A DNA stretch of 33,580 nt, taken from an uncultured Acidimicrobiales bacterium (GTDB lineage Bacteria > Actinomycetota > Acidimicrobiia > Acidimicrobiales > SZUA-35). A program made the translations under genes and the position numbers. The notes beneath the pieces were generated by a model that saw only the letters and a program-made list of their open reading frames with translations, ran no database searches and was not told the DNA's origin. Below are positions 1 through 33,580 of the stretch, one piece after another. Every line of letters begins with the position of its first letter. The stretch's first letter is position 1. The stretch spans positions 1-33,580 of the forward strand of contig CALHCB010000094.1 of NCBI GenBank assembly GCA_937930695.1, read 5' to 3'.

Positions 1-198
1 CCCCACGAGGATGTCGCTCGACTGATCGATCAGTCGAACGACGAGCTGTACCTCTTCTCGAGCGACTACCCCCACGTCGAGGGCGGTCGAGACCCAATCG
101 GCAAATTCGGTCGGGCGCTTGCTGATCAGAGCGAGGAAACTCAGACTCGGTTCTGCAGCGAGAACTTTCTCCGGCTCTTTCCGAACGCTCGGGTCTAG
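1..198 (+). CDS. Amidohydrolase family protein, C-terminal end (partial)
   Basis: Frame 1 is open from the window edge to a TAG stop, giving the last 65 residues of a protein whose start lies outside the window. The motif LFSSDYPHVEGG, followed by a helical tail ending FCSENFLRLFPNARV, is typical of the C-terminus of amidohydrolase-2 (TIM-barrel metal-dependent hydrolase) proteins; there the Asp of SDYPH is the conserved metal or catalytic aspartate. Substrate cannot be told from this fragment. The stop codon overlaps the stop of the convergent DinB-like gene in a shared CTAG. Family assignment is by motif only. Confidence 0.7.
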   Translation, partial: PHEDVARLIDQSNDELYLFSSDYPHVEGGRDPIGKFGRALADQSEETQTRFCSENFLRLFPNARV

Positions 199-711
199 GG
201 AGCGCCGACTGCGTCGTCAACCCATGCGAGATGCATCATCTCGTGTCCACCGTTCGCTCCGAGTACTCCACCAATGGTGCCATCCGCCCAGGGCGCTCCG
301 GGAATCGTGATATCGAGCTGCTCGTCGGACAACGCCGCGATGTACTCGATCGTCTTAGCTCGTGCGCCCGCAAGCAGATCAAGGATTGGCTCCAGTTCGA
401 GGTCGCGCACCTCGCCAAGGTGTCGTTCATTGTCCCGATGGACTTGAGCCAACTTCTCTTCGAACGTCGAGCCCGCAAATTCTCACCGGAGCGGCATCGC
501 CACCGATCGTACTTTTCGCCATTTCGAGGAATGCGGTTTCGATACGGAGCAGGTGTGCCAGATGATCCTTCGGAGACCAAGGAGCGCCGTCGGGATCTTC
601 GCTTGGGGTGCAGGCCGTCGTGAGCACATCAATGTCCATCGCTCGGTACCGGCTCTCTAGTTCGCTTCGCTGCTCAGCCAGTGTTGTGAGAAGAGATGCT
701 CGATCAGCCAT
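195..711 (-). pseudogene. DinB / mycothiol-dependent-type four-helix protein, interrupted by a frameshift
   Basis: Two reading frames together make one protein. The first starts at ATG 711 and runs through WSPKDHLAHLLRIETAFLEM, typical of the DinB/maleylpyruvate-isomerase N-terminal four-helix fold, but stops soon after. A second frame continues it from about position 477-482 (FAGSTFEEKLAQVHRDNERH) to GGHEMMHLAWVDDAV and the TAG at 195. Removing one base near 477-482 joins the frames into about 171 residues, a normal length for the family, and restores the three-His pattern (DHL, and HEMMH near the end) that usually binds metal. The start overlaps the histidine kinase stop by 8 bp, so it is the third gene of the two-component operon and likely translationally coupled. 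It is either a recent pseudogene or a one-base sequencing error. Function of the intact form is unknown (possibly thiol-dependent or detoxifying). Confidence 0.65.
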
Positions 712-2011
712 CCACGAAGTCTTCCACACGCCGCCCCTTCGGCACGATGAGTGAGACTTCGGCACCACCCAGTTCGCTGCGGCCGACCTCGAGCCGGCCT
801 CCGACTCGCTCGGTGGCGCTCCGAGCGATGTCGAGCCCAAGTCCGGTCGATCCGTTTCGACTCGTTCCACGCGTCACGTCGTCGGCGAACAGCCCCGGTC
901 CGGCATCTCCGACCCAAATCCGGGTATTCGTTCCGTTCGCCTCACATCCGACCGCCATGTTCACACCCTCTTCAGTGTGAGCAAAGACATTCTCGATCAG
1001 CACGTCTACCGCAGCCGCCAGCTCGGCGGCGCCCAGGTCGACCCAGCTCGCAGCCGACGGCCAGGCGCAGCTCAGGCGACGATCTTGATCCTCGGCCAAC
1101 ACGATCCAGTAGTCCACTCGCTCCCGCAGAATGGCGGTGGCATCCGAACGTTCAACGGCGTCTGGTCGCAGCGATCGTCGGGCCTCTCGAATAAGCGCGT
1201 TCACTTCCGCGGTGACATCGTCAACATCCCGACGAAGCTCGTCGGCGAGAATCGGGTCTGTTGTTTGGTCGACCCGCATGCGGAGCTTCGTCAAAGGCGT
1301 GCGCAGACGGTGGGACAGCTCGGCCACAAGCTCCCGCTCTCGATCCAACATCGTTGCAACTTCGTCAGCAAGGTCGTTGAAGGCTCCCGAAAGTAGGACC
1401 AGTTCTGCCGGCCCCTCGGGAGCAACCCTGACCGACAGATCGCCTCTCCCCAACTGGCGGGCTGCCTGCGCCAGATTCTCGGTCGGGCGGACGAACGAAC
1501 GAGCCAAACGATCTGCCACCAACACCGAGAGGGCGAGCAACGCCAAGGCCACGAGTACCAAAGCGGTCCATGCGGTCCATTGCCGATGTCGCAACATCGA
1601 TTCCGGCACGAACACCCGGATGGCGGACAACTGTCCCGGTCCCGTCGCAACGGCGGCCACGACCTCAACGGCGCCGCCTTCTACTGGACCGATCGAGGAG
1701 GACCCGCTGCGCAATGCTTCAGCCAGCCGGCCGGACTGTTCAGCATCGCTGCTCCCGATGGTCCATCCGTCGGAACTCACGATCGTCATCCGACCGCTCT
1801 GACCACTTCGAGTGGCCCCCATCGCGGCGACGACTTGGGTGCGATCTGCGCCCGAAACCAGAACCGGCACAAGCGCCGCTGCATCTGCTCGAGCACTATC
1901 GAGCGCCTGATCTTCTGCGGTGGTTCGAACCAGGTAACCGAGAGGCACGATGAACGCCAGCGCAACCATCGCCGAAACGGCAAGCGCAACAATGACCAGT
2001 TGCCGTCTCAT
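704..2011 (-). CDS. Membrane sensor histidine kinase (HAMP, HisKA, HATPase)
   Basis: This 435-residue protein has the layout of a classical sensor kinase. A first membrane helix spans about residues 5-27 and an extracytoplasmic sensor region about 30-143. A second helix spans about 146-168, followed by a HAMP linker (about 169-222). The phosphoacceptor H-box is ELSHRLRTPLTKL with His234. The ATP-binding region shows the N-box (Asn341 in DVLIENVFAH), the G1 box (VGDAGPGL, Asp369) and the G2 box (STGLGLDIA). Its start overlaps the response-regulator stop in an ATGA, so the pair is co-translated and should form a cognate system. The signal sensed is unknown. The kinase core is clear; the sensor region matches no domain I recognise. 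Confidence 0.93.
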   Translation of the reverse strand: MRRQLVIVALAVSAMVALAFIVPLGYLVRTTAEDQALDSARADAAALVPVLVSGADRTQVVAAMGATRSGQSGRMTIVSSDGWTIGSSDAEQSGRLAEALRSGSSSIGPVEGGAVEVVAAVATGPGQLSAIRVFVPESMLRHRQWTAWTALVLVALALLALSVLVADRLARSFVRPTENLAQAARQLGRGDLSVRVAPEGPAELVLLSGAFNDLADEVATMLDRERELVAELSHRLRTPLTKLRMRVDQTTDPILADELRRDVDDVTAEVNALIREARRSLRPDAVERSDATAILRERVDYWIVLAEDQDRRLSCAWPSAASWVDLGAAELAAAVDVLIENVFAHTEEGVNMAVGCEANGTNTRIWVGDAGPGLFADDVTRGTSRNGSTGLGLDIARSATERVGGRLEVGRSELGGAEVSLIVPKGRRVEDFVDG

Positions 2012-2688
2012 GACGGGTCAACCAACTTGACGCCTACGCCACGGACCGTCTCCAGGTAGACAGGTCGCGCTGCGGTTTCGCCGAGTTTGCGCCGCAGCCA
2101 CGAGAGATGCACGTCGATCGTCTTCTCGCCGCCGCCGTATGGTTCTCTCCACACCTCGGCATAGAGCTCTGGCCGCGAAACGACCTGTCCGACACGCGAT
2201 GCGAGGTGAGCGAGCAGGCCGAACTCCTTGCGATTCAATTCAAGACGATCCCCATCGAGATCGACGGTTCGTGCTCCTAGATCGATGGACAGGCCGCCGA
2301 CTTTCAGCGGCCCAGACGTCTCGACAACCTCCGAGCGCCGAAGCACCGCCCGCACCCTGGCTTCGAGCTCGAGACCGGAGAACGGCTTGGTCACGTACTC
2401 GTCCGCTCCGGCATCGAGCAGCTTGACAATTTCAGCTTCTTCGTCGCGAGCGGTCGCCACGATCACGGGGACAGAGGACACCGCTCGGATCATTCCCAAC
2501 ACCTCTGCGCCGTCGACGTCGGGAAGCCCGAGATCCAGAACAACCAAATCGGGCTGGTTGTCCACGACGCTCTGAAGCCCGGCAAACCCGGTGGCCTCCG
2601 CCCAGACGCAATGCCCCCGTTCGCAGAGCGCTCGGGTCGCCAAACCTCGAATCGCTGCGTCATCTTCGATGATCACCACGGATGCCAT
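2008..2688 (-). CDS. OmpR/PhoB-family response regulator
   Basis: The 226-residue protein has an N-terminal receiver domain with acidic pocket Asp9-Asp10, phosphoacceptor Asp52 (VVLDLGLPDVDG), Thr79 and Lys101. A C-terminal winged-helix domain (about 128-226) shows EFGLLAHLASRVGQVVSR and a recognition-helix region with VDVHLSWLRRKLGE. I chose ATG 2688 because MASVVIIEDD is the usual receiver start; an in-frame upstream start at 2748 would add 20 unlikely residues. An AT-rich block (TTAAATATTTAT) lies directly before this ATG and no Shine-Dalgarno is visible, so the transcript could be leaderless (inference). It is the first gene of the operon with the kinase and the DinB-like gene. It may autoregulate through the tandem repeat upstream. 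Confidence 0.93.
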   Translation of the reverse strand: MASVVIIEDDAAIRGLATRALCERGHCVWAEATGFAGLQSVVDNQPDLVVLDLGLPDVDGAEVLGMIRAVSSVPVIVATARDEEAEIVKLLDAGADEYVTKPFSGLELEARVRAVLRRSEVVETSGPLKVGGLSIDLGARTVDLDGDRLELNRKEFGLLAHLASRVGQVVSRPELYAEVWREPYGGGEKTIDVHLSWLRRKLGETAARPVYLETVRGVGVKLVDPS

Positions 2689-2735
2689 GGATAAATATTT
2701 AACTAATCCCCACCCAAAGTCCACCCGTCTAGTGG

Positions 2736-2753
2736 ATTTAGGAGTCATTTAGG
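2736..2753. promoter_or_regulatory. Tandem ATTTAGG repeat with 11-bp period; candidate response-regulator box
   Basis: Two exact copies of ATTTAGG (2736-2742 and 2747-2753) are separated by four bases, so they repeat every 11 bp on the same face of the helix. OmpR/PhoB-type regulators usually bind such direct repeats as tandem dimers. The site lies between the response-regulator start (2688) and the start of the divergent Ser/Thr-rich protein (2799), where it could control both. The repeat is seen directly; the regulator assignment is inference. Confidence 0.45.
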
Positions 2754-2759
2754 GTGATC

Positions 2760-2773
2760 TTGACCACAGTCAA
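2760..2773. promoter_or_regulatory. Short inverted repeat TTGAC-CACA-GTCAA in the divergent control region
   Basis: A perfect 5-bp inverted repeat with a 4-base spacer lies 7 bp beyond the tandem ATTTAGG repeat. Its left arm (TTGACC) could also serve as a -35 element for the rightward gene, but no convincing -10 follows at 17 bp. It may be an operator half-site pair or chance. Confidence 0.25.
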
Positions 2774-2798
2774 AGACTCAGAAATGCATCATGGAAGC

Positions 2799-3599
2799 AT
2801 GAGGATCCTGGGGTACATCACGTTGTGGGTGGCAGCGAGTGCAACAGCTATCGCCGTCGTGTGGGGAGGCGTCGCCGTCGTCGATCGCCAGATACAGGAG
2901 CCACCCTCAGCAGCCGCGATCGATCTGACTCGCGGCGAGGTAGCGGCGACGTCGACCAGCTCATCCGCAACCGCCAGCACAGAATCACCAATCGTGGAGT
3001 CGACGAACAGCCTTCCGGTAGAAAGCACGACCACACAAGCGGGCATCGCACCGCCATCCAGCGCAGTAGCTTCGGTCGGGCAATCAGCGGCCTCCAGCAA
3101 CGCCAGCGCAGGCGCCACCTCATCATCGGTCGCCGCGAATCGGACGTCGACATCGGTATCGGCCACGAGCACCACCACTCTCGCCGCCAATTCAGGGACA
3201 AACGCGACCTCGACAACGGCTTCCCCGGCGATCACCGCTGCCCCATCAACTTCGACGAACGAATCGAATCCGACGTCGACGCCCAGCACGACTGTCACCT
3301 CGTCATCCACGTCCGCCGCAAGCTCCAGCTCCACCAACACCTCGACAGCACCAACGGTCCCCGCTGCGGCCAGTGAAACCAGGACCTTCTCCCTTGTCGG
3401 GGGAACGACAGCGATCCAGTTCTCCTCATCCGGTGTGTCTGTTCTCTGGGCAACGCCGGGACCCGGCTTCGAAGTCAGAATCGAGAACGAGGGCTCGGGA
3501 ATCAAGGTCGAGTTTCGAGCCGATCACCATCGATCCAGAGTCGATGCCCATTGGTCGAACGGCCCGCAGAGCTCGATCCGAGAAGAACCGCGGGACTGA
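2799..3599 (+). CDS. Membrane-anchored Ser/Thr/Ala-rich protein with small C-terminal domain, divergent from the two-component system
   Basis: The 266-residue product has one N-terminal membrane helix or uncleaved signal (about residues 5-28, GYITLWVAASATAIAVVWGG). Then comes a long low-complexity segment (about 49-193) made almost only of Ser, Thr, Ala, Asn and Pro, and a compact C-terminal domain (about 194-253). That domain carries TFSLVGGTTAIQF, VLWATPGPGFEV and the basic/acidic motif VEFRADHHRSRVDAHW. The layout suggests a stalk that holds the last domain away from the membrane. Related small anchored proteins occur beside two-component systems in actinobacteria (recollection, not searched), so a signalling partner or target role is inferred. 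In-frame ATGs at 2784 and 2799 are both possible; 2799 puts the helix nearer the N-terminus. No enzymatic motif is seen. Confidence 0.75.
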   Translation: MRILGYITLWVAASATAIAVVWGGVAVVDRQIQEPPSAAAIDLTRGEVAATSTSSSATASTESPIVESTNSLPVESTTTQAGIAPPSSAVASVGQSAASSNASAGATSSSVAANRTSTSVSATSTTTLAANSGTNATSTTASPAITAAPSTSTNESNPTSTPSTTVTSSSTSAASSSSTNTSTAPTVPAAASETRTFSLVGGTTAIQFSSSGVSVLWATPGPGFEVRIENEGSGIKVEFRADHHRSRVDAHWSNGPQSSIREEPRD

Positions 3600-3626
3600 C
3601 CGCACCGATCCCAGCATCGAGCAACG

Positions 3627-3636
3627 CTCTGCAGAG
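3627..3636. repeat. 10-bp palindrome CTCTGCAGAG in the gap before the CoA-transferase
   Basis: A perfect 10-bp palindrome lies 28 bp after the Ser/Thr-rich gene and about 70 bp before the CoA-transferase. It lacks a T-run, so it does not look like an intrinsic terminator; an operator is possible. The rest of the 3600-3704 gap holds nothing I can name. Confidence 0.2.
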
Positions 3637-3704
3637 TTGGGAATGTCAGGACGATCCGATGTAGCAATTCGGCTGAATGCTCGGTGTCGCCTAGCGTTCC
3701 GCAG

Positions 3705-4928
3705 ATGGAAAAAGCCGAGTTCTATCGTGATGCCCGGACGGACCTCGATGGTCCGCTTCACGGTGTTCGAGTGATCGATTGCACGACCGCGTGGGCGGGT
3801 CCGATGGCAGGTTGTCTGCTGGCTGACTTCGGCGCCGACGTCATTCGCGTGACCCAACCGGGCGATCCTGGGATCAACTGGATGCCGCACATTCCAGGAA
3901 CAACGCAGTCGTTCGCATCAGAGACCGTGAACCGCAACAAGCGAAGCGTCTCGATCGATCTCCGAAATTCCGAGGGCGTTGAGGTGTTCCTGAAGTTAGT
4001 TTCGACCGCCGACATCGTGGTGGAGAATTTCAAACCGGGAACGCTCGCCCGCTGGGGTGTCGGCTTCGAGGATTGCCGGGCGGCCAAGAGCGACATCGTC
4101 TACTTGTCGGTGAGCGGATACGGCCAATTCGGACCGAAGTCCGCCTCCCCCGGCTATGACCCGGCAGCTCAGGCGTTCAGTGGGTTCATGTCCCAGAACG
4201 GCGACCCAGATGGTCCTCCGACCAAGGCACCGACCTTCTTCGCAGACGATCTCGGGGGAATGCACGGCGCGTTGGCTGCCCTCGCTGCGCTCCGCCACCG
4301 AGATCAGACTGGCGAAGGCCAGCACGTCGATGTTGCGCTCCTCGACTCGATCCTCTACCAGACGAACGGTCTGCTCACCCTCGGGGCGAAGGGTGTGCGG
4401 ATTCCCCGGATGGGAAGCCAGGTGCCGGTCGCTGCGCCGGGGAACAGCTATGCGTGCACCGATGGCCACGTGTACGTAGCGCTGCTGCTCGACAGCCATT
4501 GGCAGCGTCTGACTGAGCTGCTTGGGGTTCCGCACCTCGGCACTGCGCCGGGCTACTCCAACAACAACGAACGAGTCGAGAACAGAGACGTCGTCGACGG
4601 CATGGTGGCGGACTGGTGTCGAGATCGCACCAGCGCGGACGTGCTCGTAGCGATGGAGGAGATCGGCATCGTGGCCTCACCGGTCAACGACTTCGTACAG
4701 GCTGCAGCGGATCCCCACGTCCAGGAGCGAGACATGCTCCAAGACACCGAACTCCGAGATGGCAACACCGCCCCGTTACTCGGACCAGCGGCGAAGTTCT
4801 CGCGAACTCCCACGCGTGTGAGGACCCCGGCTCCATCGTCAAACCAGCACACAGACGAAATCATGGCCGAACTCGGACTGACCGAGGAAGGAGTCAACGA
4901 ACTCCGGGCGACGGGTGCCATCGACTAG
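3705..4928 (+). CDS. CaiB/BaiF (class III) CoA-transferase
   Basis: The family transfers CoA between carboxylic acids through an aspartyl-CoA thioester. The protein (407 residues from ATG 3705) has the N-terminal signature LHGVRVIDCTTAWAGPMAG and DFGADVIRVTQPG. The motif NRNKRSVSIDL follows, and the conserved block ADDLGGMHGALAALAALRHR then TGEGQHVDVALLDS. The first Asp of ADDLGGMH (about residue 181) aligns with the catalytic Asp of formyl-CoA transferase. Length is typical. A GTG at 3684 in the same frame would add seven residues; neither start has a strong ribosome site. It is followed after 81 bp by a crotonase on the same strand, fitting activation and processing of an acyl-CoA. Substrate unknown. 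Confidence 0.9.
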   Translation: MEKAEFYRDARTDLDGPLHGVRVIDCTTAWAGPMAGCLLADFGADVIRVTQPGDPGINWMPHIPGTTQSFASETVNRNKRSVSIDLRNSEGVEVFLKLVSTADIVVENFKPGTLARWGVGFEDCRAAKSDIVYLSVSGYGQFGPKSASPGYDPAAQAFSGFMSQNGDPDGPPTKAPTFFADDLGGMHGALAALAALRHRDQTGEGQHVDVALLDSILYQTNGLLTLGAKGVRIPRMGSQVPVAAPGNSYACTDGHVYVALLLDSHWQRLTELLGVPHLGTAPGYSNNNERVENRDVVDGMVADWCRDRTSADVLVAMEEIGIVASPVNDFVQAAADPHVQERDMLQDTELRDGNTAPLLGPAAKFSRTPTRVRTPAPSSNQHTDEIMAELGLTEEGVNELRATGAID

Positions 4929-5009
4929 TCCCGTCGAGAGTGAGTCCGACGAGCTTCGCCCAACGGAACTGACCGCTCTAGGGTCACCACAAGACAGATC
5001 GGGGACCCC

Positions 5010-5801
5010 ATGAACTATGAGCAGATTCTCGTCGAGGATCGTGACGCCATCCGGCTGATCACGTTGAATCGACCCGAAAAGCTGAACGCCTGGACGCCGC
5101 AGATGAATCGCGAGCTTGTGCACGCGATCAGCGACGGCAACGAAGATTCCGCCATCGGCGCATTCGTCGTGACGGGACAGGGCCGGGGCTTCTGCGCCGG
5201 CGCAGACATCAGCGAGGTGTTCGCCAGCCAGATCGACGCGGAGGCTGGCACGGGGACCGCCGACGTCAATGACATCGATGAGGGTCGTATCGACTGGGTC
5301 GGCCTGATCCGCTCATCGAAGCCCATCGTTGCCGCCATCAACGGCGCGTCGATCGGTGTCGGCCTCACCCTCACCCTCTCAATGGACTTTCTGGTGGCGA
5401 CACCTGAAGCGAAGCTTTCGGCCCGATTCGTGAAAATGGGGGTCGTGCCAGAACTCGCCTCATCTCACTATCTGGTGCAGCGGTGCGGATGGGGCATGGC
5501 GTCCGATCTTGCGCTTTCTGGACGGATCGTGACCGGAGTCGAGGCGAAGGAGATCGGGCTCGTTGACGAACTCGCTGACGACGTCGTCGCCGCCGCAATC
5601 GCTCGAGCATCGAGCTACGCCGAGAACGCCCCACCATCGGTGCAGTTCGCCAAGCAGCTGCTCACCGAGAACGGGACGGAATCCAACCTCAAGCTTGTCC
5701 AGAAACGAGAGCTCGAAGCTCTCCATCTCGCCTACCAAACTCCCGAACACCACGAAGCAGTCGCCGCATTCACTGAAAAACGATCGCCCAAGTTCCGCTG
5801 A
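5010..5801 (+). CDS. Enoyl-CoA hydratase/isomerase family protein (isomerase-like active site)
   Basis: The 263-residue crotonase-fold protein has the CoA-binding and oxyanion-hole segments GRGFCAGADISEV (about 58-70) and INGASIGVGLTLTLSMDF (about 110-127). The two glutamates of true enoyl-CoA hydratases (equivalents of rat Glu144 and Glu164) appear to be replaced: the first site reads LTLTLSM, the second RFVKMG. A glutamate is present in MGVVPELASS (Glu148), the place used by delta3-delta2 enoyl-CoA isomerases. I therefore favour an isomerase or other crotonase reaction over hydration. ATG 5010 is preceded by a purine stretch (TCGGGGACC) as a ribosome site. It likely shares a transcript with the CoA-transferase and ends at a strong hairpin. 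Confidence 0.88.
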   Translation: MNYEQILVEDRDAIRLITLNRPEKLNAWTPQMNRELVHAISDGNEDSAIGAFVVTGQGRGFCAGADISEVFASQIDAEAGTGTADVNDIDEGRIDWVGLIRSSKPIVAAINGASIGVGLTLTLSMDFLVATPEAKLSARFVKMGVVPELASSHYLVQRCGWGMASDLALSGRIVTGVEAKEIGLVDELADDVVAAAIARASSYAENAPPSVQFAKQLLTENGTESNLKLVQKRELEALHLAYQTPEHHEAVAAFTEKRSPKFR

Positions 5802-5807
5802 TCCCAG

Positions 5808-5853
5808 ATTGGTGGAGCGAAACGGCCGTGTTCGGCCGTCTAACTCCACCAAT
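5808..5853. terminator. Nested hairpin between convergent genes, likely bidirectional terminator
   Basis: ATTGGTGGAG (5808-5817) pairs perfectly with CTCCACCAAT (5844-5853). Inside, ACGGCCG (5822-5828) pairs with CGGCCGT (5833-5839) around a TGTT loop. The structure fills the 54 bases between the stops of the crotonase (plus) and the SDR (minus). No long T-run follows on either side, so it may act by strong pairing rather than as a textbook intrinsic terminator, or as a 3-prime stabiliser. Confidence 0.7.
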
Positions 5854-5855
5854 CC

Positions 5856-6824
5856 TCAGTAGGTGAGGGGATCTGAGGCGCTCCAGGCGAGCTCATCCTC
5901 GCGAATGTCGAGTTCAACCTGCTTCCAGGTCACATGGACTCCGTCGCCTTCTGGGGCGGCATCACACATGAGCTCGAACATACCGTTGTCGGTCTCCTCG
6001 CGAGGCCGATTCATCAACCGCATGAAGGCCTCCGCGCACTCGTGGGTCTCGAGCATCCGAGGCTGCCAGCGCCCAAACACGCGCTCGTTGTCGGCGTACT
6101 CATCGGTCATGCCGGTCCGGATGAACGGGAAGAGCACCGAGAACGCCTCGACCTTTTCGCCGCTGCGCCCAAGATTGATCTTGAGGACCTTCGGCAACTG
6201 CAATACCGCCCAGTTCGAGATGGCGTATCCAGGCACTGCTGCGCCGGGATCGATCGCCTGGCGAGATGAGACATAGACAAATTGCACCGGCTCGTCGTGG
6301 TAGACGGCTTCGCCAGCCCAGAGGTGAGTACTGGCAAGGAAGCCATCGATCTTGGTGTCGAGCACCAGCCGAGACTCGTCCAAGTTGTCCAGGAAGTGCT
6401 GGCGAACCCGAGCCCGACGAACTGCAGTCGGCTCCCCCTCCACCTCTCGGAGGGCTCGACCAAACGAGTAGCCACTTTCGGTGAGTCCGGAATTGCAGAT
6501 AACCAAGCTGGGCGGGAGTCCACCCATCTGCTCAATGATGAACCCTCGGGTGGCCCAGAGATCTCGCAAATTTGTCACATCGGCCTGCACAGGAAAGGCG
6601 TTCACACCTTCCTCTCGCAACTTGTTCACGAGGTCGAACCCGTCCTCGTAGCTTCGATGGAAATGCACGCCGACCGAAGCGGCGCCGTTCAGGCCAGCAG
6701 ACAAGGCGAAGGCCTGACCGATTCCACCATCTTTACCAGCGCCCGTGATCAGGACTCGCTTGCCTTCCATCCCGCCTCGAAGCTCTTCGAATCGAAACGC
6801 ATCGGTGTCGGCGTTGTAGGCCAT
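5856..6824 (-). CDS. Short-chain dehydrogenase/reductase-like protein with YxxxN in place of YxxxK
   Basis: The 322-residue protein starts at ATG 6824, preceded by AGGAG at a good distance; longer frames upstream are not supported. The Rossmann nucleotide site is VLITGAGKDGGIGQAFAL (about 24-41), and ICNSG replaces the usual NNAG. The catalytic region reads VYVSSRQA (Ser186/187) and PGYAISNWAV (Tyr200), but position Tyr+4 is Asn204 where classical SDRs have the catalytic lysine. The protein is also longer than the usual 250 residues, with an insertion at about 120-160. It may have lost or changed catalysis, or use another lysine (one lies in LPKVLK soon after). It is divergent from the receiver protein and convergent with the crotonase. 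Substrate unknown. Confidence 0.85.
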   Translation of the reverse strand: MAYNADTDAFRFEELRGGMEGKRVLITGAGKDGGIGQAFALSAGLNGAASVGVHFHRSYEDGFDLVNKLREEGVNAFPVQADVTNLRDLWATRGFIIEQMGGLPPSLVICNSGLTESGYSFGRALREVEGEPTAVRRARVRQHFLDNLDESRLVLDTKIDGFLASTHLWAGEAVYHDEPVQFVYVSSRQAIDPGAAVPGYAISNWAVLQLPKVLKINLGRSGEKVEAFSVLFPFIRTGMTDEYADNERVFGRWQPRMLETHECAEAFMRLMNRPREETDNGMFELMCDAAPEGDGVHVTWKQVELDIREDELAWSASDPLTY

Positions 6825-6993
6825 AAAGGGTCTCCTGAAGTGGCGGTTGGGTCTGAGACGATAGGCGGCGGAACCACACCTGGCCAAGGACCCCGCCAAC
6901 GGAGCCTTCGCCAGGGGACGTGTGAGCCTGATTGAACTGTGCGATGCTCACGACGGTGGCCGCAGCATCTCCCGAGCGCGGCCAGACGAAAGA
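6825..6993. other. Divergent intergenic region, SDR / receiver protein
   Basis: These 169 bases separate two divergent genes and should hold both promoters. I see the AGGAG ribosome site of the SDR but no clear -10/-35 pair, repeat or RNA motif. An open frame from GTG 6922 reads into the receiver protein, but its extra 24 residues are unlike receiver N-termini. Confidence 0.4.
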
Positions 6994-7383
6994 ATGAGCG
7001 TGGCCCACAAGATCCTGATCGTTGACGACGAAGTTCACATTCGAACGCTTCTGGAGCAGACGCTCGAGGACCTCGAAGACCAAGGGGTCGAGATTCTGGT
7101 CGCGGCCGATGGAGCCGAAGGGCTCAAGCTGATCGAGGCCGAAAAGCCGGACCTGGTCTTCCTCGACGTGATGATGCCGAAGATGAGCGGCTACGACGTG
7201 TGCAAGACCGTCAAGCAAGACCTCGCCATGACCGACATCCAGATCGTGATGTTGACCGCAAAAGGCCAGGCCGCGGACCGTCAAGAGGCGTTGGACGCGG
7301 GTGCTGACGTGTTCACCACCAAGCCTTTCGATCCGGACGAGATCGTCGAAATCGCTGTTGGCGCCCTGGGACTCGAAGCCTAA
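6994..7383 (+). CDS. Stand-alone receiver-domain (CheY-like) response regulator
   Basis: The 129-residue protein is a receiver domain alone. The acidic pair is Asp11-Asp12 (KILIVDDE), the phosphoacceptor Asp58 (VFLDVMMPKMSGYDV), with Thr88 and Lys110 (VFTTKPF) completing the site. The segment MMPKMSGYDVCKTVK resembles receivers of the PleD/DivK and Spo0F-like group. No output domain follows; the gene ends 8 residues after the last receiver helix. No kinase is adjacent, so its partner must be elsewhere. ATG 6994 is chosen because MSVAHKILIVDDE is a standard receiver start. It could act by protein-protein contact, as a phosphorelay step, or on a non-adjacent enzyme. Confidence 0.9.
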   Translation: MSVAHKILIVDDEVHIRTLLEQTLEDLEDQGVEILVAADGAEGLKLIEAEKPDLVFLDVMMPKMSGYDVCKTVKQDLAMTDIQIVMLTAKGQAADRQEALDAGADVFTTKPFDPDEIVEIAVGALGLEA

Positions 7384-7405
7384 ACCCACGAACCACGCAA
7401 GAATT

Positions 7406-7426
7406 TTCGCTTTCTCGCGAACTTTT
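7406..7426 (+). terminator. Weak hairpin with short T-run after the receiver gene
   Basis: TTCGC (7406-7410) pairs with GCGAA (7417-7421) around a 6-base loop and is followed by CTTTT. The stem is only 5 bp, so termination is uncertain. It lies 23 bases past the receiver stop. Confidence 0.3.
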
Positions 7427-7467
7427 CGCCGCCAGCTGCCGTCATACATGGTGTGTTGAACGAAGGC

Positions 7468-7977
7468 ATGTCCAAGGACGATTCCGGCGAGCTGAGCCAG
7501 CACGCACACGGTCGGTATTCACAGGATTCCCCAGCGATCAACGTTGCCCCCGGGTGGTATCCGACCGGCAATGGATGGCAGCGCTACTGGGACGGCGCCC
7601 GATGGACCGAACACCACGCGCTACTCACTCCCGCCTCCATGCCGGGAGCGACCGGCTTTGCGGCCAATGACAACGGCGTCGCCGTATTGGCTCACCTCGG
7701 CGCGCTCTTCGGCAGCTTTCTCGTCCCGCTCGTCATCTACCTACTCAAGCGCGACGAGTCGCCATATCTACGCCATCACGCGGCAGAAGCGCTGAACTTT
7801 CAGATCACCTTGTTCTTCGGGTTCATCGTGAGCTTCGTGCTTGTCCTCGTGATCATCGGCTTCTTCATGATCTTTGCCCTGATCATCGCCAGTTGGGTCT
7901 TCACGATTCTGGCTGCAGTCGCAGCCAATCGAGGCGAGTACTACCGCTACCCGATCAACATTCGCTTCGTCAGTTGA
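7468..7977 (+). CDS. DUF2510/DUF4870 small membrane protein
   Basis: The 169-residue protein begins with a short cytoplasmic DUF2510 motif (APGWYPTGNGWQRYWDGARW, about 27-46; the conserved PGWYP and RYWDG-W core). A DUF4870 domain follows: VLAHLGALFGSF (about 73-84), a first membrane helix, the hallmark polar loop LKRDESPYLRHHAAEALNFQ, then two more hydrophobic segments (about 113-150). DUF2510 is a common actinobacterial N-terminal motif on membrane proteins; neither domain has an established biochemical role. ATG 7468 has GAAGG just upstream, and GTG 7453 in frame is an alternative. The 3-prime end overlaps the convergent small gene by 8 bp. Confidence 0.88.
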   Translation: MSKDDSGELSQHAHGRYSQDSPAINVAPGWYPTGNGWQRYWDGARWTEHHALLTPASMPGATGFAANDNGVAVLAHLGALFGSFLVPLVIYLLKRDESPYLRHHAAEALNFQITLFFGFIVSFVLVLVIIGFFMIFALIIASWVFTILAAVAANRGEYYRYPINIRFVS

Positions 7978-8191
7978 GAACGCTGCGGACCCTGCTGAGC
8001 ACGTCGACGTTCGGTGCCATCGGCACGATCTCGTAGCGGTACAACGAGTTCGAAAGCGTCTGACCTTGGATCTCATCGAACCGACGCTCTGCGCCCCGCT
8101 TCGTCATGAAGAAGAGAGGAAAACCCGCAACATCGCGGACTTCAGATTCGTCGATGCGCGAGTAACAGCGGATGGCGTAGCGCGATTTCAT
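7970..8191 (-). CDS. Small hypothetical protein
   Basis: A 73-residue frame starts at ATG 8191 (MKSRYAIRCYSRIDES) and ends convergently with the DUF4870 gene, overlapping it by 8 bp. The composition (mixed charge, aromatic residues, no low-complexity bias) looks like a folded small protein, with segments FPLFFMTKRGAERRFDE and LYRYEIVPMAPNVDV. No motif is recognised. The frame stays open further upstream (ATG 8239, or 8290), and no clear ribosome site decides the start. It is the only good candidate for 7978-8190, but being short it could be a chance frame. Confidence 0.5.
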   Translation of the reverse strand: MKSRYAIRCYSRIDESEVRDVAGFPLFFMTKRGAERRFDEIQGQTLSNSLYRYEIVPMAPNVDVLSRVRSVLN

Positions 8192-8420
8192 GGTGGCAGG
8201 AGGAGGACCAACAGAGCGGGCCAATGAAGAGACTTGCATCTCTTCTGGTGAAATTGGTGGTCTTCGCACAAGTTGTAGACGTCCGAACACTGCAAAAAGT
8301 CGCGCTCACGGATCGCAGTCGCCCGACCGCGGTGCGAGCGAAGAGCAGATCGGCATCATGATTCGTAGTGATTTGCCGACCGAACTGGACGCGAAAGCAA
8401 GCGCACGACAGGGTGAAGGA
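8192..8420. other. Divergent intergenic region before the luciferase-like pair
   Basis: This is the longest gene-free stretch in the window (about 229 bases). The plus-strand frame remains open across it, but its translation is Arg/Ser/Gly-rich and unlike the family N-terminus, so it is treated as non-coding. It ends in a good ribosome site (GGTGAAGGA) before ATG 8421. No repeat, riboswitch or confident promoter hexamer is seen. Confidence 0.4.
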
Positions 8421-9494
8421 ATGACGCTGCATCTCGGCATCTCGGCCCTTCCGTTCTCAGAAGCTGCACTGAACTATGTGGTTGAAGCTGAGCAACTTGG
8501 CATCGACTCGGTGTGGGTTCCCGAACTCTGGGGCTACGACGCACTCACTCCCCTTGGAGCCCTGGCGGTAAAGACCGATCGGATCACTCTCGGAACCGGC
8601 ATCGTGCAGATCGGCACCCGCTCGCCTGCGATGTTGGCAATGTCGGCCCAATCGCTTCAGGCACTCTCTGGAGGACGATTCAAGCTCGGCATCGGCACCA
8701 GCGGGCCCCAGGTGATCGAAGGCTGGCACGGTGTGCGATTCGATCGACCAGTGAAACGGACCCGAGAGACGATCGAAATCATCCGGCTCGCAACCTCGGG
8801 GGAACGGCTCGTCTACGACGGTGACATCCAGAAGCTTCCCCTTCCCGATAGCGAAGGCCGGGCGCTCCGGGCAGGAGCTCCACCGATCGACGTACCGATC
8901 TACGTCGCCGCGCTCGGTCCCGCCAATCTGCGTCTCACTGGCGAACTCGCCGACGGATGGATCGGCAACACATTCTTCTGCGACACGTCCGATGTCTTCT
9001 TTGATGAGATCTCCGCTGGTGCGGCGAAGAGCGGGCGAACCATTGACGACATCGACCTCACGATTTCGATGAGTTGTGAGTTCACCGACGATGTCGAGGA
9101 AGCGGGTCGTCGACACGCCGCTGGTTACGCGTTCACCATTGGGGCGATGGGATCGGCCAAGAGCAACTTCTACAACGACGCGTTTGCTCGCCAGGGCTTC
9201 GCCGATGACATTGCCGCAGTGCAACAACTCTGGATCGATGGCGATCGAGAGGCCGCAGGAGCACGAGTTCCCGTAGAAATCGGACTCGGCACAAACCTCA
9301 TCGGCCCACCAGAAGAGATCAAGCGACGGTTGCGCCAATACCGAGACTGCGGGATCGGCACCGTGCGTGTTGGCCCAATCGGAGACACCCTCGACTCCCA
9401 ACTCGACGGACTCGGCCAACTCATGGATCTGGTGCGTGAGATCAATACCGAGTCTGACACCACAACCGAATCACCCAATGAAGGATCTTCATGA
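8421..9494 (+). CDS. LLM-class (F420-dependent type) oxidoreductase, first of pair
   Basis: The 357-residue protein belongs to the luciferase-like TIM-barrel family, whose actinobacterial members usually use coenzyme F420. Conserved segments are AEQLGIDSVWVPELWGYDAL (near residue 30), TDRITLGTGIVQIGTRSPAM (about 55-75), LSGGRFKLGIGTSGPQVIEG (about 85-105), VPIYVAALGPANLRLTGELA, and the C-terminal GIGTVRVGPIGD. The start at ATG 8421 is set by GGTGAAGGA just upstream and by homology to its neighbour. Its stop overlaps the ATG of the second gene in an ATGA, so both are translated together. Likely substrates are alcohols, aldehydes or ketones of a catabolic route, but this is not determined. The last 20 residues are Thr/Ser/Glu-rich and probably disordered. 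Confidence 0.92.
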   Translation: MTLHLGISALPFSEAALNYVVEAEQLGIDSVWVPELWGYDALTPLGALAVKTDRITLGTGIVQIGTRSPAMLAMSAQSLQALSGGRFKLGIGTSGPQVIEGWHGVRFDRPVKRTRETIEIIRLATSGERLVYDGDIQKLPLPDSEGRALRAGAPPIDVPIYVAALGPANLRLTGELADGWIGNTFFCDTSDVFFDEISAGAAKSGRTIDDIDLTISMSCEFTDDVEEAGRRHAAGYAFTIGAMGSAKSNFYNDAFARQGFADDIAAVQQLWIDGDREAAGARVPVEIGLGTNLIGPPEEIKRRLRQYRDCGIGTVRVGPIGDTLDSQLDGLGQLMDLVREINTESDTTTESPNEGSS

Positions 9495-10540
9495 CGCTCA
9501 GCATTTCTGTTTCTGTTGGTAGCGCCTACTACGACGGCTCGAATTGGGACGAGGTGGTCGCGTACGTTCAAGCCGCCGACCGGCTCCGCCTCCACACCGC
9601 CTGGTCTGCTGAAGCGTGGGGTATGGAAGCCGTCGCCTCACTCGGCTACCTCGCGGCCAAGACCGAACACATCAGAGTTGGCAGCGGCATCATGCAGATC
9701 AGCGCCCGTACGCCCGCCACAACTGCCCTGACCGCCCTGTCGATGGCTCAGATCAGCGGTGACCGGTTCAGCCTCGGGCTCGGCGTCAGTGGGCCACAGG
9801 TGGTCGAGGGACTTCACGGAGACAGCTTCGCCAAGCCGCTCGGCCGTCTTCGGGAGTACATGCAAATCGTACGAAAGGGAATCGATGGTGAGCGAGTCAC
9901 CTTCGATGGGAATCACTATGTGCTGCCGCGACCAGGGGGGCAGGGGAAGGCCTTGCGATCGTCCATTCCCCCAAAGCCCGATCTCCCGATCTATCTCGCC
10001 ACGCTCGGCCCCAAGATGCTCGAACTCACCGGTGAATTGGCTGATGGTTGGCTGGGTACCTCATTCATTCCCGAACACGCCGACATCATGCTCGATCCCA
10101 TTCGCACCGGAGCGGAAAAGGCCGGTCGGAGCCTGGGCGATCTCGACATCCAAGTGGCGGCCCAGATCATGGTGTCCGAGGACGTCGACGGCTTGCTCGA
10201 CAAGGTTCGACCCGGCATGGCCTTCACGCTCGGCGGAATGGGTTCCGCCACAACGAACTTCTACAACAACGCTTACAGCCGAGCCGGCTTCGGCGATATC
10301 GCAGAAGAGGTTCGTCGCCTGTGGGTCGAGGGAGACAAGGCATCAGCCACAGCGGCGGTCCCAGACGAGCTACTCCTGATGGCCTACCCCATCGGCACCG
10401 AAGAGATGGTCAAGGCTCGTCTTCGCAGCTATGCCTCTGCGGGGGTCGACGGACTCCGAATCGGAGCGGTCGGCAAGACGGCCAACGACCAAATCGAACA
10501 TCTCGAGATGGTTGTCGATCTGATTCGCAGCTCCGACTGA
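9491..10540 (+). CDS. LLM-class (F420-dependent type) oxidoreductase, second of pair
   Basis: The 349-residue protein is a clear paralogue of the preceding gene. Matching segments are LSLGLGVSGPQVVEGLHG (in sequence FSLGLGVSGPQVVEG), LPIYLATLGPKMLELTGELA, ADGWLGTSF and the distinctive FTLGGMGSATTNFYNNAYSR, where the neighbour has FTIGAMGSAKSNFYNDAFAR. The N-terminal third is more diverged (AWSAEAWGMEAVASLGYLAA). It overlaps the first gene by 4 bp. Co-translation of two paralogues suggests either a heteromer, as in bacterial luciferase, or two specificities in one pathway (inference). It ends 17 bases before the stop of the convergent HExxH protein. Confidence 0.92.
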   Translation: MTLSISVSVGSAYYDGSNWDEVVAYVQAADRLRLHTAWSAEAWGMEAVASLGYLAAKTEHIRVGSGIMQISARTPATTALTALSMAQISGDRFSLGLGVSGPQVVEGLHGDSFAKPLGRLREYMQIVRKGIDGERVTFDGNHYVLPRPGGQGKALRSSIPPKPDLPIYLATLGPKMLELTGELADGWLGTSFIPEHADIMLDPIRTGAEKAGRSLGDLDIQVAAQIMVSEDVDGLLDKVRPGMAFTLGGMGSATTNFYNNAYSRAGFGDIAEEVRRLWVEGDKASATAAVPDELLLMAYPIGTEEMVKARLRSYASAGVDGLRIGAVGKTANDQIEHLEMVVDLIRSSD

Positions 10541-10557
10541 GGATCGGCGCCCGCCAG

Positions 10558-11397
10558 CTAACCGCAGGACGAAAGCTGCAAATCCGGTGAACTCAGCCCA
10601 GCTGCATGGATCCGATCCCGCATCTGAACGATCGCCTGATTGCTGGCCATGAAGTTGACTCGAGACTGGGCCGAGGCTGGCACGGGAACAGAGAGGATGA
10701 AGGCAGCAAACGATTGGGCGAAGTCTTCGCCCGGGTTTGTCGCGGCGTACTCTCCGACGAACCCAGCGTCGGATCGACAGCGGCGGGCGGCTTCGGCCGG
10801 ATCTCGATAGGCCAACTCCAGTGCTTCGATCTCCGGGTCCGGCCAGAACTGATAGGTCCAAGTAGCGAGGTAGTTGTTCCAACCTGCGCAGCCGTAGAGA
10901 TTCTGATCACCAAGACAGTCGACGGTGGGGACCTTCTCTCCACTCCACACGTTCGATTCGTGACTCGTAAAGACGTGGGCGAATTCATGAGCCATGACCC
11001 ACCGGAGCGACTGGCTGTGACTCTGGGCAGTCGAACGATTCACCGCGATCATGAATTGTGAAGCTTCACGGTCGAGCTGCTGGGTGTATCCGCCGAATTC
11101 GCCGTCATAGATGGCGAAGCTCCGCAAACTCGCCCGCTCATTCGGAGTGGTGATACCAGCCAGCGATTCCCACGATCGGAACAAGTCATCGTCCGGTGCG
11201 CCGTAGCAGAGGCCGGCGACCATTCCGTTTTCCACGTTGTAGATCGCGGCGATGGTTCCGTACCCCTCTCCGACGCTCTGTGGATCACACGGATCGAGCG
11301 TTGTGAAGTGATCGCCGCCGGCCTGAAGCACGTAGAGCCAGGCGCCAGCGCACAATGCCAGAGCGATCATCGCAAGCGACTGGGGCCGAACGTTCAC
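10558..11397 (-). CDS. Secreted or anchored putative zinc metallopeptidase (HExxH)
   Basis: The 279-residue protein starts at GTG 11397 with a hydrophobic segment (about 8-25, LAMIALALCAGAWLYVLQAG) that acts as a signal peptide or anchor. A zincin motif is present: MAHEFAHVFTSHE with His137, Glu138 and His141. A downstream NPGEDFAQSFAAFI (Glu224) could supply the third zinc ligand, as in gluzincin-type proteins with an ED-FA helix. Several cysteines (about 37, 64, 161, 170, 207, 278) suggest disulfides outside the membrane. It stands alone between convergent and divergent neighbours. I do not recognise the peptidase family, and catalytic activity is inferred from the motif only. An ATG at residue 10 is an alternative start. 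Confidence 0.75.
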   Translation of the reverse strand: MNVRPQSLAMIALALCAGAWLYVLQAGGDHFTTLDPCDPQSVGEGYGTIAAIYNVENGMVAGLCYGAPDDDLFRSWESLAGITTPNERASLRSFAIYDGEFGGYTQQLDREASQFMIAVNRSTAQSHSQSLRWVMAHEFAHVFTSHESNVWSGEKVPTVDCLGDQNLYGCAGWNNYLATWTYQFWPDPEIEALELAYRDPAEAARRCRSDAGFVGEYAATNPGEDFAQSFAAFILSVPVPASAQSRVNFMASNQAIVQMRDRIHAAGLSSPDLQLSSCG

Positions 11398-11519
11398 GCT
11401 TCAAGCTTCGACCATTCCTGGCCGACCCTTGAGATCGGCCCGGACGATCAGACCAGAGGCAGAAGGCCAGAAACGATCGGGCTGAACCACCGGGCCCTAT
11501 GGGTGCTAAAAGAAAGCCC

Positions 11520-13319
11520 ATGACTGACTCTGTCCCGGTCCAGCTCCGCTCCTCGGATTGGTTCTCAAACCCCGACGACCCACTGATGACGGCGCTCTAC
11601 CTTGAGCGATACATCAACTTCGGACTCACCCGTGAAGAACTTCAGTCGGGCAAGCCGATCATCGGGATCGCCCAGACAGGGTCGGACCTGTCCCCTTGCA
11701 ATCGACATCACTTGGAGTTGGCCAACCGGGTGCGAGAAGGCATCCGCGAAGCGGGCGGAATTTGTTTCGAGTTTCCCGTCCATCCCATTCAAGAAACAGG
11801 CAAGCGGCCGACGGCTGCGCTTGACCGCAATCTTGCGTACCTCGGTCTTGTCGAGGTGCTGCAGGGTTATCCGTTGGACGGCGTTGTGCTCACAGTCGGC
11901 TGTGACAAGACGACTCCCGCATGCCTGATGGCTGCCGCCACCGTCAACATTCCTGCCATCGCGCTGTCGGTCGGCCCGATGCTCAACGGCTGGCACAAGG
12001 GCGAACGAACCGGATCCGGCACGATCGTCTGGAAAGCCCGGGAACTCCACGCCGCTGGCGAGATCGACGACGGCGGGTTCGCCGACCTCATCGCCACGTC
12101 GGTCACCTCGACCGGCTACTGCTCGACCATGGGTACCGCGACAACGATGAACTCGCTGAGCGAAGCCCTCGGCATGCAGCTTCCCGGTTCTGCCGCCATT
12201 CCGGCGCCGTATCGGGAGCGAGCTCAAATCGCCTACCGAACCGGTCTGCGGATCGTCGACCTCGTCAAGGAAGACGTTCGACCCTCTGATGTCATGACGC
12301 GCGAGGCGTTTGAAAATGCGATCGTTGTGAACTCTGCGATCGGCGGCTCGACCAATGCACCGATCCACCTGAACGCCATCGCTCGCCACCTCGACGTTCC
12401 GTTGACGAACGACGATTGGCAGACCATTGGCTTGCCGATTCCGATGCTCGTGAATATGCAGCCCACCGGGGAGTATCTCGGCGAGGACTATTACCACGCC
12501 GGAGGGGTCCCAGCGGTCGTTGCGGAACTGATGAACGAGGGCCTCCTCCCCCATCCCGATGCACTCACCGTCAACGGACAGTCCATCGGCGACAACTGCG
12601 GGGCAACGCAGAACCAGGACCCGCGGGTCATTCACCCGGTGTCTGATCCCATGATGGAGCGGGCCGGATTCGTACATCTGAAGGGCAACCTCTTCGACAG
12701 CGCCATCATGAAGACCAGCGGTATCTCGGGCGAATTCCGAGACCGCTACCTCTCCAATCCCGACGATCCCGACGCATTCGAGGGTCGGGCCATCGTGTTC
12801 GACGGCCCGGAGGACTATCACCGCCGCATCGATGACCCAGACCTCGAGATTGACGAGCGGTGCATGCTCATCATTCGTGGCACCGGTCCCATCGGCTACC
12901 CGGGCGGGGCTGAGGTGGTCAACATGCAGCCACCTGCCGCACTACTGGTTCAGGGCGTCCACTCCCTTCCGTGCATCGGCGACGGCCGTCAATCCGGAAC
13001 CTCCGGCTCGCCGTCCATCCTCAACGCCGCACCAGAAGCCGCAGCAGGCGGCGGTCTGGCGCTCCTCCAAACCGGCGACATGATTCGTATCGACCTTCGC
13101 GAAGGGTCTGCCAATGCACTGATCGACGAGGACGAGTGGGCAGCACGAGGCGCCGCGCTCGAGGCCGCCGGCGGCTACGACTACCCGCCGAGCCACACGC
13201 CATGGCAGGAGATCCAGCGCTCCATGGTCGATCAATTCGACGAGGGCATGGTGCTCAAGCCCGCAGTGCAGTACCAGGACACCGCGCGCACCTACGGCAC
13301 GCCCCGAAACAACCACTGA
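11520..13319 (+). CDS. IlvD/Edd-family dehydratase (sugar-acid or dihydroxy-acid type)
   Basis: The 599-residue protein dehydrates a dihydroxy or polyhydroxy acid using an iron-sulfur cluster and magnesium. Seen motifs are [20 protein letters not shown] (Cys60), [14 protein letters not shown] (Cys128; Lys130 at the place that is carbamylated in the family) and [18 protein letters not shown] (Cys201). Further on are [16 protein letters not shown] and [20 protein letters not shown] near the C-terminus, carrying the catalytic serine region. Details such as [20 protein letters not shown] resemble the sugar-acid dehydratase branch more than the biosynthetic IlvD, so I do not call it ilvD. ATG 11520 is chosen; an ATG seven codons upstream (11499) is possible. 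It lies among acyl-CoA genes but has no sugar-catabolism partner nearby. Confidence 0.9.
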
Positions 13320-13364
13320 TCGCCCCCGACGGCACCCGGACCTCGCGCTCGACCGCGAACAGCG

Positions 13365-14585
13365 TCACTTCGCGTCGCTGACCGCTCCATTTTCGATGAG
13401 CGCGTCGATCGCATCATCGGTGAGTCCGCTGTCGGCCAGCACAGATCGCGTGTGTTGGCCAACAGTCGGCGCCGGCCCCCGAGGAGCGATCTCTGCTCCG
13501 GAGATTCTCATCGGAATCCGCACTGTTCGGTAGTCTCCCAGCTCGGGGTGAGAAATGGTCGGGAACAGATTGATAGCTTCGGCCTGAGGGTCTGACGCGA
13601 CCTCGTGAAGGGCAAGAACTGGCCCCCAGATGATTCGATGCTCATCGAAGATCTTGCCCCACTCATCTCGACCTCGAACGCTCAGGGCACCGTCCACAAG
13701 GCCGACGAGCTCTTCCATATTGTCGAAACGCCCCTTGACCGTCTGAAGTCGCTCGTCCTCGAGCAGATACTCCAGGCCAATCGCTTGGCACAGGCGCGTC
13801 CATGCCGCTTCCTCGGGCATGTTGAAAACGATCCAGTTCCCATCGCCGCAGGGATATCGGTTCGCCGTTGGCACGATCATCTGAGCCCGGGCCCGCCGTC
13901 GAACCGGCGCCCGGTCGACTGCGGTGATGCCATAGTCGGTTGCTTGGCTCCAGACTGCAGCTTCGAACAGGGACGTCTCGATGGCTTGACCCTCTCCAGA
14001 ACGCTCGGCCATACGAAGGGCGGCCAGAATGCCACTCACGAGCGCCAAGCCCGTCGTGTGGTCACCCTGAGCAGGACGAGCCATCGGCACGTCGCCGTCC
14101 GCCCCTTCTCGCATCGCGTCATAGAGGCCAGACCGACCAAAAAAGGCGGTCACGTCGTAACCCGGCCGCCATGCTTCTGGCCCCTCGGTGCCGTAGCCCG
14201 TGAGGGTTGCGTGGACCAGCGTCGGGTTGACCGCCCACAGTCGCTCTGCATTCAAACCGAACCTCTCTTGACGTTCGGCCAACAAGTTGCAGAGAAAAAT
14301 ATCGGCCCCTCTGCACAACGTGCGGACCAATTCAGCTCCAGCCTCAGAGCCCAGGTCAACGGCGATCGAACGCTTGCCTCGGTTGTCGACATCGAACTGA
14401 AAATCGTAGCCCTTCAACGCCCCATCGATCTTCGCCGGACGGCTCGTGCCTCGCATGGGATCACCCGTCAGCGGTTCGACTTTGATCACATCGGCACCCA
14501 TGTCAGCAAGGATCGCACCGGCACTTGGTGCGGCCATCCAGCTATCGATTTCGATGACCCGTACGTCGTCAAGTGGCGAGCTCAT
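13365..14585 (-). CDS. CaiB/BaiF (class III) CoA-transferase
   Basis: A 406-residue second class III CoA-transferase. It has DDVRVIEIDSWMAAPSAGAI, the motif LADMGADVIKVEPLTGDP, then DNRGKRSIAVDLGS, and the active-site region ARPAQGDHTTGLALVSGILA with probable catalytic Asp175, followed by SGEGQAIETSLFEAA. The C-terminal GPAPTVGQHTRSVLADSGL is typical of the family. It begins inside the end of the SnoaL-like gene (ATGA overlap, 14582-14585), so the two are translationally coupled and probably act in one pathway. It is only distantly related to the CoA-transferase at 3705, differing through most of the middle, so it probably has another substrate. Ends convergent with the dehydratase gene. Confidence 0.92.
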   Translation of the reverse strand: MSSPLDDVRVIEIDSWMAAPSAGAILADMGADVIKVEPLTGDPMRGTSRPAKIDGALKGYDFQFDVDNRGKRSIAVDLGSEAGAELVRTLCRGADIFLCNLLAERQERFGLNAERLWAVNPTLVHATLTGYGTEGPEAWRPGYDVTAFFGRSGLYDAMREGADGDVPMARPAQGDHTTGLALVSGILAALRMAERSGEGQAIETSLFEAAVWSQATDYGITAVDRAPVRRRARAQMIVPTANRYPCGDGNWIVFNMPEEAAWTRLCQAIGLEYLLEDERLQTVKGRFDNMEELVGLVDGALSVRGRDEWGKIFDEHRIIWGPVLALHEVASDPQAEAINLFPTISHPELGDYRTVRIPMRISGAEIAPRGPAPTVGQHTRSVLADSGLTDDAIDALIENGAVSDAK

Positions 14586-15016
14586 GATTGATCTTCCGTT
14601 GTGGTGTAGACGTAACCGCGCAGCCCGGTATCGAGCTTGTCTGGGTCGAAGGACCAGTACTGGCGGATCTCAGAAATCAGCATCTCGTCGAATCGGTAAT
14701 GTTCGGATCCGCGAAAAACGAACGGCGCGCCATTTTTGGGATTGGTTCCCGTCATGGACCACTCGATCGCCGCGACCTTGTCATCCTCGATGACCGAGTC
14801 AACGGTCCAAACCGCGCCCTGCCAGCGCTCCCGCACCTTCACCCACATGGCTCCGATCTCACGAGCCCCTCGGGCTGGCGCCATATTGGTGTCGTAAATG
14901 ACGGCATCTCGGGTGAAATGGGCGGCGATCTCCTCTGCCGATCCTTCGCTACACGCACGAAAGTAGTCGGTGATGCGCTGAGCTCCCGAGGCGTTCCTAG
15001 GCTGAGACGTCGACAT
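14582..15016 (-). CDS. SnoaL-like / NTF2-fold protein
   Basis: About 144 residues. The NTF2-like cone fold is suggested by AQRITDYFRACSEGSAEEIA, then AHFTRDAVIYDTN, ARGAREIGAMWVKVRERW, and a C-terminal sheet with IEWSMTGTNPKNGAPFVFRG and EISEIRQYWSFD-like strand pairs (sequence ISEIRQYWSFDPDKLD). Proteins of this fold are small isomerases, hydratases or binding proteins. The conserved Asp/His pair of SnoaL cyclases cannot be confirmed. Coupling to the CoA-transferase suggests action on the same acyl substrate. In-frame starts at 15016, 15034 (after GTGAG) and GTG 15061 are all possible; I give the shortest that keeps the fold. Confidence 0.75.
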   Translation of the reverse strand: MSTSQPRNASGAQRITDYFRACSEGSAEEIAAHFTRDAVIYDTNMAPARGAREIGAMWVKVRERWQGAVWTVDSVIEDDKVAAIEWSMTGTNPKNGAPFVFRGSEHYRFDEMLISEIRQYWSFDPDKLDTGLRGYVYTTTEDQS

Positions 15017-15104
15017 ATTCGCACCCGGCTTCATCTCACGAGACGCTACTGGCAACCGCACAACGGCTTCTCATTCACGCCACACTGCCTCGCCTCACAC
15101 CGCT

Positions 15105-15623
15105 TCACTCGATGTCAATGTCGAGCCGCAAATCGTTCGCCACATCATCAACAACGTCGCTGAGTCCCTCCACGGTCATTCCCGCCGGAAGAACGAGGCC
15201 GGCCTCAGCTCGAAAGATTCGCCCGCCTGCCATCGCCCCGCTCTCCACCCGGGTCTCAAGCTCAGCAATGGAGATGTTGCGAGTAGCCAATGCTGCGGAC
15301 AGCTCATGCACAATTCCTGGCTGGTCCTGCCCGGTGATCTCGAGGTGAGCCGATAGAGCAGCGGCGGCCGCCGCCGGGTCATCGGCGGCTCGTTCTACCG
15401 TGATGTCGAGGAGCCCGCGAGCTTCCAGGGGCTGTAAATCCCCAATCAACGCATCGACGTGTGAATCGGCAACAGTGATCATGACGATGCCCGCGAACTT
15501 GCCGGCGAGCGAGGCCATCTGGCTGCGGTCCCAGTTGCCGTCGTGACGAACGACGACGCCCGCAAGCGCCTCGACGAGACCAGCTTGATCATTGCCGATA
15601 GCGGTGAGCACGAGGTTTGCCAT
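15105..15623 (-). CDS. Double ACT-domain protein (GcvR-like)
   Basis: The 172-residue protein has two ACT-type ligand-binding domains. The first begins VLTAIGNDQAGLVEALAGVV (about 5-24), with FAGIVMITV as a central strand. The second begins LEITGQDQPGIVHELSAALA (about 94-113) and continues NISIAELETRV. The G-D-Q-A/P-G-I/L-V loops are the usual amino-acid binding turns. The order matches the GcvR family of glycine-cleavage regulators, but no gcv gene is near and no DNA-binding domain is present. It follows the MarR gene by 19 bp on the same strand, so a joint role in sensing an amino acid or small ligand is possible (inference). Confidence 0.85.
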   Translation of the reverse strand: MANLVLTAIGNDQAGLVEALAGVVVRHDGNWDRSQMASLAGKFAGIVMITVADSHVDALIGDLQPLEARGLLDITVERAADDPAAAAAALSAHLEITGQDQPGIVHELSAALATRNISIAELETRVESGAMAGGRIFRAEAGLVLPAGMTVEGLSDVVDDVANDLRLDIDIE

Positions 15624-15642
15624 GTGCGGACACTAGGTCACA

Positions 15643-16191
15643 TCAGGACGTGGTTGGACGCCAACCATCCAGCACGCACTGCTCGCCGCACCCCACTCCC
15701 CGCCAGTGAGCTCGAAGGTGGTCGGCAACTCGCTGCAATCCGTCCGCCGACGCGGCCAGGTCATCACCCAGATACGCAACATAGAGCGCCTCAACCAACT
15801 CGGCGTGGGGCTTCGACGCTGCGGCGAGCACGGCCCGGCCCTCCGCCGTCAACACGGCGTCGACTCCTCTGCCATCTGAGCCAGAAGCTTGCCGTTCGAC
15901 CCAGCCTCGCTCCTGAAGCCGATTGATCGTCTGGGATACCAACGGTTGGGACGCCACGATCTGTGTTGCGAGTACCGACAAACGCATCGCCCCGCCGTGA
16001 CCATCGATCCGGACCAGGATCTCATATTCACGATGCGTCATCTCATGGTCGTGACGAAGTTGATCCGCCATGAGGTGATCGAGCATCCGACTGGCATCGA
16101 TCAATCCGGTCCAAGCCCGGAGGGCGTCCGCACCAAGATGCTTCCCCGTGCCGGCCAGCGCCGCATCGTCTGGTTCGGACCCTGTGCTCAC
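15643..16191 (-). CDS. MarR-family transcriptional regulator
   Basis: About 182 residues with a winged-helix core: THREYEILVRIDGHGGAMRL, then LSVLATQIVASQPLVSQTIN (helix-turn-helix), RLQERGWVERQAS and a wing with DGRGVDAVLTAEGRAVL. This is standard MarR order. The helix before it (LIDASRMLDHLMADQLRHDH) and the C-terminal helix (DLAASADGLQRVADHLRAHW) would form the dimer. The start is uncertain: GTG 16191 gives a normal N-terminus, a TTG at 16230 extends it. Divergent from the Nudix gene, with about 48 bases between, which would hold both promoters and any MarR operator. Likely a ligand-responsive repressor of itself and its neighbours. Confidence 0.85.
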   Translation of the reverse strand: MSTGSEPDDAALAGTGKHLGADALRAWTGLIDASRMLDHLMADQLRHDHEMTHREYEILVRIDGHGGAMRLSVLATQIVASQPLVSQTINRLQERGWVERQASGSDGRGVDAVLTAEGRAVLAAASKPHAELVEALYVAYLGDDLAASADGLQRVADHLRAHWRGVGCGEQCVLDGWRPTTS

Positions 16192-16239
16192 TTGGCCGAA
16201 GATACCGCTCAGCGCAGTTCGGTGCGCCAAACTGCAGGA

Positions 16240-16992
16240 GTGACTGATCTCCCACCCGGCCGCGATGTTGTCTTCGACGACGACCTACGAGCTCGCCTTA
16301 GCACCAACCTCTCTCAGCACCAGGTTCGGCTGCACGATCTCGATGGTCGTCGTCATGCTGCAGTTGGCATCGTGGTGCTCGACAGCGATGCGACCGCCCA
16401 CGGCGAGGATTCCGCTGACATCGATCGGATCGCCGAACTCGAGGGCATCCCGGGGGCGGATCCGGGCAGCGCATTCACCGGCAAGGTCGACGGCACCGCT
16501 GGCGGGGCATCAATTCTCCTGACACGTCGCGGGGCGAACCTCTCAGCGCACGCTCGCCAGTGGGCACTCCCGGGCGGGCGAATTGACGAAGGCGAGACAC
16601 CACTACAAGCCGCCATGCGCGAAGTCCAGGAGGAAGTCGGCCTCGACCTCGACGAAGCTGCTCTTCTCGGCCGCCTCGACGACTACCCCACCCGTTCGGG
16701 ATACATCATCTCTCCGTTCGTCTTCTGGGCCGGTCATGAGGCCGAGCCAGTCGCGAATCCCGATGAAGTGGCGTCGATTCATCGAATCAGCCTTCGAGAG
16801 CTGGGTCGGGCTGACTCGCCACGATTCGTCGACATTCCAGAGAGCACCAAGCCCGTCATTCAAGTGCCGATCGGAGGCGACCTGATTCACGCGCCAACCG
16901 GGGCTGTCATCTATCAGTTCCGAGCCGTCGCACTCGACGGTGGCGACATTCGGGTTGATGAGTTCGAGCAGCCCGTCTTTGCCTGGAAGTAG
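16240..16992 (+). CDS. Nudix hydrolase, CoA-pyrophosphatase-like
   Basis: The 250-residue protein contains a complete Nudix box, GRIDEGETPLQAAMREVQEE followed by VGL (about 113-135), matching GX5EX7REUXEEXGU. Directly before it, ILLTRRGANLSAHARQWALP resembles the LLTxRSxxLxxHxGQVxFPGG signature of NUDT7/CoA-pyrophosphatase proteins, so hydrolysis of CoA or CoA esters is plausible, fitting the acyl-CoA genes around it. Residues 1-80 form an extra N-terminal region (DLRARLSTNLSQHQVR). GTG 16240 is chosen because the reading frame upstream overlaps MarR and looks non-coding. Its stop lies 14 bases from the stop of the convergent radical SAM gene. Confidence 0.82.
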   Translation: MTDLPPGRDVVFDDDLRARLSTNLSQHQVRLHDLDGRRHAAVGIVVLDSDATAHGEDSADIDRIAELEGIPGADPGSAFTGKVDGTAGGASILLTRRGANLSAHARQWALPGGRIDEGETPLQAAMREVQEEVGLDLDEAALLGRLDDYPTRSGYIISPFVFWAGHEAEPVANPDEVASIHRISLRELGRADSPRFVDIPESTKPVIQVPIGGDLIHAPTGAVIYQFRAVALDGGDIRVDEFEQPVFAWK

Positions 16993-17006
16993 TGCGGAGC
17001 TGGCAG

Positions 17007-18563
17007 CTAGCGCTCCGAGCCGACCGGCTTGGACGAGATCGATACTGGTTGCTCTGAAGGAGTGGCTGCAGCCTCACGGTCAAGGTCAATCGTAAGCATC
17101 CCGAGATCCCGCTTGGTCTGCGTAGCCAGCTTCGAAAGGGCACGTCGTTGCATCGGAAGCTGGACTGCGTCGCGCATCGCTCGGGCGACGTCGGCCGGGC
17201 GAAGCTGTTTCACAGCGCCGGGACTGTCTTTCAGACTCCACATCAGTTTCCGCAGTCGATACTCGGTATGCACCCGCTCGTGCAGTGCCCGATAGAACTC
17301 AGTGGGATACGGACCATCAAACAACATTGCGAGGTCGCTCGAATCCACCCAATGTCTGGTCCGGCCCAGTTCTGCCTCGACCCGCTCATAAAACGGCGTG
17401 CCCGGGAGCGGGTACGCCACCGAGATGCCGACGTCATCGGGTCGGGCTGACCAGATCAAATCCAGCGTCGCTTCGATGTCCTCGACGGTCTCTCCCGGAT
17501 AGCCAAACTGGATGAAGAACGCGATCCGATAGCCGGCAGCATGCACTCGATCTGCGGCCTCCTTGATCTGCTCGACTGTTGTGCCCTTCTCCATCGCATC
17601 CAAGACCTTCTGGCTGCCAGATTCCGCTCCGATCCAGACCTCCTCGCAACCCGCAGCGCCCAAGGCCTCGGCAGTGTCCTTTCGGACCAGAAGGTCCGGA
17701 CGGCTCAGACACTTGAACGGCAAACGCACATCGTGCTCGTCAACCAGGTCAGCGAAACGCTGGATCCACCCCGGCTTGAGACCGAAGATGTCATCCGCGA
17801 ACCAAATGTGATCTGGTCCGTACATACTCGTGACCTCGACCATTTCCGCAACGACATCGTCTGCCGAGCGAGCGTTGTACCGCTGGCCCCAAATCGGCTT
17901 CGAACACCAATTGCAGTGATAGGGACACCCTCGAGTCGTCACGAGGTTCAGTGAGAACCGACCATGGTGTTCGTTCCAAATCTTGCGATATCGATCCACA
18001 TCGATGAGGTCGCGGGCAGCGAATGGAACCGAGTCGATGCCTTTCATGTTGCGACGGCGATCGCCAGTAACGACCTCCCCATCCGACCCTTTTGTGGAAA
18101 CGCTGGCGAGTCCAACGATCGATTCGCCCGTTTGATGAGCGTCAAGAACCTCGAGCAGGGCCTCCTCGCCCTCACCAGAGATCACCGCATCGGCTCCCGC
18201 GTTCAAGAACACTTCCGCGTTGTCGCTGGCATCAGAGCCGGTGGCGACAACGAGGTCAACCGTTTCCTGCGCAACCCCCAGCATTTCGACCGCCGCTTCC
18301 CGCATGCGCGAGAGACACATCTTTGACAGGTAGTTGAAGTTGTCTTCGAAGATCACCGCAGCATCCGGCTCATGTTCGGTGAGCAGCTGGACCCAACCCG
18401 CGGTTGAGGTCTCGAGCATCGCGTCAAAAACAACAACGTCGTGGCCGTCGGCTCGCAACATCGAAGCCGCGATGAGTGTCCCCAGCGGCGGATACGGCTG
18501 TCGCGCATCTGCCAGCTTTGGATCGAAATGCTGAAAGTAGGAGTGACCAATCAGAATCTTCAT
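17007..18563 (-). CDS. B12-binding radical SAM protein
   Basis: The 518-residue protein has an N-terminal cobalamin-binding fold (about 1-150; PPLGTLIAASMLRADGHDVV and VVATGSDASDNAEVFL, GADAVISGEGEEALLEVL). A radical SAM barrel follows with the 4Fe-4S motif TTRGCPYHCNWCSKP (Cys213, Cys217, Cys220). Later segments are HIWFADDIFGLKPGW, EEVWIGAESGSQKVLDAMEK and FFIQFGYPGETVEDIEATL. This is the class B (BchE/P-methylase-like) layout, whose members methylate unactivated carbons or cyclise; the B12 domain lacks DxHxxG, as usual in this class. It is the last gene of the eight-gene glycan operon, overlapping the methyltransferase by ATGA. A C-methylation or sugar rearrangement of a glycan or its lipid is inferred. 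Confidence 0.9.
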   Translation of the reverse strand: MKILIGHSYFQHFDPKLADARQPYPPLGTLIAASMLRADGHDVVVFDAMLETSTAGWVQLLTEHEPDAAVIFEDNFNYLSKMCLSRMREAAVEMLGVAQETVDLVVATGSDASDNAEVFLNAGADAVISGEGEEALLEVLDAHQTGESIVGLASVSTKGSDGEVVTGDRRRNMKGIDSVPFAARDLIDVDRYRKIWNEHHGRFSLNLVTTRGCPYHCNWCSKPIWGQRYNARSADDVVAEMVEVTSMYGPDHIWFADDIFGLKPGWIQRFADLVDEHDVRLPFKCLSRPDLLVRKDTAEALGAAGCEEVWIGAESGSQKVLDAMEKGTTVEQIKEAADRVHAAGYRIAFFIQFGYPGETVEDIEATLDLIWSARPDDVGISVAYPLPGTPFYERVEAELGRTRHWVDSSDLAMLFDGPYPTEFYRALHERVHTEYRLRKLMWSLKDSPGAVKQLRPADVARAMRDAVQLPMQRRALSKLATQTKRDLGMLTIDLDREAAATPSEQPVSISSKPVGSER

Positions 18564-19510
18564 CGAGATGCTCTCTCACGCTCAGGTTCGGGCAGTGTCG
18601 CCAGGATCAACGGCCGCTTCGCGATCTCTCGACCAGCTCGTCGGCGGCCCAGCACCGCTCGAGCCGTCCCCAGGAGTCCCGTTGGTTCTCCCGTCCGGCT
18701 CCAGCCCATCGTTGGATGTCGGCTTCGAAATGACGACAGGTCCTGCTCAGTCACGTAGCCAACGCCTCCAAGTTTGGCCGGGGCCACGGTGTGGAGTGAG
18801 CAGGCCATGAATTCTTCGATCATCAGCTGGCCGGCAGCAGGGTCGACGTAGACAGGCGAGTCGAGAATGGCCAGGCATCCGCCTGGCGTGAGAACCCGCA
18901 CGGCTTCATCGAGCACGTTGCCGACGTCGAGCGCGTAGTGCAGCGAGGCATTGAAAACCACAAGGTCGACAGTGTCGGTGGCAAACGGCAGTCGTTCCAT
19001 CGCCGCTCTGGCCAACAAGAGTTCTGGCTCAAGTGCTCGGGCTGCGCCGAGACCGTCACCGAAGTCAATGTTGAGATCGATCGCCGCAGCAGACCAACCT
19101 CGGTCCAGCATCCGAAGAGCCAACCAGCCACAGCCAGCACCGACATCGACCATCGAGCCAGCTGGCACCGCAGCGATGGCATCAGAGAATCGATCGAAGG
19201 ACCGGGCTCGCTCGGCCCACATCTCGACCAATTCGCCGCCGAGATCCTCGTACGGAAGTGCTCGAACTGCCTCGGCCGACGTGGGCAGTCGCCCCTCGGC
19301 CTGACGAAACCGACCATAGTCAGCAGCAAAGATGTCGAACTTTTCGCGCTCGCCCGGAAGCGTGAGATCGACGATTCCATCATTGATGGGAAACAACGTG
19401 CCGTTGTCGCCCTCGAGGACGTCGCCCGTTCGTCGGAGCCGATCGTCGGTGCCGGGCACGGTGAGCGAGAATCGGCCGAGGCCGGGATTGGAGTGGAGCT
19501 GCCCTCTCAT
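18560..19510 (-). CDS. SAM-dependent methyltransferase with Trm112-like N-terminal segment
   Basis: The 316-residue protein has a class I methyltransferase core: motif I VDVGAGCGWLALRML (about 121-135), acidic AIDLNIDF, LPFATDTVDLVVFNASLHYA (motif IV region) and LDEAVRVLTPGGCLAILDSP. The first 50 residues (DDRLRRTGDVLEGDNGTLFP then INDGIVDL) resemble the Trm112-like cap of many sugar and quinone methyltransferases, but lack its zinc cysteines. GGAG about 12 bases before ATG 19510 gives a ribosome site. ATGA overlaps join it to both neighbours. Probable role: O-, N- or C-methylation of a glycan or its carrier. Confidence 0.88.
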   Translation of the reverse strand: MRGQLHSNPGLGRFSLTVPGTDDRLRRTGDVLEGDNGTLFPINDGIVDLTLPGEREKFDIFAADYGRFRQAEGRLPTSAEAVRALPYEDLGGELVEMWAERARSFDRFSDAIAAVPAGSMVDVGAGCGWLALRMLDRGWSAAAIDLNIDFGDGLGAARALEPELLLARAAMERLPFATDTVDLVVFNASLHYALDVGNVLDEAVRVLTPGGCLAILDSPVYVDPAAGQLMIEEFMACSLHTVAPAKLGGVGYVTEQDLSSFRSRHPTMGWSRTGEPTGLLGTARAVLGRRRAGREIAKRPLILATLPEPERERASR

Positions 19511-20337
19511 GAAGCCTGCTCCAAGACGATCACATGGTGATCACCGATGCCGAACCGAGCCGCCGGCCGCTCAGCCCAGCGGTCGAGCCGCCGAAGGGCA
19601 CTCAGCAGTCGAGGCCGCTCCTCAACGAGTGCCCGTTGTTCAAAGGTCGGCAACGCGGTGCCAATTGCATATGACGAGCGCACCTTCAGCGAACGGGAAA
19701 CAGCCCGCTCGATGTCTCGGGCAGAGAGGTATCGAACGGGAAGCCCGTCATATCCCGGGACACCGCGGTCGTCCCCCTCCCGCAGATCCAACGTGCGACG
19801 TCTCTGCAACAGCTCGCGATTGCGTCCGAGGAGCCCTTGGAAAAGCTCAGGTGGACACCATGGCGCCATAGATACGAGCACGACAGTTCCGTCCGGGGCG
19901 AGCGCCCGGCTGATCGCCGCAGCGAACGTGGGCAACTCGGTCAAACAATTGATCACCCCGAAATTTGAAACGATGACATCTGCTTGCTCACCGGCGGCGT
20001 CGAGCAAGTCGAGATGATCAAGGTCGCCCTCAACCGTCCTCACCAACTGACTCTTGGCCGCACGCTCAACGCGGGCAGCACACGCAGCCACCATTGCGGG
20101 CGACACATCGATCGCCGTGACGTCGCATCCATGAGCTGCGAACCACAACGCATCGAGCCCCGTGCCACATCCGAGATCGAACACGCGCTTGCCCGGGGCA
20201 ACGAAGGGACGAAGCTCGTCACGAACCCGATCTCGAAAGACGCGACCGACAACAGAGAGCGCGACGTCGTCATAGCTCGACGCGTGCGCGTCAAAGGTCG
20301 CGGGCGTTGTCGCGTCGACGAGTGGCGCCTCCGCCAT
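19507..20337 (-). CDS. SAM-dependent methyltransferase
   Basis: The 276-residue protein has a class I fold with motif I RVFDLGCGTGLDALWFAAHG (about 51-70), CDVTAIDVSPAMV, then VRTVEGDLDHLDLL, VIVSNFGVINCLTELPTFAA, and a post-core ALAPDGTVVLVSM. The N-terminal TFDAHASSYDDVA is common in small-molecule methyltransferases. The C-terminal half (LPVRYLSARDIERAVSRSLK) is specific and likely reads the substrate. ATG 20337 shares one base with the TGA stop of the nucleotidyltransferase-like gene (TGATG), so translation is coupled. It differs clearly from the next methyltransferase, so the two probably act at different positions. Confidence 0.88.
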   Translation of the reverse strand: MAEAPLVDATTPATFDAHASSYDDVALSVVGRVFRDRVRDELRPFVAPGKRVFDLGCGTGLDALWFAAHGCDVTAIDVSPAMVAACAARVERAAKSQLVRTVEGDLDHLDLLDAAGEQADVIVSNFGVINCLTELPTFAAAISRALAPDGTVVLVSMAPWCPPELFQGLLGRNRELLQRRRTLDLREGDDRGVPGYDGLPVRYLSARDIERAVSRSLKVRSSYAIGTALPTFEQRALVEERPRLLSALRRLDRWAERPAARFGIGDHHVIVLEQAS

Positions 20338-21320
20338 CAGTCCGCTTCCAATCGGGCCTGCCACGCCTCATCAATTCCCGCTGCGTTGCCAACCATGTGC
20401 CCCTTGCAGACATCGGCTGAGAACGAAGACTCATCCGGAGCGCCAACTTCAGGTCGCCGAGAAGCAACCGAGCTGAGACGGGCAATCTTGCGACGCATTT
20501 CCCACCGTTCAACCCGGTCGAACATGGGGCGACGCAACAACAGTTCGGCCAGAGCGGTGAACCGGGAACGAGAGATCTCCACGGTCCGTGACTGATCGCC
20601 CTCACTCGTTGCGTTGGGCAAGAAGTCGAACATCCAGTTGTTGCGTCGTCGCAAATCGCTGCATCGGGCACCATCGACGATCGGCACCATCTGAGCGAGC
20701 TCACGGGCGACGTAGAGCGCTCGATCGTCAATGTCGAGTGCTCGCTCACTCACAAGGTAGTTGGGACACAACTCGATGTTCTCTCGTTCGGCGAGCTTCA
20801 CGAGGCCCACGATCATGAAACGGGTCAGCCACAAACGAGTGGGGGCCGTGATCACGAAGTAGTCGATGTCGTCGTGGTCCGCGACGCTGTCGACGGCCAA
20901 GCCACCAGTCACCGCCACCATCCGGACGAACGGGACGCGTCCCATTCGCTTTCCCCAGCGCTGGGCGGCTTCCCACATCTCCTGAGCGCGCTCGTCACGC
21001 TCGTCGTGCACCACCAAGACGTCAACCCGTCCTGGTAGGTGCAACAAATCTCCCCGTCGCCCAAGATGGCCGTTGGCAACAAGTGCGCTGGTTCGTTCAG
21101 CAACTTCGCTCGCCGCGGCCTCACACTCGACAAGAAAGCGATGCGTCCGGCCGAGCGAGATCGGCATGTCGAACACATCTGCGTATGCCACAGTGGCCAC
21201 GATCGCGTGGTCGATCTCTGCCTCACGCTCCCGGTTGGGGCGGCGCTCGTCGCGAAGATCGATGGTCAACTCAGATTCTGTTGCCAGGTGCCCCGGCGGC
21301 CCAACTAGCTCATCTCCCAT
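20337..21320 (-). CDS. Winged-helix / nucleotidyltransferase-fold protein of unknown role
   Basis: The 327-residue protein has an N-terminal helical segment, probably winged-helix (EIDHAIVATVAYADVFDMPI, about 35-54). A nucleotidyltransferase-fold motif follows, VAVTGGLAVDSVADHDDIDY (about 135-154): the GG turn and the D-I-D pair (Asp151, Asp153) are the metal-binding acids. Further conserved blocks are RLWLTRFMIVGLVKLAE, ELCPNYLVSERALDIDDRAL, and NNWMFDFLPNATSEG. I recall the same N-terminal wHTH plus NTase order in uncharacterised bacterial proteins, but not a function. In this operon it could transfer a nucleotide or activate a sugar, or act as a regulator. It overlaps the upstream glycosyltransferase by 16 bp. 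Confidence 0.75.
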   Translation of the reverse strand: MGDELVGPPGHLATESELTIDLRDERRPNREREAEIDHAIVATVAYADVFDMPISLGRTHRFLVECEAAASEVAERTSALVANGHLGRRGDLLHLPGRVDVLVVHDERDERAQEMWEAAQRWGKRMGRVPFVRMVAVTGGLAVDSVADHDDIDYFVITAPTRLWLTRFMIVGLVKLAERENIELCPNYLVSERALDIDDRALYVARELAQMVPIVDGARCSDLRRRNNWMFDFLPNATSEGDQSRTVEISRSRFTALAELLLRRPMFDRVERWEMRRKIARLSSVASRRPEVGAPDESSFSADVCKGHMVGNAAGIDEAWQARLEAD

Positions 21321-22384
21321 GACAGCTCCCTTGTCTCAGCATCCAGATTCAGCGGATCAGGTCCTGGGCCGACAGCGTGACCGATCAGAGCACCGATCTT
21401 CGAGGCAGTTCGGTCCCACGTCAGCGGCATCAGCAACTCCCGTGCCTCCGCACTCATCTCATCGCGCCGAATCGGATCATCGAGCAGCGACACCACTCGT
21501 TCGATCGCCTGGCCAACGCCGTCGACCTGCATGGCGCTCGCACCAAGGTGATCGGCAACCGACGGAATGCGCGTGGAAACAACGGCTGCACCATGCGCTG
21601 CTGCTTCAACGGCAGGCAGGCCGAATCCTTCGGCGGTGGAGAGAGAAACGAAAATGTCGGCCGCTCGATACAAGTCGTGCAGCACGAGATCGTCCACTGG
21701 CCCAAGGTCCCGCACTGTTTTGCTGGTTGCCCGGATCGAGCTGCGACCGAAAACGTGGGCAGGTCCATCGAGACCGGCAACAAGAAGTTGGGAGTGCTTG
21801 CGCCGTTCTGCGACCAGTTCCAAGACTCGGAGAAGCGCAGCGGAGTTCTTCCTCGGTATTGAGCTGACGAGGCCTGCGACCAATGGTCGACTCGGGTCGA
21901 GACCCAATCGGTGCTTGGCCTGAACTCGCGTCCGTTCGACTGCGTTCACTGCGACCCCCGGGGCGATGACGTGAATACGATCCATATCCACCTGGAGCAT
22001 CGCGGCCAACTCGTTTCGGACCGAGGCTGACACGGTCACGACCGCTTGTGCCGATCGAACCATCGGTGGCATCAGCTTCGCCTGCAGCCGGGCAAAGGCA
22101 GGACTGACCGACCTCGGATGGGAGAGCGGCAGGATGTCGTGCACCACGACCACATGATCGGGGTGACGAGAAGGTCCTGAGTTCGCAAGACTCAGCAACG
22201 TTCCGGCCTGGGCTCGTCGAGGAAGGCTCCACTGCTCCCATGCTTGACCAACACCAGGGCGGGCCATGCCGGCAGGTGGCGACAAGACCTCCAATCCAGG
22301 AAGCCGCCGCGCCACCTCCGTGACATATCGACCCACGCCCCCGGGGCCAGCGGCGAACCCCCGACCGTTCAGAAACGCCGTCAT
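21305..22384 (-). CDS. GT4-family glycosyltransferase
   Basis: The 359-residue protein has the GT-B two-domain layout. The N-terminal acceptor domain starts FLNGRGFAAGPGGVGRYVTE, with VVVHDILPLSHP at about 79-90. The C-terminal donor domain has VAGLVSSIPRKNSAALLRVL (about 169-188) and the GT4 signature STAEGFGLPAVEAAAHGAAV with the EX7E pair Glu252 and Glu260. Conserved VIAPGVAV precedes the donor domain. It lies between a second GT4 gene and the nucleotidyltransferase-fold gene, overlapping both, and should add one sugar to the nascent glycan at the cytoplasmic face. No membrane helix is seen. Donor and acceptor cannot be told. Confidence 0.9.
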   Translation of the reverse strand: MTAFLNGRGFAAGPGGVGRYVTEVARRLPGLEVLSPPAGMARPGVGQAWEQWSLPRRAQAGTLLSLANSGPSRHPDHVVVVHDILPLSHPRSVSPAFARLQAKLMPPMVRSAQAVVTVSASVRNELAAMLQVDMDRIHVIAPGVAVNAVERTRVQAKHRLGLDPSRPLVAGLVSSIPRKNSAALLRVLELVAERRKHSQLLVAGLDGPAHVFGRSSIRATSKTVRDLGPVDDLVLHDLYRAADIFVSLSTAEGFGLPAVEAAAHGAAVVSTRIPSVADHLGASAMQVDGVGQAIERVVSLLDDPIRRDEMSAEARELLMPLTWDRTASKIGALIGHAVGPGPDPLNLDAETRELSWEMS

Positions 22385-23457
22385 ACCGCCACCCCCATGA
22401 GGTGGTCGGACATCTCGTCGATGAATCGCTTTTCTCCAAGCCGTTCCGCTCGGATCGAACGATCCGACGGAGCCGACGTGTCCATCAGGGCATCGACAAG
22501 TGACTCCACCGATCCATACTCATAGAAGCGACCGCCCGTCTCCGGACCGATGTGGTCAAGCAGGCCACGGGCTTGGGGAGCGACCGACGTCAAGCCGTGA
22601 GCGTGCGCTTCGAGTGGAACCAGCCCGAAGTCTTCAGCGCAGGTGATGGCGACACAGCGAGCGTTCTGGTACGCCCAACGCAACTCATCGTCGGATACCG
22701 ATGCTCGGCTCAACAGGTTTGGCGGTGCGTCAGCCAGCAACGTTCGCCGATGGGGACCGCCGCCAAGGTGGAGAAAAGTCTGGTTCGGCATTCGTTTCGC
22801 CGCCTCGACGAGAAGATCCAGACGCTTGTAGCCGAGGGCGCGGCTCACGCTCAGCACGAACCCCGGTTGGGCACCCTCAATAGGAGCGGCTGGGCCGCCC
22901 AATTCGAGGGTGGAACACGGGGCGATGACCACCGCCGGCCGCCCGTAGACCGCGGCGATTTCAGCGGCAACGTGATGGGAGTTGGCGATGATGTCATCAG
23001 CCTCTGACATCGCTCGCTGGTCAACAGGGGCAAGAACCCGCCGAAGACAAGCCGCAGCCACGCGCACGGGTGAACCCCACTCCGCGAGATAGCGGGTCGA
23101 GTCGTAGAGCCAGCGCGCCGGGGTGTGGCAATAGACCACCTTGCGACCGGTCGTGCGTACGTGGTGGGCAAATCCAGCCGAGCTGCAGATCACCAGGTCG
23201 GCATCGATCACGGTGGACCGGTACATCGCAGAGAGAAACGGCAACGATTTGCGATGATCCCGGCGAAACCCGCTGAACCGATCGAGCGCCCCAGTACGGA
23301 TATCGAGATCAGCAAACCCGGCGTGCGTCTGATCGGGGGCATAGACCGAGGTGTAGATGGGAGCCCCTGGATGTGCGTTCGCCAACGCCAACACCACTCG
23401 CTCTGCCCCACCGCGGACAGCGAGCGAATCGTGCACGATCGCCACCGAACTCGTCAT
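22381..23457 (-). CDS. GT4-family glycosyltransferase
   Basis: The 358-residue GT-B protein has an N-terminal domain starting AIVHDSLAVRGGAERVVLAL, with YCHTPARWLYDSTRYLAEWG (about 109-128), typical of mannosyl- or rhamnosyl-type GT4 enzymes. The donor domain shows SVSRALGYKRLDLLVEAAKR (about 203-222), LHLGGGPHR, and TCAEDFGLVPLEAHAHGLTS with the EX7E pair Glu275 and Glu283. ATGA overlaps join it to the phosphorylase-like gene upstream and the other GT4 downstream. It probably adds an early or middle sugar of the glycan; the donor is not determined. Confidence 0.9.
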   Translation of the reverse strand: MTSSVAIVHDSLAVRGGAERVVLALANAHPGAPIYTSVYAPDQTHAGFADLDIRTGALDRFSGFRRDHRKSLPFLSAMYRSTVIDADLVICSSAGFAHHVRTTGRKVVYCHTPARWLYDSTRYLAEWGSPVRVAAACLRRVLAPVDQRAMSEADDIIANSHHVAAEIAAVYGRPAVVIAPCSTLELGGPAAPIEGAQPGFVLSVSRALGYKRLDLLVEAAKRMPNQTFLHLGGGPHRRTLLADAPPNLLSRASVSDDELRWAYQNARCVAITCAEDFGLVPLEAHAHGLTSVAPQARGLLDHIGPETGGRFYEYGSVESLVDALMDTSAPSDRSIRAERLGEKRFIDEMSDHLMGVAV

Positions 23458-24161
23458 GCGGACCCCTCCAGGACATCAAGAACTGTGGAGACACTCTCAC
23501 ACGCCGCTTGGTGTCCTCGCACGCGGTCGCCCAATTTCCATCCGGCCGACGAGAAGTGATCGCTGACCACAAGTACGGCCGCGGCGTCCAGCCCAAGCTC
23601 ATGACACGCTGCAAACAGCGCTGCTGCCTCCATGTCGGTCACCGCGGCACGGGACTTCTGACGATCCAAATCACCACTCGTCAATCGCAACGGTGCATCG
23701 GTTGACAACGTTGTCGCCGGTGGACCGAGTGGAGCGAGGAGATTGCTGAGGGCCTCCGACGGTTCGAGGTGGCCTCCGTATCTGGTCGATGTTCCTTCAT
23801 CGCTGACTGCTCGATCAACCACAACGACATCGCCAGTGCGCAATGAAGGATCGAACGATCCAGCGATCCCGACGATGACAATCCGCCGAGCCCCGAGGTG
23901 AGCGAGAAACTCAACGGTCACCGCGCATGTCGGCCCGCCGGGACCGACGGGCTGAACGACAGCACTCCCCTGGCGCTCCACCACTTTTCGGAACGGTGCC
24001 GGTTTACGCCGACCTCGACCACGCACATGCGAACCGTCGAACACCAACACCACGTCCGAGGGAACAGAAAGCACTCCGTCCCCCAGCAGCAATTCGGGAC
24101 GCAATAGCGGTCGACCCGGAATCGGATCGCTCTCCTCAGAGCTCGATTTCCTAGATGCCAC
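23454..24161 (-). CDS. Nucleoside phosphorylase / nucleosidase family protein
   Basis: About 235 residues in the PNP/UDP (phosphorylase superfamily) fold. The phosphate or water side has RIVIVGIAGSFDPSLRTGDV (about 93-112). VVDRAVSDEGTS carries the family polar loop, and VTDMEAAALFAACHELGLDA the M-E-A-A sequence that holds the ribose hydroxyls. VLVVSDHFS supplies the Asp near the base. Such enzymes split nucleosides such as MTA, SAH, inosine or uridine. Its place among glycosyltransferases, two methyltransferases and a radical SAM enzyme suggests clearing SAM by-products (SAH, 5-deoxyadenosine), or releasing a base from a nucleoside-linked intermediate; both are inference. GTG 24161 overlaps the upstream gene by 11 bp. 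Not HpnG for certain: no hopanoid genes are near. Confidence 0.8.
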   Translation of the reverse strand: MASRKSSSEESDPIPGRPLLRPELLLGDGVLSVPSDVVLVFDGSHVRGRGRRKPAPFRKVVERQGSAVVQPVGPGGPTCAVTVEFLAHLGARRIVIVGIAGSFDPSLRTGDVVVVDRAVSDEGTSTRYGGHLEPSEALSNLLAPLGPPATTLSTDAPLRLTSGDLDRQKSRAAVTDMEAAALFAACHELGLDAAAVLVVSDHFSSAGWKLGDRVRGHQAACESVSTVLDVLEGSA

Positions 24162-25305
24162 GTCGATCCGTTCTGGAGCTGATTTCGTTCACCAATCGTT
24201 CGGAGAGCGTGCGCAATCCGGGCGTTCGTCCTCGATCGGCGAACGATTGGAGACGAGCTGCGGTCGTTCGCTCTGCCCGCCGTCCAGTGAGGACATCGCG
24301 AACACGGCACAGGGAGATCTCGTTTCCTTCAGTCCCCAATGCGACATTGACCACCAGAGGCCGGAAGTGCGCACCCCATTGCTGTTGGGCGGCCCGGGTC
24401 GGGCGAATCGTCAGAACGAACTCCGTCTCGATCCTCGACAGGTCCCGGACTCCGAGCAGATCGCTCGTGAGGTCAACCTCGGCTAGTTCCGGAACAAGCC
24501 GCGCCAGCGCAGCAGGTTCGAGCTCGAGATGGTCGTCATAGACACCGAGCGCTCGATCAAGGGCGAGGATCTCGAACGTCCGTGGCGCCCCCATGCTGAG
24601 CGGAACCTGAAAGAAGTCAGATGCCTCCGAAAAGTGCGTCCCGGCGGCACCGGTATTGGTGGCCTGGGCCGCCCGCGGGAAGAGGTAGTAGAGGCTGTTT
24701 GCAACGAGATACCGAACGGCATTCGGAAACCACTCATCCGGATCAAGTTGATCGAACAATCCGTGGAGGTCTGCCGCGGCGGCAGCATCGACGCCAGATC
24801 GATAGCCCGCCCACATGTTCTCGGTCCAGGCCATTCCATGGAACCAAGGGACGCGGGCGAAAAATCCGTCAGATCCGTCAATCACCGGTTCGAATGGCAG
24901 CTTTCGATAGCCATCGAACCAGGGAGCAGAAAGACACACACCGGCGACTCGTTGCTCAGCTTCTCCCACCGTCAGTGCTTCTGTTGCCCACTGCAAGAAA
25001 TGAGGGCCGACCACCAGATCGTCTTCCAGCAACACGACTGACCCGAACCTCGCTGTCAGGTCACCGCAGAAGTGAAAGTGATCAACAAGGCCAAGATGAT
25101 CATGTTCGATGATCTCAATTGTCCCGTGCTTCCAACGGAACGCATGAGCGACCGAGCGCACCTCATCGTGGCGATCAGCTCCGCCATCGATCGAAATAAC
25201 CACGTCGACCGAGCCGAGGACCTGAGCCCGTTCCAGAGATGCCAAGAGACGATGCAAGGACTCCGGTCGGGCATATGCGGCAACGACAATGGTTGGAGCA
25301 GACAC
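24151..25305 (-). CDS. GT-A-type glycosyltransferase (GT2 / GnT-I-like)
   Basis: The 384-residue protein has an N-terminal Rossmann GT-A region: PTIVVAAYARPESLHRLLAS (about 4-23), VDVVISIDGGADRHDEV and the acidic DXD-like motif VVLLEDDLVVG (about 91-100). It resembles GnT-I/POMGnT-type proteins, where LEDD binds metal and nucleotide-sugar. The middle has VPWFHGMAWTENMWAGYRSG, an aromatic-rich acceptor segment. The C-terminal 120 residues (from ELAEVDLTSDLLG) are unlike the core. GTG 25305 follows GAGG at a fitting distance. It heads the eight-gene minus-strand operon. No membrane helix is seen. Confidence 0.85.
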   Translation of the reverse strand: MSAPTIVVAAYARPESLHRLLASLERAQVLGSVDVVISIDGGADRHDEVRSVAHAFRWKHGTIEIIEHDHLGLVDHFHFCGDLTARFGSVVLLEDDLVVGPHFLQWATEALTVGEAEQRVAGVCLSAPWFDGYRKLPFEPVIDGSDGFFARVPWFHGMAWTENMWAGYRSGVDAAAAADLHGLFDQLDPDEWFPNAVRYLVANSLYYLFPRAAQATNTGAAGTHFSEASDFFQVPLSMGAPRTFEILALDRALGVYDDHLELEPAALARLVPELAEVDLTSDLLGVRDLSRIETEFVLTIRPTRAAQQQWGAHFRPLVVNVALGTEGNEISLCRVRDVLTGRRAERTTAARLQSFADRGRTPGLRTLSERLVNEISSRTDRRGI

Positions 25306-25399
25306 GAAATCCTCGGCGGTTTTGGCAGCGTATTTGAGGCAGCCCGCCTCGTCCCGTAGGTTCTCGGAACGTTCCCCTCAGAGACGCGACGATAGCGAC
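25306..25399. promoter_or_regulatory. Divergent promoter region, glycan operon / flippase
   Basis: These 94 bases lie between the start of the minus-strand glycosyltransferase operon and the flippase ATG, so promoters for both arms of the glycan locus are expected here. The GAGG ribosome site of the minus gene is visible. No clear -10/-35 hexamers or repeat stand out. Confidence 0.4.
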
Positions 25400-26653
25400 A
25401 TGGCAACCGGTGCAATCCGCGCAAACACAATTGCGCTCCTGGCGGGGCGGGTCGCTGCGGCCTTGACGGCCTTTGTGGTCGCGGTGATCGCCGCCCGCGA
25501 ACTCGGTGAAGACTTCGGCCAATTCGGTGCCATCGTCGGAGCGGGATTCGTGGCAAACACGCTCGTCACCTTCGGAACCGACACCCTGATCGTCCGGGCT
25601 GTCTCACGAGACCCTCGGGGCTCTGGAGGCGACCTCGCAGCACCAAGTCTCGCCCTCCAACTCGGTCTCGGGATGTTTTTCACGCTGGTTGCTGGCCTGG
25701 CGTATCTGCTGGGCATTGCATCTGGGGCAGTGCTTATCCAAGCAGCCTTGCTGGCTCCCCAGGCCGTCATCACCGTCGCCGGCTCAGTTCTCCGAGGCCG
25801 CCAGCACATGGTCCAGATGGTGACGGGCAACGCCGTCGGTGGCGTCGTTTCCGTGATCGCATCACTGGCCCTGTTCGCCAGCCGAACGGGCGTGTGGGTC
25901 CCAATCCTTGCCCTCGGTGTTGGCCAAGTCGTCACGGCAATGATCAACGGACGCCAAGCTCAACTGAAACTTCGGATCCCGGCATCGACACACGAGATCC
26001 GTTCCCTGATCCGGGTCACTTCGGCCTTTGCCGTGATGGTGATCGCCACAACGGTCTCCGGACAGATCACGATGATCGTGCTCGGAGGGTTCGGGGTCGC
26101 CGGGGCAGCCGGTTTCGCCGGTGCGATGCGATTCCTCGAGGCTGCACGTCTACTTCCGGCTTCGGCCTACGGGGCCGCCTTCCCTGCGATGGCAGATCGG
26201 GTCCATCGACGACCGGCCTATGCCGACTGGTCTCGCCGTCTTCTCTACTACGCCGCAGCGGTGACGGTGACCCTCATTGTCTTCGCTGGTCCGCTTTCGT
26301 CTGCTGCGTTCGGCGAGTTGATCCACGGGCCTCGATTGCTGCAGATCCTCGCTCTGGGAATCGTTCCGATCGTTCTCCGTCTGCGACTTTCGTTCGAACT
26401 CATTGCCGACGGCAAGGAAGGACAGGTCGCTCGAGCCGCCGTTGCCACAGCGGTCTTCATCGTCGTCGGATCATTCCTTGCCCTCAGCATCGGTCTGGCT
26501 TCGGATGACTCCGCCTCGGGAGCCGTCGCCCAGGTCACGGCCGCCGTGCATACCGCAGGCACCGTCCTAAACGTCGTCGTGCTCGATCAGTTCAATCGTC
26601 GTTCGAAGAGTTCGAATGCGGAAACGGCAGCTCGGGTGGAACGACATCGATGA
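25400..26653 (+). CDS. MOP-superfamily flippase (Wzx-like polysaccharide exporter)
   Basis: The 417-residue protein is mostly hydrophobic, with about 12 membrane segments. The start, GAIRANTIALLAGRVAAALT then FVVAVIAARELGEDFGQFGA, is characteristic of polysaccharide-biosynthesis (RfbX/MATE-like) flippases. Internal pairs such as GTDTLIVRAVSRDPRGSGGD and FAGAMRFLEAARLLPASAYG match the loop positions between helices 2-3 and 8-9. These proteins move lipid-linked glycan units across the membrane. ATG 25400 is used; the frame is open further upstream but lacks membrane character. Its last 62 bases overlap the end of the sulfotransferase on the other strand. With the ligase gene that follows on the same strand it forms the export arm of the locus. 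Confidence 0.88.
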   Translation: MATGAIRANTIALLAGRVAAALTAFVVAVIAARELGEDFGQFGAIVGAGFVANTLVTFGTDTLIVRAVSRDPRGSGGDLAAPSLALQLGLGMFFTLVAGLAYLLGIASGAVLIQAALLAPQAVITVAGSVLRGRQHMVQMVTGNAVGGVVSVIASLALFASRTGVWVPILALGVGQVVTAMINGRQAQLKLRIPASTHEIRSLIRVTSAFAVMVIATTVSGQITMIVLGGFGVAGAAGFAGAMRFLEAARLLPASAYGAAFPAMADRVHRRPAYADWSRRLLYYAAAVTVTLIVFAGPLSSAAFGELIHGPRLLQILALGIVPIVLRLRLSFELIADGKEGQVARAAVATAVFIVVGSFLALSIGLASDDSASGAVAQVTAAVHTAGTVLNVVVLDQFNRRSKSSNAETAARVERHR

Positions 26654-27191
26654 AACCACTCAACGGCTCCCAATCGAGACCGTCACGAAGATCCAGCCAC
26701 AGAACATCATCGCGATCTTTCGACCAGCTCCTGAGCCATTCGTAGTGCTGCCCGTGGATCTCAGCCAGGACGTTCTCGTCGAACCGATCGGTGCCGTAGA
26801 CCACACGATGGACGTGGTGACCAAGCCGTCGAGTGCGTCGATCGAGCCGCTCCATGCCCGGTCCGAACAGCCACTGCATCGACCCGAGCCATTCGTCGCA
26901 GGGCCGCCACGTGATCACGAAGCGGGCATCGGGCAAGACGCTGTCGAGCTCTCGGGCCAAGAACGGGACCGGATTGTCGAAGAACGCGTCGTGGCCGGCC
27001 AAGAAGCCGAGGTCGAGCCGTTCCACAGCTCCCACGGCGTCGAGAAGCACGGCTGACGACGGAGCGGAATTGAGCCCAGCGAGAACCAAGGCGTTATGGA
27101 GCGACGTCGTTCCTGTGCGCGCCAGGCCAAGCCCAACGACCTTGCGACAGGCGAGTCCATCCTGGGCGGGTCCAAGCGAGGATGTTCCCAT
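26592..27191 (-). CDS. Sulfotransferase family protein (short)
   Basis: The 199-residue protein has a PAPS 5-phosphosulfate-binding loop, VVGLGLARTGTTSLHNALVL (about 18-37), and a second segment LPDARFVITWRPCDEWLGSM matching the 3-phosphate site region (RP-D-W as in Sulfotransfer_4 proteins). It is short compared with many sulfotransferases (250-300) but fits the P-loop NTPase-like single-domain kind. Its 3-prime end overlaps the flippase by 62 bp and its start lies 33 bp from the divergent ligase gene, so it lies antisense in between the two export genes. Sulfate transfer to the glycan is inferred from family and place; other acceptors are possible. Confidence 0.8.
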   Translation of the reverse strand: MGTSSLGPAQDGLACRKVVGLGLARTGTTSLHNALVLAGLNSAPSSAVLLDAVGAVERLDLGFLAGHDAFFDNPVPFLARELDSVLPDARFVITWRPCDEWLGSMQWLFGPGMERLDRRTRRLGHHVHRVVYGTDRFDENVLAEIHGQHYEWLRSWSKDRDDVLWLDLRDGLDWEPLSGFIDVVPPELPFPHSNSSNDD

Positions 27192-27224
27192 AGACCCTCG
27201 ATCATCGCGCGAAGATGGCGCATC

Positions 27225-28844
27225 GTGAGACCCGCTCCCTACACCGTGTTCAGGGCGATTGCGTTTCTTGCACTCCTGGCCCCGCTCGATATTGCAATCC
27301 GGGTTTCGGAAAGTGGCGCACGACTGCGGCCGTTGATGATGCTCGGCTTCGCGACGGGGTGCGTCGCATGTGCCCGACGACTGCAGGAACCTGGCCGGCT
27401 CGACCCCGTTGAATGGGCCGTCGCGAGCTGGATCGCCGTGATTTGGCTCTCTGTTCTCACATCCGCCAACCCGCTCGATGCTGCCGCGTTCGGGTTTCGC
27501 TACACGACCTTTGGGCTGCTGGTCATCGCCGCTCGCTCGGTCGAGGTATCAAACCGGCGAAGAATCCTGGAGTACGTCCTCGCGGGCACAGCGGCAGCAG
27601 CCCTCGTCGGCCTCGCCACCGTCGCAACGGGCACCGATCCTTTCCCGGAGGCATTCTTCACTGGTGCGCCAACACGGCTCGGCGTGGTTGATCGTCTCAC
27701 TCGCCCGTGGCCTCATGCGAACGTGGCTGCGATGGCACTTGTTCTCTCTCTTGGCCTCGTTCTGGCGAGTCGAAGTCGTCGACATGCGCTGCCTGCCGCC
27801 TTGCTCGGGCTGATTTGTGTGACGGTGACGTACAGCCGAGGAGCGATCATCTCCTTCGCGGTCGCTGCAATCGTTGTCGTCGTGCTGTCCCGTTCCGGTC
27901 GTGTGCTCGCCTGGTTTGTCGGTGCCGCATTGCTCATCGTGGCCACGATGTTCATCAGCCCTGGTTGGTCCGGCCGGGGCGTGGAGTCCGACGAATCGGC
28001 CTGGTTCGGAGCCGACATCGATCGTCCCGCCGACCTCGTCATTTCCGGGCTAACGACTCCCGTGTCACTGAACGTATCCAATGAGGGGTCGAGGACCTGG
28101 GAGGCGGATGGGCCCGATGCGGTCGTGCTGACGGCACGTTGGATCGATGCAAAGCAAGACGTTTGGTTCGAGGAACAATGGCCTCTCCCCGACGATCTCG
28201 CTCCGGGATCCGACGTCTCGATGACGGTAGATGTGACGCTCGGAGTCCCGAGCGGCGACTACGAAATCTGGTGGGATCTGCTGCGAGCGAACGAGGCGTA
28301 CTTTCTTCAGTTCTCGGGACGGACGGCAACCACCTCGGCCTCTGTCACCTCACCTCTTGCGTTCGACACCGCCGAGTCGGTCCCACTCGTCGAACGACCG
28401 ATAGATCTTCGACGACGACAGCTGTGGACGTTGGGATGGGACGCTTTCGCCACCCGACCCATCATTGGGGTCGGTCCAGGCCAAGCGCCTCAAGCTGTAG
28501 AGAACCGCCTCGACGAATCGCAGAACTGGCCTGGTGGCCACGTACACAATCTCGGTCTCGAAGTTCTCGCTACGACCGGGCTAGCTGGGGCCTCAGCCCT
28601 GTTGTTCTTGCTGGGCAGTGCACTCGTTGGGACCATCCGTCGAACCGCTGGAGCGCGCCGTGATCTTGACCTCGGGCTGACTGGCTCGCTGGCCGCGATC
28701 TTGACCCACAGCTTGTTTGAGGTCCCCTTGTTGTTCCAGGGGACACTCATTCCACTCGCCATCGTTGTCGGGTTCGCCCTCGATCGACCGGACCCTGGCA
28801 ACACACTCGACGAGTCGGGTCAGACGAGCTTGCGGCCCACCTGA
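27225..28844 (+). CDS. Wzy/WaaL-like O-antigen polymerase or ligase with inserted Ig-like domain
   Basis: The 539-residue protein starts at GTG 27225; longer frames run into the sulfotransferase promoter. About ten membrane helices occupy residues 1-245, including MLGFATGCVACA and LLGLICVTVTYSRGAIISFA, whose loop Arg is typical of the family. A large external loop follows. It holds an Ig-like insertion (about 270-375): VISGLTTPVSLNVSNEGSRT (then W292), VVLTARWIDA, LPDDLAPGSDVSMTVDVTLG, PSGDYEIWWDLL. Then comes the family loop RPIIGVGPG and GGHVHNLGLEVLATTGLAGA with the conserved His441 before the last helices. The enzyme would polymerise or ligate flipped glycan units. The insertion is tryptophan-rich and may bind glycan. 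Confidence 0.85.
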   Translation: MRPAPYTVFRAIAFLALLAPLDIAIRVSESGARLRPLMMLGFATGCVACARRLQEPGRLDPVEWAVASWIAVIWLSVLTSANPLDAAAFGFRYTTFGLLVIAARSVEVSNRRRILEYVLAGTAAAALVGLATVATGTDPFPEAFFTGAPTRLGVVDRLTRPWPHANVAAMALVLSLGLVLASRSRRHALPAALLGLICVTVTYSRGAIISFAVAAIVVVVLSRSGRVLAWFVGAALLIVATMFISPGWSGRGVESDESAWFGADIDRPADLVISGLTTPVSLNVSNEGSRTWEADGPDAVVLTARWIDAKQDVWFEEQWPLPDDLAPGSDVSMTVDVTLGVPSGDYEIWWDLLRANEAYFLQFSGRTATTSASVTSPLAFDTAESVPLVERPIDLRRRQLWTLGWDAFATRPIIGVGPGQAPQAVENRLDESQNWPGGHVHNLGLEVLATTGLAGASALLFLLGSALVGTIRRTAGARRDLDLGLTGSLAAILTHSLFEVPLLFQGTLIPLAIVVGFALDRPDPGNTLDESGQTSLRPT

Positions 28845-29857
28845 ATGATCGACTTTCGCTTCTCGGGATCCGTCACGCTCCGGTGAATCTGGAACCATGC
28901 AAACGTTGCGGTGGAGCGAACGAGCTCGGGAAGATCACGCAGATGTGGGCGAACGTTCTGTCGTTCGAACCCCGCGTCGACGAGGCCGTTGCCAAGCAGC
29001 TTCTGACAGATCCAGATGTCGGTGTCGGTGAGGTCCTGCGTCTTGGCCTTGGAGAGCGACGAGTTCTTCCCGCCGGCCTCAGTGTCGTGCGACACATAGC
29101 TCTCGACGAACTTCGCAAGTCGATCCGCTACTGCGTCCGAATCCGTCCGCAGCTCCTCGAAGTCGACAACCTCGACGGCCTCGGCCGCTTCGGAGTTCTG
29201 CACCTCGACGAGCTTGGTGCGAGAAGCCTTCCAGTACAGCGAGGTCACGATCGGGTGGAACTGACGCGGATCGCCATCGCCACCACTTTCGACGGTGAGG
29301 TTCTTGAGCGAGCGCATGATCCCTCGAGGATCACGAATCATCCAGACAAAGCGCGCACCCGGCCAGACTGATCGCAGCCACTCGACGTGGAGGAAGTCCT
29401 GAGGAGTCTTGTAGCCCCAGTTGCTGCATCCATGGTGCAACGCCAGGCGGGTCATCCACTCTGCGGTGACCTCGTGCCACATCGGGCCCTTGCCTCGGAA
29501 GGTCTCGATCATCGCCGCTTCGAAGAAGTCGACTTCGGCGAGCGTCAGATCGGGAGCCCGGAAGTCAACCTCGAACTTCACGCGGGCGCGGGTCTCCCAC
29601 GCCAAACGATCCATGAACACCTTGAGCTGCTTGTCGCTCAGGGGGCCGTCCGGGTTGATCGCCGCTGCCTTTTGCACGGCGTAGAGATCATCGAAGACGT
29701 ACCAGTCATCGATCGCCGACAGAACGTGCGCAAGGAACGACGTACCGCTCCGGGGAAGCCCCACAACGATCAGCGGTCGTCCAACTCCTCGTTGGGCAAC
29801 GATCGACTCCGTCGCCTCAAGGGGACGGTCAAGATGGGGAATATCGGCAAGTACCAC
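28820..29857 (-). CDS. Sulfotransferase family protein
   Basis: The 345-residue protein has the PAPS-binding loop RPLIVVGLPRSGTSFLAHVL (about 27-46) and the second site GARFVWMIRDPRGIMRSLKN, where RDPRG and the following Ser bind the 3-phosphate. A middle segment WGYKTPQDFLHVEWLRSVWP (K-T-P-F) is typical of Stf-like bacterial sulfotransferases. The longest frame begins with a TTG at 29869; GTG 29857 is better because GGAG lies 7 bases before it. It is convergent with the ligase gene, overlapping by 25 bp. It may sulfate the exported glycan (inference). The 146 bases upstream hold two copies of ATCTTGAGG but no clear promoter. Confidence 0.88.
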   Translation of the reverse strand: MVLADIPHLDRPLEATESIVAQRGVGRPLIVVGLPRSGTSFLAHVLSAIDDWYVFDDLYAVQKAAAINPDGPLSDKQLKVFMDRLAWETRARVKFEVDFRAPDLTLAEVDFFEAAMIETFRGKGPMWHEVTAEWMTRLALHHGCSNWGYKTPQDFLHVEWLRSVWPGARFVWMIRDPRGIMRSLKNLTVESGGDGDPRQFHPIVTSLYWKASRTKLVEVQNSEAAEAVEVVDFEELRTDSDAVADRLAKFVESYVSHDTEAGGKNSSLSKAKTQDLTDTDIWICQKLLGNGLVDAGFERQNVRPHLRDLPELVRSTATFAWFQIHRSVTDPEKRKSIIQVGRKLV

Positions 29858-30003
29858 GGCACACTCCAAAAACGGTCGCCCCGAGTGCCCGCTCGGACAC
29901 AGTACGTGATCTCGTGGATCAAATTGTGGATCGACCCAAACTTCCTGAATCTTGAGGGGCTTCCCGCCGGCTCGCTGGATCTTGAGGAGTCGTGCCCGAC
30001 GGC

Positions 30004-32358
30004 CTACTGGTGGAGATCTCCCCCACGATCACTGGGATCGAGCGTGGTGAGGGCCACCAGCGCGGCATTGACGATGCTGTCCGCCGAGATGCCAGTGAGT
30101 TCGTGGAGATCAGCAATCGTGCCAGACTCGCCGAATCGATCGACACCAAGCGCGAGTTGATGACTCCCCAATGCAGAACCGATCCAGGCCAGGCTGTGGC
30201 TGGCCGCATCGTGCACACTGATGACGGGTCGAGCACGCTCGTCCCGTGGTACGAGCCGGTGGAGATGACTCGGCTGTCGAATCACCGAAGCCGACTGCGA
30301 TGCCGACGAATAGCTGTTGCGCCAACTCTGATAGACCCGATCGGGACTCGTCAGATGAACAACTGATGCTTGCACGCCCTCGTGATCAAGCTGCGCAGCG
30401 GCAGCGAGCGCCTCGGGAGCCATCGCTCCCGTGGTCACGATCGTGACGCCCGGCCTCCCATCGTCGGGACGGTCAAGGAGTCGATACCCGCCAGCGAGGA
30501 CGTGGGAGCGAAGTCCGATCTCCCCGTAGCGCCCCAACGCATCACTGAAAGGTCCCTGATCGATCGGGCGTGTCGACAGTCGCAGATAGCAACTCATCCC
30601 CTCGGGTTGTGAGAGTTGATCCAGTGCGTCACAAAGCAACCAATCAACTTCGGTTGCATAGGCGGGTTCTGCATAGTGGAGGTTCGGCAGTTCAGCGCCG
30701 ACTGATGCGGTGATGGTGGATTGATGCGCTCCACCTTCGGGAGCGAGCGTCACCCCTGAAGGCGTGCCCGTCACGATGAACTTTGCATCGTTGTAGATCC
30801 CGTAGATCAAGGCATCGAGCCCCCGAAGCACGAACGGGTCATACACCGTGCCGACGGGCAACAGATGCTGCCCGTGATGATCGTGACTCAAACCGAGTTG
30901 ACCGAGCAGCATGAAAAGGTTCATCTCGCTGATGCCCAGCTCGATGTGGCGCCCACTCGGCGAAGGAGCCCACTTGAGCAACCGGTCCGCTCCCCCATGG
31001 TCGTCGCGTTCTGTCGGGGCAAAGACACCAGTCTTGTTGATCCAACCCCCGAGATTCGTCGAGATGGAAACGTCCGGAGCCGTGGTCACGATGCGCTCAC
31101 CGACGCCCGCAACATCGGCCAGGCTGGAAAGCACTCGTCCGAATGCTTCCTGGGTCGACGTACTGCCAGACGTCGTTGCTGGTCGTGATGCGATCGGAAC
31201 CGGGATTTGCGGGCGAGGCGACGCGAGTGCGTTGTTGATGTCACCACCCACCGACGCACAGATTCGACCTGGCCCCGAGGTTGGGTCGAACCGATCGAAC
31301 TCGCCAGCTTCGTCGAGCCCGACCTGGGTTCGGAACGCATCGACTTGTTCCGGAGTCATGAGCGTCGCGTGATTGAGCGGGTCGCCTGCCATCGGGAGCC
31401 CCCAACCCTTGATCGTGTAGGCGAAGAGCACGCTCGGCCGGTCGGCCTCTTGATCGCATTCCGCGAAGCGATCTCGCAGCAAACCAAGATCATGACCGCC
31501 GAGGTCGGTGACCAGGGTCTTCAACGCTGCGTCGTCGAGATGCTGAGCGAATCGGCGAACCGCCGGATCAGCACCGTCGAGCAGCTTTGATCGGAGCGCG
31601 TCGCCCTCGAGTCCAAACATCGCTTGGTATGCCTCGTTGGGCATGGCGTCGATCCGCGCCCGAAGTGCGTCGCCATCATCAAGCTCGAAGGCGGCGGTCA
31701 GCCGTGAGCCGTATTTGGCCGTGGCCACGTGCCACCCCGCATCGGCAAAGAACTTCTGGAGCCGAGTCGCCGCGATATCCGGAATGACTCGATCGAGGCT
31801 TTGACGATTGAGATCGACGACCATGGTGAAATTGCCAAGGCCAGCAGTTGCTGGATCTGCGATCGCTTCCCACACATTGCCCTCGTCCAACTCTGCATCA
31901 CCGACGAGGGCGATGAAGCGCGCCGAGGGTTGGGAGCCGAAATGAGCATCGACGTATCGCCGCGTCAAGGCGGAAAACAACGGTGCAACTGCACCAAGCC
32001 CTACCGATCCGGTCGAGAAGTCCGAGACGTCAGGATCTTTCGTGCGGGATGGATAGGCCTGAAGCCCGCCTCGCTGTCGCAGGGTCGTGAGATAGGACCG
32101 GTCGAGTTCACCTGTGAGGTACTTGATGGCGTGATAGACCGGCGACGCATGTGGCTTCACCGCAACCTTGTCCTCACCACCGATGTGCCCGAACCAAAGC
32201 GCCGTCATGATCGACACCATCGATGCGCATGAGGCCTGATGCCCTCCGACCTTGATCACGCCTGGTTCGCGTCGATTGGCAACATCGACAATTCGGGTTG
32301 CCAACCAAAGCACCCGCTGTTCGATTGCTCGCAGCTCATCCATGTCAAGATCACTCAT
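30004..32358 (-). CDS. AceE-like pyruvate dehydrogenase E1 / transketolase-superfamily protein (short)
   Basis: The 784-residue protein belongs to the thiamine diphosphate enzymes of the transketolase and homodimeric E1 group. Seen are KPHASPVYHAIKYLTGELDR (about 68-87), the TPP motif LVGDAELDEGNVWEA with Asn184 (VDLNRQSLD), and the AceE-like stretches LGGHDLGLL and FAYTIKGWGLPMAGDPLNHA. A pyrimidine-domain loop HIELGISEMNLFMLLGQLGL carries the catalytic Glu region, and VGTVYDPFVLRGLDALIYG follows. It is about 100 residues shorter than E. coli AceE, lacking the N-terminal part that contacts E2, so it may not work in a PDH complex. ATG 32358 is chosen, since the upstream reading is low-quality. 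No E2 or E3 gene is adjacent. Confidence 0.82.
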   Translation of the reverse strand: MSDLDMDELRAIEQRVLWLATRIVDVANRREPGVIKVGGHQASCASMVSIMTALWFGHIGGEDKVAVKPHASPVYHAIKYLTGELDRSYLTTLRQRGGLQAYPSRTKDPDVSDFSTGSVGLGAVAPLFSALTRRYVDAHFGSQPSARFIALVGDAELDEGNVWEAIADPATAGLGNFTMVVDLNRQSLDRVIPDIAATRLQKFFADAGWHVATAKYGSRLTAAFELDDGDALRARIDAMPNEAYQAMFGLEGDALRSKLLDGADPAVRRFAQHLDDAALKTLVTDLGGHDLGLLRDRFAECDQEADRPSVLFAYTIKGWGLPMAGDPLNHATLMTPEQVDAFRTQVGLDEAGEFDRFDPTSGPGRICASVGGDINNALASPRPQIPVPIASRPATTSGSTSTQEAFGRVLSSLADVAGVGERIVTTAPDVSISTNLGGWINKTGVFAPTERDDHGGADRLLKWAPSPSGRHIELGISEMNLFMLLGQLGLSHDHHGQHLLPVGTVYDPFVLRGLDALIYGIYNDAKFIVTGTPSGVTLAPEGGAHQSTITASVGAELPNLHYAEPAYATEVDWLLCDALDQLSQPEGMSCYLRLSTRPIDQGPFSDALGRYGEIGLRSHVLAGGYRLLDRPDDGRPGVTIVTTGAMAPEALAAAAQLDHEGVQASVVHLTSPDRVYQSWRNSYSSASQSASVIRQPSHLHRLVPRDERARPVISVHDAASHSLAWIGSALGSHQLALGVDRFGESGTIADLHELTGISADSIVNAALVALTTLDPSDRGGDLHQ

Positions 32359-32387
32359 CGTGCACAACACTAGTGATCCCCGGCGTA

Positions 32388-32411
32388 GCGACTGCATGAA
32401 CAACCAGTCAC
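32388..32411. promoter_or_regulatory. Imperfect inverted repeat in the divergent E1-like / glycosidase promoter region
   Basis: GACTG (32390-32394) and CAGTC (32405-32409) form a perfect 5-bp inverted repeat, extendable to 7 bp with one mismatch, with a 10-base spacer. The 84-base gap between the divergent starts (32358 and 32443) should hold both promoters, so this could be an operator. Chance occurrence is possible. Confidence 0.25.
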
Positions 32412-32442
32412 ATACAGCTTTCCGCTGCCGATTGGAGTGGTG

Positions 32443-33580
32443 ATGTCCCCCGCCCCGACAACCGAACACGACCGCCTGGCCGATTCCGATCGCCGGGGAT
32501 GGCTGCGTTGGGGGCCGTATCTCTCCGAACGAGCCTGGGGCACCGTCCGAGAGGACTACAGCGCCGATGGCGGGGTGTGGTCCTACTTCTCTCATGACGA
32601 TGCGCGTTCACGGGCGTATCGCTGGAACGAGGATGGTCTGGCCGGGCTGAGCGACATCGACCAGAACCTCTGCTTTGCGTTGAGCTTCTGGAACGGCCGC
32701 GATCCGTTCCTCAAAGAGCGCTTGTTCGGGCTCACCGGCGATGAGGGAAACCACGGCGAAGATGTGAAGGAGGCGTGGTGGTATACCGACGCCACACCGA
32801 GTGCCTCCTATCTTCAATGGCGCTACGCCTACCCCCAAACGGAGTTTCCCTACGAAGAACTGCGAACGGTCAATGCCCAGCGCTCTCGAACCGAACGTGA
32901 ATATGAAATCGAGGACACTGCTGCCTTTGACGAAGATCGGTATTGGGACATCGCGGTCACGTACGCCAAGCAGGACGCGGGCACCATCGTTGCCTCCATC
33001 GAGGTCACCAATCTCGGCCCGGATACCGAGACGATCCATGTGCTCCCAACGCTCTGGTTCCGCAACGTTTGGGACCACGAACCGGGTAGGAACAAGCCGG
33101 GGCTCCTTCTTGCGGACGGAGCCATCACGTCCGACGATGGCCGCGGCACCACGATGCGCCTCACCGCCAATGGCGAACCGCCCGCCTTGTTCTGCAACAA
33201 CGAAACGAACACCGACAAGATCTGGGGCTCAAAGAACAAGACGAGCTACCCCAAAGATGGAATCAATGATCATGTGGTCAACGGTCGCCAAACGGTCAGC
33301 CCCGCCAAGCGGGGCACCAAGGCGGCGTTCTGGTACCAGCTCGAGATTCCGTCGGGCGCTCGTCGGACCGTCCAACTTGTTCTTGGTCCTGACGTCGAGA
33401 CCGATGTGGCTCCCGAACGACTCAACCAGATCATCGAGGAACGTCGGCGCGACGCTGACGCCTTTTACGACACGGTGATCCCCGAGCATGTTGGAGCGGA
33501 GGATCGGCGCATTGCTCGTGAAGCACTTGCCGGGATGGTGTGGGGCACACAGTTCTACGCATTCGACGTCGAGGCATGGT
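32443..33580 (+). CDS. GH63/MGH1-like glycoside hydrolase, N-terminal part (partial)
   Basis: A frame starts at ATG 32443, with GGAG five bases upstream, and stays open to the window end (379 residues seen). The N-terminus WLRWGPYLSERAWGTVREDY, then SHDDARSRAYRWNEDGLAGL, FALSFWNGRDPFLKERLFGL and TGDEGNHGEDVKEAWWY is characteristic of bacterial GH63-related glucosidases of about 880 residues (MGH1-like domain). It is a sheet-rich domain before the catalytic (alpha/alpha)6 barrel, which lies beyond the window. No signal peptide is seen, so a cytoplasmic role in hydrolysing glucosides is likely. Divergent from the AceE-like gene, which suggests shared control of sugar breakdown and central metabolism (inference). 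Confidence 0.85.
   Translation, partial: MSPAPTTEHDRLADSDRRGWLRWGPYLSERAWGTVREDYSADGGVWSYFSHDDARSRAYRWNEDGLAGLSDIDQNLCFALSFWNGRDPFLKERLFGLTGDEGNHGEDVKEAWWYTDATPSASYLQWRYAYPQTEFPYEELRTVNAQRSRTEREYEIEDTAAFDEDRYWDIAVTYAKQDAGTIVASIEVTNLGPDTETIHVLPTLWFRNVWDHEPGRNKPGLLLADGAITSDDGRGTTMRLTANGEPPALFCNNETNTDKIWGSKNKTSYPKDGINDHVVNGRQTVSPAKRGTKAAFWYQLEIPSGARRTVQLVLGPDVETDVAPERLNQIIEERRRDADAFYDTVIPEHVGAEDRRIAREALAGMVWGTQFYAFDVEAW

Follow-up and report, generated by a model that had tools for sequence, protein, structure and literature searches.

Gene content of the locus

The DNA analysed here (the window; contig C94, 33,580 nucleotides) belongs to the genome of an uncultured Acidimicrobiales bacterium (G000; 4.36 Mb, GC about 61%). 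Eight minus-strand open reading frames (ORFs), g1–g8, lie at 17007–25305, and the claim of a first-pass annotation that they overlap at every junction was confirmed on the ORF coordinates, with ATGA overlaps at four junctions (18560, 19507, 22381, and 23454), a TGATG junction at 20337, and overlaps of 16 bp at 21305 and 11 bp at 24151. Tight operons are common among high-GC actinobacteria and overlap by itself is therefore weak evidence that the genes belong together.

The first gene of the operon, g8 (24151–25305), encodes a putative GT2-like (GT-A) glycosyltransferase with a match to PF13641 (E = 6e-6) that, at 26.9 bits, falls just below the Pfam cut-off of 27. It is followed by g7 (23454–24161), a member of the PNP_UDP_1 (NP-I) superfamily (PF01048, E = 1.4e-19) and a predicted nucleosidase, and by two GT4 glycosyltransferases, g6 (22381–23457; PF00534, E = 3.1e-10; motif EDFGLVPLE) and g5 (21305–22384; PF13692, E = 8.3e-16; motif EGFGLPAVE). 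The nucleotidyltransferase (NTase)-like protein g4 (20337–21320), which has no Pfam family and carries a TGGLA-x8-DDID motif and a C-terminal CKGH motif, precedes two class I SAM-dependent methyltransferases, g3 (19507–20337; PF08241, E = 6.3e-17) and g2 (18560–19510; 316 aa; PF08241, E = 3.8e-13). The start used for g3 is the ATG within the TGATG junction, with an alternative GTG start possible at 20364. The last gene, g1 (17007–18563), encodes a B12-binding-domain radical-SAM enzyme of 518 aa that passes the Pfam cut-offs for both the radical-SAM (PF04055, E = 1.4e-20) and the B12-binding domain (PF02310, E = 2.1e-8), and the three cysteines of its CxxxCxxC motif (C213/C217/C220) are invariant. 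No NCBIfam cut-off was reached by g1, which is best described as generic BchE/HpnJ/PhpK-like. The earlier family calls for the B12 radical-SAM enzyme, the two methyltransferases, the glycosyltransferases, and the PNP_UDP_1 protein were upheld by Pfam, while the call of an NTase-fold protein received no support from that source.

Divergent from the operon is a plus-strand gene for a Wzx-type flippase (25400–26653; PF01943, E = 1.4e-15), the ORF of which opens at 25289 with conservation starting near the methionine at 25400. A Wzy_C-domain membrane protein (27096–28844, plus strand; PF04932, E = 1.7e-11), conserved from near 27225 and 37–39% identical in the related genomes G003 and G004 (see below), may be a polymerase or an O-ligase, two functions that the domain does not separate. 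Between the two lies a short minus-strand sulfotransferase gene (26592–27191; PF17784, E = 5e-26) that is 58–63% identical in G003 and G004. Judged by gene content, g1–g8 together with the Wzx, the Wzy-like protein, and the sulfotransferase is a Wzx/Wzy-type surface-glycan locus.

As in known Wzx/Wzy capsule and exopolysaccharide loci, a flippase, a Wzy_C protein, several GT4/GT2 glycosyltransferases, methyltransferases, and a sulfotransferase occur together. Unlike those loci, this one also has a B12 radical-SAM enzyme, the predicted nucleosidase g7, and the NTase-like g4 that lacks a family. An initiating polyprenyl-phosphate sugar transferase was not found among the window genes scanned. 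The kind of locus is known and it is the accessory enzyme g7 that is unusual; no description of this gene set was found in the open-access literature searched.

A further minus-strand sulfotransferase gene on the right-hand flank (28820–29869; PF13469, E = 3.6e-20) was rejected as a member of the unit. It is 83% identical in G001, a genome in which it remains although g1–g8 are missing, and no close homologue of it accompanies the unit in G004.

Conservation within the genus

The order of the eight genes is not private to one genome, contrary to a condition under which the first-pass annotation would have been refuted. In G004 g1–g8 occur in the same order with all seven junctions overlapping (4, 4, 4, 16, 4, 4, and 4 bp), and in G003 the order is kept with overlaps at three of the seven junctions and four short gaps with the starts used. 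A 4.2 kb contig from G002 extends the co-occurrence in part, containing g8, g7, g4, g3, and part of g2; in the sequence seen, the GT4 genes g5 and g6 are absent between g7 and g4, and g7 runs straight into g4 through an ATGA overlap. At the same site G001 has a CoA-transferase, a Nudix gene, the Wzx, and the sulfotransferase, with nothing of g1–g8 and no Wzy, such that all eight genes are jointly missing between the conserved Nudix and Wzx genes. The lone Wzx orthologue kept in G001 suggests that the eight genes were lost there, though gain in the other genomes is also possible. In G004 the unit sits beside different flanking genes.

Identity to the G003 and G004 proteins is highest for g1 (80–81%), followed by g4 (73–74%), and lower for g2 (55–56%) and g3 (47%, and 40% in G002), while g8 is 55–58% identical across the genus. 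Values of dN are 0.14–0.49 for all genes with synonymous sites near saturation, indicating purifying selection on every gene, and therefore all eight are maintained proteins. The proposal that the eight products form one unit is supported: the genes occur together in G003 and G004, are jointly absent in G001, and lie within a flippase/polymerase glycan locus. The gene set is real and conserved as a unit beyond one genome. Wzx/Wzy loci, too, are present, absent, or relocated as whole blocks and vary in their glycosyltransferases.

The family-less protein g4

The 327 aa product of g4 contains the motif TGGLA-x8-DDIDYFIIT, in which the DxD (D151/D153) is invariant in 12 sequences. No Pfam match worth naming was found even at an E-value of 5, and no sequence relative was found in the PDB. 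The AlphaFold2 model is too poor to rely on (pLDDT 46), with no third carboxylate located in it, and its best Foldseek hits are minimal nucleotidyltransferases (E = 0.07). The motif and these weak structural matches point to a putative NTase-like protein. Like the MntA/HI0073 minimal nucleotidyltransferases and AadA, g4 has a glycine-rich turn followed by a DxD and a weak similarity of fold; unlike them, it has additional N- and C-terminal regions within its 327 aa and no sequence match in Pfam or the PDB.

A single-sequence search of genome contigs recovered named relatives, uncultured Acidimicrobiales metagenome-assembled genomes, with NTases 66–74% identical to g4. Within the genus the identity of g4 is 65–74%, and the gene was found in three genomes of the same genus. 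A profile search of 345 genomes from the class of the window matched the NTase in G000 alone. In the rest of the phylum the NTase occurs in 18 genomes of a distant actinobacterial family (f85) and once in f121, where it adjoins uvrA. Plasmid and viral collections contained no relatives of the NTase, and the plasmid radical-SAM matches listed were all <30% identical.

A predicted nucleosidase in the operon

The 235-residue g7 protein has an AlphaFold2 model (pLDDT 72) for which the best Foldseek match is the MTA phosphorylase 1je1 (E = 2.5e-13). A ribose-side glutamate (Glu178) and a base-side aspartate (Asp201, of the SD motif) are invariant in the genus. The phosphate-binding arginine of the LRxG strand, kept by uridine and purine phosphorylases from G000 and its order, is replaced in the g7 proteins of the genus by isoleucine, methionine, leucine, or serine (isoleucine in the window). 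Because of this replacement hydrolysis is predicted for g7, a prediction tempered by some further superfamily members, outside this group and that of the second lineage described below, that likewise lack the arginine. The earlier designation of g7 as a phosphorylase is not supported, given the loss of the arginine and the uridine phosphorylase and AhcY already encoded by G000.

In belonging to the NP-I superfamily, in the ribose-side glutamate and base-side aspartate, in the missing phosphate arginine, and in a proposed role in clearing SAM by-products, g7 resembles Pfs/MtnN. Unlike Pfs/MtnN, it falls far under the MTAN cut-offs (32.9 of 169 bits for NF004079 and 18.8 of 73.8 bits for TIGR01704), forms its own clade, and is carried in an operon rather than as a housekeeping gene. 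Elsewhere G000 encodes a full AhcY (610.7 bits), a uridine phosphorylase that exceeds its cut-off, an MTAN/futalosine-hydrolase-like protein that falls short of its cut-offs, and one further weak family member. Because of the AhcY and the MTAN/futalosine-hydrolase-like gene, SAH has another route, g7 is not the sole nucleosidase-like protein, and the general clearance of SAH and 5'-deoxyadenosine does not need g7.

A comparable locus in a second lineage

In f85 the NTase gene adjoins a GT4 homologous to g6, and the loci contain GT4s and a Wzy-like gene. Those covered far enough by contig and scans also have WcaJ, Wzx, and B12 radical-SAM genes, and an initiating polyprenyl-phosphate sugar transferase is present in one locus (L055). 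A PNP-superfamily gene lies within the NTase locus in 13 loci, and four more are cut off on that side by the end of the contig. The gene shares its strand with a GT2 and with two or three B12 radical-SAM genes. A profile built for this PNP type matches exactly the genomes that have the NTase (18 of 249; 428–475 bits, with the next best match at 87 bits). The f85 proteins keep the ribose glutamate and the base-side aspartate and have glycine or serine in place of the phosphate arginine, and both g7 and the f85 PNP are probably nucleosidases rather than phosphorylases, as far as these residues can tell.

In a tree of 45 sequences, the g7 group and the f85 PNP group each form a clade and are not sisters. 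A split with support of 95/84 places g7 with uridine and purine phosphorylases and the f85 PNP with other proteins, a placement to be read with caution given the long branches. Orthology of g7 and the f85 PNP was rejected on the basis of this supported split, and since the two clades are not sisters, the pairing of a nucleosidase-type gene with radical-SAM genes was probably made twice. On a literal reading of the tree, the glycan loci of the two lineages, which have an NTase-like protein, a GT4, and B12 radical-SAM enzymes in common, appear to have taken up two different NP-I proteins.

These distributions bear on whether g7 has any connection to the glycan. It may be an ordinary salvage nucleosidase that happens to reside in the operon, as PNP-superfamily genes are common and 46 of the 99 genomes searched contain a g7 match. 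We regard this as unlikely: each of the four genomes with g7 keeps it in the operon, G001 lacks both, and in f85 a comparable locus contains a non-sister PNP.

The same loci offer points for and against a reading in which g7 removes the base from a nucleoside-linked intermediate, produced through nucleotidylation by g4 or adenosylation by g1, so as to leave a ribosyl or ribosyl-phosphate on the glycan. The direct ATGA joint between g7 and g4 in G002 and the recurrence of the NTase with a PNP-superfamily gene in the same 18 f85 genomes would fit such a role, as would the HpnH/HpnG precedent in hopanoid synthesis, where HpnG is thought to strip adenine off adenosylhopane (PMC12583986). However, g1 is of the B12 type and not HpnH-like, the NTase activity of g4 is putative given a DxD for which a third carboxylate was not located, and in one f85 genome (G529) some 9 kb separate the NTase gene from the PNP, which is still with the radical-SAM genes. 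Moreover, the co-occurrence in f85 counts as one event because all 18 genomes belong to one family. Overall, base removal seems a somewhat improbable function for g7.

A narrower form of base removal, in which g4 and g7 would act as a two-step unit, is highly doubtful. Here g4 would nucleotidylate a sugar or a lipid-linked intermediate, and g7 would then take off the base, so that ribosyl-phosphate stays on the surface glycan. If true, it would be a new route of polysaccharide decoration, reached twice with unrelated nucleosidase clades.

The hopanoid HpnH/HpnG/HpnJ system resembles the g7 and f85 loci in having a PNP-superfamily protein together with radical-SAM enzymes and glycosyltransferases, and an f85 radical-SAM protein aligns with HpnJ along its whole length. 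In contrast, g1 scores 110 bits against the HpnJ cut-off of 578. A hopanoid pathway was rejected on scores, with g7 reaching 37.4 bits against the NCBIfam cut-off of 187.1 for HpnG and g1 likewise below that for HpnJ, and on context, since none of the window genes scanned belongs to hopanoid synthesis.

A proposed role in by-product clearance

B12 radical-SAM methylases produce SAH and 5'-deoxyadenosine, class I methyltransferases produce SAH, and the operon contains three SAM-using enzymes (g1, g2, and g3). Cells use nucleosidases of the Pfs/MtnN type to clear MTA, SAH, and 5'-deoxyadenosine, all of which act as product inhibitors (PMC8102628, PMC10986504). We tentatively favor, at close to even confidence, a reading in which g7 is a dedicated nucleosidase that clears 5'-deoxyadenosine and/or SAH generated by the SAM enzymes of its own pathway. 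The three glycosyltransferases g8, g6, and g5 would build the repeat unit, to which g2, g3, and g1 may add methyl groups or in which they may otherwise remodel a sugar; the Wzx and the Wzy-like protein would export and polymerise the glycan, and the sulfotransferase may sulfate it. Local hydrolysis by g7 of these inhibitors, the stoichiometric products of g1–g3, would keep g1–g3 running. The order and overlaps of the genes, their conservation as a unit, the active-site residues, and the recurrence of a PNP-superfamily gene with B12 radical-SAM genes in f85 are observations; the nature of the glycan, the acceptors of the methyl groups, hydrolysis by g7 and its substrate, and the function of g4 are inferred.

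Of the two options raised by the first-pass annotation, clearance of 5'-deoxyadenosine or SAH is somewhat favored over base release because a nucleosidase travels with radical-SAM genes in the second lineage too. The company that a PNP-superfamily gene keeps with radical-SAM genes in both lineages is most simply explained by a nucleosidase dedicated to the pathway. To our knowledge, pathway-specific nucleosidases have rarely been described. On the other side, clearance gives no role to g4, g7 scores below the MTAN cut-offs, and in G002 it is to the NTase gene, and not to a SAM enzyme, that g7 is joined.

That the predicted nucleosidase lies close to glycosyltransferases and to the NTase-like g4 might also be taken to mean that g7 supplies a building block, freeing ribose or a 5-deoxypentose that is then activated as a glycan sugar. 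This is very unlikely, with neither a pentose kinase nor a sugar-1-phosphate nucleotidyltransferase among the window genes scanned.

A nucleosidase within the glycan loci of two lineages would show surface-polymer synthesis carrying its own by-product clearance, or using nucleosides as building material. The family-less NTase-like protein g4 is now marked as a glycan-locus gene.

The right-hand sulfotransferase (28820-29869, minus strand) shares 83% identity with its counterpart (L121:7453-8484) in G001, despite the absence of the glycan unit from that genome, and the variable block is therefore bounded by this gene. Further inside this border, the open reading frames of the short sulfotransferase (26592-27191) and the Wzy-like gene (27096-28844) overlap head-to-head by 96 bases as opened, and conservation suggests that the true start of the Wzy-like gene falls later than the opening of its reading frame, near 27225.

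The PNP profile of f85, a distant actinobacterial family, returned one match per f85 genome (e.g., L055:5855-6583), and thus the predicted nucleosidase of the glycan locus may be the only easily detected NP-I protein in each of them. A relative of the NTase-like protein in G367 (L058:372-1184) is immediately adjacent to uvrA, with no glycan genes recognised around it on its short contig (C85).

Several genomes of the window's family encode short B12/radical-SAM relatives of g1 (L109:9784-10689, L110:5092-6363, L111:7105-8070, L112:7204-8253 in the same-genus genome G003, and L108:9159-10337 on contig C103 of the source genome), which stop at the equivalent of approximately g1 residue 288 with an LLDVxDxL end. 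These look like a system apart, with a truncated architecture. A methyltransferase resembling g3 lies downstream in the source genome and G003, and an MTTB-type methyltransferase is close by in the former.
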